Below are positions 1 through 52,350 of a stretch of DNA of 52,350 nt, piece by piece. The position numbers and the translations under genes were made by a program. Every line of letters begins with the position of its first letter. Positions within the stretch are counted from its first letter, which is position 1. The notes under the pieces are model-generated. The model was given only the letters and a program-made list of their open reading frames with translations, made no database searches and had not been told where the DNA came from. This DNA comes from Candidatus Daviesbacteria bacterium (GTDB lineage: Bacteria; Patescibacteriota; Microgenomatia; Daviesbacterales; UBA10151), in NCBI GenBank assembly GCA_027451625.1, contig DAIDIY010000047.1, positions 1 through 52,350 on the forward strand. Direction: 5' to 3'.

Positions 1-1433
1 AGATTCAAGCTTTTAAGCCTGTAGAATACTGGACTATTGAGGTCGAACTAAAACCTATCCCCGCTAAAGCTTTATCTTTTAAAGCCTTTGTTATCCAGTT
101 AAATGGTAAAAAAATTAATATAACCAACCAAGAAGAGGCTGGAAAGCATGTATCCTTCCTAAAACAGGCAAACTATACCGTCCAGAATGTTATTAAAAAG
201 GAAGTAAAACGACACCCCTATCCTCCTTTTACTACATCAACTCTTCAACAGACTGCTGCTAATAGACTCGGTTTTACAGCCAAGAGAACAATGATGCTAG
301 CTCAATATCTATATGAACAAGGTTTAATTACATATATGAGGACAGACTCATTAAATATTTCCTCAACTGCAATCTCTCAAGCAAGAGAGCATATTAATAA
401 CCATTTTGGCAGCTCATTTTTGCCTCCACAACCTAAGATTTATCGAACTAAATCCAAAGTAGCCCAAGAAGCTCATGAAGCAATAAGACCAACAAATATT
501 GATACTCAAGTAGAAAAATTAATGGAAGCTGAAGGTTTATCGAAAGATCACTTAAAGCTTTACGATCTAATTTGGAAGCGATTAGTTGCTTCACAGATGG
601 CTGATGCCATTTTGGATCAAACAACTGTTGATATAGATGGACTAGCTGATGCTAATAAATATTTACTCCGTGTAGTGGGCACAATTTTAAAATTTCCGGG
701 ATGGACAACCTTGTTTGAGGTAGAAAAAGAACCTCAAAAAGAAGCTGAAGAAAGCCAAGAATTACCAGCAATACAGTCTGGAGAAAATCTTATTTTTTGT
801 AACATCTATCCACTCCAACATTTTACTCAACCTCCACCAAGATATAATGAAGCTTCACTGATAAAAAAGTTAGAAGAATTAGGGATAGGAAGGCCTTCAA
901 CTTATGCTCCAACGCTAAGTACGATCCAAGATCGGTATTATATAGAAAAAGTAGAAAGACACTTAGTCCCTACTGAACTAGGTTTTGCGGTCACTGACTT
1001 TTTACTAAAAAACTTTCCCAACGTAATCGATTATACATTTACTGCAGGGTTGGAGGATCAACTCGATGAGATAGCAAGAGGTGAAAGAAAATGGCAAGAA
1101 GCAATCGGTCAGTTTTATACCCCTTTTGCTAATCAAATAGAAGATACTGCGAAGAAAGCGCAAAGAGTAGAGATTAACACTCCTGAAGTTGATAAAAAAT
1201 GCCCTGATTGCGGTAAACAATTGGTAGTTAAATTCGGGAAATTTGGCAAATTTTTGGCGTGTTCTGGTTTCCCCGATTGTAAACATACCGAAAATCTGGA
1301 AGAAATAATTGATGCTAAATGTCCAAATTGTGGAGGCCAAATAGTAATTCGACACAGCAAACGAGGTAAACCTTTCTATGGATGTAAGAATTATCCTAAT
1401 TGTAAATTTGCCAGTTGGACTAAACCTAAATAA
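1..1433 (+). CDS. topA: DNA topoisomerase I (type IA), 5' end cut off by the window
   Basis: Relaxes negatively supercoiled DNA by passing strands through a transient 5'-phosphotyrosine break. The frame is open from base 3, so the gene enters from outside the window. The first internal ATG (291) lies in the middle of the catalytic core and is not the real start. The active-site block ITYMRTDS is present, with the nucleophilic Tyr codon at 333-335. Upstream residues PPFTTSTLQQ match the family core, and GRPSTYAPT follows near 890-915. The C-terminus carries two four-cysteine topoisomerase zinc ribbons, CPDCGK...CSGFPDC and CPNCGG...CKNYPNC. The N-terminal Toprim domain is outside the window. 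Identification is secure. It is followed after 88 nt by the GspE-like gene on the same strand. Confidence 0.97.
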   Translation, partial: IQAFKPVEYWTIEVELKPIPAKALSFKAFVIQLNGKKINITNQEEAGKHVSFLKQANYTVQNVIKKEVKRHPYPPFTTSTLQQTAANRLGFTAKRTMMLAQYLYEQGLITYMRTDSLNISSTAISQAREHINNHFGSSFLPPQPKIYRTKSKVAQEAHEAIRPTNIDTQVEKLMEAEGLSKDHLKLYDLIWKRLVASQMADAILDQTTVDIDGLADANKYLLRVVGTILKFPGWTTLFEVEKEPQKEAEESQELPAIQSGENLIFCNIYPLQHFTQPPPRYNEASLIKKLEELGIGRPSTYAPTLSTIQDRYYIEKVERHLVPTELGFAVTDFLLKNFPNVIDYTFTAGLEDQLDEIARGERKWQEAIGQFYTPFANQIEDTAKKAQRVEINTPEVDKKCPDCGKQLVVKFGKFGKFLACSGFPDCKHTENLEEIIDAKCPNCGGQIVIRHSKRGKPFYGCKNYPNCKFASWTKPK

Positions 1434-1496
1434 ATATAAATTGTTAAATTAGATTATCTATATCTGAATAATGATTGATTTTTGACTTTAAATGTG

Positions 1497-1517
1497 AGAC
1501 TCTTTAATTAAGAGTCT
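1497..1517 (+). promoter_or_regulatory. Inverted repeat just upstream of the GspE-like start
   Basis: Arms AGACTCTT and AAGAGTCT form a perfect 8-bp stem with a 5-nt loop. It ends 4 nt before the ATG at 1522. No U-tract follows, so it does not look like a topA terminator. In RNA the hairpin would occupy the place of a ribosome-binding site; in DNA it could be an operator. Function is not established. Confidence 0.4.
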
Positions 1518-1521
1518 GCCC

Positions 1522-2727
1522 ATGGCTGATATCTTTTATCCAACTACTGAGAATAATTTTGATCTTCTAACTACTATTATCTATGATGGGATAAGCCGCA
1601 GATCTAGTGATATTCATTTCCAGATTGAACGTAATCAGTTTCTAATTAGATTTAGAATTGATGGACAGCTTTATGAATATAAGAACTTTCCTGAAGAGGC
1701 AGCTGAGGAAATAGTATCGAGAATGAAAGTTTTAGGGGGAATGGATATAGCCAAACATCATGTACCCCAAGATGGACATTTTGAATTTTCTTACAATGGT
1801 AATACTTTTAATATACGGGTTTCGAGTATTCCTACTATATATGGTGAGTCCGTTGTCTTAAGACTTCACACAAGGCCAGAGACACTTCTTCCACTTGATA
1901 AAATTGGTTTTGAACAGGACCAATTAAGGCTTCTTAAAAATATGATTACATCAAGTTCTGGAATTATCTTAGTAACCGGCCCAACCAGCTCTGGAAAAAC
2001 TACCTTGCTTTACTCCATTCTTAACTTTCTTAATAATCCCACCAGGAGTATTTTAACTATAGAAGACCCGATAGAACTTCAAATTAACAATATCCGCCAA
2101 ACCCAAATAAACGAAGATATGGGACTAACATTCCCTAAAATCCTTCGCTCTGTCTTAAGACAAGATCCAAACATTATTATGCTTGGGGAGATTCGTGATG
2201 ATGAATCTGCTTTAATATCTATTCAAGCAGCTTTATCTGGAATTTTGATTCTTTCCACTTTCCATACTTTTGATGTCCCCGCACTTGTTAGCAGATTTAT
2301 GGAGATGAAAATACCTCCATCTGTCGTTGCTCAAGCAGTTAAAGGTGTTATATCAGTAAGATTAATCAGGACTATTTGTAAATATTGTAAATCTGAATAC
2401 ACTCTCAGTGAGTTTGAACAACGAATTTATGATCATTACCGACAAATAATTCCTCAGCTTGCAAATGTGAAATTTCAAAAAGGTAAAGGATGTAGTAACT
2501 GCCAAGGAACTGGCTATTTAGGTCGATCTCCTATCTTCGAAATAGTTTATTTCGATGAGCTTATTCGGTCAGGAATTATTGAAAGGAAACCTATATCATT
2601 TATTTATGATCTCCTTAAGCAAAAAAAAATTAAAAGCCTGCAAGAAATGGCATTGGCAAAAGTACTTACAGGAGAAACTACTTTTGAGGAAATAGCGAGA
2701 GTAACCGACTTTGCTCATCTAATGTAA
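1522..2727 (+). CDS. GspE/PilB-type secretion or pilus-assembly ATPase, short form
   Basis: Hexameric ATPase family that powers type IV pilus or type II secretion assembly at the inner membrane. Walker A GPTSSGKTT is at residues about 153-161. Walker B IIMLGEIRD is at about 218-226, and a His-box variant STFHTFD is at about 245-251. A four-cysteine metal site (CKYC, then CSNC) in the C-terminal part is typical of GspE/PilB and is absent from PilT. At 401 residues it lacks the usual long N-terminal regulatory (MshEN/T2SSE_N) domain and starts almost directly in the core. No other pilus or secretion gene is adjacent, so its partners must be elsewhere. It is flanked by topA and pyrG on the same strand. 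The start has no Shine-Dalgarno and is preceded by a hairpin. Confidence 0.9.
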   Translation: MADIFYPTTENNFDLLTTIIYDGISRRSSDIHFQIERNQFLIRFRIDGQLYEYKNFPEEAAEEIVSRMKVLGGMDIAKHHVPQDGHFEFSYNGNTFNIRVSSIPTIYGESVVLRLHTRPETLLPLDKIGFEQDQLRLLKNMITSSSGIILVTGPTSSGKTTLLYSILNFLNNPTRSILTIEDPIELQINNIRQTQINEDMGLTFPKILRSVLRQDPNIIMLGEIRDDESALISIQAALSGILILSTFHTFDVPALVSRFMEMKIPPSVVAQAVKGVISVRLIRTICKYCKSEYTLSEFEQRIYDHYRQIIPQLANVKFQKGKGCSNCQGTGYLGRSPIFEIVYFDELIRSGIIERKPISFIYDLLKQKKIKSLQEMALAKVLTGETTFEEIARVTDFAHLM

Positions 2728-2819
2728 AACATAATTAGAGATTACTCTAAAAAGGTAATTGATTTTTAAGTTAAATTTTGCCATTATAGTCAAGGCTTTT
2801 TAAAATCACTAAGTTTTCC

Positions 2820-4433
2820 ATGAAGTACATCTTTGTTTCAGGCGGAGTTATATCAGGTATAGGTAAGGGAATCGCCACCGCTTCAATCTGTCTACTTCTA
2901 AAAGCTGCTGGATATCGCGTAACAGTTATCAAGATGGATCCATATTTGAATGTAGATGCAGGGACTATGAATCCTCTAGCGCACGGGGAAACTTTTGTTC
3001 TTGATGATGGTCGAGAGACGGATCAAGATTTAGGACATTATGAGAGATATTTAAATCAAAACCTTAATTCGACAAATATAGCTACCCAAGGAAGCATATA
3101 CCTTTCAGTAATCCAAAAGGAACGCAACTTAGAATATGATGGAGATTATGTTGATATACACAATGTTACTCAAGAGATTATAAACCGTATCAACCTGGCA
3201 GGCAAAGAAAATAATGCTGAGATCACAATTATTGAGATTGGGGGGACTACTGGGGAGTATCAAAATGTCTTATTTTTAGAGGCAAATAGGTTATTAAAAT
3301 TAAAAAAGCATAATGATGTAATTCATATTCACATTAGCTATCTACCGATACCCGCCAATATAGGAGAGCTCAAAAGTAAACCAGTCCAGATGTCGGTAAA
3401 AGACTTACATGAAGTAGGAATTCAGCCTGATATCCTTTTAGCTCGAGCCGAAATTTCTATAGATACTCCAAGAATTAAAAGATTGGCATTTAATACAGGG
3501 ATCGAAGAGGAAGATATTATTGCAGCCCCTGATGTTGGTAATATATACGAGATTCCTCTCAACTTTGAATCAGGCCATCTAACCTCACGGATATTAAAAA
3601 AACTAAAACTCCGCCGTCGTAAAACCCACCTCTTAAGCGACTGGAGAAAATTTATTCAAAAAGCCAAGAAAGCAAAAAATGAGGTCAGGATAGCTATCGT
3701 TGGTAAATATTTCGCTTCTGGTTCGGGAGTATTAACTGATTCTTATATTTCAGTTATCGAAGCGATCAAGCATGCCTCTTATACACAAGGACTTATACCC
3801 AAAATTACATGGGTAGACTCAGGTAGAGTTTTAAAAGATATCAGTCAACTTAATGGATTCCAAGGGATTATTGTACCTGGAGGATTCGGATCGCGAGATA
3901 TTGAAGGGAAAATTGAGGCTGTAAAATTTGCTCGAGAGAATAAAATTCCATATTTGGGGCTATGTTATGGAATGCATATGGCAGTCATTGAATATGCACG
4001 AAATGTCTTAAATTTTTCTAACGCTCACACTACAGAGGTTGATCCTAACACAAAATATCCAGTCATTCATATAATGCCCGAACAGCAGAAAAAATTATTA
4101 TCCCGTGATTATGGAGGAACTATGCGCCTTGGAGCATGGGAGTGTGTTCTAAAAGATGGAACTTTAGTCAGAAAACTTTATGGAAAAAAACAGATCTCTG
4201 AAAGGCATCGACACCGTTATGAGTTTAATAATGATTTTCTCCAATCATTTCTGACTAATGGTTTTACTATTTCCGGTACCTCTCCAGATGGAAAATTAGT
4301 AGAAATCATTGAGCTAAGACATCACCCCTTCTTTATTGCTACTCAATTTCATCCTGAGCTTAAATCACGACCACTATCCCCTCATCCATTATTTGTAGGT
4401 TTTATCAAAGCAGCAAGTGAAATTATAAGTTAA
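2820..4433 (+). CDS. pyrG: CTP synthase
   Basis: Converts UTP to CTP using ATP and glutamine-derived ammonia. The N-terminal synthetase domain opens with SGGVISGIGKG (residues 7-17) and contains DPYLNVDAGTM and HGETFVLDDG. The glutaminase domain has PGGFGSRDIEGK, the nucleophile Cys382 in GLCYGM, and the HPE pair near residues 511-513. The nucleotide-binding signature GGTxGxxxN is present as GGTTGEYQN, and the nucleophile elbow has Tyr after Cys where Leu is more usual. Both are mild departures. Length (537 aa) is normal. It ends 6 nt before the dCTP deaminase-family gene, so the two are almost certainly co-transcribed with tmk as a pyrimidine nucleotide block. Confidence 0.98.
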   Translation: MKYIFVSGGVISGIGKGIATASICLLLKAAGYRVTVIKMDPYLNVDAGTMNPLAHGETFVLDDGRETDQDLGHYERYLNQNLNSTNIATQGSIYLSVIQKERNLEYDGDYVDIHNVTQEIINRINLAGKENNAEITIIEIGGTTGEYQNVLFLEANRLLKLKKHNDVIHIHISYLPIPANIGELKSKPVQMSVKDLHEVGIQPDILLARAEISIDTPRIKRLAFNTGIEEEDIIAAPDVGNIYEIPLNFESGHLTSRILKKLKLRRRKTHLLSDWRKFIQKAKKAKNEVRIAIVGKYFASGSGVLTDSYISVIEAIKHASYTQGLIPKITWVDSGRVLKDISQLNGFQGIIVPGGFGSRDIEGKIEAVKFARENKIPYLGLCYGMHMAVIEYARNVLNFSNAHTTEVDPNTKYPVIHIMPEQQKKLLSRDYGGTMRLGAWECVLKDGTLVRKLYGKKQISERHRHRYEFNNDFLQSFLTNGFTISGTSPDGKLVEIIELRHHPFFIATQFHPELKSRPLSPHPLFVGFIKAASEIIS

Positions 4434-4439
4434 AAGCCG

Positions 4440-5012
4440 ATGATTATAGGTTTAAATGAGATTGTAAAACGAGTTCGGGAACAAAATCTAATTGAAGGAT
4501 TATCAGAACGTGAACTTCACAATCCTGAAGGATGTGGAATAGATTTAAGAATCAAAGAGATTCATAAGATAGTTTCTGGAGGAGCATTTATAAAAGCAGA
4601 CGATGGTCTTGATTTAGGATCTCGCAAAGGAGTTGAAACAGAACTTATAAGCTGCTATGATCCTAAAAAAGGGGCATCAGAACAGGATGAAATTTCATTG
4701 CAGCCCGATGAATATTATCTAATTAAAACCCTAGAGTATCTAAATATACCTAGTGATTTAGCAGTCTTAGGTTATGGAAGAGGGACATTAATGAAATCTG
4801 GAGTTTTACTTATCGCGACTAAGGGAGATCCGGGATATGAAGGCCATTTAGTTTTTGGTTTAAAAAACTTTAGTCAGTTTCCCGTATCGATTCAGCTGGG
4901 AGCTAGAATTGCGAATGTTATATTTATAAAAGTTGACGGAGAAACTATAAATTATAGAGGTCAACATCAAGGAGGACGCATATCAATAAGTCAGGAGGAA
5001 AAACAAGTCTAA
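4440..5012 (+). CDS. dCTP deaminase/dUTPase-family protein, probably dUTPase-like
   Basis: Member of the dCTP deaminase/dUTPase fold, which provides dUMP for dTTP synthesis and keeps dUTP low. GCGIDLRI (about 32-39), the RGTLMKSG block (about 114-121) and GDPGYEG (129-135) are family motifs. In canonical dCTP deaminases the segment after DPGxxG ends in a catalytic Glu (E138 in E. coli). The aligned residue here is Gly140, in LVFGLKN. The Asp of GDPGYEG fits the catalytic Asp of the dUTPase motif. From the sequence the protein is therefore better read as a dUTPase than a deaminase, although automated annotation would call it dcd. It lies 6 nt after pyrG and 66 nt before tmk, consistent with pyrimidine deoxynucleotide metabolism. 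Confidence 0.8.
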   Translation: MIIGLNEIVKRVREQNLIEGLSERELHNPEGCGIDLRIKEIHKIVSGGAFIKADDGLDLGSRKGVETELISCYDPKKGASEQDEISLQPDEYYLIKTLEYLNIPSDLAVLGYGRGTLMKSGVLLIATKGDPGYEGHLVFGLKNFSQFPVSIQLGARIANVIFIKVDGETINYRGQHQGGRISISQEEKQV

Positions 5013-5078
5013 ATAATAATTTGATTTTAACAAGTCAATGGCAGGTCTAAAAAAGATTATTTAGAAGAAGAGTTAGAG

Positions 5079-5774
5079 ATGAACAAAAAGAGAGGACATT
5101 TTATTGTTTTTGAGGGAACTGATGGCTCAGGGAAGGCTACTCAAGTCAAACTTTTGAGAGCAGAGTTACAAAGAAAAGGTGTTAAACATCAAGTAATCGC
5201 TTTCCCACGGTATGGAGGAAACCCGTATAGCAAACTTATCTCAAATTATTTGAATGGAGATTTTGGTGAGGTGGACGAAGTTAATAATTATTTAATCTCT
5301 CTAGCTTATGCCGGAGATAGATTTTTAGCCAAAGAAATAATTAATGATTGGCTGGATCAAGGATATTTGGTAATAGCAGATCGATATGTATCTTCAAATA
5401 AGGCCTTTATGGGAGCTAAATTGCCCAAAGATAAAAGGCAGGAGTTTATCGATTGGCTAGATGATCTAGAATATTCAATCAATGGAATTCCGCGCGAAGA
5501 ATTGACTCTTTTTCTAAATGTTCCTGTTGATCTAACTTTTAAAAACGTAGCCCAAAAAGGAGGAAGAGATTATCTTAAAAATCAAACTCACGATATACAT
5601 GAACGGAACCTTAATTATCAAGAAGAAACTCGAAAAGTGTATTTAGGAATATCTGAGATTGAACCGGGGTGGGAAGTAATTAATTGCATAATCAAAGATA
5701 AAATGATCGACAGACAGACGATACATTCGCAGATAAAACAGATACTTTCTAATAAAGAGATAATTAATATTTAA
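5079..5774 (+). CDS. tmk: Thymidylate kinase family protein
   Basis: Phosphorylates dTMP to dTDP. The P-loop is GTDGSGKATQ near the N-terminus. The DR(Y/H) motif is ADRYVSSNKAFMG and FPRYGG is the substrate-side loop. At 231 residues it is slightly longer than many bacterial Tmk proteins. KATQ replaces the common KTTQ. It closes the pyrG/dCTP deaminase-family/tmk block, all on the + strand, which together covers CTP supply, dUTP handling and dTDP formation. The 66-nt gap upstream shows no clear promoter. The stop is followed by 30 nt and then the convergent LUD gene, with no obvious terminator. Confidence 0.9.
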   Translation: MNKKRGHFIVFEGTDGSGKATQVKLLRAELQRKGVKHQVIAFPRYGGNPYSKLISNYLNGDFGEVDEVNNYLISLAYAGDRFLAKEIINDWLDQGYLVIADRYVSSNKAFMGAKLPKDKRQEFIDWLDDLEYSINGIPREELTLFLNVPVDLTFKNVAQKGGRDYLKNQTHDIHERNLNYQEETRKVYLGISEIEPGWEVINCIIKDKMIDRQTIHSQIKQILSNKEIINI

Positions 5775-5804
5775 AGAATTTTTATCTTAATTTAAGAAAA
5801 CCAC

Positions 5805-6419
5805 TTAAAATCCTAAGACCTCTTTGACAAAAATTAAAGTAATCCTATCTGGAGCTACCTCTTTATCAATTATTAAAATTTTATTCACAGCACTACCCGG
5901 TACTCCGTAGGCCTTTTTTGCTCTCTCAGACTCAAGGGGTAAAGAGTGTCCATAAATTCGATCGAAACCTTCTTGTCGATCTCTAACTATTTTTTGAGTA
6001 CCAACAACCCAAATTACATGATCTGCTCCATAAGCATATGCTGGTAACTGACTTCCTGTATTTGACGCTATTATAACCTCTCCTTCTTCAGTGACGGCAT
6101 GGACACTCCCTATCGCCCACTGCGGAGTTGCACCTAATTTCTTCATTTGAGCCCCCTGAGTTTGTCTATCCATACCCATAAGTTCATTTCTTATAGATTT
6201 GTATCTGCCAGAATTATTAATTTCTTCAGATATTCCGACAGTATCTAAAGTCACAGATGTTAAGGTAAATACTTCTGATCCCTCGGGAACCATCTCTAAA
6301 ACTTTCTGTTTTGCTTCCTCTTTATTATCAACCACAACAACTTTAATATTATGATCATCAAGTGACTGAGATGTTTTTTGAACTGATTCTTCCGATGCAA
6401 GTGTAGTCCATTTATCCAT
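5805..6419 (-). CDS. LUD-domain (LutC/YkgG-like) protein
   Basis: The 204-residue protein matches the LUD fold known from lactate-utilisation LutB/LutC and YkgG proteins. Recognisable pieces are EVFTLTSVTLDTVGI, AQWAIGS-like PQWAIGSVHAVTEEG and the nucleotide-fold-like VVGTQKIV. No LutA/LutB iron-sulfur partner is nearby, so a role in lactate oxidation is unsupported. Stand-alone LUD proteins are common and of unknown substrate. It is transcribed divergently from an HxlR-type regulator across a 73-bp gap holding a nested palindrome, so the two probably form a regulator-target pair. Stop is TAA at 5805-5807. The family call is good, the biochemical role is open. Confidence 0.8.
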   Translation of the reverse strand: MDKWTTLASEESVQKTSQSLDDHNIKVVVVDNKEEAKQKVLEMVPEGSEVFTLTSVTLDTVGISEEINNSGRYKSIRNELMGMDRQTQGAQMKKLGATPQWAIGSVHAVTEEGEVIIASNTGSQLPAYAYGADHVIWVVGTQKIVRDRQEGFDRIYGHSLPLESERAKKAYGVPGSAVNKILIIDKEVAPDRITLIFVKEVLGF

Positions 6420-6433
6420 GTATATTATTTTAT

Positions 6434-6480
6434 ATACTTACTTTATAATGTAAAGTAGTTACAAAATATAAAGTAAGTAT
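6434..6480. promoter_or_regulatory. Nested palindromic operator between the LUD gene and the HxlR regulator
   Basis: A perfect 14-bp inverted repeat, ATACTTACTTTATA (6434-6447) and TATAAAGTAAGTAT (6467-6480), encloses a smaller one, TGTAA-N5-TTACA (6449-6463). The two centres lie within about 1 bp of each other. ACTTTA/TAAAGT half-sites occur three times. A TATAAT at 6444-6449 lies inside the left arm, so a bound protein would cover the regulator's promoter. The other start (6419) is 15 nt away. Binding by the adjacent HxlR protein is inferred. Confidence 0.7.
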
Positions 6481-6492
6481 CAATAAATCTAT

Positions 6493-6801
6493 ATGAATTT
6501 AGAAGATCATTCTAACTGTAGTATTTCTAAAACATTAAAAATAATCGGATCCAAGTGGACCATGTTAATTTTGCATCTTCTGTTTGATGAGACTCTAAGA
6601 TTCGGACAATTACAAAAATCATTGAATGGTATTAGTCCTAAGACTCTATCTCAAAGGCTTAAAGAGTTAGAAAAAGATGGAATAATTAAAAAAGAGGTAT
6701 ATATACAAATTCCACTTAAAGTTGAATATTCCTTAACAGCGAAGGGTCAGTCTTTAAAAGAAATTTTCTCTAAAATGACAGAATGGGGATCTACGATATA
6801 A
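6493..6801 (+). CDS. HxlR-family winged-helix transcriptional regulator
   Basis: A 102-residue DNA-binding protein of the HxlR/YodB type. The core GSKWTMLILHLLFDETLRFG, then LNGISPKTLSQRLKEL (recognition helix) and GIIKKEVY (wing), is diagnostic. A single N-terminal cysteine (Cys9, in SNCSIS) sits where YodB/HypR-like members carry their redox-sensing cysteine, so thiol or electrophile sensing is plausible but unproven. The gene is divergent from the LUD gene, and the palindrome between them is the obvious operator for both. The + strand TATAAT at 6444-6449 gives a leader of about 37 nt. It converges with the ClpC-like gene, 7 nt apart. Confidence 0.9.
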   Translation: MNLEDHSNCSISKTLKIIGSKWTMLILHLLFDETLRFGQLQKSLNGISPKTLSQRLKELEKDGIIKKEVYIQIPLKVEYSLTAKGQSLKEIFSKMTEWGSTI

Positions 6802-6808
6802 CCTTGTC

Positions 6809-9331
6809 TTATAAAAAATCCATGAATGAGTCGTCAACCGTAATCTTTTCACCCCGTTTTAGTTTATTCTCTAAAATCATTACTGAAAATCTTGCTTCAA
6901 GGGTATCTTGAATTAAACGTCTAAGCGGTCTTGCTCCCATTACTGGATCATAACCTTTTTGTGCGAGTAAGGAAACCAATTTATCGGTAAAATCTACCAT
7001 AAAACCCTGATCGGAAAGTATCTTCTGTAATGATTTAAGTTTAATCCTAACTATTTCTTCTAACTCTTCAACTTTAAGCGGCTTAAAGATGACAACTTCG
7101 TCAAATCTATTTATAAGCTCTGGTTGAAATATTTTTAACAGTTCTTCTTTGACTTGAGATTCTATTTCTTTTACCCCTTTCCCCTCTTCAAGTTTTGAAG
7201 CAATAAGTAAGCTAGCAGCGTTTGAAGTAGCAATTATAATTATATTAGTCAAATCAACTATTTCTCCTGTTCCATCTGTTAATCTACCATCTTCTAAAAC
7301 TTGTAAAAACAAAGTTAATATTTTAGGATCTGCTTTTTCAAATTCGTCCAATAATAGTAACCCATAGGGATGGTGATGTATCTCGCCTGTGAGTTGGCCT
7401 TCTTCATCATCTTTTCCTATAAGTCTTTCGATAGACTCAGGATTTTGGTACTCTGACATATCAAAGCGCCAAAAACTACCTTTATTATGAAAGTATATCT
7501 TAGCCACAATTTTAGCGAGTTCTGTCTTACCTACACCTGTCGGACCTACAAAGAGAAAAGAGCCAATAGGTCTTTTTATATCTCTTAATTGGGCTGCAGA
7601 TCGTTGTAAAACTTTAGAGACTGCGCTGACAGCCTCTTCTTGATCTATGAATTCTTGATGAACTAGTGGAGAAAAATTTAGTATTTCCTCCTTTTGTTTT
7701 CCGGTCACCTCTCCTACTGGTATATTAAGTTCGGTTTGAATTAATTTTTGAACACAAGCTCGTTTCACCCACGCTTTATCTGCATACGATAATGATCTCT
7801 CCCATAAATTCAAAGCACCAGCAGGTAAAGCTTGATCTACTATAAACTTTTGGCTACTTAAAATTATCTCTTTTAAGGCTGGGATTGTATATGATATCCT
7901 TTTCTCTTTTTCTGTCTTAATACACTCAATTTCTAAAATTTCAAACGTTTCATCTGTGGATGCTGGAGGAAGAGATATTTTAGTAAATCTTTGTAAGAAA
8001 GTATGATCCCGTTCTAAAACTTTCCCTAACCCCTCTTCTGTTGAGCTTATAATAAAGACAATGTCCTGAGAATTGAGATAAGGTAATATTAAGGAATAAA
8101 TATTTAAATTATTTCCTGCATCTCCTATTCCCAGGTCCTCTACTTCATCTATATAAATAATGATATTCCCACAATTTTGAGCTTCATCAAATATGCTTTT
8201 TATCCGTTCAGCTAACTCCCCTTCCGTTTTGACACCAGAGATAAGTCCTGTTAGATCTAACTGAACAATTCTTTTTGTTGCTAGTGACGAAGGAGCATCC
8301 CCACGAATAATTAATTTGGCTAAATATTCAACTAATGTTGTTTTCCCTGTTCCTGGTTGTCCTATTAATAGGATATTTCGATTATTATTTAAAGATAAGG
8401 TATTTACTACTTTACTCACAACATCTACTCTTCCTATAAGGTCAGGAATAAATCTTGTTGAAGCTTTTTGGGTCAAGTCAGATGTAATACGGTCCAAATT
8501 CGGGGTAGGAATATTTAACCATCCTCTGTTGACTCCTTTTAAATGCCTTACTTCAAATTTTTCATCCCAAACATTCACTCTTTCTTTTAATTCTATCTTC
8601 TTTTCGACAAACTTTAGAGTATTAATAAAATCCTCTTCTCCAAGTCTAAATTGAATTAATTTTTGACTAAAAAGAGAGGTTGAGAGAACAATTCCACAAA
8701 AAAAATACTCTGAGGAAAGATATATCGCATTCAGTTCTTTTCCTAGCTTAAGTGTTTTCTCTAGAGCAGAATTAGGATCATAGATCAAGTTTAAATTCAA
8801 GACATCTTTTGGAGTTAGCTCTAAATATTCCAAAAAGACTTTTATTTCATCAAATTGTAGGAGTGCCTTTAAATCAAATTTAGACTTATCAATCAGCGAA
8901 GACTTCCATATTTCTTCAACTCCTTTAATTTTCCAGACCTTCTTTTGAGGATGACTGAAATAATTATAAACAATAAAAATTACCCCCCAAGCACAAACCA
9001 AATGAAAAATAACCCTCCATTCATCTTGTATAATAAAAGAAAGGAATGGAGATGCAATCCAAATCACGCTTAAGGATAAAACTATCAAACTAACGAAACC
9101 GAAACTAAATAATCCAAGAATAATTCTGCTTAATCTAAATAAAAGACTTAAAATACGACCAGTTATCGACCTGTCATGATATAAAGGTACAAAAAGTAAT
9201 CTAAACATTAAGCCAACACTCAAGTCCTCTTCTAAGTAAAACAATGAGTTTTCCCAAATTCTCAACCATACTAAAACTCCATCAATAAACCAAAACTTAA
9301 AGATATATAAAGGCAAATATAAAAATCTCAT
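6809..9331 (-). CDS. Membrane-anchored ClpC-like AAA+ ATPase with altered pore loops
   Basis: An 840-residue double AAA+ protein of the ClpA/B/C group. An amphipathic N-terminus is followed by two transmembrane segments (about 68-100 and 105-125). A weak Clp N-like repeat (about 187-245) follows. D1 has Walker A GQPGTGKTT (324-332) and Walker B IIYIDE (391-396). D2 has Walker A GPTGVGKTE (596-604), Walker B LLLLDE (658-663) and sensor-2 GARPLRR (799-805). There is no ClpB middle domain and no IGF/IGL ClpP-docking loop. The D1 pore loop KYRG is KTEG (368-371), and the D2 segment GAPPGYVGYEEG is shortened to GKDDEEG, losing the substrate-gripping Tyr. ATPase residues are intact, so it is probably an active motor that is not a standard ClpP unfoldase. 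No clpP is nearby. Confidence 0.88.
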   Translation of the reverse strand: MRFLYLPLYIFKFWFIDGVLVWLRIWENSLFYLEEDLSVGLMFRLLFVPLYHDRSITGRILSLLFRLSRIILGLFSFGFVSLIVLSLSVIWIASPFLSFIIQDEWRVIFHLVCAWGVIFIVYNYFSHPQKKVWKIKGVEEIWKSSLIDKSKFDLKALLQFDEIKVFLEYLELTPKDVLNLNLIYDPNSALEKTLKLGKELNAIYLSSEYFFCGIVLSTSLFSQKLIQFRLGEEDFINTLKFVEKKIELKERVNVWDEKFEVRHLKGVNRGWLNIPTPNLDRITSDLTQKASTRFIPDLIGRVDVVSKVVNTLSLNNNRNILLIGQPGTGKTTLVEYLAKLIIRGDAPSSLATKRIVQLDLTGLISGVKTEGELAERIKSIFDEAQNCGNIIIYIDEVEDLGIGDAGNNLNIYSLILPYLNSQDIVFIISSTEEGLGKVLERDHTFLQRFTKISLPPASTDETFEILEIECIKTEKEKRISYTIPALKEIILSSQKFIVDQALPAGALNLWERSLSYADKAWVKRACVQKLIQTELNIPVGEVTGKQKEEILNFSPLVHQEFIDQEEAVSAVSKVLQRSAAQLRDIKRPIGSFLFVGPTGVGKTELAKIVAKIYFHNKGSFWRFDMSEYQNPESIERLIGKDDEEGQLTGEIHHHPYGLLLLDEFEKADPKILTLFLQVLEDGRLTDGTGEIVDLTNIIIIATSNAASLLIASKLEEGKGVKEIESQVKEELLKIFQPELINRFDEVVIFKPLKVEELEEIVRIKLKSLQKILSDQGFMVDFTDKLVSLLAQKGYDPVMGARPLRRLIQDTLEARFSVMILENKLKRGEKITVDDSFMDFL

Positions 9332-9368
9332 TTTATAGGTAAATTAGAATTCAAACTAACAATATCAT

Positions 9369-9728
9369 TTATTTCACTCTAACAACATTTCCTTTAAGAT
9401 CCAATTCAACAAAATGTTTGGCTCTACCTTCTAAATAAGCTTGACATTGATTTCCTGGCAAATCATCTACAGGCTGCCTTGGGTTATGAACTATATCGGC
9501 TACCCACCCTGGCATCAAATCATTTGTTAAACAAGGACCAGATGAGAATTTTACTCCCTCTTTGACTGCTTTCCGATATAAACCCTGTGCCAAAAAAACG
9601 GCGTGTTCCGAATCCATTTTAAATTTCATCTCCTTACTGACCTGTTGTTGATTAAATATTACAGTCAAAGTAGCCATTAACAAAACGAATATTAGAACTC
9701 CCCAAAACAATCTTGTTCGGCGCTCCAT
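9369..9728 (-). CDS. Small single-pass membrane protein upstream of the Clp-like gene, unknown function
   Basis: Not recognised. The 119-residue product has a short basic N-terminus (MERRTR), one hydrophobic segment (about 8-25) and then a soluble part of about 90 residues that should lie outside the membrane. This part contains two cysteines (Cys66 in SGPCLTND and a second in GNQCQAY) that could pair. It lies 40 nt downstream of mrdA and 37 nt upstream of the ClpC-like gene on the same strand, so it may be co-transcribed with the wall-synthesis cluster. A role in the cell envelope is inferred from position only. Confidence 0.7.
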   Translation of the reverse strand: MERRTRLFWGVLIFVLLMATLTVIFNQQQVSKEMKFKMDSEHAVFLAQGLYRKAVKEGVKFSSGPCLTNDLMPGWVADIVHNPRQPVDDLPGNQCQAYLEGRAKHFVELDLKGNVVRVK

Positions 9729-9768
9729 ATAAATATTCTAGCAAACTTTAATAGAAATTTTTACAGGG

Positions 9769-11625
9769 CTACTCCCCTAGTTTGGCTGCAGAAGTAGATA
9801 CTGGTGCAGCATCGAAGTTTTTTAATTTAGTTTTATCAGGACTAAAATACCAAGTATAAATATTTTTGACAACAGGTGCTGCGACATTTGACCCCTCACC
9901 ACCGCCTTCTATTAAAACTACACTAGAAAGTTGAGGATTATTAATTGGAGCATAAGAAACATACCAAGCATGAGTTCTCCCTTTGGGGTCTCCATATTCT
10001 GCTGTCCCTGTTTTACCAGCCGTAGGGATTGAAAAATTAAAAAATGGCCACGCAGTACCTCCATATTGAGGAACCAGACTGATTCCTTTTTTGACTAAAG
10101 TTATAAAGCTAGGATCAAATTTAAAATCTACAGGAAAAAATGTAAATTTTTTAATCAAAGATCCATCAGATGCAGTAATCTTAGTAACAAGATGAGGTCT
10201 ATAATCTTGACCATTATCAGCGATTAAATTGATCTCATAGATAATTTGTAGAGGAGTAGTGAGCAGATACCCTTGGCCTATCGCCATATGCAAAGTATCA
10301 CCTGGATACCAAATCTGCCCAATATTTTTTTCTTTCCATCTGTTATCAGGAACTAATCCAGTAGCCTCGCCAGGAAGATCTATCCCTAATCTTTGACCGA
10401 ATCCTATCTTTAAAGCAGTATCTCCGAGAATTTTTTCACCAATTTTCTCACCAAGCACATAGAAATAAGTATCATTTGAACGCTGTAAGGCTTTAACCAT
10501 ATCAACCGGTCCCTCAACCTTTCCATATTGTGTATAGTACCAATTTGTAAACGTAAATTTTCCTAGGTGTAAAATTCCAGTATCATTCACAATCGTTTGA
10601 GGTGTTATTTTTCCTGAACTTAATCCTGCTAAAGCTGATGTTATTTTAAAAGTCGATCCGGGAGGATATGTTCCTGAGATAGCTCTATTCAATAATGGAG
10701 CATTAGGATCATTAAAATAACTAGTTATTAAATTATCTTTATGGGGATCAGTAAAAGCATTCGGGTCAAAAGAAGGATAAGAGACCATCGCTAATACATC
10801 TCCATTTTGGGGATTTTGTACTATTGCAGCTCCACAACAAGATCCTACTGATAAAGCCGCCTCTTTGACACTACTATAAAGTTCCTTTTGTAAATTAATA
10901 TCCAATGATAAATAAATATTATCCCCGGGTATGGGGTTAATCGTTCTAAGTGTCTGAATTTTTCGCCCATCTGCATCAACTTCGATAATCTCTGCTCCGT
11001 CTTTCCCACGGAGAACGTTTTCATAAACTTGCTCTACACCAGCTCTTCCAATCCGATCCCCACTTCTATAATTAGCATACTGAGGTTCTTTAAGCTCACC
11101 TGATGATATCTGACCTACATAACCTACAACATGTGCCGCAATCTCTCCGTATGGATAATGCCTTATCGTATCAATCTCTAGCTCATTAGCCCTAGGATCA
11201 TGACTTGCCTCTAAAGACAAAGCTTCATCACGGCTAATAAATTTATTTTTTAATCTAAATCCTGGCTCATTATCTGCTAAAATCTGTCCATTTCGATCAT
11301 ATATTACCCCTCTGGGGGCATGAATAATACGAATTTGAATCCTATTAGAATCTGCCAAAGCTCTATTAGCCTCACCAGTTACTATTTGCAAATAAAACAT
11401 CCTTAAAAACAAACTGAAAGAGATTAAAATAAAGGCAATCCCGATCAATACTATTCTCCAGACTGAAATTAAAGGAACCTCTCTTTCATTAATTAAATTC
11501 GGAATCAAAGAATCTTCCCATTCAGTTTCCTTTTGTTTTCCAGTAGAAATCTTTGAAGAGACTTTCTGTAGGCTGTCATGAAAGGCTAAACCTAATTTTT
11601 TACGATGGCGTCGAAAACTTACCAT
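9769..11625 (-). CDS. mrdA: Penicillin-binding protein 2 (class B PBP transpeptidase)
   Basis: Cross-links peptidoglycan peptides during cell elongation, working with the MreC/MreD/RodA complex. After a basic cytoplasmic tail there is one transmembrane segment (about 55-76) and the class B pedestal starting APRGVIYDRNG. The transpeptidase motifs are all present: STFK at 324-327 (nucleophile Ser324), SND at 383-385 and KTG at 538-540. At 618 residues it is of normal size. It is preceded by mreD (8 nt gap) and mreC (4 nt overlap with mreD), the standard elongasome operon, but rodA and mreB are not in the window. The promoter is probably the one upstream of mreC. Confidence 0.96.
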   Translation of the reverse strand: MVSFRRHRKKLGLAFHDSLQKVSSKISTGKQKETEWEDSLIPNLINEREVPLISVWRIVLIGIAFILISFSLFLRMFYLQIVTGEANRALADSNRIQIRIIHAPRGVIYDRNGQILADNEPGFRLKNKFISRDEALSLEASHDPRANELEIDTIRHYPYGEIAAHVVGYVGQISSGELKEPQYANYRSGDRIGRAGVEQVYENVLRGKDGAEIIEVDADGRKIQTLRTINPIPGDNIYLSLDINLQKELYSSVKEAALSVGSCCGAAIVQNPQNGDVLAMVSYPSFDPNAFTDPHKDNLITSYFNDPNAPLLNRAISGTYPPGSTFKITSALAGLSSGKITPQTIVNDTGILHLGKFTFTNWYYTQYGKVEGPVDMVKALQRSNDTYFYVLGEKIGEKILGDTALKIGFGQRLGIDLPGEATGLVPDNRWKEKNIGQIWYPGDTLHMAIGQGYLLTTPLQIIYEINLIADNGQDYRPHLVTKITASDGSLIKKFTFFPVDFKFDPSFITLVKKGISLVPQYGGTAWPFFNFSIPTAGKTGTAEYGDPKGRTHAWYVSYAPINNPQLSSVVLIEGGGEGSNVAAPVVKNIYTWYFSPDKTKLKNFDAAPVSTSAAKLGE

Positions 11626-11633
11626 ATAAGTGA

Positions 11634-12086
11634 TTAATAATCCTTTTTAAAAACTAAGCTACTTTTACTTTTAACCTCAATTCTCTCAACCCAAATTTTT
11701 ATCAGTGGATAGATAACAATTACCGAAAGCGTTTGTATACTAAGACTCATCCAGTCAATACTTGTCCCCATTATCAAAAATAATAATTGTTGAACCAAAG
11801 TTAAAAGTAAAGCAAGAGGCAAAATAAAAAACCATTTTGTCGAGAATGGTACTCTTTTTATAAGATATGTTAATTTCACTAATATCAGATAAAATATGCT
11901 CAATAATCCGAGATCCATATTTTGGAGGAATGAAACTAACAATCCTAATCCGAATGCTAAATAGTAATTAGTATTATCTTCAACTAATAAACTTCGAGAA
12001 AGGAGTACAATCGCCAGAAGATCAATCCGCAATAATGAACTTTGAATGAAACTAAGTAGTATGAGCAGGATGATAAATATAATCAT
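11634..12086 (-). CDS. mreD: MreD-like rod shape-determining membrane protein
   Basis: A 150-residue, almost wholly hydrophobic protein with about five predicted membrane spans. MreD sequences are poorly conserved, so the call rests mainly on size, topology and its exact place between mreC and mrdA. In the family MreD links MreC to the elongation machinery in the membrane. Its start overlaps the mreC stop by 4 nt (ATGA type), implying translational coupling, and mrdA begins 8 nt after its stop. Confidence 0.82.
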   Translation of the reverse strand: MIIFIILLILLSFIQSSLLRIDLLAIVLLSRSLLVEDNTNYYLAFGLGLLVSFLQNMDLGLLSIFYLILVKLTYLIKRVPFSTKWFFILPLALLLTLVQQLLFLIMGTSIDWMSLSIQTLSVIVIYPLIKIWVERIEVKSKSSLVFKKDY

Positions 12087-12874
12087 AAACTCTTGATAAT
12101 ATAAACTATCTCCAAATCTGAAACCTCAAAGTTGGGTTTGACTTCAGCTGTTTTAAATACCTCATTAGGATTATCATTCACCTTACTCACTGTTCCCATT
12201 ACTAACCCTTTTGGCAAATTGTTTTCTATCCCTTCTGAATACACTAAATCTCCCACCGAGATAGGCTCTTGATGTAGTATCTTTCCCATAATTATGACTG
12301 AGCTAAACTGTCCTTGCAGTATACCTTTCGCCTTTCCTCTCTCACTTTGTGAATAAACTGCAAGGGTTGAATCAGGATCTGCTAATAATTGGATTGAAGA
12401 TGTTCTAGGGCTTACACTCTTAACCTGCCCAATATAATTATTTAAATAAACAACAGTATCTCCCACTGCTACTCCGTCTTCTGAACCTTTATTCAGTATT
12501 AGATATCTTCCCTCTCCAATAGGTCTTGCAACTATTGTTTGGAAGCTATTTAAGCTCAATACTTTGTTTTGTGCTATTTGAGCTTGAGTTTCCGCTAATT
12601 GCTGTTCAAGTCTGGCTTTATCACTACTAAGCTGAGCAAGCTGTAATCTTAAAGCACGATTCTCTTGACCTGCTTTTCTTGCATTCCATATGAATAAAAA
12701 TTGATTCTCTGCCTTTACGCCAGTATCGTATATTCCTATCTCAATAGGTACACAGATAAGGGAAAGTTCTCTTTTAGGAAATTCTAAGATTTTAAATGTG
12801 TCTATTATTGCTATAAATACTGAAATAAATAGTAATACAAAAAGCAATTTCAGATCTGCTGTAAAAGAATCCAT
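12083..12874 (-). CDS. mreC: Rod shape-determining protein MreC
   Basis: Bitopic membrane protein that scaffolds PBP2 in the elongasome. There is one N-terminal transmembrane segment (about 8-28), then a long coiled coil (about 70-105) rich in Leu, Gln and Ala. The beta-barrel pair typical of MreC follows, with markers ARPIGEGRYLILNKGSEDGV and the later GDLVYSEGIENNLPKG. At 263 residues the length is normal. It heads the mreC-mreD-mrdA operon. An extended -10 element (TGG then TATATT, 12882-12890) ends 7 nt before the ATG, predicting a leaderless mRNA. This position supports the chosen start. Confidence 0.95.
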   Translation of the reverse strand: MDSFTADLKLLFVLLFISVFIAIIDTFKILEFPKRELSLICVPIEIGIYDTGVKAENQFLFIWNARKAGQENRALRLQLAQLSSDKARLEQQLAETQAQIAQNKVLSLNSFQTIVARPIGEGRYLILNKGSEDGVAVGDTVVYLNNYIGQVKSVSPRTSSIQLLADPDSTLAVYSQSERGKAKGILQGQFSSVIIMGKILHQEPISVGDLVYSEGIENNLPKGLVMGTVSKVNDNPNEVFKTAEVKPNFEVSDLEIVYIIKSL

Positions 12875-12881
12875 CGTTGGT

Positions 12882-12890
12882 AATATACCA
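12882..12890 (-). promoter_or_regulatory. Extended -10 promoter of mreC, leaderless type
   Basis: Read on the - strand, TGG is followed by the hexamer TATATT and then 7 nt to the ATG. A start site 6-7 nt after a -10 hexamer would fall on or beside the start codon. No convincing -35 is seen, as expected for an extended -10. Confidence 0.6.
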
Positions 12891-12945
12891 CTAAAGGCTC
12901 AATACTTAAAAGATTTAATTACCAGCTTTACAGAGAATATTAAAT

Positions 12946-13251
12946 ATGATTATCATTGGTAAAGAGATAGGAGATAAACCTAAGTTGAAAAAAATTTTAA
13001 TTGTAGCATTTATATTTTTGATTATTATAATAGGAGGGCTCTCTTTATATCGTCAGTACCGACGTAACCATCTAACTCCTGTTTATACTAATCCTCAATT
13101 CCTTCAGAATAAGACTGTCCCTACTGTTACAACGAACTCTTCCTCAGATAGTTCTACACTCACCAATCCTAAAAAGAGTGCAGCTCAGATTAATCAGGAA
13201 TTAGATAATATAAATAGCTCTTTAAACAGTGATGACCTCAGCGGACTTTAG
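12946..13251 (+). CDS. Small membrane-anchored protein, unknown function
   Basis: Not recognised. The 101-residue protein has a lysine-rich N-terminus and one hydrophobic segment (about 16-33). It continues into a basic stretch (RQYRRN) and a Ser/Thr/Asn-rich, probably disordered, tail ending in a short helical piece (AAQINQELDNINSSLN). It is divergent from mreC (71-bp gap) and is followed 26 nt later by a clear rho-independent terminator. The start could be a few codons later, since the first 12 residues precede any strong signal. That it is expressed is supported by the terminator; its function is unknown. Confidence 0.6.
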   Translation: MIIIGKEIGDKPKLKKILIVAFIFLIIIIGGLSLYRQYRRNHLTPVYTNPQFLQNKTVPTVTTNSSSDSSTLTNPKKSAAQINQELDNINSSLNSDDLSGL

Positions 13252-13275
13252 AAAGTGTTTGACTAATAAATACTT

Positions 13276-13308
13276 AAAAACCCAGATTTTAATGACCTGG
13301 GTTTTTTT
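13276..13308. terminator. Bidirectional rho-independent terminator between the small membrane-protein gene and the 16S unit
   Basis: Stem AAACCCAG (13278-13285) and CTGGGTTT (13297-13304) with an 11-nt loop. It is followed on the + strand by a T run (to 13308) and on the - strand by an equivalent T run (13280-13276). It can end both the + strand gene and the - strand 16S transcript, so no 23S gene is read through downstream. Confidence 0.85.
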
Positions 13309-13328
13309 AATAGCTAAAAAGTGGTGGG
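13305..13328 (-). repeat. 16S processing stalk, 3' arm
   Basis: This 24-nt segment is complementary to 15806-15829 with one mismatch (t13315 against c15819). It comprises a perfect 13-bp block AAAAAGTGGTGGG and a perfect 10-bp block TTTTAATAGC. It brackets the 16S gene as expected for the RNase III precursor stalk. It directly abuts the terminator. Confidence 0.85.
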
Positions 13329-13632
13329 CACCGTCTTAACGGTGTAGTTTTTTAAAGAAGTACCAAAAACTTCTGTCACCTTATCCTCTAATTAGCTTAA
13401 AAATTAAGTTTTGTTAAAGGGTGAGCAAGGATAACAATGGATCCAAATTTCAGCTACCTATCGCCAGAGGCGATTTAAGGAATCTGTCAATTTGATCAAA
13501 TCTCCAGAAAGGAGGTGATCCATCCGCAGCTTCGGCTACGGATACCTTGTTACGACTTAAGCTTCATCGCTGGTTTCACCTTCGACCGATAAAATCGATC
13601 TTCGGGTGCCCCCAACTTTGCTGCCTTGACGG

Positions 13633-14373
13633 ATTGGAATAATTTAAGGTTATCTTCCGTTCCCACTTAGCGAGCCGATTTCCGGCACTAAGCGAGCCGA
13701 AATGTTTTTAACTCATTATGTAAAGCATCCATTGTGAGTTTTAAAAACCAAACTTATTGTAATGGATTCTCCTTAAAGAAAGGAACTATCACATTTTGGA
13801 TATCTGCTTATTTAGTAACTTCATACGAAGATTGTATTCTTTTTATCGTTCCCTTGAAACTTTCTATAAATATATCCTATCTTGAAAAATATACAGGCTT
13901 TGTCTAAAAGCCTTTTATTATCAGAGTTCTAATCTGAACTAAAAACAACCTTCTTCATCAGTTACCCCAACAATATAGTCTAACGTTAACATTTCGTAGA
14001 TTCCTTTGGTATCTATTTGTAATTATTAATCTCAGTAGTAATTCAGATTAATAATCTTGCCAATACCTACTATGAATCTGCTGACTTCCTAAGAGGCAAT
14101 TACCTCATTCTTCTTAGGATCTCCATGGGTTATATATAGTGCTATTCCGAACATTCCATATAAGTTTTAAGATATTTATCTTAAGACTTCTCTCAAACCG
14201 CCCGATGAGATCATCTATTAAAAAACTCTTTTTAGTTGGACTATTCTTCGCTTCAGGCCCTCCAGCTAAAAGGTTACCCTTTATAGCCTGCCAATTTTTT
14301 TTAGCTATCTATAAATTATAGAATAGGACTTTAACCTATTAGTACTATATACTGCCATGCGCGGATAAAATTT
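13633..14373 (-). other. Intervening sequence (probable self-splicing intron) in the 16S decoding region
   Basis: The universal 16S string at E. coli 1392-1408 is split: the upstream part ends GTACACACCGC (complement of 14374-14384) and the downstream part begins CCGTCAAGG (from 13632). The insert therefore lies between positions equivalent to 1402 and 1403, in helix 44 beside the P and A sites, where an unspliced insert would not be tolerated. The junction is unambiguous because neither flanking base allows sliding. The insert is much more AT-rich than the exons and holds a decayed LAGLIDADG reading frame. The boundary bases do not fit textbook group I (U before, G at the end) or group II (GUGYG start) rules, so the class is left open. 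Confidence 0.85.
13921..13992 (-). pseudogene. Decayed LAGLIDADG homing-endonuclease reading frame within the 16S intervening sequence
   Basis: From an ATG at 13992-13990 the - strand reads LTLDYIVGVTDEEGCF, a clear single-motif LAGLIDADG signature. It is then broken by TAG (13941-13939), continues in frame as FRLEL, and meets TGA, TAA and TAA. Further stops occur in all frames down to about 13700, where faint family-like fragments remain. The gene is inactive, so the intron can no longer home by itself. Confidence 0.75.
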
Positions 14374-15661
14374 GCGGTGTGTACAAAAGGCGAGAACGTA
14401 TTCACCGCGACCTGCTGATTCGCGATTACTAGCAATTCCTCCTTCATGAGGTCGGGTTGCAGACCTCAATCTGAACTGAGGCGAAATTTCAGAGATTAGC
14501 TTACAGTTACCTGCTTGCAACTCGTTGTTTTTCGCCATTGTAGGGTGTGTGTTGCCCAGGACGTAAGAGCCGTGCTGACCTGACATCATCCCCACCTTCC
14601 TCCCCGACAAAATCGGGGCTGTTTCGCATGAATAATTTAACATACGATGGGGGTTGCGCTCGTTACCCGACTTAACGGTACAGCTCACGCCACGAGCTGA
14701 CGACGGCCATGCAGCATCTGTGTAGCACCCTCGAAGGTCACACGTTTCCGTGCGCTTGCAGCTACATGTCAAGTCCTGGTGAGGTTCTTCGCTTTGAATC
14801 GAATTAAACCACACGCTCCACTGCTTGTGCGCCTTCCCGTCAATTCCTTTGAGTTTTAAACTTGCGTTCGTACTCCCCAGGCGCTCTGCTTAACGCGTTA
14901 GCTTCGACACTGATTCCGACAAATCGGAACCAATATCTAGCAGAGATCGTTTACGGCTTGGACTACGCAGGTCTCTAATCTGCTTCGCTCCCCAAGCTGT
15001 CGTGCCTAAGCGTCAAGAATACCCTAGGTGTCTGACTTCTCCTTCGGCGTTCCCGATGATCTCAACACATTTCACTGCTCCACCATCGGTTCCAACACCC
15101 TCTTGTATCTTCAAGATTGAACATATCTTGTCCCAAACCTCGATTGAGTCGAGGGCTTTCAAACAAGATGCTTCAATCCGCCTACGCAACTCTTTACGCC
15201 CAATGAATCCGGATAACGCTTGCACCCTACGTATTACCGAGGCTTCTGGCACGTAGTTAGCAGGTGCTTATTCGCTAAGTACCGTCATAATCTTTCTTAG
15301 CAAAAGGAGTTTACAATCCGAAGACCTTCAATCCTCCACGCGGCGTCGCTCGGTCAGGCTTTCGCCCATTGCCGAATATTCCCAGTTGCTGCCACCCGTA
15401 GGTGTATGGGCCGTGTCGCAGTCCCATTGTGGCTGACCATCCTCTCAGACCAGCTACCCGTCGTTGCCTTGGTAGGCCATTACCCTACCAACTAGCTGAT
15501 AGGACGCAGGCTCATCTTAAAGCGCGAAAGCTTTAGTCTTACGACCACATTGGAAATTACCCCATCTTTCGATAAGCTATGTCCAACTTTAAGGAAGATA
15601 CCCACGCGTTACTCACCCGTCCGCCGGTTGCCCTTGCGGGCCCCCTTGACTTGCATGCTTA

Positions 15662-15704
<43 letters not shown>

Positions 15705-15805
15705 AAAAAAAGCGTAAATAGTTAGTTTAGTTTTATCTGAAAATCAAATAAAACTATTTAATACTAAGCTTTTTGGAATTGACAAGTTGACTCTTGTCAA
15801 AAAAT

Positions 15806-15829
15806 CCCACCACTTTTTCGCTATTAAAA
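15806..15829 (-). repeat. 16S processing stalk, 5' arm
   Basis: Partner of 13305-13328, 23 of 24 positions complementary. It lies about 95 nt before the mature 16S 5' end, a normal distance for a precursor stalk. Confidence 0.85.
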
Positions 15830-15847
15830 GTGGTTAAACTATTTCAA

Positions 15848-15860
15848 TTTTCAAAGAGCT
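15848..15860 (-). promoter_or_regulatory. boxA-like antitermination element in the 16S leader
   Basis: The - strand reads AGCTCTTTGAAAA, close to the bacterial rRNA boxA core GCTCTTT. It lies in the leader between the promoter and the stalk, the normal position for Nus-dependent antitermination. The identification rests on this short match and location. Confidence 0.6.
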
Positions 15861-15956
15861 ATAGACCTTCTTTATAAAAACTTCATGGAAGGTGGTCTGT
15901 GAGGACCTAATTAGTTATGAGTAGTTTTCTTGCATTAAAAGAACTTTCCCAAACCT

Positions 15957-15976
15957 ATCTTTGAAACTTCAAAGAT
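15957..15976. repeat. Palindrome at the predicted 16S transcription start
   Basis: Arms ATCTTTGAA and TTCAAAGAT (9 bp) are separated by 2 bp. The predicted start site (about 15976, 7 nt after the -10) falls at its edge, so it lies in the first 20 transcribed bases. It may be a protein-binding site controlling rRNA synthesis or a short 5' hairpin; function unknown. Confidence 0.5.
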
Positions 15977-15982
15977 GTAAGT

Positions 15983-16011
15983 ATTCTACCTAATATGACA
16001 TCTAGTGTCAA
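15983..16011 (-). promoter_or_regulatory. Consensus sigma-70-type promoter of the 16S gene
   Basis: On the - strand a perfect -35 TTGACA (16011-16006), a 17-bp spacer and the -10 TAGAAT (15988-15983). It gives a leader of about 265 nt. This leader fills the 315-bp gap between the 16S gene and the next gene together with boxA, the stalk arm and a palindrome. Confidence 0.88.
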
Positions 16012-16027
16012 TCCCAAATGAAGCTAT

Positions 16028-16570
16028 TTAAAAAATTGATAAAGATTGGTTAGATAAAAACAAAGAAGAGGAAAATTTCCGCTTTAAAATGACGCCTAAA
16101 TCAATATTGCCAAAACTAGCACTCCTTTCCTTTGCATATGGTAATTGATTCTCCAAAGGCACTAACCCCTGTAAGTTTCCTTCACCTACATTCAATGATT
16201 GCGGCAAAATGGGACCAGATCCTCTCACATTAAATGCCGATATTGCTTGATCGGAGATTCTCGTCTCTACAATCCTACCTTTCAGGTTATAAAAGCTCTC
16301 CATGCGAGTGTCTAAAGTTAACGAATATCCGCATCCTTTTTCCAAAGCCTCTGTTACGAGCTTAATTCCATCTAATCCTGCGGAAAGACAGGCTAATAAA
16401 GTTCTTCCAGCTTGATTAAAATCTCCCTCCTTAACTCCAGTTACCATTCTAATACAAACTTGATAATCATCAGCCTGTGGAATCGGTTTTAAGCTCTGAA
16501 AATTTTCATCCTGATCCAAAGGTTGGATATAAGAAGTATTTTGAAATACCAAAAAGTCAGAGTTACTCAT
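16028..16570 (-). CDS. Hypothetical protein upstream of the 16S promoter
   Basis: Not recognised. The 180-residue protein has no signal peptide or membrane segment. The middle (about 70-110, ARTLLACLSAGLDGIKLVTEA-like) looks helical; the C-terminal third is Leu/Ser/Asn-rich. Its stop lies 17 nt from the 16S -35 box, so rRNA transcription starts directly behind it. A -10 hexamer TAAAAT ends 6 nt before the ATG, fitting the leaderless pattern of this genome and supporting both the start and that this is a real gene. It is divergent from the secreted-protein gene at 16650 (79-bp gap). Confidence 0.6.
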   Translation of the reverse strand: MSNSDFLVFQNTSYIQPLDQDENFQSLKPIPQADDYQVCIRMVTGVKEGDFNQAGRTLLACLSAGLDGIKLVTEALEKGCGYSLTLDTRMESFYNLKGRIVETRISDQAISAFNVRGSGPILPQSLNVGEGNLQGLVPLENQLPYAKERSASFGNIDLGVILKRKFSSSLFLSNQSLSIF

Positions 16571-16576
16571 GACAGT

Positions 16577-16582
16577 ATTTTA
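16577..16582 (-). promoter_or_regulatory. -10 element of the 16570 gene, leaderless type
   Basis: On the - strand TAAAAT is followed by 6 nt and then ATG. No TG extension and no clear -35 are seen. Confidence 0.4.
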
Positions 16583-16649
16583 CTACCATTTTATCGTTTT
16601 GAAGAATATATATTGCAAGAGTTAAGGAATTAACTTAATCTTAGTATAG

Positions 16650-17510
16650 ATGAAGTCAAAATTAATTATTAAGTTAATTTTAGCATTATTTATTATAATA
16701 TTAATTCTTCCAATTAGCCCTTCTAAAGCTCTTTCATCAAATACTACAATTCCTTGTCCCACCCCTGCCGCAGGAGCTTATCAAGGTATTCTAGTATCCC
16801 CTAATGATTTACTTACCGCACCCACCCCAGATGCGAATAATTTTTCAACTTTCTCAGGGACCAATTGCATTATAAGCAATGCTACTATTTTTTCAGATTA
16901 TTACTTTACTTCATTTGATAATGCACTCACTACTTATTTTACGAAAACTAATATCTCAAAGCTTTCACTTGTATATACACCTCCGGGGTCTGGAAGCTGT
17001 AATAAACAAACATTTACGCTTAACAATGATCAAAGTTGCTTTCAAAACTCACAAGGTAATTATGACCGATTATACTCTGTACAAAATGCTAATATAGATA
17101 TTCAAGGCGATCCTTCATCAATTTTTACCGTACCAACTGTTTTTTTTATTGATGGAAATCTTAATATCAAACACAATATTGCAGCAAGAAATGGCGTATT
17201 AACTTTTATTGTTTCTGGGAACATCAATATCGACCCTTCAGTAACGAATATAGATGCTTTTATGATAACTTTCGGTTCCTTTTGCGATAGTTATGTCTCA
17301 AATAGTTGTCAATCCAATGGCAGTGATTCTAAGCTTGTTATTAATGGATCAGTTATTTATTTGAACCCAAGCTCAACAAGCCCTAGTTTTGTTCGCAGAA
17401 TTTCTGGAACCGTAAGTTCATCAGAACAGATAATTTACGACCCAAGCTATATAGTTAATTTTGCAAATATCTTTTCTCAAGATCAAATTATCTGGAGCGA
17501 GATTCAATAA
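16650..17510 (+). CDS. Secreted or surface-anchored protein, unknown function
   Basis: Not recognised by family. The 286-residue product has a strong N-terminal signal or anchor (hydrophobic about 5-24) and then a Thr/Ser/Asn-rich exported region with at least six cysteines. The stretch about 145-235 (DGNLNIKHNIAARNG, VSGNINIDPSV, LVINGSVIYLN) has short alternating hydrophobic strands ending in NI/GN turns, as in right-handed beta-helix surface proteins. A role on the cell surface is likely. It is followed by about 55 nt and then the insertion sequence; its coding region appears undisturbed. A short palindrome (AGTTAA-GGAA-TTAACT, 16620-16635) precedes the start. Confidence 0.6.
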   Translation: MKSKLIIKLILALFIIILILPISPSKALSSNTTIPCPTPAAGAYQGILVSPNDLLTAPTPDANNFSTFSGTNCIISNATIFSDYYFTSFDNALTTYFTKTNISKLSLVYTPPGSGSCNKQTFTLNNDQSCFQNSQGNYDRLYSVQNANIDIQGDPSSIFTVPTVFFIDGNLNIKHNIAARNGVLTFIVSGNINIDPSVTNIDAFMITFGSFCDSYVSNSCQSNGSDSKLVINGSVIYLNPSSTSPSFVRRISGTVSSSEQIIYDPSYIVNFANIFSQDQIIWSEIQ

Positions 17511-17565
17511 GAGTTTATAAAACTAAAATCTGCTAATTATTAGGAAACTGTGGGCAATATATTAG

Positions 17566-17576
17566 ACTTGTAGCGA
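17566..17576. repeat. Left terminal inverted repeat of the insertion sequence
   Basis: ACTTGTAGCGA, the exact reverse complement of the right end at 18623-18633. Confidence 0.85.
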
Positions 17577-17610
17577 AATAGCTTTAATTATCCCCCTTAC
17601 ACCTGATATT

Positions 17611-18555
17611 TTATCCAGGTGGTCTGGTAAAGTTATATATACAAGCTACAGTTTTAATTGGTAGATTTAATTGCTCCTGATTTGTAATTTTTCCCCTGTA
17701 CCTTTGGCTTAATATATTGAAATGTTTAAGGTAACTGATTGGATGTTCTACCTTTACCCTAATGGAGGAGATTTTATGGTTGTTTCTTTTCTCCTCTTCA
17801 GTTAACTCTTTACCTTTAGGTTTTTTCTGAGGTAGGATCATCTTAAGATGAGGATTAATACCATTTGAGCCTAGATATCCTAAATCCGCTATATCTACTG
17901 AATTAGGTGGAATATACAAAGTATTTTTATCAGATTCAAACAATTTCTCATCATGAACAGTTCCTGGAACTGTATCTGAAACAGAAGTTATCCTTTTGGT
18001 TTTAGGATTAACCATAATTTGATTTTTAACACTATGATGTTTCTTTTTGCCTGAATAATAATTTTCTTGATTTATGTTATGGCTAATATTAGCTTTAGCA
18101 TTATCTTTAGGTCGTTGGATTGCTCTTTCAGTACAATCAACAATGAACTCAGATAATTCTGGATACTCCAGTATCCAACTCTCAAATGAGTTAATCCGGT
18201 GTAATCTTTGTTTTAAGGCTAGCTCATGACCTAATGCAGCAAACAGTACTTTAGATAAAAATTTAGTCCAAAGTTGAATGTTCCTTTTATCAAACTCAAA
18301 TAGTACTTGAGCAAATCTAAAGGTAGGATATATTTTGTAGTAAAACAGGATGAAAAACAGTTTATCTGTATCATCTTTTAAAGTTGAATGTCTTCCACCA
18401 CCTACATCCCTGACTCTGATAAATGAATATGCTCTTTTAGTTTCAGCTTGCCTTAGAGCTTTAGAAAATTTAGGCAATAGCTGATTAAATTGATTAAAAG
18501 TAATGCCAATTGCATATTGAAAAAGTTCAGGGTGTTTGAGAAGATAATTTATCAT
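17611..18555 (-). CDS. IS5-family-like DDE transposase
   Basis: Catalyses cut-and-paste or copy movement of the surrounding element. The 314-residue protein has an N-terminal helix-turn-helix region (about 12-35, ITFNQFNQLLPKF). An RNase H-like catalytic domain follows, with plausible DDE residues Asp140 (FIVDCTER), Asp224 (IADLGYLG) and Glu270 (VKVEHPI). The arrangement resembles the HTH_Tnp_4/DDE_Tnp_4 type found in IS5 subgroups. The frame is intact from ATG to TAG-side end inside the repeats. The start codon is buried in a hairpin, a common way of blocking translation from read-through RNA. Confidence 0.88.
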   Translation of the reverse strand: MINYLLKHPELFQYAIGITFNQFNQLLPKFSKALRQAETKRAYSFIRVRDVGGGRHSTLKDDTDKLFFILFYYKIYPTFRFAQVLFEFDKRNIQLWTKFLSKVLFAALGHELALKQRLHRINSFESWILEYPELSEFIVDCTERAIQRPKDNAKANISHNINQENYYSGKKKHHSVKNQIMVNPKTKRITSVSDTVPGTVHDEKLFESDKNTLYIPPNSVDIADLGYLGSNGINPHLKMILPQKKPKGKELTEEEKRNNHKISSIRVKVEHPISYLKHFNILSQRYRGKITNQEQLNLPIKTVACIYNFTRPPG

Positions 18556-18589
18556 AAAGGCAGTAGCTGACAGGCTCCTGCCTTTTATG
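18553..18589 (-). promoter_or_regulatory. Hairpin sequestering the transposase start codon
   Basis: In the mRNA, CATAAAAGGCAG (18589-18578) pairs with CTGCCTTTATG (18563-18553) around a 14-nt loop, with one bulged base. The final ATG is the transposase start codon. Long transcripts entering from the trmH side would fold this way and hide the start, while a transcript beginning inside the element would not. Confidence 0.6.
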
Positions 18590-18622
18590 TTATCAACCTA
18601 ATTTAATTTTAGTCAAATTAAA

Positions 18623-18633
18623 TCGCTACAAGT
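18623..18633. repeat. Right terminal inverted repeat of the insertion sequence
   Basis: TCGCTACAAGT. Its reverse complement contains TTGTAG, which provides the last sense codon and the stop of the trmH-like gene. Confidence 0.85.
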
Positions 18634-19159
18634 TTATTGTTTCTAACGCTTGATACAACACTATTCCTAAAGAAACCATCACGTTCAGGCTTATATTTAC
18701 TCCAGCCATTGGCAACTCTACTATAGTATCGCAACTTTGTAGAACTTCTTTCGATATTCCCAAACTTTCGTTTCCAACAACTAAACATACAGGCAAGCTA
18801 TAATCAAGCTTATCGTATGGTAAAGAATCACTATCTTGCTCTATAGCGACTATAGATAAATCTGGAATCGTTGTTTTTAATTTCTTTAAAGCTTCTATTG
18901 TTGTTGGAAAATATTCCCAATCAACCCATTCTGTTGTATTGATTGAAGCTTTTTTTATTCGAGAGTTTGGAGGTGTAGCAGTTTCACCGCAAAGATAGAT
19001 CTTTTTAGCAGCTACCGCATCAGCTAGACGGAATATAGAACCGATGTTATAAGTATCCAATACATTATCCAATAATATATATATATCTTTTTTTTGAATT
19101 TGATCTCGTCCCAATCCTGGTTCACCTTTACGAAGTTGTCGAGCGTTAAGTTTAATCAT
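18626..19159 (-). CDS. TrmH/SpoU-family RNA 2'-O-methyltransferase, C-terminus remodelled by the insertion sequence
   Basis: SAM-dependent ribose methyltransferase of the SPOUT fold, acting on rRNA or tRNA. All three motifs are present: NIGSIFRLADA near the N-terminus, LVVGNESLGIS in the middle and LPMAGVNISLNVMVSLGIVL at the end, forming the trefoil knot. The upstream ATG at 19165 would start just 1 nt after a -10 hexamer. The ATG at 19159, two codons later, lies 7 nt after it, the spacing seen elsewhere in this window, so 19159 is preferred. The last residue and stop (L, TAG) come from the insertion sequence. Joining the flanks without the element would read on for about nine codons to a TAG. 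The catalytic domain is complete, so the enzyme may still work. Confidence 0.88.
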   Translation of the reverse strand: MIKLNARQLRKGEPGLGRDQIQKKDIYILLDNVLDTYNIGSIFRLADAVAAKKIYLCGETATPPNSRIKKASINTTEWVDWEYFPTTIEALKKLKTTIPDLSIVAIEQDSDSLPYDKLDYSLPVCLVVGNESLGISKEVLQSCDTIVELPMAGVNISLNVMVSLGIVLYQALETINL

Positions 19160-19166
19160 AGCCATA

Positions 19167-19175
19167 ATTCTACCA
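19167..19175 (-). promoter_or_regulatory. Extended -10 promoter of the trmH-like gene, leaderless type
   Basis: On the - strand TGG then TAGAAT, followed by 7 nt to the ATG at 19159. This decides between two possible start codons. Confidence 0.55.
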
Positions 19176-19246
19176 TGATTTTACTTAAACTATCTTGCTT
19201 TGTTTTTATTGACAGCACATTCTTTTTCTCATACCATAAATAAAAG

Positions 19247-19744
19247 ATGAAAAATAATAAGATATTATTAATAATCATTACTAATGTATTAGTTATTGCG
19301 ATTTTAGGATTTCTTTTTTATTTATATCTCAATAGCCATTTTATCTATTTTCCCAAAAATCCATCAATCAATATTCCACAAGGTAATAATCAATCTCCTA
19401 CTGATCAAAATTCCTCACCACTTATAAATCCTAATAGCCACACATTACCTACTCCGCCTCCTCAACCTCCTCTAGTTCAAGGACAAAGAGCAACCTCTAT
19501 TGGTACAATTACGAAAAAAGATAACGACAGCATTACAGTACAAAGTGCAGACGGTAAATATTCTCAAACTTTTAATTTTGCAAGTGTCGTGGTGATATAT
19601 CCACTAGCTAGTCCAGGCAGTAGAGGAGTCAGTGGAACTACTAACAAAGATGCTATCATTTTAAATAAGCCTGTGGTGATAAATTTAATTCTTGAAAATG
19701 GAAAATATCTAGTCAATACTATTACATATCTAGCAAATTTTTAG
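19247..19744 (+). CDS. Membrane-anchored protein with Pro-rich linker, unknown function
   Basis: Not recognised. The 165-residue protein has one N-terminal membrane segment (about 5-27), a Pro/Asn/Ser/Gln-rich linker (about 40-85, including TPPPQPPLVQ) and a compact C-terminal domain of about 75 residues. The domain has beta-strand-like repeats (SIGTITKKDNDSITVQSADG) resembling small OB- or SH3-like exported domains. It is the first gene of a tight three-gene + strand set: the next ATG begins 1 nt after its stop. The set probably makes surface proteins together. Confidence 0.6.
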   Translation: MKNNKILLIIITNVLVIAILGFLFYLYLNSHFIYFPKNPSINIPQGNNQSPTDQNSSPLINPNSHTLPTPPPQPPLVQGQRATSIGTITKKDNDSITVQSADGKYSQTFNFASVVVIYPLASPGSRGVSGTTNKDAIILNKPVVINLILENGKYLVNTITYLANF

Positions 19745-19745
19745 A

Positions 19746-21455
19746 ATGAAAACATTAAAAGATAGACTAAAAAAAATTCCTCTACATAAGATTCCAAAAA
19801 CTGTGGCTTTTTCAGTATCATTATTTTTACTACTTTTAGCAACATACATATTAATTAATCAATACCCATTTGCTCACGCTTCAGATTATGCTTCAACTAA
19901 AATTTTACTGCCTATCTCCCCTTGTCCAACCAACCCGCCAGCACCAACTCCAGCTCCTCCTTGCGTATTAGGCGCAGCAAGTGCAGCAACGGCTACATAT
20001 CAAGATGTTTCATCAGATGTACACATCTCAGGAAATGTGGGTATAGGCAATACTGCTCCATTAGGACCTCTAGCCGTTGGTGATGCAACGACAGTTGGCT
20101 CAGATGGGTATATAGTCTTAGGTAAGAAAACTAGTAATGGCTGGAACAGAGAAGCAAGGATTGGATATGATAACAACTACAATTTGATCCTAGGAGATTT
20201 TGGCGCTGGAAATAGTTCTGGCAGTGTTTGGACTCCTCAGTTAAGTATTGCATGGCAAGCTCCAGCGAATGATATCGTTGTAAATCAATATGGAAATATA
20301 GGATTAGGGACAGTTAATCCTATCGAACAGCTGGATCTTACTGGATCTATACATTTAAATGGAGCAAATAATTCTGGTGATTCTCCAGCTATTACATTAA
20401 ATTCTGCAGACCAATGGACCTTTAATGGTCAAAGCTTAAGGTCATATGGTTTTGGCTTTCATACAGATGAAAACAGTACCAACTGGGGTCCTTATATATC
20501 AGGTTGGGGTGGAATCGAGATGTTTACAAATGATACTGCCAGTAATATTTTCGATATGACTCAAGCGGGTAATGTAGGTATAGGAACATCGACCCCGTGG
20601 ATGAAACTAGATGTTCAGGGAAGTTTAGACTTAGCTAATAATAATAGTGCTTCTACCAATAGAATATATTTATCCTCTGGAGATGCTAACCATTACATTT
20701 ATTCTACAGGTAGCGGAGGAAATAATATGTACTTTGGTGAATATGGAGCTAATTTTCACTTTACTGATACGAGTAATGGATCAGATGCAGTTGCAATCAG
20801 TCAGGGAGCATATTCATCGGGGGGTATAAAAATAGGAGGATCAAATTCATTAAGCGGTAATGCCAACGGGTGGATTTATGTAGGAGATGGTAGCAATACA
20901 GTTTATGGTAATCAAGGTCTTGCTGCCAATAAATTATGGGCAAACTCAACTCTTTGTCTATCAGGAAAGTGCATAACTGGTTGGCCTGGTCAAGAAACAA
21001 CAGTTAGCTTAGGTCATTCCTCAGGATCTGGACATTGGGATAATACTAATTGGGATTCAAACGGGAATTTCTTTTATTATGATTCATCAAAATATACAGG
21101 TGCGACAGTGTATCTTGATGTAACAGGTACATCGGGCGCACCTTATAGTGCTGGTCCAGGGAGTGCTCCTTGCGCGGATGATACTACTCTGATACAGACA
21201 GTCTATGGAGAGTTAAAAAGCAATACAGATACAACTGGGGCTAATACTGCTGAAAACACGGACAGTACTTTTAATGTTACTAGTTGGCAAGACGTCCCCG
21301 GAACGCAGATGACTTGGAACAGTCATCCAAATTTATTAAGGCAAAGGATTGGTCCTATAACATTAACATCCGGCAGATTATATACTTATGCATCGCAATC
21401 GAAGAACTGCAATGGTTTTATTGTAACAGATGCGAATTTGGTATTTGACTGGTAA
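19746..21455 (+). CDS. Large surface protein with GNVGIGT-type repeats
   Basis: A 569-residue exported protein with a basic N-terminus, a membrane segment (about 18-37) and a Pro-rich spacer (about 55-75). A beta-rich region follows with three spaced copies of a GN(V/I)G(I/L)G motif: GNVGIGNTAP (about 96), GNIGLGTVNP (about 183) and GNVGIGTSTP (about 275). Such repeats occur in phage tail-fibre and bacterial adhesin shafts, each followed by a short L(D)VxG strand. No C-terminal peptidase S74 chaperone is evident; the C-terminal about 170 residues form a separate Cys-containing domain. An adhesin-like role is inferred. It shares one base with the start of the next gene (TAATG). Confidence 0.65.
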   Translation: MKTLKDRLKKIPLHKIPKTVAFSVSLFLLLLATYILINQYPFAHASDYASTKILLPISPCPTNPPAPTPAPPCVLGAASAATATYQDVSSDVHISGNVGIGNTAPLGPLAVGDATTVGSDGYIVLGKKTSNGWNREARIGYDNNYNLILGDFGAGNSSGSVWTPQLSIAWQAPANDIVVNQYGNIGLGTVNPIEQLDLTGSIHLNGANNSGDSPAITLNSADQWTFNGQSLRSYGFGFHTDENSTNWGPYISGWGGIEMFTNDTASNIFDMTQAGNVGIGTSTPWMKLDVQGSLDLANNNSASTNRIYLSSGDANHYIYSTGSGGNNMYFGEYGANFHFTDTSNGSDAVAISQGAYSSGGIKIGGSNSLSGNANGWIYVGDGSNTVYGNQGLAANKLWANSTLCLSGKCITGWPGQETTVSLGHSSGSGHWDNTNWDSNGNFFYYDSSKYTGATVYLDVTGTSGAPYSAGPGSAPCADDTTLIQTVYGELKSNTDTTGANTAENTDSTFNVTSWQDVPGTQMTWNSHPNLLRQRIGPITLTSGRLYTYASQSKNCNGFIVTDANLVFDW

Positions 21456-21937
21456 TGACAAAAATCTTAGCTGTTGCCTATATCTTAATAGTCTTTTTAT
21501 ATTTCTTCATTATTCCTAAAATAGTGTACGCGTCCTGGATTATAGATATGACTCCTCCCGTATGTAAAGTAACAGCTCAAAGTGTTCCAAATAATATTGA
21601 CCTTACTAATCAGTCTGTCCCTGCAGGAACAAACTATACAGCTCAAGCCTCATCTGAAGATACTCAGAGCTCTCTAATTTCTTTTACCTTTACCGGAACT
21701 ACTGGAACTGGAACTCAAATTTTTAACTATTCTTTAGGGTCTCCTGTAGGAGCAGGAACTTGGGCTTATTTACCGACTCCTACTCCATATAATGGAACCA
21801 CTTCAATAAGTGACTATCCTTACACATTTACAGCGACATGTGAAGATTCTGCTGGAAATAGTATTACAGTAAATCCTAAGATGTACACTCCCCCTTATAT
21901 GCAGACAGTAGGCGGAGATGTTCATGCTAATCAGTAG
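21455..21937 (+). CDS. Small secreted protein, unknown function
   Basis: Not recognised. The 160-residue protein has an N-terminal signal or anchor (about 4-26). A Thr/Ser/Pro-rich exported part follows with two cysteines far apart (PPVCKVTAQ and FTATCEDSAGN), fitting an Ig-like beta-sandwich closed by one disulfide. The phrase TATCEDSAGNS is typical of such folds. It overlaps the preceding surface-protein gene by one base, so the two should be translated together. It ends 3 nt before the convergent uppS gene. Confidence 0.6.
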   Translation: MTKILAVAYILIVFLYFFIIPKIVYASWIIDMTPPVCKVTAQSVPNNIDLTNQSVPAGTNYTAQASSEDTQSSLISFTFTGTTGTGTQIFNYSLGSPVGAGTWAYLPTPTPYNGTTSISDYPYTFTATCEDSAGNSITVNPKMYTPPYMQTVGGDVHANQ

Positions 21938-21940
21938 ATT

Positions 21941-22642
21941 TTACTTGCCGAAATTCCTCTTTTGTTTTTGATACCAGCTAACTGCTCTTCTTAATTCTTT
22001 CGCTCCAAAATCAGGCCATAAAGTAGGAGTAAAGTATAGCTCCGAGTAGGCTGTTTGCCAGATTAAAAAATTAGAGAGCCTTACTCTGCCACCGGTACGA
22101 ATAACTAACTCGGGCTCAGTTTGACCATTAGTATATAAGTGCTTATCAAGAAGTTCCTCGTTAATTTTATCTAACTCTACACCATTTTTAACTATCTCCT
22201 TAATTGCTGATATAATCTCTTTTTTACCACCATAGTTTAAAGCAATATTTAATTTTATTGCCTCATTTTTGATATATGTTTTGCGCAATTCTCTAATAAT
22301 TTTTTTTATTGTTTCTGGCAATCCGTTCAATTCTCCTAAGATCTCTACAGAAACACCCTTTTTCATCATTTTTTTTAACTTTGTATGATAATTAGTACTA
22401 ATAATTCTAAATAAGCTTAAAACTTCGCGTTTTGCTCTCTCTTTGATATTTTCTGTTGAAAGAGCATAAACAGTAATCGTCTTTATTCCCATATCAGAAG
22501 CTTCATCTACAACTGTTTCTAAAGCATCCGCTCCTGCTTCATGTCCTTTATAGTCCGGTAGGTTATGATTTCTCGCCCATCGACGATTTCCATCCATAAT
22601 GATAGCAATATGAGAAGGAATATTATTTTTACTTAGATCCAT
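21941..22642 (-). CDS. uppS: Isoprenyl (undecaprenyl) diphosphate synthase
   Basis: Cis-prenyltransferase that extends farnesyl diphosphate with isopentenyl diphosphate to make the lipid carrier for peptidoglycan and surface glycans. The start motif MDGNRRWA contains the catalytic Asp. Further blocks are GHEAGADAL, TVYALSTEN, and RTGGRVRLSNFLIWQ with YSELYFT and WPDF near the C-terminus. Length (233 aa) is normal. In the IPP-binding loop the residue usually Glu (GGE) is Arg (GGR). An extended -10 (TGA then TATTAT) ends 7 nt before the ATG. The glycosyltransferase cluster on the other side of the divergent gap probably uses the carrier made here. Confidence 0.96.
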   Translation of the reverse strand: MDLSKNNIPSHIAIIMDGNRRWARNHNLPDYKGHEAGADALETVVDEASDMGIKTITVYALSTENIKERAKREVLSLFRIISTNYHTKLKKMMKKGVSVEILGELNGLPETIKKIIRELRKTYIKNEAIKLNIALNYGGKKEIISAIKEIVKNGVELDKINEELLDKHLYTNGQTEPELVIRTGGRVRLSNFLIWQTAYSELYFTPTLWPDFGAKELRRAVSWYQKQKRNFGK

Positions 22643-22649
22643 GGATGAA

Positions 22650-22658
22650 ATAATATCA
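22650..22658 (-). promoter_or_regulatory. Extended -10 promoter of uppS, leaderless type
   Basis: On the - strand TGA then TATTAT, followed by 7 nt to the ATG. Confidence 0.5.
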
Positions 22659-22754
22659 GATTAAATACTAGACTGCAAAGCTGATTAGCTTTATTTAGGC
22701 TTTTATAAAAATTTATACAAAATAAAGATTATTTATTCTCCTTTTAAGGTCCTT

Positions 22755-22760
22755 TATAAT
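22755..22760 (+). promoter_or_regulatory. -10 element for the glycosylation cluster
   Basis: A perfect TATAAT ends 11 nt before the ATG at 22772, giving at most a very short leader. No good -35 is seen 17 bp upstream. It is the likely start of the long + strand gene set. Confidence 0.45.
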
Positions 22761-22771
22761 TTATAAGTAAT

Positions 22772-24046
22772 ATGAAAGTTGCAATCTTGGGAGGTGGGTT
22801 TTGCGGCCTGACTGCCGCTTTAAGACTCTTACAACAAGGCCATCAAGTAGTTGTTATTGAAAAAGATACAGAGGTAGGAGGACTTGCTGTGGGATTTTCC
22901 CAACTAAAATGGGATTGGTCCTTAGAAAAAGCGTATCACCACTGGTTTACCAATGATGACTTTGCCTTAAAACTGGCAAAAGAATTAGGACATAAAGTAA
23001 TTATTACAAGACCACGAACAGATGTTTTTATTAACCAACGAATTCTTCCTTTTGATTCAGCAAAAGCGTTACTTACTTTTCCATATCTTAAATTTTTCTC
23101 TAAAGTTCAAACAGCGGCTACTCTTATTTTTCTTAAATATTTAGCTTCAGAGTCGACATTTTCTAATCAGTGCGCATTAGATTATCTTCGTAAAACTATG
23201 GGTGATGAAGTTGTAACTCTCATTTGGGAACCATTAATGACAGGAAAGTTTGGCGACTATGCTTCGCAAATTCTAATGACATGGTTTTGGGCCAGAATCA
23301 AAAAAAGAACTTCTTTCCTTGCTTATCCTGAGGGGGGATTTTTATCATTTGCAAAGGAGATAGAAAATAAAATTAGGAATTTGGGAGGAGAAGTTCAACT
23401 TAAAACTGCTGTTAAATCTATTAATTCCACTAAAGAAGGAATTGTGATTGAAACTTCTTCAGAAAAAATGGTTTTTGATCGGGTTGTATCGACTCTCCCT
23501 TCACCGGTTTTTTGTAAAATTGCCTCTTTCTTACCTCAAAATTATATAAATAATATAACATCTATTCCTCATCTCTCCGCTTTAAACCTAATCTTAATAT
23601 TAGATGAACAGTTCATGCCCTCTTACTGGTTGAATATAACTGATAAGCAATTTCCGTTTCTTGTTCTTGCTGAGCATACAAACTTTATAGATAAAAAACA
23701 CTATGCAAATCAACATATCTTATATATTGGCAACTATTTACCACCTACCCACCCAAGTTTTAAATTTACTCCTCAGAAATTATTAGTAGAATATTCACCT
23801 TATCTAGAAAAAATTAATCCCAATTTTAAATCTCATCTCCTAGATATAAAAATGTTTTCAGCACCTTTCGCTCAACCGGTAGTCACTCAAGGATATAGAG
23901 AAAAAATTCCTCTATTTCACTCACCCCTCAAGAATATCTATATAGCTAATATGGATATGGTTTATCCCTGGGATCGAGGAACAAATTATGCTATCAAGAT
24001 GGGCGAAGATATTGCCGAGATGGTAGATGAGGAGGGAGAAGTTTAA
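22772..24046 (+). CDS. FAD-dependent amine-oxidase-like oxidoreductase
   Basis: Flavoprotein of the protoporphyrinogen oxidase/phytoene desaturase/UDP-galactopyranose mutase superfamily. The N-terminal Rossmann motif GGGFCGLTAALRLLQQGHQVVVIE (split here as GGGFCG and VVVIEKD) and the following VGGL bind FAD; the C-terminal flavin contact is PWDRGTNYA. The 424-residue length is typical. The substrate cannot be read from sequence. As first gene of a glycosyltransferase cluster it may act on a sugar nucleotide or a polyprenyl lipid rather than on haem or carotenoid, for which no other genes are present. Twelve nt separate it from the next gene. Confidence 0.82.
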   Translation: MKVAILGGGFCGLTAALRLLQQGHQVVVIEKDTEVGGLAVGFSQLKWDWSLEKAYHHWFTNDDFALKLAKELGHKVIITRPRTDVFINQRILPFDSAKALLTFPYLKFFSKVQTAATLIFLKYLASESTFSNQCALDYLRKTMGDEVVTLIWEPLMTGKFGDYASQILMTWFWARIKKRTSFLAYPEGGFLSFAKEIENKIRNLGGEVQLKTAVKSINSTKEGIVIETSSEKMVFDRVVSTLPSPVFCKIASFLPQNYINNITSIPHLSALNLILILDEQFMPSYWLNITDKQFPFLVLAEHTNFIDKKHYANQHILYIGNYLPPTHPSFKFTPQKLLVEYSPYLEKINPNFKSHLLDIKMFSAPFAQPVVTQGYREKIPLFHSPLKNIYIANMDMVYPWDRGTNYAIKMGEDIAEMVDEEGEV

Positions 24047-24058
24047 ACCTATATCTTC

Positions 24059-25711
24059 ATGAAACATCTCCGTTTACTAAATCTAGATACACTTTTCCTG
24101 ATACTAATAATTATTACCGGAGGTTTTTTACGTTTCTATAAGCTTGATTGGGGAAATGGTTTGTTTGCTCACCCGGATGAATATCATATCGTTATTGCAG
24201 CAAATCAGTTATCTTTTCCCACTCAGATGAATCCTCATTTCTTCTCATATGGAACTTTTACTATCTACCTTATTTACTTTACAAAGACTTTTTTATCTTT
24301 TCTTGGACAATTTATTTCATTTAATGCAAACTTGCTAAACCCTTTTTTGATAGGCAGATTTTACTCAGCACTATTCTCCACTTTAACTATCTATATAATT
24401 TATAAAATCGTAGACTCGAATTTTAATCGTCAAACAGCTCTTCTAGCAGCCTTTCTCACTGCCTTTACTCCTGGTTTAGTACAACAAGCCCACTTCACTA
24501 CTCCAGAGTCGAATTTGATCTTTTGTCTTTTTGCCTCTTTGTACTTTATTCTTCTATATGTAAAAAACCCTCAAGTTAAAAATATAATCCTTAGTACAGT
24601 ATTTTTAGGATTGGCCAGTGGAACAAAAGTCAGTAGCTTAACATTTTCTCCAGTAATCTTACTTGCTTTAGTTTTGAAGCAAAGGCATCAACCAATAAAG
24701 AAAGTCCTCTCCAACATTCCCGTCATTGCAGTCGCTTACTGTATTACCTTTTTTATAGTTGATCCCTATGTATTTCTTGATTTCCCAGATTTTATAGGCA
24801 ATTTAACATATGAAGGAAATCTTGCAGCTGGGACATTCGTAGTTTTTTATACTCGACAATTTATTGGAACAATCCCCTTTTTATTCCAATTTAAAAAAAT
24901 CTATCCATTTGCTGAAGGTCTAATTCTCCCATTCGCTGTAATAGGATTCATTGTTAATTTGTTTTTGATGGTAAAAAAGAAGTCCTCAACTTTAATGATA
25001 CTCATTATCTCCTTTTTACTAATTTTTATTCCCAACTCATTACTCTTTGCCAAATGGACTCGGTTTAGCTCTCCTGTATTCCCTTTTTTAGCTATATTCG
25101 CTAGCCTTTCTATAATCACGTTTTCGAAACTACACACCAAGATTGGATCTATATTGGAGATAATTCTAATCATCAGTGCTTATTTATGGACTTTATCCTT
25201 CTTTTCTATTTATCTTCTTCCAGACGTTAGGATAACTGCTTCCAATTGGTTAGCAACTCATACACCAAAAAACTCCTTATTCCTTATTGAAGAAGGAAAT
25301 ACAGTTGATCTCCCTTTGGATGGAGAATATCGACGAATTGGATTTAATTTCTATAACTTAGAGAATAACTACATAGCTAAATTAGAACTCGGACAAGATC
25401 TAGTTGCTTCTGATTACTTTTTAATCCAGAGCCGTCGAGTGTTTGCAAATTTAGGAAATAAAAACTCTTTTCCGACAACTTCAAAATTTTACAAACTATT
25501 ATTTAATGGAACCCTCGGTTTTAAGGAAATAGCCCAATTTTCTTCATACCCAGGGCTTTATCCTTTAGGAATTCCTATTCAGTTTCCAGATGAGGGAGCT
25601 GAGGAGACATGGAGTGTTTTTGATCATCCAGTAATTAGAGTCTATAAAAAAGTTCATTCTTTTACACTCCAAGAATATCTTGATATGCTAAACAGAGCAA
25701 ATAATAATTAA
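24059..25711 (+). CDS. PMT/ArnT-like GT-C membrane glycosyltransferase (copy 1)
   Basis: Integral membrane enzyme that transfers a sugar from a polyprenyl-phosphate donor to an acceptor outside the membrane. The first extracytoplasmic loop carries an acidic HPDE motif (about 38-41), the expected metal/donor site of the GT39/GT-C fold. About ten or more hydrophobic segments follow, and a soluble C-terminal part ends the 550 residues. Its C-terminal region (LFNGTLGFKEIAQF... VFDHPVIRVYKK) closely parallels that of the next gene, so the two are paralogues in tandem. Ten nt separate them. Donor and acceptor are unknown. Confidence 0.82.
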   Translation: MKHLRLLNLDTLFLILIIITGGFLRFYKLDWGNGLFAHPDEYHIVIAANQLSFPTQMNPHFFSYGTFTIYLIYFTKTFLSFLGQFISFNANLLNPFLIGRFYSALFSTLTIYIIYKIVDSNFNRQTALLAAFLTAFTPGLVQQAHFTTPESNLIFCLFASLYFILLYVKNPQVKNIILSTVFLGLASGTKVSSLTFSPVILLALVLKQRHQPIKKVLSNIPVIAVAYCITFFIVDPYVFLDFPDFIGNLTYEGNLAAGTFVVFYTRQFIGTIPFLFQFKKIYPFAEGLILPFAVIGFIVNLFLMVKKKSSTLMILIISFLLIFIPNSLLFAKWTRFSSPVFPFLAIFASLSIITFSKLHTKIGSILEIILIISAYLWTLSFFSIYLLPDVRITASNWLATHTPKNSLFLIEEGNTVDLPLDGEYRRIGFNFYNLENNYIAKLELGQDLVASDYFLIQSRRVFANLGNKNSFPTTSKFYKLLFNGTLGFKEIAQFSSYPGLYPLGIPIQFPDEGAEETWSVFDHPVIRVYKKVHSFTLQEYLDMLNRANNN

Positions 25712-25721
25712 TTTAGGTTCA

Positions 25722-27440
25722 ATGACTATGAAGAAGTATATCTTATTAGCAATCTTTTTATTAGCATTAGCTTTGCGTTTATATGACATTAACTGGGATC
25801 AAGGTTATCATCTGCAACCAGATGAGAGAGAGATAACGCTTGTCACTTTAACTTTACATTTGCCTATCACACCTCAAGATTGGGCAAATTTATTGACGCC
25901 TCAAAGCACCTTAAACCCTAAATTTTTTGCTTATGGCTCATTGCCGATATATCTCCTCTTCCTTTTAGGTCAAATTTTAAATCTTGCCTCTTATGATCGA
26001 ATTGCCATTTTAGGTAGAGTGTTATCTGCCTTAGCAGACAGTGGAACGGTTTTACTGGTTTTCTGGTTAGGTAAAAAATTAATCAATCGTTCTGTTGGAA
26101 TAATAGGAGCTCTTTTTTATACTTTCTCAGTATTACCTATTCAACTCTCTCATTTTTATGCAGTGGATACATTACTTACATTCTTTATTACTTTGACTTT
26201 AATTTTATCAATTTGTTACTATGAAAAACCCTCATTTAAAAAAGCAATAATTTTAGGTTTATTCTTAGGAGCTGCTTTAACGACAAAGATTAGTTCACTA
26301 GTTCTTCTTGCGCCAGTTTTATTATCTTTAGGTATAGATTTCTGCTTAATATTTCTCAAAACATTACATCAACCTAGATTCTGGATACCACATATAACCA
26401 AAACTGCTCGCAAGGTAATACTTGAGGGGTTTCTAATAATAGGTACCGCTGCTGCTACTTTTGTTATCTTTGAACCTTACGCATTAATAGATAATTTAAA
26501 TTTTTATCAACAGAACTTAGAACAAGCGGCCATGACTAAAGACCCCTTTGTTTTCCCATATACATTACAATATGTTGGTATCCCGCATTATATCTATGAA
26601 ATTAAGAATATCTTCCTTTGGGGATTGGGACCTATCCTTGCTTTGATATGCTTTATCGGCGTACTTTATGTAACTTTTATCGTTATCAAAAGAACAATTG
26701 ATCATCCAACACCTCATCAAACAAATATTTCTAAATTCTTCTTATTACTTGTTTTTTTCTGGATATACCTCGGGATAGTTGGAAGTTTTGCAATAGGTTT
26801 TATCCGTTACATGCTTCCTGTATACCCTCTGCTTTGTTTCTTCGGCGCAATATTCTTATGGCAAATTATAAAAATAATAAAATTTAAACTTTTACAAAAT
26901 GTATGCTATATTCTTTGCTTCATCTTGATCTTGATTTGGCCTCTTTCTTTTATGCATATATATTCGAAAGACAATACTAGAGTTTTGGCTACTAAATGGA
27001 TTATTAAAAATATTCCCATTGGAGGAAAGATTGCCGTTGAACACTGGGATGATACTTTACCTTTGGGTATAGCTTCGAATTTTCAAATGTTTACTCTCCC
27101 TTTATATGACCCTGAGACACCCGCTAAATGGCAGCTAGTCTCCCACATATTGAATCAAACAGATTACATTGTTATTGCCAGTAATAGGTTATATGTTCCT
27201 CTTCAAAAGCTTACTGATTGCAGACATTTACCTCCAGGAAAATGCTACACACAGACCGCTCAATACTATAAAGAGTTATTTAATGGCAGTTTAGGTTTTA
27301 AAAAAGTAGCTCAGTTTTCAATTCATCCTCAGTTTTCTATCCTAGGATTTAAAATACTAATTGATGATTCCTCAGCTGATGAATCTTTTACCGTTTATGA
27401 TCACCCAACAGTAATGATATTCAAAAAATCCGCATCATGA
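25722..27440 (+). CDS. PMT/ArnT-like GT-C membrane glycosyltransferase (copy 2)
   Basis: A 572-residue relative of the preceding protein, with QPDERE in the first outer loop (about 29-34) in place of HPDE and similar multi-span topology. The shared tail LFNGSLGFKKVAQF... VYDHPTVMIFKK points to an old tandem duplication, since the middle regions have diverged. The TGA stop overlaps the next ATG by 4 nt (ATGA), so the following GT-C gene should be translationally coupled. Use of TGA here also shows UGA is a stop in this genome. Confidence 0.82.
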   Translation: MTMKKYILLAIFLLALALRLYDINWDQGYHLQPDEREITLVTLTLHLPITPQDWANLLTPQSTLNPKFFAYGSLPIYLLFLLGQILNLASYDRIAILGRVLSALADSGTVLLVFWLGKKLINRSVGIIGALFYTFSVLPIQLSHFYAVDTLLTFFITLTLILSICYYEKPSFKKAIILGLFLGAALTTKISSLVLLAPVLLSLGIDFCLIFLKTLHQPRFWIPHITKTARKVILEGFLIIGTAAATFVIFEPYALIDNLNFYQQNLEQAAMTKDPFVFPYTLQYVGIPHYIYEIKNIFLWGLGPILALICFIGVLYVTFIVIKRTIDHPTPHQTNISKFFLLLVFFWIYLGIVGSFAIGFIRYMLPVYPLLCFFGAIFLWQIIKIIKFKLLQNVCYILCFILILIWPLSFMHIYSKDNTRVLATKWIIKNIPIGGKIAVEHWDDTLPLGIASNFQMFTLPLYDPETPAKWQLVSHILNQTDYIVIASNRLYVPLQKLTDCRHLPPGKCYTQTAQYYKELFNGSLGFKKVAQFSIHPQFSILGFKILIDDSSADESFTVYDHPTVMIFKKSAS

Positions 27441-28981
27441 AGGAAAGACTTTGTCTTTTATTAATATTATTACTTGGTTTTATAATCAGAGTTTGGAACT
27501 TAGAACAATATCCCACTGGATTTTTTGCTGATGAGGCCTCGATAGGATACAATGCCTATACCATACTTTCCTCAGGGAAGGATCAATATGGAATGTCATT
27601 CCCATTTTTCTTTAAATCTTTTGGTGAATATAAAGATCCAGTAGAAATCTATAGCACAGTTCCTTTAATTTATCTATTTGGTTTAAGTCAATTCTCAACA
27701 AGACTTACTTCAGCTATATGGGGCACATTAGGGATTTTAGCTATTTTTTATCTAATACTAGAAATGTTTAAAGATTATCCTCATAAGACTCAGCTAGCGT
27801 CTTTCGGAGCCATTTTTTTAGCCACCTCACCTTGGGCCATTCAATTCAGCAGAGTATCTCTGGAAGGGCTAATGCCTTATCTCACTTTTTCTATCCTTGG
27901 AACTTTTTTCTTTCTAAAAATTAATCAATCTTTAAAATTCTTAATCCTTAGTATTATATGTTTTAGTCTAGCTTTTTACAGCTATTTTCCAGCCCGAATC
28001 TTTATTCCTTTTTTTGTCATTGGTTTATTAATTTTTAACTCTCAAATTTTTATTAAAAATAAGCCAGCTCTTCTTTGGGGAGGATTAATTACAGGTATAT
28101 TTCTAACACCATTTTTATTATCAATTATTTCCAACCAGGCTTTTTCAAGATGGAATCAGGTGAGCATTTTTTCAAACCCTCCGCAAAATCAACCAATTAT
28201 AGTGCATATCATAAATAATTATATAAGTAACTTATCAATATCTTTTCTATTTCTAAAAGGAGATATCGGAATGACTGGACAGTTTATCACACGGCATTCT
28301 GTTCGCGGATTTGGCGAGCTTTACCTATTCCAGGCACCTCTCATTCTATTAGGAATCATATTTTTAGTAAAAAAAAGGCTTTATTACCCCTCTTTTATAT
28401 TACTACTGTGGACAATTTTATTTCCTAGTGGCAGTATGCTCACCACAGATAGGAGCGTCCAAGCAACCCGATCTATTATTGGAATTGTTCCCCTGCAGAT
28501 TTTTTCTGCTTTAGGCCTAATCTATCTTTTGGAGCTGATAAAAATCAAAAAAGCAAAAGAATATGTTCTCTCCCTTTTCTTAATAATTATATTTATCTCT
28601 TTAGGATTATATCTTTATGTATACTTTAAAATTTACCCTTCTTATTCGGCTAACTTTTGGGGGTGGCAATACGGACCAAAACCGATAATGGCTTATTTTT
28701 TATCTCATCAGAATCTTTATGATGACCTCTATATGAGTGGAGAATTCAATGGTTCAGATATTTTTTTAAAATTTTATGATCCAATTAGCCTTTGTCAAAA
28801 CAAATGTCGAATAGGAGATTTTCTCAGAGAACCGGGAATTATAAATAAAAACAAAAAACAACTTTTTGCTCTTAGTCCAGATTACTTAAAAAAGAGTGCT
28901 TTCGGATCTAAATTCGATATATTAAAAACTATTCTTTATCCTAACAAGCAAACTGCATTTTTAATAGGTATTCTCAAATAA
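27437..28981 (+). CDS. ArnT-like GT-C membrane glycosyltransferase
   Basis: A 514-residue multi-span membrane protein. The first outer loop has PTGFFADEASIGYNAY (about 27-42), with the acidic ADEA pair typical of GT83/ArnT-like enzymes and bacterial 4-amino-arabinose or mannose transferases. RSVQATRSIIGI in a later loop is also a family feature. It is less similar to the two preceding GT-C proteins than they are to each other and lacks their C-terminal domain. It overlaps the upstream gene by 4 nt and is followed by a 76-nt gap with a new promoter. Confidence 0.8.
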   Translation: MKERLCLLLILLLGFIIRVWNLEQYPTGFFADEASIGYNAYTILSSGKDQYGMSFPFFFKSFGEYKDPVEIYSTVPLIYLFGLSQFSTRLTSAIWGTLGILAIFYLILEMFKDYPHKTQLASFGAIFLATSPWAIQFSRVSLEGLMPYLTFSILGTFFFLKINQSLKFLILSIICFSLAFYSYFPARIFIPFFVIGLLIFNSQIFIKNKPALLWGGLITGIFLTPFLLSIISNQAFSRWNQVSIFSNPPQNQPIIVHIINNYISNLSISFLFLKGDIGMTGQFITRHSVRGFGELYLFQAPLILLGIIFLVKKRLYYPSFILLLWTILFPSGSMLTTDRSVQATRSIIGIVPLQIFSALGLIYLLELIKIKKAKEYVLSLFLIIIFISLGLYLYVYFKIYPSYSANFWGWQYGPKPIMAYFLSHQNLYDDLYMSGEFNGSDIFLKFYDPISLCQNKCRIGDFLREPGIINKNKKQLFALSPDYLKKSAFGSKFDILKTILYPNKQTAFLIGILK

Positions 28982-29043
28982 GGAATTCATAAATTTACTA
29001 TTGCTAAAAAGCTTATAAAATTTTAAACTTTAGAATTGCTTAA

Positions 29044-29049
29044 TATAAA
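29044..29049 (+). promoter_or_regulatory. -10 element of the epimerase gene, leaderless type
   Basis: TATAAA followed by 8 nt and then ATG (29058). The 76-nt gap upstream is very AT-rich with no terminator. Confidence 0.4.
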
Positions 29050-29057
29050 ATTATAAG

Positions 29058-30113
29058 ATGGGTACTTTAAAAAAAGAACGTGTACTAATCACTGGAGGAT
29101 CGGGTTTTTTAGGGATCAATTTAGCTAGGTTTTTATTCAACAAAGGGTATCAGATAACTATTTTAGATATAGCTCCTTTTGATTATTCAGACATCAAAGA
29201 TAAAGTTAAAGTAGTCATTGGAGATGTTAGAAATAAAAAAGATGTTGCTTCAGCGATGAAAGATGCAGATTATGTTATACATACAGCAGCAGCCTTGCCT
29301 CTTTATAAAGAAGAGGATATCATATCTACAGAAGTTGAAGGAACTAAAAATATCCTCTTAGGCGCATTTAAAAATAAACTAAAAAAGGTTATTCATATCT
29401 CGTCCACTGCAGTATATGGAGTTCCTAATCATCATCCAATATATGAAACAGATAAGCTGCAAGGAGTAGGTCCATATGGAAACGCTAAAATTGAAGCAGA
29501 AGCCGAATGCCAAAGATGGCGCCAAAAAGGACTTTGCGTCACCATATTTAGACCAAAATCTTTTGTTGGTCCTGAAAGATTAGGTGTATTTGCTCTTTTT
29601 TATGACTGGGCTTATTCAGGCAAAAATTTTCCTCTTATGGGAAATGGCAAAAACAGATATCAGCTTCTTGACGTATCTGATGTATGCCAGGCTGTTTATC
29701 TGGCATTAACTTTAAAAAAATCTCAGGTGAACGATACATTTAATATCGGCGCTGAAAAATTTACAACTATGAAAGAAGACTACCAGGCAGTTTTAGATTA
29801 TGCAGGACACAATAAAAAAATTATAACTTTTCCTGCTACTCCAGTGATATTATTTTTGAGATTCCTTGAATTTCTTCATCTCTCTCCTCTTTATAAATGG
29901 GTTTATGAAACAGCTGCTACAGATTCATTTGTTTCCATTGACAAGGCAAAAAAAAATCTTGGCTTTAAACCTAAATTTTCAAATAAACAAGCTCTAATAA
30001 AAAATTACAAATGGTATGTTTCTAATATTGACCAGTTTCAAGGGATATCGGGTGTATCACACCGAGTCCCTTGGAGACAAGGAGCACTCACTTTGGTAAA
30101 ATTATTTTTTTAA
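29058..30113 (+). CDS. NAD-dependent epimerase/dehydratase family protein
   Basis: Extended short-chain dehydrogenase that modifies nucleotide sugars or related substrates. The dinucleotide site is GGSGFLG (about 14-20). HISSTAVYG and the catalytic YGNAK (Tyr-xxx-Lys) are present, with FRPKSFVGP and NRYQLLDVSDV as later family blocks. At 351 residues it is of usual size. The last about 25 residues (after SNIDQF) are less conserved in appearance. Location inside the glycosyltransferase cluster suggests it makes a sugar donor. The exact reaction is not determinable, and resemblance to 3-beta-hydroxysteroid dehydrogenase-like members leaves other substrates possible. Confidence 0.87.
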   Translation: MGTLKKERVLITGGSGFLGINLARFLFNKGYQITILDIAPFDYSDIKDKVKVVIGDVRNKKDVASAMKDADYVIHTAAALPLYKEEDIISTEVEGTKNILLGAFKNKLKKVIHISSTAVYGVPNHHPIYETDKLQGVGPYGNAKIEAEAECQRWRQKGLCVTIFRPKSFVGPERLGVFALFYDWAYSGKNFPLMGNGKNRYQLLDVSDVCQAVYLALTLKKSQVNDTFNIGAEKFTTMKEDYQAVLDYAGHNKKIITFPATPVILFLRFLEFLHLSPLYKWVYETAATDSFVSIDKAKKNLGFKPKFSNKQALIKNYKWYVSNIDQFQGISGVSHRVPWRQGALTLVKLFF

Positions 30114-30176
30114 TCAGTTGAAAACCTTAATAGATAGATTTAGGATGGAAAGTAGTCTACAATTATTTATAAATTT

Positions 30177-30842
30177 ATGAATATCGGTTTTGATCTGGAT
30201 AAAGTTTTTATAGATTATCCCCCACTTATTCCTCAAACAACAATTGATTGGCTGTATAAACATAGCATCAAAGAATTAATCCATCCTGGAGATTCTCACC
30301 TTCATTACAATATTCCTAAAAACAGATATGCTATCATGATTCGAAAACTAAGCCATCATCGTCTACTTAGGCCGAAAATTTCTCGAAATATCGCATTTTT
30401 AGAGTATCTAAAATCAAATTATCCACAGATTAATCTGTACTTAATATCTAGCCGATATTCATTTTTAGAAAATACGACAATAGAAATTCTCCGCAAATAT
30501 GAAATTCTTCCTTATTTCCAAAAAATTTTCTTAAATAGTAAAGATGAACAACCTCATATATTTAAACAAAAAATTATAAATAGAGTAAAAATAGATTTAT
30601 ATATAGATGATGACCTTAATCTCTTAGAACACCTTAGAAAAAACTGCGTTAAAACTGGTCTTTTGTGGTATCATCCAGATGCAAACAAATCCCATATTGA
30701 TCATATTAAGCAGATCTCAAGCCTGACTCAAGTGGTAGGATATATCAATATTAATAAGGATTCGGATCCAATCATATCTTCACAGCCTGTAGAAGTTTTA
30801 AAAAATAGGTTATCTTTAAACTTAGCCCAAAGTTTTAAATGA
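30177..30842 (+). CDS. HAD-superfamily-like hydrolase
   Basis: A 221-residue protein with the HAD pattern. The start IGFDLDKVFID contains the nucleophile DxD-like motif (Asp6, Asp8), ISSR is motif II, and the lysine region (KQKIINR) precedes DLYIDDDLNLL (motif IV acidic pair). It resembles small phosphatases such as 5'-nucleotidase or sugar-phosphate phosphatase relatives. The C-terminal about 40 residues are outside the fold. It lies between the epimerase (63 nt) and the DUF2298 gene (28 nt), so dephosphorylation in a glycan pathway is plausible but not shown. Confidence 0.7.
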   Translation: MNIGFDLDKVFIDYPPLIPQTTIDWLYKHSIKELIHPGDSHLHYNIPKNRYAIMIRKLSHHRLLRPKISRNIAFLEYLKSNYPQINLYLISSRYSFLENTTIEILRKYEILPYFQKIFLNSKDEQPHIFKQKIINRVKIDLYIDDDLNLLEHLRKNCVKTGLLWYHPDANKSHIDHIKQISSLTQVVGYININKDSDPIISSQPVEVLKNRLSLNLAQSFK

Positions 30843-30870
30843 ATCTAAAGATTTCAGGTTCTTGTAATAT

Positions 30871-33060
30871 ATGCTTTCAGATTTTGTATATATTTTTATA
30901 TTTTGGTTAGTTTTATTCTCAATAGGTTTAGTCTTTTTACCTTTGACAGTAACTATTTTCAATAAGTTCTTCGACAGAGGTTATATTTTTTCAAAAATAT
31001 TAGGTCTTACAATAATCAGTTATTTAATATGGATTCTATCAAGTTTTAAAATTTTTCCATTTGCTACATGGGAGATAATTTTAGTATTTTTAGCGTTTAT
31101 CATCTTCAATACATATCTTGCTTCTAAGACTGGCCTAAAACAAATTATTACTTTGCCAATTAAATTATTTGTGGTAGAAGAAGCTATCTTTCTTTTTTGC
31201 CTAACATTCTGGTCATACATTCGCGGATTCAATCCTCAGATTCATGGATTAGAAAAATTTATGGATTATGGATTCGTTAATTCGATTATTCGTTCTACTT
31301 ATTTTCCTCCAAAAGATTTATGGTTAACTCCTTTCACAATCAATTATTACTATTTTGGTCATCTAGTTACTGTAGTCTTAACTAAACTCTCTGGGATCAA
31401 TCCCGATATTACCTATAATCTGATGATTGCCACTCTATTTGCATTTGCATTCAGTGCTTCGTTCTCAATTGGAACAAACCTGTTTCATAAATTAAACCCC
31501 AATTCAAATAAGCTTATCTTTTTAGCAGGATTCCTAAGTGCCTACTTGGTTAGTTTAGGAGGAAACTTACATACGATATACATTTTTTTTCAAACGTATA
31601 CTCCTCCGGACAAGCCGGTACCGTTTTGGCAACTTCCTCTCCAGCTGAATTTAACAGGTTATTGGTATCCAAATGCTACCAGGTTTATTCCTTTTACTAT
31701 TCATGAATTCCCTATATACTCTTTCGTTGTTTCAGATCTTCATGGGCATGTCTTAGACATACCATTTGTTTTGGTATTCATCGCATTTATAATTAAATTC
31801 TTTTTCGAACCTAAATTTACTAAGTTAGATCTTTTACTGAGCTCGTTACTAGTCGCAGTATTCTTAATGACCAATGTACTTGATGGTCCGATATATCTTA
31901 TGATTATTGGTCTGGTTTTTTATTCGAAAAAAGTCTACCAACAAGCTATTGACAAGGACATATCATTTATCAAGAGTATGACTCTTAATCATAATTCAGT
32001 AATACTTAATGTAATTAAACAGGTAGGTATAATAACTGTTCTGTCCATAGTATTATCTTTTCCTTTTTGGGTTAATTTTAAGCCGTTTGGAGCAGGAATT
32101 GGGGTTATATGTGCACCGACGTTTTTAACGAAGATTGGACACATAGGACCTCTGCTTTTTGAACCGGATCACTGTCAAAGATCGCCACTTTGGATGTTAC
32201 TTATTTTATGGGGACTACCTCTTTTCCTTACTTTAGTCTACCTATATTATTTAATCTATAAAAAACCTAAACAAAATTCTAAATTACATATTTTAGTCAC
32301 GACACTTCTTATTTCAGGATTTATTTTAGTTGCTATCCCAGAGATATTTTATGTTAAAGATATATACCCTGCCTACTATAGGGCTAACACAGTATTTAAA
32401 TTTGGTTATCAAGCATTTATAATCTTTGGACTGATCGGAGGATACATTCTAACCAGAATATTTGCCTCGGCAAAATCTATACCGATTGTAATCAAAGTTG
32501 TCACCTGTTTTTTATTGTTCCTGGCTGCGATTTATCCATATTTTGCAATCAATTCATATTATGGATCCCTTGCTTCTTATAAAGGACTTAATGGTTTTAA
32601 TTATTTCTCAACCCTGTATCCCCAAGATTACAAGGCAATCCTTTGGTTAAGACAGAATATTTCAGGTCAACCTGTAATTTTAGAAGCTCAAGGGGATTCT
32701 TATACAGACTATGCTAGAGTTTCATCTAACACTGGTTTACCAACTATTTTGGGTTGGCCTGTTCATGAATGGCTTTGGAGAGGTAGATATTCAGACAATT
32801 CTGTGGTCACTGGTAATTTTGATCCGACAATTCATGATGTTCCAGCTCCTAGAGTTAATGAAGTTACTACACTCTATCAAACATCAGATATTCAACTGAC
32901 CAAAGAGCTTCTTAAAAAATATCAAGTTCGTTATGTATTTATTGGAGCTTTGGAACGGCAGAAGTATCTAAATTTAAACGAGGTAAAATTTACCAAATTA
33001 GGTAAGATAGTTTTTTCTGATGGATTTACTAGTATTTATAAAATTAATCAAAATCTATAA
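30871..33060 (+). CDS. DUF2298-family polytopic membrane protein
   Basis: A 729-residue multi-span protein. The outer loop YYYFGHLVTVVLTKLSG (about 164-180) and the block SDLHGHVLDIPF (about 287-298) mark the DUF2298 (Chlor_Arch_YYY) family. This family occurs in Chloroflexi, archaea and CPR and has a GT-C-like build. YYRANTVFKFGYQA and a soluble C-terminal domain (about 600-729) with GWPVHEWLWRG follow. The biochemical role is uncharacterised; membrane glycosyl transfer is inferred from topology and from the three GT-C genes upstream. It ends the cluster and overlaps the convergent yjbQ stop by 6 nt. Confidence 0.85.
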   Translation: MLSDFVYIFIFWLVLFSIGLVFLPLTVTIFNKFFDRGYIFSKILGLTIISYLIWILSSFKIFPFATWEIILVFLAFIIFNTYLASKTGLKQIITLPIKLFVVEEAIFLFCLTFWSYIRGFNPQIHGLEKFMDYGFVNSIIRSTYFPPKDLWLTPFTINYYYFGHLVTVVLTKLSGINPDITYNLMIATLFAFAFSASFSIGTNLFHKLNPNSNKLIFLAGFLSAYLVSLGGNLHTIYIFFQTYTPPDKPVPFWQLPLQLNLTGYWYPNATRFIPFTIHEFPIYSFVVSDLHGHVLDIPFVLVFIAFIIKFFFEPKFTKLDLLLSSLLVAVFLMTNVLDGPIYLMIIGLVFYSKKVYQQAIDKDISFIKSMTLNHNSVILNVIKQVGIITVLSIVLSFPFWVNFKPFGAGIGVICAPTFLTKIGHIGPLLFEPDHCQRSPLWMLLILWGLPLFLTLVYLYYLIYKKPKQNSKLHILVTTLLISGFILVAIPEIFYVKDIYPAYYRANTVFKFGYQAFIIFGLIGGYILTRIFASAKSIPIVIKVVTCFLLFLAAIYPYFAINSYYGSLASYKGLNGFNYFSTLYPQDYKAILWLRQNISGQPVILEAQGDSYTDYARVSSNTGLPTILGWPVHEWLWRGRYSDNSVVTGNFDPTIHDVPAPRVNEVTTLYQTSDIQLTKELLKKYQVRYVFIGALERQKYLNLNEVKFTKLGKIVFSDGFTSIYKINQNL

Positions 33061-33495
33061 GTATTCTTCTCCTGATATCTGAACTATTAAGCTTCTATCT
33101 CTTATGTGGTCCAATTCGATAAAAAAAATATTTTGATAAGTTCCCAAAAGTAGTTTCCCATCAGATATAGGTATAATTTCAGAAGGTCCTAGAAGAAGAT
33201 GCTGACAATGTGAATGTGCATTAGGTTTTTTATCCAGCAGGTGATCAGGACTTTTTGAATGATTATACAAAGCCTCCTTGGGAGCAAGAGAGCAAAGAAA
33301 GTTTTTTATATCTTGCTCCAATAACTTTTCTGACTCTTGAATTATTACCGCTGCAGTCGTATGTCGAGAGAATATCAGAACCTGACCGTCTTTTATATTA
33401 CTTTCTTTTACCAAATCTCCTATTTTATCTGTAATATTAATCAGATCTGGAGCTTTATTTCGACTCTTTAAAGAGATAGTTGTTGTCTTTATCAT
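33055..33495 (-). CDS. YjbQ/UPF0047 family protein
   Basis: A 146-residue single-domain protein of the YjbQ family, some members of which show weak thiamine-phosphate synthase activity; the physiological role is unsettled. Diagnostic motifs are SRHTTAAVIIQE (His and Glu of the metal site), NAHSHCQHLLLG and the C-terminal IFFIELDHIRDRSLIVQISG. Length is normal. It is divergent from the sigma-factor gene across a 39-bp gap and converges with the DUF2298 gene, overlapping by 6 nt. Confidence 0.9.
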   Translation of the reverse strand: MIKTTTISLKSRNKAPDLINITDKIGDLVKESNIKDGQVLIFSRHTTAAVIIQESEKLLEQDIKNFLCSLAPKEALYNHSKSPDHLLDKKPNAHSHCQHLLLGPSEIIPISDGKLLLGTYQNIFFIELDHIRDRSLIVQISGEEYL

Positions 33496-33534
33496 TTTAG
33501 AAATTTATTATTTGTTATATTATTAGTCTTTGAA

Positions 33535-34101
33535 ATGATAAAAACTACACGGCCAAAAAGTCTAAGTTATAAAAGTTTCGAATCATCTTACAAGAAGCTG
33601 GCTCTGCCTATAATGAAATTTATTATTAAAAGAATGGGAACAAACAGTCCGGAAGCAGAAGAGATTTTTTCTCAAACTATGATTGCTGCTTGGCAAGGAT
33701 GGCTAACGTTTGAACACAAGAGTAGCTATTTTACATGGATTTGTCGGATAGCCCTTAATAAAATAGCAGATTATTACCGCAAAGAGATTAATAATCATTC
33801 CAGATTAATAGCTCCAACTCTAGAAGAGATAGCAAATATAGGAGATCCGAGCATAACTATTGATGAGTCATTAGCTCTTTTAGAATTAAGACAATCTGTA
33901 AGAGAATGTCTTAACCTACTACCAGAGCATAAAAGACAGTTACTATACCTTAGATTCTGGAAAGAACTAACCTATAGCGAGATCGCTAAATTATTAAATC
34001 AGAGCAATAGATCTATAGAAGGCAAACTATATAGATACAAAATTGAGCTTAAAAAAATTTTGATTTCGAAATACCCGGAGTTAATTGCGATTAAAAATTA
34101 G
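33535..34101 (+). CDS. RNA polymerase sigma factor, ECF-like (sigma-70 regions 2 and 4)
   Basis: A 188-residue sigma factor. Region 2 (about 20-85) contains SPEAEEIFSQTMIAAWQGW and the TWICRIALNKIADYYRK helix that contacts the -10. Region 4 (about 130-180), LPEHKRQLLYLRFWKELTYSEIAKLL, is the -35-binding helix-turn-helix. There is no region 3, as in ECF factors. No anti-sigma gene is adjacent on either side, so the usual partner is missing locally. An extended -10-like TGTTATATT lies 13 nt before the ATG. Its targets are unknown. Confidence 0.9.
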   Translation: MIKTTRPKSLSYKSFESSYKKLALPIMKFIIKRMGTNSPEAEEIFSQTMIAAWQGWLTFEHKSSYFTWICRIALNKIADYYRKEINNHSRLIAPTLEEIANIGDPSITIDESLALLELRQSVRECLNLLPEHKRQLLYLRFWKELTYSEIAKLLNQSNRSIEGKLYRYKIELKKILISKYPELIAIKN

Positions 34102-34150
34102 TATCTTCGCTGATTTTTTAAGATTAGAAATAAACGAAATACAAAGATAG

Positions 34151-35185
34151 TTATTTTTGCCTCTGGATTAAAAAATCAGCCATCTCAGAAAGGAGCTTTT
34201 TATGACCATGACTTACATTCATTCTTTGAATTATTTTATGAGCTTCTGAAACTAATCTTTGCGAATAATTCTGAGCAAAATCTAAAGCACCTGTACTAAT
34301 AAATAACTGCTTAACTTTTTCAAGATCTTCTTCATTTATCTCTCCATGACCATAATAGTCTCTTAAGACTTTTTTACTAAGACCACTTGATTTCTCAGCT
34401 GCTATAATATAAAGAATAGTTACTTTACCTTCTGCTACATCTGAAGTTACTGATTTTCCCAACTCTTTTTCATTACCAAATACTCCAAGAACATCATCTT
34501 GAATTTGGTAAGCTATTCCTAAATTTTCTCCTAGCAGCTTCAGTTGATAAAGAAGCTTGTCATCTCCATCTGCCAAAATTGCTCCAATTAGCAAAGGATA
34601 AACGATAGTATAATAAGCAGTCTTAAATTTATAGATTGTAATAACGTCATTTAGGCCATATTTTTGTTTCCGAGAAGCTAGTTTTACATCCAGCATTTCA
34701 CCTAACACTGTATTAATAAACATTTCAGAGAATGCTCCTAAAGCCTTAATTTTATTTTTATTGGAAAAGTTGGTTTCTGCGATTAAACGATTTGCAATGA
34801 AGAATCCAATATCTCCCAAACAAATAGTTTGAGCTATTGCTTCGTGATCTCCTCCCAAAGCTTGATACAAGGTTTTTTTACCTCTTCTTAGCATACTTTT
34901 ATCGATAATATCATCATGTGCTAGTATAGCTGTCTGAAAAATCTCTATAGCGGTTGATATTTTTAGTATATCTTCTGATTTTTCTCCACCACCAAGATCA
35001 TATCCTAGTTGCACCAAAGTTCCCCGGAGTCTTTTCCCCCCCTCAGAGCTACTTATAAAAGTTTTTGTTAAGGGTAATAATTTAGATGAGACTTGAGAGA
35101 CTCCTGAGTTCCATTTTTTAAGTTCTTGCCTCAAAGACTCATTAATATCAGTCCCTATTTGTTGTAAATAATCTAAAAAACCCAT
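34151..35185 (-). CDS. Polyprenyl diphosphate synthase (geranylgeranyl-type)
   Basis: Trans-prenyltransferase that builds C20 or longer chains from isopentenyl diphosphate. The first aspartate-rich motif is HDDIIDKSMLRRG (DDxxD at 91-95) and the second is QIQDDVLGVFG (230-237). The latter is followed by LGKSVTSDVAEGK, as in archaeal GGPP synthases. The residue five before the first motif is Ala (not an aromatic), which fits products longer than C15. At 344 residues the size is typical. It is divergent from isopentenyl phosphate kinase with only 39 bp between the starts, so prenyl precursor formation and chain elongation are probably co-regulated. Confidence 0.93.
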   Translation of the reverse strand: MGFLDYLQQIGTDINESLRQELKKWNSGVSQVSSKLLPLTKTFISSSEGGKRLRGTLVQLGYDLGGGEKSEDILKISTAIEIFQTAILAHDDIIDKSMLRRGKKTLYQALGGDHEAIAQTICLGDIGFFIANRLIAETNFSNKNKIKALGAFSEMFINTVLGEMLDVKLASRKQKYGLNDVITIYKFKTAYYTIVYPLLIGAILADGDDKLLYQLKLLGENLGIAYQIQDDVLGVFGNEKELGKSVTSDVAEGKVTILYIIAAEKSSGLSKKVLRDYYGHGEINEEDLEKVKQLFISTGALDFAQNYSQRLVSEAHKIIQRMNVSHGHKKLLSEMADFLIQRQK

Positions 35186-35207
35186 CTGCTAAATTTAGCA
35201 TAAAGGT

Positions 35208-35216
35208 TTGGTATAA
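35208..35216 (+). promoter_or_regulatory. Extended -10 promoter of the isopentenyl phosphate kinase gene, leaderless type
   Basis: TGG then TATAAT, followed by 8 nt to the ATG at 35225. It lies in the 39-bp gap shared with the divergent polyprenyl synthase. Confidence 0.65.
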
Positions 35217-35224
35217 TTCAATTC

Positions 35225-36019
35225 ATGTCAAGGAATCTTATTATCATCAAGATTGGAGGAAGTGTTATAACTGATAAGACTAAAGACATTCCGACTCCAA
35301 ATATTAAAATTATTAAAGATATAGGGCAACAGCTATCTCAACTTTATAAATTAGGGAGCTATCAGCTCTTACTGATTCATGGAGCAGGATCTTATGGTCA
35401 TCCTCTAGTCAAACAATTTAATTTAAATGAAGGAATAAAAACGGAAAAACAATTCTCAGCAGTCTCTCAAGTACAAAGTTTAATGATCCAATTAAATAAT
35501 CTAATGTTAAATTATTTCGATTTTCCTTGTACTGTTTTTCCTCCTCATTCTTTTATATATCAAGACAACAAAGAGCTCTCTTCTTTCAATACAGAGTTAA
35601 TCGAAAAAGCTCTTTCACAAAATATTGTTCCAGTTCTTTTTGGAGATATGATTTACGATATAAGTCTGGGATACTCAGTTGTCTCTGGAGACACATTAAC
35701 ATCTTACTTGGCTCAGAAGATATATCCCAAAAAAGTCATTTTTTTATCTGATGTCAACGGTATATATGATCGAAATCCTAAAATTTATTCAGAGGCTAAA
35801 CTGATTACTGAGATTAATAGCTCGAACTTAAAATCGGTACTAACCAAATTATCTACTAATAAATCAAATGATACAACTGGAGAGATGAGAGGAAAATTAT
35901 TAAGTATTCAAAAATATCTTCCAGGAATAGAAGTATTAATTATCAATGGAGGTTATCAACTAGATATTAGAGCTGCTGTCTCAGACTCATATCTTTTTGG
36001 GACCAAAATACTATTTTGA
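35225..36019 (+). CDS. Isopentenyl phosphate kinase
   Basis: Amino-acid-kinase-fold enzyme that phosphorylates isopentenyl phosphate to isopentenyl diphosphate, the last step of the modified mevalonate pathway known from archaea. The ATP loop is KIGGSVITDK (9-18). The hallmark HGAGSYGH (52-59) carries the catalytic His59 that separates this family from other kinases of the fold. GDTLTSYLA and FLSDVNGIYDRNP are further family blocks. At 264 residues it is of normal length. No other mevalonate-pathway gene is in the window. Its 3' end overlaps the convergent NUDIX-like gene by 64 nt. Confidence 0.92.
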   Translation: MSRNLIIIKIGGSVITDKTKDIPTPNIKIIKDIGQQLSQLYKLGSYQLLLIHGAGSYGHPLVKQFNLNEGIKTEKQFSAVSQVQSLMIQLNNLMLNYFDFPCTVFPPHSFIYQDNKELSSFNTELIEKALSQNIVPVLFGDMIYDISLGYSVVSGDTLTSYLAQKIYPKKVIFLSDVNGIYDRNPKIYSEAKLITEINSSNLKSVLTKLSTNKSNDTTGEMRGKLLSIQKYLPGIEVLIINGGYQLDIRAAVSDSYLFGTKILF

Positions 36020-36678
36020 TTGTTTCCTATTATATCCAAATAATCAAAGACTATAGAAGGTAATCTCCCCGAAGGGCTTTCGAGCACAGGTGGACGATAT
36101 AAAGATCCCAATGAAGCTCTTAATCTATAACAATAAACTCCGTCCCAAGTTCCAGGTCTCCAACCTAACCTACCTAGATTAATTGAAGTATCCTTTGATA
36201 ATTTAGTAGATAAAAGATGAAGAGCAGATTTAACTTCTGGATGAAGATTTTCTGGAATCTCTGGAGTTTGTTGTCCATGTAGTGTATACAAAGGAGCCTG
36301 TAAAATATTGGAGGCAGAGTGCCAATAGATACCATCCACATCATTAAATTGAGATCCACGACCTCTTTTATTAGTCGTATGGAGCTCGTAGATATTAACC
36401 CAAACCCCCGGAGTCATTTGTACACGACAGAGGTGCCCATCCTTTAAGCTCTCTGGCGTCAAAATCTCTATTTGCAAACCGGCTGCTTCCTCTTCTAATA
36501 GTCTAAGAGTCGTTTGGAAATCACTCTCTCCAGGTTCTTGTGTCTCCATAGGGATCGTCAACATCCCAGCTACTTTACCTGTTACACGTTTAGAAGTATT
36601 TTCTCTCGTAGACAAAATTTTTCCATCAGGACCTACGATTACGGCGCAAACTCCAGAGATATTAACAATTTCATTCAT
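35956..36678 (-). CDS. NUDIX-like hydrolase
   Basis: A 240-residue protein whose first half resembles a NUDIX domain. SGVCAVIVGPDGKILSTREN is the start of the fold, and PGESDFQTTLRLLEEE (about 49-64) aligns with the NUDIX box. The first Glu of REUxEE is Leu and the usual GG is missing, so the box is degenerate, though two acidic metal ligands remain. The C-terminal about 100 residues are outside the NUDIX core and not recognised. The last 64 nt are antisense to the isopentenyl phosphate kinase gene. Substrate is unknown and activity uncertain. Confidence 0.7.
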   Translation of the reverse strand: MNEIVNISGVCAVIVGPDGKILSTRENTSKRVTGKVAGMLTIPMETQEPGESDFQTTLRLLEEEAAGLQIEILTPESLKDGHLCRVQMTPGVWVNIYELHTTNKRGRGSQFNDVDGIYWHSASNILQAPLYTLHGQQTPEIPENLHPEVKSALHLLSTKLSKDTSINLGRLGWRPGTWDGVYCYRLRASLGSLYRPPVLESPSGRLPSIVFDYLDIIGNNQNSILVPKRYESETAALISS

Positions 36679-36715
36679 ATAAACATCTACTTCAGATTTA
36701 GAAAGTCTCTCGAAA

Positions 36716-37486
36716 TTAGCTTTTCAAAGCAGTTTCAATGGCAGCTTTAACATCGGAATAAGAGGCAGCACCATCAATATATTTACCGTTTATAAATAAT
36801 CCTGGCGTTCCAGTCACACCAGCAGATTGTCCAGCTGCCGTATCATTTTTTACTTCAGAGACATATTTATTACTATCTATACAATCATTAAACTGTTGGC
36901 TATTAAGCCCAAGCTCTGAGGCGAATTGTTTTAACTTATCTTTTGAGAATACTCCAGAGTTTTCAGATCCTTGGGAAGAGAATAATTTATCATGATATTG
37001 CCAAAATTTACTTTGATCATTAGCACATCTTGCAGCATTAGCTGCATCAATAGATTCTGGGCCTAAAAAGGCATAATCACGGTAATAAAATTTAACTTTC
37101 CCAGTTTTAACATAATCATTAATTATTCCCGGAACATAAGGTTCCCATCCTTCGATTTGACCTTTTAAAGCAAGTGTCGTCTGGCTATTAGGTTGAAATC
37201 CGCTAACCGCTCCACAAAAAGGACATTGATAATCAGCAAATTCAATTACAGTAACTTTAGCTGAAGAATCTCCCAATGGAGGAAGATTCCCTACAGTAGG
37301 AGGTTTTGGAGTTGGTGAAGGATGAACAGGAGCTGAGGAAGGATTGATAGATGACTGATAATTATTTGCAGATAACAACTTTAATCTTTGAGGAGATAAA
37401 ACTCCTCCAGAAATTAATATAGAGACGCTTATCATAAGACTACCAAGTAATACTGCGGTCTCCACTGACAGACCCTTCTTTTTCAT
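36716..37486 (-). CDS. DsbA-like thiol-disulfide oxidoreductase
   Basis: Exported thioredoxin-fold protein that forms or shuffles disulfides in surface proteins. It has one N-terminal membrane anchor (about 8-30), a Pro/Ser-rich linker (about 43-70) and then EFADYQCPFCGAVSG with the CPFC active site. The cis-Pro loop GTPGLFINGKYIDG is near the C-terminus. It belongs to the DSBA-like thioredoxin_4 group (BdbD-like), 256 aa. No DsbB/VKOR partner is in the window. Several nearby predicted exported proteins (16650, 19746, 21455) contain paired cysteines and could be clients. Extended -10-like TGTTATAAA lies 9 nt before the ATG. Confidence 0.92.
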   Translation of the reverse strand: MKKKGLSVETAVLLGSLMISVSILISGGVLSPQRLKLLSANNYQSSINPSSAPVHPSPTPKPPTVGNLPPLGDSSAKVTVIEFADYQCPFCGAVSGFQPNSQTTLALKGQIEGWEPYVPGIINDYVKTGKVKFYYRDYAFLGPESIDAANAARCANDQSKFWQYHDKLFSSQGSENSGVFSKDKLKQFASELGLNSQQFNDCIDSNKYVSEVKNDTAAGQSAGVTGTPGLFINGKYIDGAASYSDVKAAIETALKS

Positions 37487-37548
37487 TTGACTTAGTTTAT
37501 AACACTACTCGAAAATTTTCAATTTCAGATTAGGCACTTTTTATTTAG

Positions 37549-38136
37549 TTATTGATTATATTCATTCTGTGCCTCTTGAAAACCTTTTGTAATAATCGTA
37601 TCAATAGCTGAAACAGCCTTTTTAAGTACTCTCTCAATTTCTGTTTTTTCCTTAAGTTGAAATTCTTCAGTAACAAATATATTTGCATCCATGCTCTTTC
37701 TCCCTTGGTCGTTTAAATGAGTACTCTGATTACCAATTCCGATTCTTAGGCGAATAAATTGATCGCTACCCAAATTAGAAATAATAGACTCAACTCCGTG
37801 GTGTCCTCCTGCACTTCCTCCCATCCTAATTCTCAATCTCCCCAAAAGTAGATCCAAATCATCATGGACTATAATTAGGTCAATTAAAGAAACTTTATAA
37901 AAATGAACCAGAGCATTTACTGCCAAACCAGAGTTGTTCATATAAGTTTGAGGTTTAGCTAACAATAGATCTGATCCTACTTTTAGTATTTGAGAGTGAA
38001 ACTTAGTTGATTCTTCCCAATCAGCTTTTCGAGGATTATTTTTTTGGATAAATTTATTTAAAGCCATAAAACCTACGTTATGGCGTGTCCACAAATATTT
38101 CTCACCAGGATTTCCAAGACCGACAATCAGTTTCAT
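37549..38136 (-). CDS. pth: Peptidyl-tRNA hydrolase
   Basis: Releases stalled peptides from peptidyl-tRNA so the tRNA can be reused. VGLGNPGEKYLWTRHNVGF contains the catalytic His near residue 20. The tRNA-binding blocks KPQTYMNNSG, HDDLDLLLGRLRIR and GGSAGGHHGVESI are all present. The 195-residue length is normal. It is 12 nt downstream of the DNA ligase gene on the same strand and probably co-transcribed with it. Confidence 0.97.
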   Translation of the reverse strand: MKLIVGLGNPGEKYLWTRHNVGFMALNKFIQKNNPRKADWEESTKFHSQILKVGSDLLLAKPQTYMNNSGLAVNALVHFYKVSLIDLIIVHDDLDLLLGRLRIRMGGSAGGHHGVESIISNLGSDQFIRLRIGIGNQSTHLNDQGRKSMDANIFVTEEFQLKEKTEIERVLKKAVSAIDTIITKGFQEAQNEYNQ

Positions 38137-38148
38137 TGTTCTATAGAA

Positions 38149-39903
38149 TTATCCTTTCTTAAATTGATTCTTATACATTTCAACAAATTCAGACACCGTT
38201 GTTGCATCTTCGGCTCTTTTATCATCGCTTCTAAATCTGATCATTCTCGGAAATCTTAAAGCATAACCAGGTTCACCTTCAATTTTACCAGCTGTATGTA
38301 TCGGACTTCTTGTAATTTCATCTGCAAGCACCTCAATTACCAACTCAGGTTTTATCCATACAGAAGGAATAATCTGTGAATTTACCCTAGCAGGCTTTTG
38401 TTCAAGCTTGATTTTATCTGCTTTCTGATGAATCTCTCGCCATTCTTCATCTGTTAATCCCGTACCAATTTTAGAAACTGTAACAAATTCATCTTTCTCT
38501 TTATCATAAATTCCAACCAGAAGAGCTCCTGCCCCAAAATCAGCTCTTTTACCTTTACCGAAGATATAGCCTAGGATAACAACATCTATTGTATCTTTCA
38601 GCTCTCCAGCTGAATGTTTCTTGAGTTTAACCCAATTGAAATTTCTAGCTCCTGCTTCGTATAGCGAGTCTGGACGCTTAATAATTAGTCCTTCTAACCC
38701 TTTTGTCAAAGCATCATCGAACAACTCTTGAATCTTATCTGCGTCTTTAGTAATTGTTCCTTTTTGAGGGAGAAGAATTTCATTTCCTTTTACATATTTC
38801 ATCAACTTATCAATCCTCTCCTTAAGAGGTTTGTTCACTAAAGACTCATCATTGAGATACATCATATCGAATACAAAAGCTTTTAGAGGTAATTTTTTTT
38901 GCATCTCTTCAATACCATATTTCCTACGTCTTTTAGTAGTCTCTTGGAAAGGGAGAAACTCTTCTGATTCGGGATTATAAGCTAATGCTTCAGCATCTAA
39001 GATTGCAGTTTCAGCATTAATTTGAGATAAAGCTCCTTTAATTAATTCAGGAAACATGTGAGTTGTTTCTTCTAAATTTCGAGAGAAGAGCCTAACTTGG
39101 TCTCCTTTAGGTTGCCTCCTATCTAGATGAATTTGTACTCGAAATCCATCAAGTTTATTTTGCACATGTACCTCTCCTCCCATTTTTTCTATGATGGTTT
39201 GTGGGTTAGGTAATCGTTCGCAAAGCTCAGATCTTAATGGTCGACCAATCATTACGTCTAATTTATTAATACCTTCTATCCCTTTACTCCATAAAACTTC
39301 GCCGATTAAACCTAAATCAGAAGTCTTATTATATGCATTCTCTAAAAGTTTTCTTCCTGATCTATTGCCTATCTTGGCCTGAGCAAAAGCATCAAGCACA
39401 GTTGAGTCTCCAACTCCTATCCGACTACTCCCCAAAGGAATCCTAACTAAATGTTTAGCTGCTATTGGGGTAGTTATTTGTAAAATGTTCGCAAGTTTTG
39501 TAACCTTTTTATCTATAGCCCCTTCACCTATAGTTTTAGCTATTTCAGATAAATCTTTAAAAACATCCTTAACTAAGAGCTTAGTAGTCTGTGATTCTAC
39601 TTTTTTAGCTAATTTCTCTGCTACATCTCCTAAATCACCTATTCGACGGTATTCAGCTAATATCTCCTCTTTATCAACACAAAATGCTTGAGATATCGCA
39701 GCAACTACCAGTTTTTCATTCATACCTATTTCAAGAGGAATATAGAATGGAGCAATTCTACTTTGCAGCAAATAAGTAATTTGAGCTATTTCGGATCCTT
39801 GAGCTTCTTGAAAGAGACTAGTTAATATATCTATCAACACCAACCGCGAAGATGTTTTTTCCAATTTTTCAAAATATTGAGCTAATGTATTAAATATCAT
39901 CAT
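38149..39903 (-). CDS. ATP-dependent DNA ligase, archaeal/LigB type
   Basis: Seals DNA nicks using ATP. The lysyl-AMP motif is KLDGFRVQIH (Lys250, motif I). SRNLEETTHMFPEL, LDAEALAYN (motif III), GLEGLIIKRPDS and WVKLKK (motifs IV and V) follow in order. An N-terminal DNA-binding domain (about 1-200) and a C-terminal OB domain ending MIRFRSDDKRAEDATT give the full 584-residue architecture of archaeal replicative ligases. Bacteria normally depend on NAD-dependent LigA. LigA is not in this window, so whether this enzyme is the main ligase or an additional one cannot be decided here. It precedes pth by 12 nt. Confidence 0.94.
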   Translation of the reverse strand: MMIFNTLAQYFEKLEKTSSRLVLIDILTSLFQEAQGSEIAQITYLLQSRIAPFYIPLEIGMNEKLVVAAISQAFCVDKEEILAEYRRIGDLGDVAEKLAKKVESQTTKLLVKDVFKDLSEIAKTIGEGAIDKKVTKLANILQITTPIAAKHLVRIPLGSSRIGVGDSTVLDAFAQAKIGNRSGRKLLENAYNKTSDLGLIGEVLWSKGIEGINKLDVMIGRPLRSELCERLPNPQTIIEKMGGEVHVQNKLDGFRVQIHLDRRQPKGDQVRLFSRNLEETTHMFPELIKGALSQINAETAILDAEALAYNPESEEFLPFQETTKRRRKYGIEEMQKKLPLKAFVFDMMYLNDESLVNKPLKERIDKLMKYVKGNEILLPQKGTITKDADKIQELFDDALTKGLEGLIIKRPDSLYEAGARNFNWVKLKKHSAGELKDTIDVVILGYIFGKGKRADFGAGALLVGIYDKEKDEFVTVSKIGTGLTDEEWREIHQKADKIKLEQKPARVNSQIIPSVWIKPELVIEVLADEITRSPIHTAGKIEGEPGYALRFPRMIRFRSDDKRAEDATTVSEFVEMYKNQFKKG

Positions 39904-39975
39904 TTTCTAGATTTTACATCATAAAAAAAATATTTTGGAGATCTTTTTAACAAACTCCAATTAAACAAAAAAGAT

Positions 39976-41052
39976 TTAACGGAGGACATAGGCAGCTTTT
40001 TTAGTACCCCCAGTTTTCTTAATCAATCCTTTTTTCTTTAGAAACCTCAGTTCTCTTAATACTGTATCATCAGAATAATCAGGAAAAATTTTCCTAAAGT
40101 CTTTATTCTGTATCTGTTTATACTTATGAATATATTCCATAATTAACATCTGTCTCTCGTTTAATTCTATCTGCTCTCCCAAACGATCTTTAATATGACT
40201 ATCCATTGAGATCCTCTTAACTCTTTCTTTAATACGATTTAACTCAATCGCCATTCCTTCAGTAAAGTATTCAAGCCATGGGGTTAGATCTCGTTGAGAA
40301 CTATCCAAAACCAGTTGATTAGATACTACCTGCAGAGTCAAATAATACTGTAATGGATCATTATCGAAATATTCTTCTAATGAAAATAATTTTCTAATAT
40401 CGTAATTCTCTAGAAACAATATTAACGTTGCAAGCGCTCTAGAAGTTCGTCCATTCCCCTCCACAAAGGGATGGATTCGAGCCAATTCATAATGAACAAT
40501 TGCGGCTTTAATTACTGGATGTAAGTCTTTCGTCTCTTGTGAGTTAATCCAGTTTAAAAGATCTTCTACTAAATAAGGTACCTCCGCAGCAGGTGGAGGT
40601 GTATATGAGATCTGACCAGTTTGGCTATTTCTTAAAACCACCTGGCGTAAACGGAATTTTCCTGCATACTCATCATCAACCACTCTATATACAGTTAAAC
40701 GATGAATCTCCAAGATAGCTGCATTTGTTATAAAATGTGGCTTTTCTGGATTTACTTCTGAGGAGATAGTATCGATAAACTTTAAGACGTTTCTGTAGTT
40801 AATAATTTCTTGGATATCTCTATCACGAGCTATCACTTCTTTACCATCTAATACTTCTTGCGCTTCTTCAAAAGATAAAGGATTACCTTCGATATGTGTC
40901 CCATGATGGACAAATTTCTCTACAGCCTCTTTGCGAAATTTTGCTTCCCAAGCAGGTATCAAAGGGGAATTTAAGATTACTTCACGAGAGGCGTCAATTA
41001 TACCTATATTCTTTAAAATTTTATTTGTAATTATATACTTAGGTGAAAGCAT
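39976..41052 (-). CDS. Fic-domain protein with C-terminal winged helix
   Basis: Enzyme family that transfers AMP or other nucleotide parts to protein hydroxyls. The active motif HPFVEGNGR is complete (194-202, catalytic His194). An upstream helix GTHIEGNPLSFEEAQEVL (about 51-68) provides the inhibitory Glu55, placing it among self-inhibited Fic proteins. The Thr is one residue nearer the Glu than in the common motif. YTPPPAAEVPYL is the target-binding flap. A C-terminal domain (about 290-358) looks like a winged helix, so the protein may also bind DNA. No antitoxin gene is adjacent. Its target is unknown. Confidence 0.92.
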   Translation of the reverse strand: MLSPKYIITNKILKNIGIIDASREVILNSPLIPAWEAKFRKEAVEKFVHHGTHIEGNPLSFEEAQEVLDGKEVIARDRDIQEIINYRNVLKFIDTISSEVNPEKPHFITNAAILEIHRLTVYRVVDDEYAGKFRLRQVVLRNSQTGQISYTPPPAAEVPYLVEDLLNWINSQETKDLHPVIKAAIVHYELARIHPFVEGNGRTSRALATLILFLENYDIRKLFSLEEYFDNDPLQYYLTLQVVSNQLVLDSSQRDLTPWLEYFTEGMAIELNRIKERVKRISMDSHIKDRLGEQIELNERQMLIMEYIHKYKQIQNKDFRKIFPDYSDDTVLRELRFLKKKGLIKKTGGTKKAAYVLR

Positions 41053-41137
41053 ATCTAAATGATAAAACCTAAATAATTATTGCATATTTCCCGCAAATGG
41101 TACAATATAGTCGTATAACATTTTGGATTATTAATAT

Positions 41138-41428
41138 ATGGCATCATCTTCAACTAAAAAGGCAGAAGAAAAAAACTTTCAGGAAACTCTTGTGTCTCAG
41201 CTCGTCACTTTATCAACTTCTGGGTTCGGATTAGTGGCTGCTCTCGCATGGAATAATGTGATTCAAGATTTGGTTAAAAACTATATTCAAACATATTTTC
41301 CTAAAAATGCTGGAATAATATCAGAATTGATTTATGCTGTTTTAATTACTATGATCGCTGTAACAGTTACCTACCAGCTGTCACGTCTTGCTGCTAGATT
41401 ACATAATCTTAAAAACAGATCATCATAA
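41138..41428 (+). CDS. Small two-span membrane protein, DUF5654-like
   Basis: A 96-residue protein with a Lys/Glu-rich N-terminus and two hydrophobic segments (about 28-45 and 65-83), separated by a short polar loop. The pattern VTLSTSGFGLVAALAWNNVIQDL resembles the small DUF5654 membrane family common in CPR and archaea; function unknown. TGG-TACAAT (about 41098-41106) lies 31 nt before the ATG and may be its promoter. It is divergent from the Fic gene and convergent with recF (10 nt apart). Confidence 0.68.
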   Translation: MASSSTKKAEEKNFQETLVSQLVTLSTSGFGLVAALAWNNVIQDLVKNYIQTYFPKNAGIISELIYAVLITMIAVTVTYQLSRLAARLHNLKNRSS

Positions 41429-41438
41429 TAAGCAATTA

Positions 41439-42521
41439 TTAAATGATGTCTCCTTTTTCAATTTTAATTACCTTAGCTTTATTTAAAAACTCTTTTGGTA
41501 GATCTAAGATATTTATAACAGACAAAAAAGTCTGTTGACTATCTACCATCGAGATTACATAATCACGATGTTTTTGATCTAGCTCAGAGAAGATATCATC
41601 AAGTAACAAGATAGGATCAAGACCTTTAATATCTTTAATAAACATTCTCTGTGCAAGTTTCAAGTCTAAAACTGCTGTTCTCATTTCCCCTCTTGATCCA
41701 TAATATGCTAAATTTTTATTATTTGCTTGAAATAAAAAATCATCTCTGTGTGGACCTACCAAGCTCATTCCTGCTTCAATCTCTTTAGATAAATATTCAT
41801 TAATACGTCCGATAGAAATTACATTTGGTTGATGTACAAATTGTAATCCCGGCAAAAACCCTTCGCTTTCACCTAACATCTTAACTTTTTGATTTAAAGA
41901 ATCAATAAACTCAGATCGTTTACGAGAAATTTTTTGTCCCAAGTCAATTATTTGGAGTGTCCAATATTCAAGCTCTGAGAGCCGACTAGTACCTTCTCTT
42001 ATCCTTTTTAAAAGACGATTCCTAGAAGTTAAACTCTCATTATATCCAATTAAATCTTTTCTATAAGATAGATCTATTTGAGATAAGGAGTTATCAATAT
42101 ATGATCTTCTATCAGCTGGAGAACCCAAAATTAAATTTATATCTTCAGGAGAAAAATATACAACTATTAGTTCGCCAGCATAATCAGTAATCCTCTTTGC
42201 TAATCCGTTTAGCTTAAATTTCTTTTCAATTTTTTCATCGATATGGCCATCAGATACTTTTTGCATTCCAATTACAACTCTTGATGTCTGTTGATTATTT
42301 TCAATTTCTCCTTCTAAATAAGTAAATTTCTCACCATCTTTTATCAGCTGGAAATCTTTGTCAACTCGAGGAGACTTTCCTCCAGCTAAAAAATAAATAC
42401 TTTCTAAAAGGTTAGATTTTCCTTGAGCATTATCCCCCACTATAACGGTCATCAGTGGGAACTCTAACTCCAATTTTGAGAAGTTTCGAAAATTTATAAG
42501 TTTTAGTGTCCTTAACAACAT
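41439..42521 (-). CDS. recF: DNA replication/repair protein RecF
   Basis: SMC-like ATPase that helps load RecA at gaps. Walker A is GDNAQGKSN (about 30-38). A signature-like region is SRLSELEYW and onwards, Walker B is LLLDDIFSELD (about 305-315), and FLSVINIL follows. The early LKLINFRNFSKLELEF block is also diagnostic. At 360 residues it has normal length. It is not next to dnaN or gyrB as in many bacteria. The N-terminus (MLLRTLKLINFRNF) fits the family start. Confidence 0.96.
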   Translation of the reverse strand: MLLRTLKLINFRNFSKLELEFPLMTVIVGDNAQGKSNLLESIYFLAGGKSPRVDKDFQLIKDGEKFTYLEGEIENNQQTSRVVIGMQKVSDGHIDEKIEKKFKLNGLAKRITDYAGELIVVYFSPEDINLILGSPADRRSYIDNSLSQIDLSYRKDLIGYNESLTSRNRLLKRIREGTSRLSELEYWTLQIIDLGQKISRKRSEFIDSLNQKVKMLGESEGFLPGLQFVHQPNVISIGRINEYLSKEIEAGMSLVGPHRDDFLFQANNKNLAYYGSRGEMRTAVLDLKLAQRMFIKDIKGLDPILLLDDIFSELDQKHRDYVISMVDSQQTFLSVINILDLPKEFLNKAKVIKIEKGDII

Positions 42522-42611
42522 ACCTTAATCTGATTTAAGACATTACGAAAAACTAAATAGACTGTCAATCTAATGAAGCATGATAGAATTTTTAGAGTTT
42601 AAAAATTTAAT

Positions 42612-44009
42612 TTATACTCCTTTATTTCCTTTTTGCCAATGTTCCAGTCCTAAAAATTCTCTTAGCTTATAAGGCAAAAATTTTTCTTTGAAAAATAGGC
42701 TTGGAGAATAAGCCAACATGCCTAAAATAAATATTATAAGTCCTAGCCCTAAAAAAACAGTTGCAGCTCCAAAGCTATCTGAAAGAATACCAGCCAAAAA
42801 TACAGGTAAAGCCGCAAAAGACGTCATTATTACAGCAAGTACTGCGAAAACTTTACCCCGATCCTTTTCTGGAGTATTCTCTTGCAGCACTGTCTGACAA
42901 GGTATAATTATCGACACAGTTGCAAAACCTAAAATCATTGCTCCTAAAGCAAAATAGGAAGAAATCGAAGGAGCTCTAAAAAAATACCGTGGGTGCATCA
43001 GATGAATTGGGATCTCGTGAAGCTGTAATAATTTTACAATTATTGGTGTTGCTCCTACTAGAATAAAGATCAATCCCGAAACGATAATGGCCGGGATAAC
43101 GATTAACCTTCGAGGTAACTTATGAAACCAAAACTTATTACCGAGTATTATACCTAGAATCATTCCAATTCCCAATGGAAACATTACAAAATAAGATGAA
43201 TCAGTTGCATGAATTTTCAAAACAGTCTCTAAATATGAAGGCATTAAAACAGCCAACACCCCCACTACTCCCTGCATTCCAGAGAGAATAATAATCGCAG
43301 CAAATACGGATACTTTTTCTCGAATGAGCTTAAGGGTTAACTTGCTTTCTATATAGGTTACTCTAATCAAACGGTCTATGCTATTAAAATTTAAGAGTCC
43401 TTCGAATTTTTTATCTTCTGTTAAAACCTTAATTGGAGGTAAATTCTGAGCAAGTAGTGAAGCTATGAGTAGTATTCCAGATCCTAAAATGAATATCGCA
43501 TTAATTCCTAGTACGTTTAATATAGGTCCTGCTATAGAATAGCCTATCATCAAAGCTGCAGAAAATGTCAGTGAGAATAAAGAATTTGCTAAAAAGAGCT
43601 GTTTTTCAGATACTAACATTGGGATTGAAGAGCTCTCTGAAGGCATAAAAAACTGAGCTAAAGAATTAATTATAAAAGTATCAAACAATATTAGTACAAA
43701 AGAGGCTTTAATGAAGATAAAGAGCGCGAAACAGAGTGCTATCACAAAATCAATTAATATAATCAGTTTTCGTCTATCTAAGATATCTACAAATACTCCA
43801 GCAAAAAGCCCAAATAAAATTGCCGGGGAGTAGATTGAGAGCATCAGAGCAGAAACTGCTACTTCTGTTCGAACAAGCTTAAATACCCAAATGATTAAGG
43901 CAAAGTTTATTGCGTTGTATGAAAGTTGAATTAATATTTGATTGAACCATAAATACCTAAACCCTTTATTTCTTAAAAGCTCACGAAATCTCACACTCGA
44001 ACCATCCAT
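42612..44009 (-). CDS. Major facilitator superfamily transporter
   Basis: A 465-residue membrane protein with about 12 hydrophobic spans and the MFS loop motif GLFAGVFVDILDRRKLI between spans 2 and 3. Cytoplasmic N-terminus LRNKGFRYLWFNQ is typical of the MFS_3/enterobactin-exporter-like branch, which exports small molecules or drugs. A second-half counterpart is ENTPEKDRGKVFAV. Substrate cannot be told. It is not tightly linked to either neighbour (53 and 90 nt gaps), and an AT-rich region with TATAAT-like sequence precedes it. Confidence 0.9.
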   Translation of the reverse strand: MDGSSVRFRELLRNKGFRYLWFNQILIQLSYNAINFALIIWVFKLVRTEVAVSALMLSIYSPAILFGLFAGVFVDILDRRKLIILIDFVIALCFALFIFIKASFVLILFDTFIINSLAQFFMPSESSSIPMLVSEKQLFLANSLFSLTFSAALMIGYSIAGPILNVLGINAIFILGSGILLIASLLAQNLPPIKVLTEDKKFEGLLNFNSIDRLIRVTYIESKLTLKLIREKVSVFAAIIILSGMQGVVGVLAVLMPSYLETVLKIHATDSSYFVMFPLGIGMILGIILGNKFWFHKLPRRLIVIPAIIVSGLIFILVGATPIIVKLLQLHEIPIHLMHPRYFFRAPSISSYFALGAMILGFATVSIIIPCQTVLQENTPEKDRGKVFAVLAVIMTSFAALPVFLAGILSDSFGAATVFLGLGLIIFILGMLAYSPSLFFKEKFLPYKLREFLGLEHWQKGNKGV

Positions 44010-44062
44010 AAGTTAAAAATTATTATATACTAAAATAATTCTAGACTATTTGATAACAATCA

Positions 44063-44920
44063 TTACATTTGACATCTAGAACAATAAAAACTACTCCTTC
44101 CATTCAAAATTATATTCTCAATCAGATTTCCACAGGTAAAACATGGTTTTCCTTCTCGATTATAAACTTTGGCAACATTTAGAAAGTTTCCTTTTTCTCC
44201 TCTTTCATTGACAAAATGAGATCTACTAGCACCTTTTTGAGCAATACCCATCAATAAAACTTTCCTCATAGAATCAAATAACTTTTTAATCTCAGATTGG
44301 CTAAGCTGTTCAATCTTTTTTACAGGATTAATTCTAGCCAAAAATAGAGCTTCTGAAGAATAAATATTACCTATTCCTACTATCAGATGTTGATCCATAA
44401 GTGCTACTTTAATTGCAGTTTTTCCTCTTTTCTGTAAGCTCCTTCTAAAATCATCAAATGAAAAGTTGTCCTCTAAAGGTTCTGGACCTAAATTTCCAAA
44501 TATATCATCTATTGCTTTCTGTAAACTAGGAAATTCCCTTATCCAACCAAACTTTCTTTGGTCATTAAAGTATAGTTTCGAACCGTTATCAAAAGTAATA
44601 ATTACTCTTATTTGTTTATGAAATAGTGCTTCATATCGTTTAAGGTTATATATTGTAGATCTATTTTTTTTTATTTTACTGGGAACAAAGATTAGCTGCC
44701 CGCTCATTTTTAGATGGATCACCAAGACTCTATCATTTTCGAACTCAATACCTAACATTTTGCCGCGTCGGAAGATATCTTTAATTGTTAAATTGAAAAA
44801 ATTTTGAGGATTTCCTTGGAAACTTTTCTGATTATAAATATCTATTTTTAATACTTTCAAATTAACAGCTTGTTCCTTTAGACCCATTCTAATCGTTTCT
44901 ACTTCAGGAAGTTCAGGCAT
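44063..44920 (-). CDS. mutM: Formamidopyrimidine-DNA glycosylase
   Basis: Base-excision enzyme for oxidised purines (8-oxoguanine, FapyG) with AP lyase activity. The mature N-terminus PELPEVETIR supplies the catalytic Pro2 and Glu3. The Lys loop LVIHLKMSGQ, the void-filling region and the helix-two-turn-helix (LMDQHLIVGIGNIYSSEALF) are intact. The C-terminal zinc finger is VYNREGKPCFTCG ... FYCSRCQ, with four cysteines. At 285 residues it is of normal size. Other repair genes (recF, AlkD-like, polA, ligase) lie in the same - strand region. Confidence 0.97.
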   Translation of the reverse strand: MPELPEVETIRMGLKEQAVNLKVLKIDIYNQKSFQGNPQNFFNLTIKDIFRRGKMLGIEFENDRVLVIHLKMSGQLIFVPSKIKKNRSTIYNLKRYEALFHKQIRVIITFDNGSKLYFNDQRKFGWIREFPSLQKAIDDIFGNLGPEPLEDNFSFDDFRRSLQKRGKTAIKVALMDQHLIVGIGNIYSSEALFLARINPVKKIEQLSQSEIKKLFDSMRKVLLMGIAQKGASRSHFVNERGEKGNFLNVAKVYNREGKPCFTCGNLIENIILNGRSSFYCSRCQM

Positions 44921-44983
44921 AGACTTTGTAAGACTAACAGATACAGGTCATCTTTGTCTAGAATAAATAGTTAATACTGTTGA

Positions 44984-45415
44984 CTACAAAGCCCTTACAT
45001 AGAGAAAATATAAAGCTAACAGTGTAACTATACATTGGCTTGATAAACCATATACAACACCTACTTGAGTTTGCCACCCCGAGCCTGTAACATGAGTTTT
45101 AATACCAATCTTCTGAGACAGATGTAAAAAATTATCAAGATCAGTAAAAGCTCCAACAAATCCACCAACCATCATGTTTGGATCGCTTCTTAAAAGCCAA
45201 AGTAAACCTAACCCTAAAGATAGATCAATAAGGAAAAGAATAATATATAAAATCTTCCGCCATCTAGGCATATTTTTATCTCGAACATTTGGATCCCAGT
45301 GAGGCAGGAAATCCAAAACTAAATGGCTAATATAACCGCCTCCAATAGCCTCTGGGATATTAGAGGTAAAATAACCAACGCTAGCTCCAACTGCTACATG
45401 AGGCAAGATACTCAT
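44984..45415 (-). CDS. Small polytopic membrane protein, unknown function
   Basis: A 143-residue protein with about four hydrophobic segments and conserved-looking polar residues. HLVLDFLPHWDP (about 31-42) and FTDLDNFLHLSQK (about 90-102) recall the HxxxD/PHxxD patterns of the YdjM/DUF457 membrane-bound metal-dependent hydrolase group. The match is weak and the family's N-terminal domain is incomplete. It begins 3 nt after the stop of the GT4 glycosyltransferase on the same strand, so the two are probably co-transcribed. Confidence 0.55.
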   Translation of the reverse strand: MSILPHVAVGASVGYFTSNIPEAIGGGYISHLVLDFLPHWDPNVRDKNMPRWRKILYIILFLIDLSLGLGLLWLLRSDPNMMVGGFVGAFTDLDNFLHLSQKIGIKTHVTGSGWQTQVGVVYGLSSQCIVTLLALYFLYVRAL

Positions 45416-45418
45416 ATT

Positions 45419-46576
45419 TTATTTATAACTGTTAATTTTAGATAATTTTTCTTCTACCTCAAGACCTTGCTTAATAAGTGAGAGAATATCTTTTTTAAAC
45501 CTTTCTTTAGAAAACTTCTCTACTTCTTTGGAGATATGAGAAGATTCGAATTCTATTTGATCAAACTTCTCCAGTACAGACATTAAAGATTCAACGGTTG
45601 CTTCCTCATAAAATAATCCTGTTTTTTTATCAATAACCGTCTCTAAATATCCCCCAGCTTTTACTGCAATAACTGGAGTACCTAGAGATTGTGATTCAAC
45701 TGCAGTTATGCCAAAATCCTCATCTTCTGAAGCCACAATCAAAGCTTTAGCACCTTGATATAATTTAGCTAGTTCCTCATCTCTCACAGATCCCAAAAAT
45801 TCTATATTTTTTCCGGACTTTTTTCTCAGATCTTGTTCTATTGGCCCTACTCCAACTACCTTAAGAGGAAGATTTAAAGAAGTACACGCATCAATTATAA
45901 TGTCAACACCTTTACCTCTTACCAATCTAGAAACTGACAGAAAATAACTCTTTTCTGATTTATGAAAAATTTCCATAGATTTAAGTTTTTCAATCTCTAC
46001 GGGAGGATAAACAACTACTGCTTGCCGCTTATAAAATTTTTTAATTCTCTCAGCCACATTTTGTGAATTAGCGATTAACAAATCCGGCCTTTGAGATATC
46101 TGATAATCATAGAGGCGCAATAAATGATTAGCTAATTCTCCAAACACTCTAGTTAAAAGATGTTTTTTATAATTAAAACTAGTCGTGTACCCATATAGGA
46201 ACCTTGGAGGAGTATGAATATACGCTAAATGGAGAGTTTTAGTCCCTGTTAATACACCTTTAGCAAAATACACAGCAGAGGAAGAGATCACTACATCATA
46301 ATCTCTAAGATCAAAATTCTCAAATATTAATGGGGCAAAGATACGAAAAGGTGAGATAAGTTTATTCGCCAACGGTAACTTTTGAAGCCAAGAAGTTTTA
46401 ATATTCCAATTTTTAAGTCTGTCCCTATGAACACCTAACCCTTTCAGATTACAATAAGCTGTATATATAGGCGCATCTGGAAAAAGCTCATGAAGAGCTT
46501 CTAATACTCTCTCTGCACCTCCATACTCTCTTATATAATCATGAACCAATGCCACCTTCATATAATACTTTCTCAA
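45419..46576 (-). CDS. GT4-family glycosyltransferase
   Basis: A 385-residue retaining glycosyltransferase with two Rossmann-like domains. The N-terminal VALVHDYIREYGGAERVLEAL is the acceptor domain opening. The C-terminal donor site has VSRLVRGKGVDIII, SEDEDFGITAVES (the E-x7-E motif) and GGYLETV. The annotated ATG at 46576 adds MRKYY before a second ATG at 46561 (MKVALVHDY), which is where family members usually begin, so the shorter start is quite possible. Its sugar donor is unknown. A small membrane protein gene follows after 3 nt. Confidence 0.93.
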   Translation of the reverse strand: MRKYYMKVALVHDYIREYGGAERVLEALHELFPDAPIYTAYCNLKGLGVHRDRLKNWNIKTSWLQKLPLANKLISPFRIFAPLIFENFDLRDYDVVISSSAVYFAKGVLTGTKTLHLAYIHTPPRFLYGYTTSFNYKKHLLTRVFGELANHLLRLYDYQISQRPDLLIANSQNVAERIKKFYKRQAVVVYPPVEIEKLKSMEIFHKSEKSYFLSVSRLVRGKGVDIIIDACTSLNLPLKVVGVGPIEQDLRKKSGKNIEFLGSVRDEELAKLYQGAKALIVASEDEDFGITAVESQSLGTPVIAVKAGGYLETVIDKKTGLFYEEATVESLMSVLEKFDQIEFESSHISKEVEKFSKERFKKDILSLIKQGLEVEEKLSKINSYK

Positions 46577-46649
46577 ATATATTCTATAATATCTCAGATT
46601 AAATGATAGCCATTAGTCCTAAAATTTTAGAATATTCTGTAGATAAGAA

Positions 46650-47366
46650 CTATTTTTTCCCACTTGTTAATTTATTTTTAGTTTCTCGTATTGCAATTGC
46701 AGGTAAATTATTTTCGTTTATCTGTAAATAATCAACTAGCATCGCACGATTGTATCTAATAAGACTCCTCAGTAGCCATGAGATAGCTTTTGATATTAGA
46801 ATATTCTTTTCTGCTTTTAGACTATCGATATTCATAAGCGATAGCTTCACTAATCGCAAATCACTACTATGACCAACGGGAGAGGTCAATAATACCAAAC
46901 TTGCTCTACGTTTATTAATATTTTCGTCATTAGCAAGTCTTAGCAGGAAACATTCCCATTCACTCCACCTGGATAAAATTTCATCCGCAGTAAATATCCC
47001 TTGACAGGTAGAATCAATTTCTGCCCATCCATTTAATTTTCCAAGCCATTCATCAAGCTTTAATAAAGAGATTTCATGTCTATAGTTTGAAAAACATCTT
47101 AATATTTCCCCGGTAATAGTTTTTTCTTCATAAAATTGTCCATCGTATAATTGATCTAAAAGATATATAAAATCACCATGGCTCAAACTTTTATATCTAT
47201 TTTTAAAATAGTGCGCAATCATTTTTTTACGTGGATTTCTGATTGACAAATATTTATGCCCGCTAGATAAGTAGTTATCATTTCCAGATAGTCTCGAGCG
47301 ATCTCCTGCAGCTTTTTTGAGTTCTTCTAAAATCTCTTTGTAATATTTATTCATCTTTTTGCCCAT
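46650..47366 (-). CDS. DNA alkylation repair protein, AlkD-like
   Basis: A 238-residue all-helical HEAT-repeat protein resembling AlkD, a glycosylase that removes bulky or positively charged alkylated bases. Markers are SIRNPRKKMIAHYFKN near the start, GWAEIDSTCQGI (the Trp/Asp region of the active cleft) and RRASLVLLTSPV. The penultimate helix region AEKNILISKAISWLLR is also characteristic. Its start lies 20 nt inside the end of the upstream TrmH-like gene (overlap 47347-47366), implying translational coupling. An internal ATG (MNKYYKEIL, four codons later) is an alternative start. Confidence 0.85.
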   Translation of the reverse strand: MGKKMNKYYKEILEELKKAAGDRSRLSGNDNYLSSGHKYLSIRNPRKKMIAHYFKNRYKSLSHGDFIYLLDQLYDGQFYEEKTITGEILRCFSNYRHEISLLKLDEWLGKLNGWAEIDSTCQGIFTADEILSRWSEWECFLLRLANDENINKRRASLVLLTSPVGHSSDLRLVKLSLMNIDSLKAEKNILISKAISWLLRSLIRYNRAMLVDYLQINENNLPAIAIRETKNKLTSGKK

Positions 47367-47877
47367 ACCTTTGTCTTAGTATTTCATATAGAAACAATGC
47401 TGCCGCAACTGACACATTAAAACTCTCTGTCAATCCTTGCATCGGCAGATATACAAGATGATCGGCTAAGTTAATTACTTCTTCAGATATACCTTGTGAT
47501 TCATTTCCCATAACCAATGCTATCCTCCCTTCAAATCTGGTTGTCAATAGATTATTAGCAGTCGGATTAACATAGGTTCCATAGATAATAAATCCTTCTT
47601 CTTTTAATTTACTCAAGCACTCAGAACTCGAAGAATAATAGGTGATATCTAACCATTTAGAAGCTCCTGATGAAACATTAGAAGATAATCTGGGTCGCTT
47701 TCCTGCCGAGTTAATAATAAATACTCTGCCTATTCCAAATCCTTCTGTAGTCCGAAGAATTGCTGAGATATTAAGCTCTTCAGACAAATTCTCTAATACC
47801 AAAACTAAATTTTTGTTTCTATTTTCTAGAGCTTTACTAATTCTATCCTCTCTTGATAAATACGAATAATTTTTCAT
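47347..47877 (-). CDS. TrmH-family RNA 2'-O-methyltransferase
   Basis: SPOUT-fold ribose methyltransferase, closest in appearance to tRNA Gm18 methyltransferase TrmH. Motif 1 is ISAILRTTEGFGIGRV, motif 2 LVMGNESQGIS and motif 3 LPMQGLTESFNVSVAAALFLYEIL; all key residues are present. At 176 residues it is a minimal enzyme without the long C-terminal extension of E. coli TrmH. It is a different subtype from the trmH-like gene at 18626. It overlaps the AlkD-like gene by 20 nt, so an RNA-modifying and a DNA-repair enzyme are made from one message. Confidence 0.93.
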   Translation of the reverse strand: MKNYSYLSREDRISKALENRNKNLVLVLENLSEELNISAILRTTEGFGIGRVFIINSAGKRPRLSSNVSSGASKWLDITYYSSSSECLSKLKEEGFIIYGTYVNPTANNLLTTRFEGRIALVMGNESQGISEEVINLADHLVYLPMQGLTESFNVSVAAALFLYEILRQRYGQKDE

Positions 47878-47929
47878 AGATCAATCCTTAGAGTTTAGCA
47901 AAAACATATAATCATGATAATATGGTCTT

Positions 47930-48862
47930 ATGTCGATATTAAAAAGAATCTTTTTTTCCATCCCTTTTCTGATATGTTTTATTATCTTTAATAATTATTT
48001 AAGTATCTTTTTAGAAAATACTAATAATATTCTCTCTTTAAATCTAACAGTTTATTTACAGACATTATATCTTGCTCTTTTCCTTATCTTAAGTGGATTT
48101 TTCTTGATAATTTTTATAACACTTGCAGAGAAATGGTTTTTAGTAATTCCTGTTATTACTATTGCAAGTGTATCTTCTTTCTTATCATATACTCCCCCCA
48201 TTGTATACATTATGCTCATAGGCTCAATAATTTCATTTTTAATAATCTATATCACTCTCCTTAACAAGCTAAAAACTTATCTTTCATTTTCGCCTACAAT
48301 TATTCTTGTCCCATCGATCAAACATTTAGTAATTTTATTAATATTAATTTCGTCTATATCATTCTACTTAATTGAAAGTTCTCGCATAAAGGCTAATGGT
48401 TTTACCATACCTACAAGCATTCTCAATCAGGAATTAAATCTTGTTAATTCTCAACTAAATCAAGGAGTTGGACAGAATAACCTGAACAGTATTCCCCAGA
48501 TATCTGCACAAAATTTACAAATACTTAAAAATAATCCTCAAGCATTAAAACAATTTGGGATTAATCCTGATATCATAAATAATTTCATCCAAAATGGAGC
48601 TGTTAATATTAATACTCAAAGTGTTCCCCAAAGCTTTACTAAAAATCTAATTGAGAACCAGATGAACGCTTTTATAAGACCTTATCTGAAATTTATCGCC
48701 CCAGTGCTTACTTTACTTTTCTTTCTGACCTTAACCTCTTTTACTTCCTTATTAGAGTTACTCTTAACTCCTTTGGTTGGAACTTGCTTTTGGATACTCG
48801 AAAAAATTCATTTTACTTCTTACCAAATAGAGATGCGTGAAGTAAAAAAATTAATTACTTAG
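47930..48862 (+). CDS. Polytopic membrane protein with a soluble Asn/Gln-rich loop, unknown function
   Basis: Not recognised. The 310-residue protein has about five N-terminal membrane segments (8-25, 45-65, 70-88, 92-110, 130-148). An exposed loop of about 105 residues follows (about 150-255), rich in Asn and Gln with pieces such as NNPQALKQFGINPDIINNF. One long C-terminal hydrophobic hairpin (about 258-292) ends the protein. The loop looks helical and could be a binding module. It is divergent from the TrmH-like gene and overlaps the polA stop by 4 nt. A TATAAT at 47907-47912 lies 17 nt before the ATG. Confidence 0.6.
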   Translation: MSILKRIFFSIPFLICFIIFNNYLSIFLENTNNILSLNLTVYLQTLYLALFLILSGFFLIIFITLAEKWFLVIPVITIASVSSFLSYTPPIVYIMLIGSIISFLIIYITLLNKLKTYLSFSPTIILVPSIKHLVILLILISSISFYLIESSRIKANGFTIPTSILNQELNLVNSQLNQGVGQNNLNSIPQISAQNLQILKNNPQALKQFGINPDIINNFIQNGAVNINTQSVPQSFTKNLIENQMNAFIRPYLKFIAPVLTLLFFLTLTSFTSLLELLLTPLVGTCFWILEKIHFTSYQIEMREVKKLIT

Positions 48863-51800
48863 TCTGAAACCTCAAATGATTCCATCTGTCCCCAATTATG
48901 TCCTACTTTTACTTCTACTTTAACCGGAACCGAAAGCTTTAAAGCATTCTCCATATTTTCCTTAACAATGGCTGCAGATTGGCTTAAATCATGTGGATTA
49001 CATTCAAAAAGAAGCTCATCATGAATTTGTAATATCATTTTACAGCCTACATTTTTCTCTTTAAATTTTTGATCTATTTGCAACATTGCTTTTTTTATCA
49101 TGTCGGCAGCTGTATTTTTTGAAATAACTCCTTCACTATCAAATCTATGACTTCCAGGGACACTTAAAGTATATGTTGTCTCAAATCGGTCAAGTTCTTC
49201 AATCTCTAAAATCTCGTTATATTGATAGACTGGAGTTTCTATTCTGAAAAAACCTCCCTCCATCCCGCTTTGGGGATAAATCAAAGGTGAACATCCTCCA
49301 TAATCTTTAAGAGGATAATATGCATTTGGAACAAACTGAACTTTATAAGACTGTTTTTCTACATAAAAATCATTTCGTACTGTAGGTAGAGGATATAAAT
49401 TTCTTAAATTTTGATTATACTTTGGCAACTCCACCGTAGTAATTAAACTCTTTACTATATCAAGTCGATAAAAAGAATTATTTTTATAAAAATATGGACC
49501 TTTAATTAAGCTTCCTACTCCCAGTGTTCTAAGTAGAAGCTGGAGATCTTGAAGAAGTTCCCTTGAATCAAGACAAACGGTTAAATTACCACCTTGGTCA
49601 TCTTCACCCTCAGAAGAATCTAAAATCCCTTTTATGAAATAAAAACGTTTTTCAATAGATTCTGTAAAAATAAGTGAAGGAATGGTTTTGGTATCTCCTA
49701 CTTCCAAATGTTTAAAGATATCTCCTAAAATCTGCGACTGAATTACCACTGAATAAGATGTTGAAGATTTACCTTTATTCCTTTGCTCTTTTAGATTTGG
49801 ATCTAAAAGAGCAAAAAACCGAATACACTCTTTTCTCTTTTGGGTTTCATCTTTTGAGAATAAATAAGTCAATGAATAAATCTCATCCTTACTTTTCTTC
49901 TTAGACAGATATCCGTTACCAATATAGTATCCTAACCAATACCATAAATCTTTCTTCATAATAAACTCTAAAAAAAGATCACTCTTTCTCTTTTCTTCCT
50001 GGTCGTATTTTGCAGATTTTGGATAAAATTCAAAAATCATCGGCACACTAAAACATACTTTTACTCCTGGTCTTAATTTTATAAATTCCATCCATTCATA
50101 TCCTTGCTCTCCTACGGTTAAAACTTTATGCCGCGTATCACATTTGAAGATTTGCCCATTAGAAAATTTTATTCTTGCTAACTGTGCTGTACCACGATTT
50201 AGTACTGTATAAGGCCTCCATTCAGTTCCATCCCAGACAAAAGGTGGTTTTGGATCTGACTTATAGAGCGTGCCAATTGGAATATATCCACTTGAAGTTA
50301 AAATTCTTGTATCTTCTGGAAGGCATCCTTGGACCGGATGATTGACAGCAGCTCTTTCTCCGAAAGATGAAAGAGCATGATTTGACGATCCTAACTCAGG
50401 GATATATCTTTTTCTCCCCCAAACGGTCTCAACAAATCCTTTCTCTCTACCCTCCTGGATAATTTTATTCATCCAGTCGTGTACTTTAGGAAACTGCATA
50501 AAATATTCACTAATATAACCCTGAGCTGTTTTATAATCAACTCCGAGTTGTCTACTTAACGAATGCGCTCCCTGTCCATAAAGGGTAGCGAAGTTCGTCG
50601 TTTTCCCTACCATCCGTTGTTCTTTAGTAACCTTACCAATTGGTATATTAAAAATCCTTGCTGCTGTGGCTGCATGAATATCCAGACCTTCCTCGAAACT
50701 CTTCCTAAGCCCTGGGTCATCAGTTAGATGGGCCATTATTCTAAGTTCAATCTGAGAATAGTCTGCTCCCAAAAGAATTTTTCCAGGTTCTGCTATAAAA
50801 GATTTACGAATCTCTCCCCCTTCAGTTCCTCTGATAGGAATATTCTGTAAGTTTGGATTCTGAGAAGAAAGCCTACCAGTCGCAGCCCCTTCTACATTAA
50901 ATGTTGAATGAACTCGTCCATTTATATCTGCATATTTTGGTAAAGCATCAAGATAAGTAGAAATCAATTTAAAAAGCTGACGATATTCCAAAATGAGCTT
51001 TACTGCGGGATGAAAATTAATAAGCTGAATTAAAGTTTCTTCATCAGTTGAGCGACCTGTTTTGATTTTTTTAATAACAGGAAGATTAAGTTGATCAAAT
51101 AATAGCTGTTGAAGTTGTTTAGGGCTCTTTATATTGATCTCATGTCCTATTATCGAGTAAATCTCTCTCTCTAAATCGACTAGTCTCCCTTTCATGTCGA
51201 TTCTCAATTTATCTAAAAACTTCAAATCTATTAATACTCCATTCTCAGACATCTGTTGTAGTAGAGGCTCAACTTGATGATCTAATTCTGTAGTAAATGA
51301 TGAGTCATTGGAAATGCTATATCTATCCTCCCCTGACTCCTTCAAATTATCTTCACCAGGTAATTTATTGTTCATATTTTCAAAGGTATCGTCTTCAGAT
51401 CTATGTTCCTTATCTCCATTTGGAATCCTTGAAAGTAAACTTTTAAATTCAAGTTGAGTAAAAATGTTTATTAAATCATCACGATTAAAGTTTGAGACAA
51501 TACTCTTTTGAAGGTCAAACTTTACAGGAAGTTCAGTTTCTATAGTAGCTAATTTCTTGCTCAATCTTGCATTTTCTTCTCCTTCTATCAGTAATTTCTT
51601 AATTCGTTCAGGAAGATCATTAAGATTTTTATATACATTCTCTAAAGTCTTATACTTCTGAATAAGTTTCGTAGCAGTTACTTCTCCAATACCAGATACG
51701 CCCGGTATATTATCAGAAGCGTCTCCAGCTAGACCTTTAAAATCAACTAAGTACTTTGGCTCAAATCCAAATCTAGCTATAAACTCTTCTTCCCCATATA

Positions 51801-52278
51801 ATCCGACGTCCTGAATCGTTTTTTTAGGCATAAACACTTTAACTCTATGATCTATTAGTTGCATGATATCTCTATCTCCAGTAACTATTATTACTTCCGT
51901 AGATTTCTGTTGTCTCTCTGTTAGTCGAGCTAATGTTCCAACTAGATCATCAGCCTCAAAGCCAGGTAATTTAAACTCTGGAATATTAAAGGCAGAAACT
52001 ACCTGATGAACCCTCTCGTATTGAGAAGTAAGATTGTCGTCAGCTGGTCCTCTATTGGCTTTATAACTTTCAAACTGATTATGACGGAAAGTAGGAGATC
52101 TCATGTCCCATGCTACCGCCAAATAATCTGGCTTTAGGTCTTCTAGAACCTTAAATAACATAGAAGAGAATCCATAAACTGCATTAATTATCTCTCCTTT
52201 AGAAGTTGTAAACATCGGTGTCGCATGGAAGGCGCGATGTAAAAGAGCATTACCATCAATTAAAACGAGTCGTTTCAT
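48859..52278 (-). CDS. polA: DNA polymerase I containing an intein
   Basis: The 1139-residue precursor should splice to a 735-residue polymerase. The 5'-nuclease domain (about 1-285) has DGNALLHRAFHA, GFEADDLVG, GDRDIMQLI and GVSGIGEVTA. The polymerase domain begins near 330. Motif A is DYSQIELRIMAHL (506-518), motif B RMVGKTTNFATLYG (555-568) and motif C QIHDELLFE (1084-1092). The 3'-5' exonuclease domain found in E. coli Pol I is absent, replaced by a linker of about 45 residues, so the enzyme should not proofread. An intein (652-1055) splits the conserved NHPVQG/TAADMIKKAM block. An extended -10 (TGG, TAAAAT) ends 6 nt before the ATG. The gene ends by a 4-nt tail-to-tail overlap with a membrane-protein gene. 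Confidence 0.97.
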   Translation of the reverse strand: MKRLVLIDGNALLHRAFHATPMFTTSKGEIINAVYGFSSMLFKVLEDLKPDYLAVAWDMRSPTFRHNQFESYKANRGPADDNLTSQYERVHQVVSAFNIPEFKLPGFEADDLVGTLARLTERQQKSTEVIIVTGDRDIMQLIDHRVKVFMPKKTIQDVGLYGEEEFIARFGFEPKYLVDFKGLAGDASDNIPGVSGIGEVTATKLIQKYKTLENVYKNLNDLPERIKKLLIEGEENARLSKKLATIETELPVKFDLQKSIVSNFNRDDLINIFTQLEFKSLLSRIPNGDKEHRSEDDTFENMNNKLPGEDNLKESGEDRYSISNDSSFTTELDHQVEPLLQQMSENGVLIDLKFLDKLRIDMKGRLVDLEREIYSIIGHEINIKSPKQLQQLLFDQLNLPVIKKIKTGRSTDEETLIQLINFHPAVKLILEYRQLFKLISTYLDALPKYADINGRVHSTFNVEGAATGRLSSQNPNLQNIPIRGTEGGEIRKSFIAEPGKILLGADYSQIELRIMAHLTDDPGLRKSFEEGLDIHAATAARIFNIPIGKVTKEQRMVGKTTNFATLYGQGAHSLSRQLGVDYKTAQGYISEYFMQFPKVHDWMNKIIQEGREKGFVETVWGRKRYIPELGSSNHALSSFGERAAVNHPVQGCLPEDTRILTSSGYIPIGTLYKSDPKPPFVWDGTEWRPYTVLNRGTAQLARIKFSNGQIFKCDTRHKVLTVGEQGYEWMEFIKLRPGVKVCFSVPMIFEFYPKSAKYDQEEKRKSDLFLEFIMKKDLWYWLGYYIGNGYLSKKKSKDEIYSLTYLFSKDETQKRKECIRFFALLDPNLKEQRNKGKSSTSYSVVIQSQILGDIFKHLEVGDTKTIPSLIFTESIEKRFYFIKGILDSSEGEDDQGGNLTVCLDSRELLQDLQLLLRTLGVGSLIKGPYFYKNNSFYRLDIVKSLITTVELPKYNQNLRNLYPLPTVRNDFYVEKQSYKVQFVPNAYYPLKDYGGCSPLIYPQSGMEGGFFRIETPVYQYNEILEIEELDRFETTYTLSVPGSHRFDSEGVISKNTAADMIKKAMLQIDQKFKEKNVGCKMILQIHDELLFECNPHDLSQSAAIVKENMENALKLSVPVKVEVKVGHNWGQMESFEVSD
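49114..50325 (-). other. Intein in DNA polymerase I with a degenerate LAGLIDADG endonuclease
   Basis: 404 residues, Cys652 to Asn1055, followed by Thr1056 as the +1 nucleophile. Block A is CLPEDTRILTSSGYIPIG and block B has KCDTRHKVLT with His717. The C-terminal block is HRFDSEGVISKN, so the residue before Asn is Lys rather than the usual His. The endonuclease motifs are WLGYYIGNGYL (781-791) and FIKGILDSSEGE (881-892). The catalytic Asp positions of a DOD intein are Asn788 and Ser889 here, so DNA cleavage is probably lost while splicing is kept. The intein is needed out for polymerase function because it lies beside the active site. Confidence 0.93.
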
Positions 52279-52284
52279 CTACTC

Positions 52285-52293
52285 ATTTTACCA
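52285..52293 (-). promoter_or_regulatory. Extended -10 promoter of polA, leaderless type
   Basis: On the - strand TGG then TAAAAT, followed by 6 nt to the ATG at 52278. Confidence 0.55.
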
Positions 52294-52350
52294 CGTCTAG
52301 AGGGCAAAAATGATTCATAGAATAACCTACTCAAAACCAGGAGAAAATCT

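What the first reader, a model, noticed from the sequence alone, without database searches (positions are those of the whole stretch)
34151..36019. Isopentenyl phosphate kinase back-to-back with a polyprenyl diphosphate synthase
The archaeal-style kinase (His59 hallmark) and a geranylgeranyl-type synthase start 39 bp apart on opposite strands, so they share one promoter region. This points to a modified mevalonate route or to salvage of isopentenyl phosphate in a bacterium that may lack complete lipid synthesis. uppS elsewhere in the window gives the product an outlet in wall or glycan assembly.
Basis: partly seen in the sequence, partly recalled or inferred. Interest (0 to 1): 0.52.

Follow-up and report, generated by a model that had tools for sequence, protein, structure and literature searches.

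The report
Orphan isopentenyl phosphate kinase salvage locus
A tiny, probably host-dependent bacterium seems to have lost every known way of making isoprenoid building blocks but keeps one kinase that could activate ready-made five-carbon units, next to the enzymes that join them into cell-wall carrier lipids.

Summary
An isopentenyl phosphate kinase (IPK, 35225-36019 +) and an E-type polyprenyl diphosphate synthase (34151-35185 -) start 39 bp apart, back to back. IPK membership is solid: NCBIfam cut-off passed (204 vs 120 bits), catalytic His59, and a model whose 17 best structural matches are all IPKs. The "modified mevalonate" reading fails: the 98%-complete genome has no HMG-CoA reductase, no GHMP kinase (mevalonate kinase, decarboxylases, IspE), no IspH, no DXR and no detected isomerase. 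This is not a one-off: of 373 genomes of the class, 82 carry IPK and 63 of these lack both HMGR and IspH, four of them single-contig. IPK genes sit within about 1.5 kb of a polyprenyl or undecaprenyl synthase in 18 of 33 loci, against 0 of 20 other amino-acid-kinase loci. In MEP-bearing relatives the IPK's slot holds IspG/IspH. Best explanation: the IPK is the entry point for C5 monophosphates obtained from outside (or recycled), feeding PPS, UppS and wall synthesis. The source of those units is inferred, not shown. The enzyme is known; its use as sole precursor enzyme in Microgenomates (CPR) I did not find described in nine searches of an open-access library.

The parts
35225..36019 (+). isopentenyl phosphate kinase (IPK), 264 aa, His59
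   Evidence: NF040647 204.3 bits vs cut-off 120; best PDB match 8u0k 1.8e-42; model pLDDT 89.5, best 17 VIA-align entries all IPK, Z 27.5-31.5, next family 23.4
34151..35185 (-). E-type polyprenyl diphosphate synthase (PPS), 344 aa, product length unknown
   Evidence: PF00348 185 bits; only PF00348 match in the genome
35186..35224 (.). 39-bp gap between the two divergent start codons
   Evidence: read from sequence; promoter scan not above shuffles
35956..36678 (-). Nudix-fold protein, convergent with and overlapping the IPK 3' end by 64 bp; conserved neighbour of the Daviesbacteria-type IPK
   Evidence: PF00293 21.9 bits vs 21.1; neighbour in 7 of 12 loci of this IPK clade vs 1 of 21 of the other; Nudix-fold matches Z about 15
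33055..33495 (-). YjbQ/UPF0047 family protein that travels with the PPS/IPK locus
   Evidence: TIGR00149 114.8 bits vs 67.75; homologues in the same locus of relatives
33535..34101 (+). ECF-type sigma factor, conserved locus neighbour
   Evidence: TIGR02937 80.8 bits vs 42.9; homologues beside PPS or IPK in relatives
21941..22642 (-). UppS, cis-prenyl (undecaprenyl) diphosphate synthase: proposed consumer
   Evidence: TIGR00055 245.7 bits vs 109.55
9769..11625 (-). PBP2-type transpeptidase: shows demand for undecaprenyl phosphate
   Evidence: PF00905 212.6 bits
12083..12874 (-). MreC, wall elongation
   Evidence: PF04085 109.3 bits

Best explanation
The gene encodes a genuine IPK (shown by sequence and model, not by assay) that is the only recognisable isoprenoid-precursor enzyme in this cell (shown within genome completeness and the markers searched). 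It phosphorylates isopentenyl phosphate, and probably dimethylallyl phosphate, to the diphosphates (inferred). PPS extends these to an allylic diphosphate and UppS to the undecaprenyl-type carrier used for wall and glycan assembly (inferred from families). Since no known pathway makes the C5 unit here, the monophosphates must come from outside (host or community, perhaps as C5 alcohols first phosphorylated by a promiscuous kinase) or from recycling of acquired diphosphates (inferred). The locus looks like the remnant of a larger isoprenoid cluster: relatives keep MEP-tail or mevalonate genes beside the same PPS, and this lineage kept only the kinase.
For: Own genome (1,149,767 bases, 51 contigs, 98.45% complete): 0 GHMP kinases, 0 IspH, 0 HMGR, 0 DXR, 0 IDI-2; IPK present. 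Each of these searches rang in control genomes. Class survey of 373 genomes: IPK over cut-off in 82, IspH in 38, HMGR in 115; 63 of 82 IPK carriers have neither, 57 of the 63 at 90% completeness or more. Single-contig cases: G003, G038, G053, G231. Having a de novo marker is rarer with IPK (19 of 82) than without (134 of 291), Fisher p=0.0002, not corrected for kinship. Context: PPS or UppS near 18 of 33 other IPK loci vs 0 of 20 other AA-kinase loci; with isomerase-like Nudix 23 of 33 vs 0 of 20. Closed genome G003 has isomerase-like Nudix, UppS-PPS fusion, IPK, PPS, YjbQ and UppS on one strand. G026 has an IPK-Nudix fusion frame. Same slot: IspG-IspH in G011 and G016, both IPK and IspG-IspH in G012. 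Closest solved relative was solved with DMAP bound (8u0k title).
Against: No transporter or source of isopentenyl phosphate was identified, and none was searched for. No isomerase was found in this genome: IDI-2 absent, IDI-1-like query absent, so DMAPP would have to come from dimethylallyl phosphate or a longer allylic phosphate. G029 carries an orphan IPK but no PF00348 synthase, and 10 of 33 IPK loci had no such neighbour. 157 of 373 genomes have neither IPK nor either marker, so IPK is not the only way these bacteria cope. The 51-contig assembly could hide a gene. Activity was not measured.
Confidence: 0.6

Rival explanations
1. Recycling and balance: the cell imports prenyl diphosphates or longer prenols; phosphatases, perhaps the overlapping Nudix protein, make monophosphates and the IPK restores them, like the plant IPK-Nudix couple.
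For: The Nudix gene overlaps the IPK end and is a neighbour in 7 of 12 loci of this IPK clade vs 1 of 21 in the other; plant precedent described in PMC8701039 (passages).
Against: The Nudix box has a hydrophobic residue where MutT has the first Glu of RExxEE in all five aligned members (motif recalled), so hydrolysis is doubtful; a PDB sequence search found no Nudix relative.
Confidence: 0.15
2. A still unknown de novo route makes isopentenyl phosphate in these bacteria and the IPK is its last step.
For: Precedent: IPK in archaea pointed to the alternative mevalonate pathway (Dellas 2013, PMC3857490, passages). 63 of 82 IPK carriers lack both known-route markers.
Against: Genomes of about 1 Mb from a group described as lacking lipid, amino-acid and nucleotide synthesis (PMC7143001, passages); no conserved candidate enzyme cluster seen beside IPK other than Nudix and YjbQ proteins.
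Confidence: 0.08
3. The kinase acts on another substrate, such as a different small phosphate or a fosfomycin-like compound.
For: Acetylglutamate kinase and the fosfomycin kinase FomA are the next folds after IPK (Z about 23); no activity data.
Against: IPK cut-off passed and other models not; catalytic His kept; isoprenoid neighbours 18 of 33 vs 0 of 20; IPK-Nudix fusion in G026.
Confidence: 0.07
4. Alternative (decarboxylating) mevalonate pathway whose other genes were missed by assembly gaps or divergence.
For: 14 of 82 IPK carriers in the class do have HMGR.
Against: HMGR and every GHMP kinase are absent together here and also in closed G003; chance loss of all from a 98% complete genome is unlikely.
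Confidence: 0.05
5. A relic: IPK kept after pathway loss and no longer useful.
For: Locus looks like the remains of a larger cluster.
Against: Intact frame, catalytic residues invariant in 20 sequences at about 30-44% identity to the window protein, and wide retention: 63 of 373 genomes as orphan.
Confidence: 0.05

Closest known systems
Archaeal isopentenyl phosphate kinases (Thermococcus paralvinellae 8u0k, 3ll9, M. jannaschii 3k4o, T. acidophilum 3ll5)
   Same: Fold, catalytic His, Lys and Gly-rich loops, 26-36% identity
   Different: There IPK ends an alternative mevalonate pathway; here no upstream gene is found
Chloroflexi (Roseiflexus) alternative mevalonate pathway (Dellas 2013, PMC3857490, passages)
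   Same: IPK in bacteria
   Different: Roseiflexus has mevalonate phosphate decarboxylase; this genome has no GHMP kinase
Plant IPK-Nudix monophosphate/diphosphate balance (PMC8701039, passages)
   Same: IPK with an associated Nudix-fold protein
   Different: Plants make IPP de novo; here no known route was found; Nudix box degenerate
Artificial terpene mini-path from C5 alcohols (PMC8701039, passages)
   Same: IPK turns externally derived C5 monophosphate into IPP/DMAPP for downstream synthases
   Different: Engineered, and needs a first alcohol kinase, which was not looked for here
Parvarchaeota lacking both isoprenoid routes (PMC5864196, passages)
   Same: Small symbiont-like genomes without MVA or MEP, uptake from the environment proposed
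   Different: No IPK-based entry was proposed in the passages seen

Membership tests
Isopentenyl phosphate kinase | Score over the curated family cut-off | tested here: met
   NF040647 204.3 vs 120 bits
Isopentenyl phosphate kinase | Catalytic His (H60 in PMC3857490) and active-site Lys/Gly residues (roles recalled) | tested here: met
   H59, K9, G12, K18 invariant in 20 rows
Isopentenyl phosphate kinase | AA-kinase fold closest to solved IPKs | tested here: met
   17 best entries all IPK, Z 27.5-31.5, rmsd 1.8-2.2, 227-252 aligned; next 23.4
Isopentenyl phosphate kinase | ATP-dependent phosphorylation of isopentenyl phosphate | not testable with these tools
   needs an assay
Alternative or classical mevalonate pathway | HMG-CoA reductase | tested here: not met
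   0 matches in G000
Alternative or classical mevalonate pathway | GHMP kinases (mevalonate kinase, PMK, decarboxylases) | tested here: not met
   0 matches in G000, 3 candidates scored
MEP pathway | IspH | tested here: not met
   0 matches, 1 candidate scored
MEP pathway | DXR | tested here: not met
   0 matches, 3 candidates scored
MEP pathway | DXS, IspD, IspF, IspG in this genome | not tested
Geranylgeranyl diphosphate synthase | Polyprenyl synthase domain | tested here: met
   PF00348 185 bits
Geranylgeranyl diphosphate synthase | GGPP-synthase equivalog score | tested here: not met
   NF041003 159.8 vs cut-off 500
Plant-like IPK-Nudix couple | Nudix gene conserved beside IPK | tested here: met
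   7 of 12 loci of this clade vs 1 of 21
Plant-like IPK-Nudix couple | Hydrolysis of prenyl diphosphates by the Nudix protein | tested here: inconclusive
   Nudix fold but degenerate box; activity needs an assay

The most novel reading that the evidence does not exclude
The orphan IPKs of Microgenomates mark an undescribed source of isopentenyl phosphate: either a third, unknown de novo route to the C5 monophosphate, or a dedicated natural monophosphate (or C5-alcohol) uptake-and-activation pathway, with the Nudix and YjbQ neighbours as further parts, by which host-dependent bacteria take isoprenoid units from others.
Probability: 0.2. Interest if true: 0.8.

Novelty: new variant of a known kind. 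Interest (0 to 1): 0.5.

Why it matters
How bacteria of the candidate phyla radiation obtain isoprenoids for their wall lipid carrier is open. [quoted passage not shown] An IPK beside PPS and UppS names a concrete, assayable entry point, and would show a natural counterpart of an engineered salvage route. It also gives a testable dependency of the symbiont on its host.

Tried and rejected
Modified mevalonate route: rejected. IDI-2: only one of 38 relatives over cut-off, not this genome. The window Nudix as the missing isomerase: not supported; no NCBIfam model hit it at E 0.01, IDI structures are not among the 50 rows shown (not an exclusion), and relatives carry it alongside a separate IDI-like Nudix. 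The IDI-like Nudix of relatives is itself uncertain: below its NCBIfam cut-off (63 vs 127 bits), although its ten PDB hits are all IDI-1, and by my reading of that alignment the site of the E. coli catalytic Cys (position recalled) is not Cys. Shared promoter: scan no better than shuffles. Pocket: at the two positions mutated in the M. alvus IPK entries (I74A, I146A) the window has Val by my reading of the alignments; consistent with a C5 pocket, not proof. Tree: bootstrap not settled; two main CPR groups plus L151 among archaeal rows; in that script L121, a Daviesbacteria record, was labelled archaeal because of my id range. Two CPR rows there missed my motif pattern only at the first His; the catalytic His is present. 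A string test for L119 was void (locus too short). Papers PMC7143001, PMC8421398, PMC10663253, PMC9166423, PMC5864196, PMC8701039, PMC3857490, PMC11052028 and PMC8677530 were read as passages only; Hoshino and Gaucher 2018 was not held, so its content is unknown to me.

Full report
Observation. The kinase passes the curated IPK model and no other AA-kinase model, carries His59 with K9, G12 and K18 invariant across 20 IPKs, and its predicted structure (mean pLDDT 89.5) matches 17 IPK entries first, Z 27.5-31.5, before any other family at 23.4. The partner is an E-type polyprenyl synthase of unknown product length.

Whose genome. The window is contig 47 of a 1.15-Mb, 51-contig assembly, 98.45% complete. 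Relatives placed in the same family by the tool include contigs identical over the tested stretch to named Candidatus Daviesbacteria records (L117, L118, L121), so this is a Daviesbacteria-like member of the Microgenomates, candidate phyla radiation. That label is by kinship; the own record was not named.

No upstream pathway. In this genome PF00288 (GHMP kinases), PF00368 (HMGR), PF02401 (IspH), PF02670 (DXR) and TIGR02151 (IDI-2) gave no match, and an IDI-1-like query gave none. Absence of IspH and DXR, and of IspE through the GHMP model, argues against a standard MEP pathway; absence of HMGR and GHMP kinases argues against all mevalonate variants known to me.

The pattern repeats. In 373 genomes drawn from the class, IPK is over its cut-off in 82, IspH found in 38, HMGR in 115, never IspH with HMGR. 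Of the 82, 63 have neither, 14 have HMGR, 5 have IspH. 57 of the 63 are at least 90% complete, and G003, G038, G053 and G231 are single contigs. IPK is therefore mostly an orphan here. The Fisher test against de novo markers (19 of 82 vs 134 of 291, p=0.0002) ignores kinship. 157 of 373 have none of the three.

Context. I looked at 33 IPK loci other than the window's: the 26 new ones returned plus 7 (one, in G020, is a partial gene at a contig end and below cut-off). These are the best-scoring loci, not a random sample. Within about 1.5 kb a PPS or UppS homologue is found in 18 of 33, and a PPS, UppS or isomerase-like Nudix in 23 of 33; 20 lower-scoring AA-kinase loci treated the same way gave 0 and 0. 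In closed genome G003 an isomerase-like Nudix, a UppS-PPS fusion, IPK, PPS, YjbQ and UppS lie within about 7 kb on one strand. In G026 one 441-aa frame joins IPK to a Nudix domain. This context argues against another substrate.

The slot. In Daviesbacteria-family relatives the order DUF2298 protein, YjbQ, sigma factor, PPS, [slot], DsbA-like, Pth, ligase-like protein is recognisable, with gaps and changes from genome to genome. The slot holds IspG-IspH in G011 and G016; IPK with a different Nudix protein and IspG-IspH in G012; IPK, Nudix, isomerase-like Nudix and IspH in G013, whose PPS lies elsewhere; and only IPK and Nudix in the window. In mevalonate-bearing G019 the PPS lies beside HMGR. 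The simplest history is loss of upstream genes with the kinase kept.

Mechanism. Shown: family, catalytic residues, predicted fold, neighbours, lack of the upstream markers searched. Inferred: activity on isopentenyl phosphate and probably dimethylallyl phosphate (closest solved relative is deposited with DMAP), extension by PPS and UppS, use in wall and glycan assembly (PBP2, MreC and PMT-type proteins in the window), and an outside or recycled origin of the C5 monophosphate. DMAPP supply is a weak point: no isomerase was found. In G029 there is an orphan IPK without any PF00348 synthase, which the model does not explain.

The overlapping Nudix protein is a conserved companion of this IPK clade (7 of 12 vs 1 of 21 loci; two of the five loci without it, L089 and L091, are cut short). 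Its predicted fold is Nudix (Z about 15 to many members, tied; model pLDDT 75.8 from five sequences), and its box lacks the first Glu of RExxEE in all five aligned members (motif recalled). A role in monophosphate balance, as proposed for plants (PMC8701039, passages), is possible but unproved.

Literature. Searches and 73 of an open-access library returned no paper that, in listing or passages seen, reports orphan IPK in CPR bacteria. Dellas 2013 found clear bacterial IPK homologues only in the class Chloroflexi (PMC3857490, passage). A CPR survey reports only C10-C20 steps in most classes (PMC9166423, passage). Most subscription papers are not in that library, and Hoshino and Gaucher 2018 could not be read, so novelty in print is uncertain.

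Noticed in passing
relatives G011, G012, G013, G016, G021, G037 (L072, L073, L078, L079, L081): Truncated MEP tail: 8 of 38 relatives have IspH, 6 of these 8 lack DXR and 7 lack any GHMP kinase, so IspE; IspG sits beside IspH in G011, G012, G016. They may take up a late MEP intermediate.
   Followed up: partly
L076:7574-8899 (G026): One 441-aa frame fuses IPK with a C-terminal Nudix domain (PF00293 60.5 bits).
   Followed up: partly
L071:5724-7532 (G003): 602-aa fusion of UppS and a polyprenyl synthase.
   Followed up: partly
whole genome G000; window 2820-4433: IPK is the only AA_kinase found, so no PyrH-type UMP kinase was detected although a CTP synthase-like ORF is in the window (my reading of the translation).
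   Followed up: no
48859-52278 (-): DNA polymerase I interrupted by an intein-like insert with a LAGLIDADG_3 match.
   Followed up: no
33055-33495 (-): YjbQ/UPF0047 protein keeps company with PPS in relatives with IPK and in relatives with IspG-IspH instead; its link to isoprenoids is unexplained.
   Followed up: no
17611-18555 (-): DDE transposase (DDE_Tnp_4).
   Followed up: no
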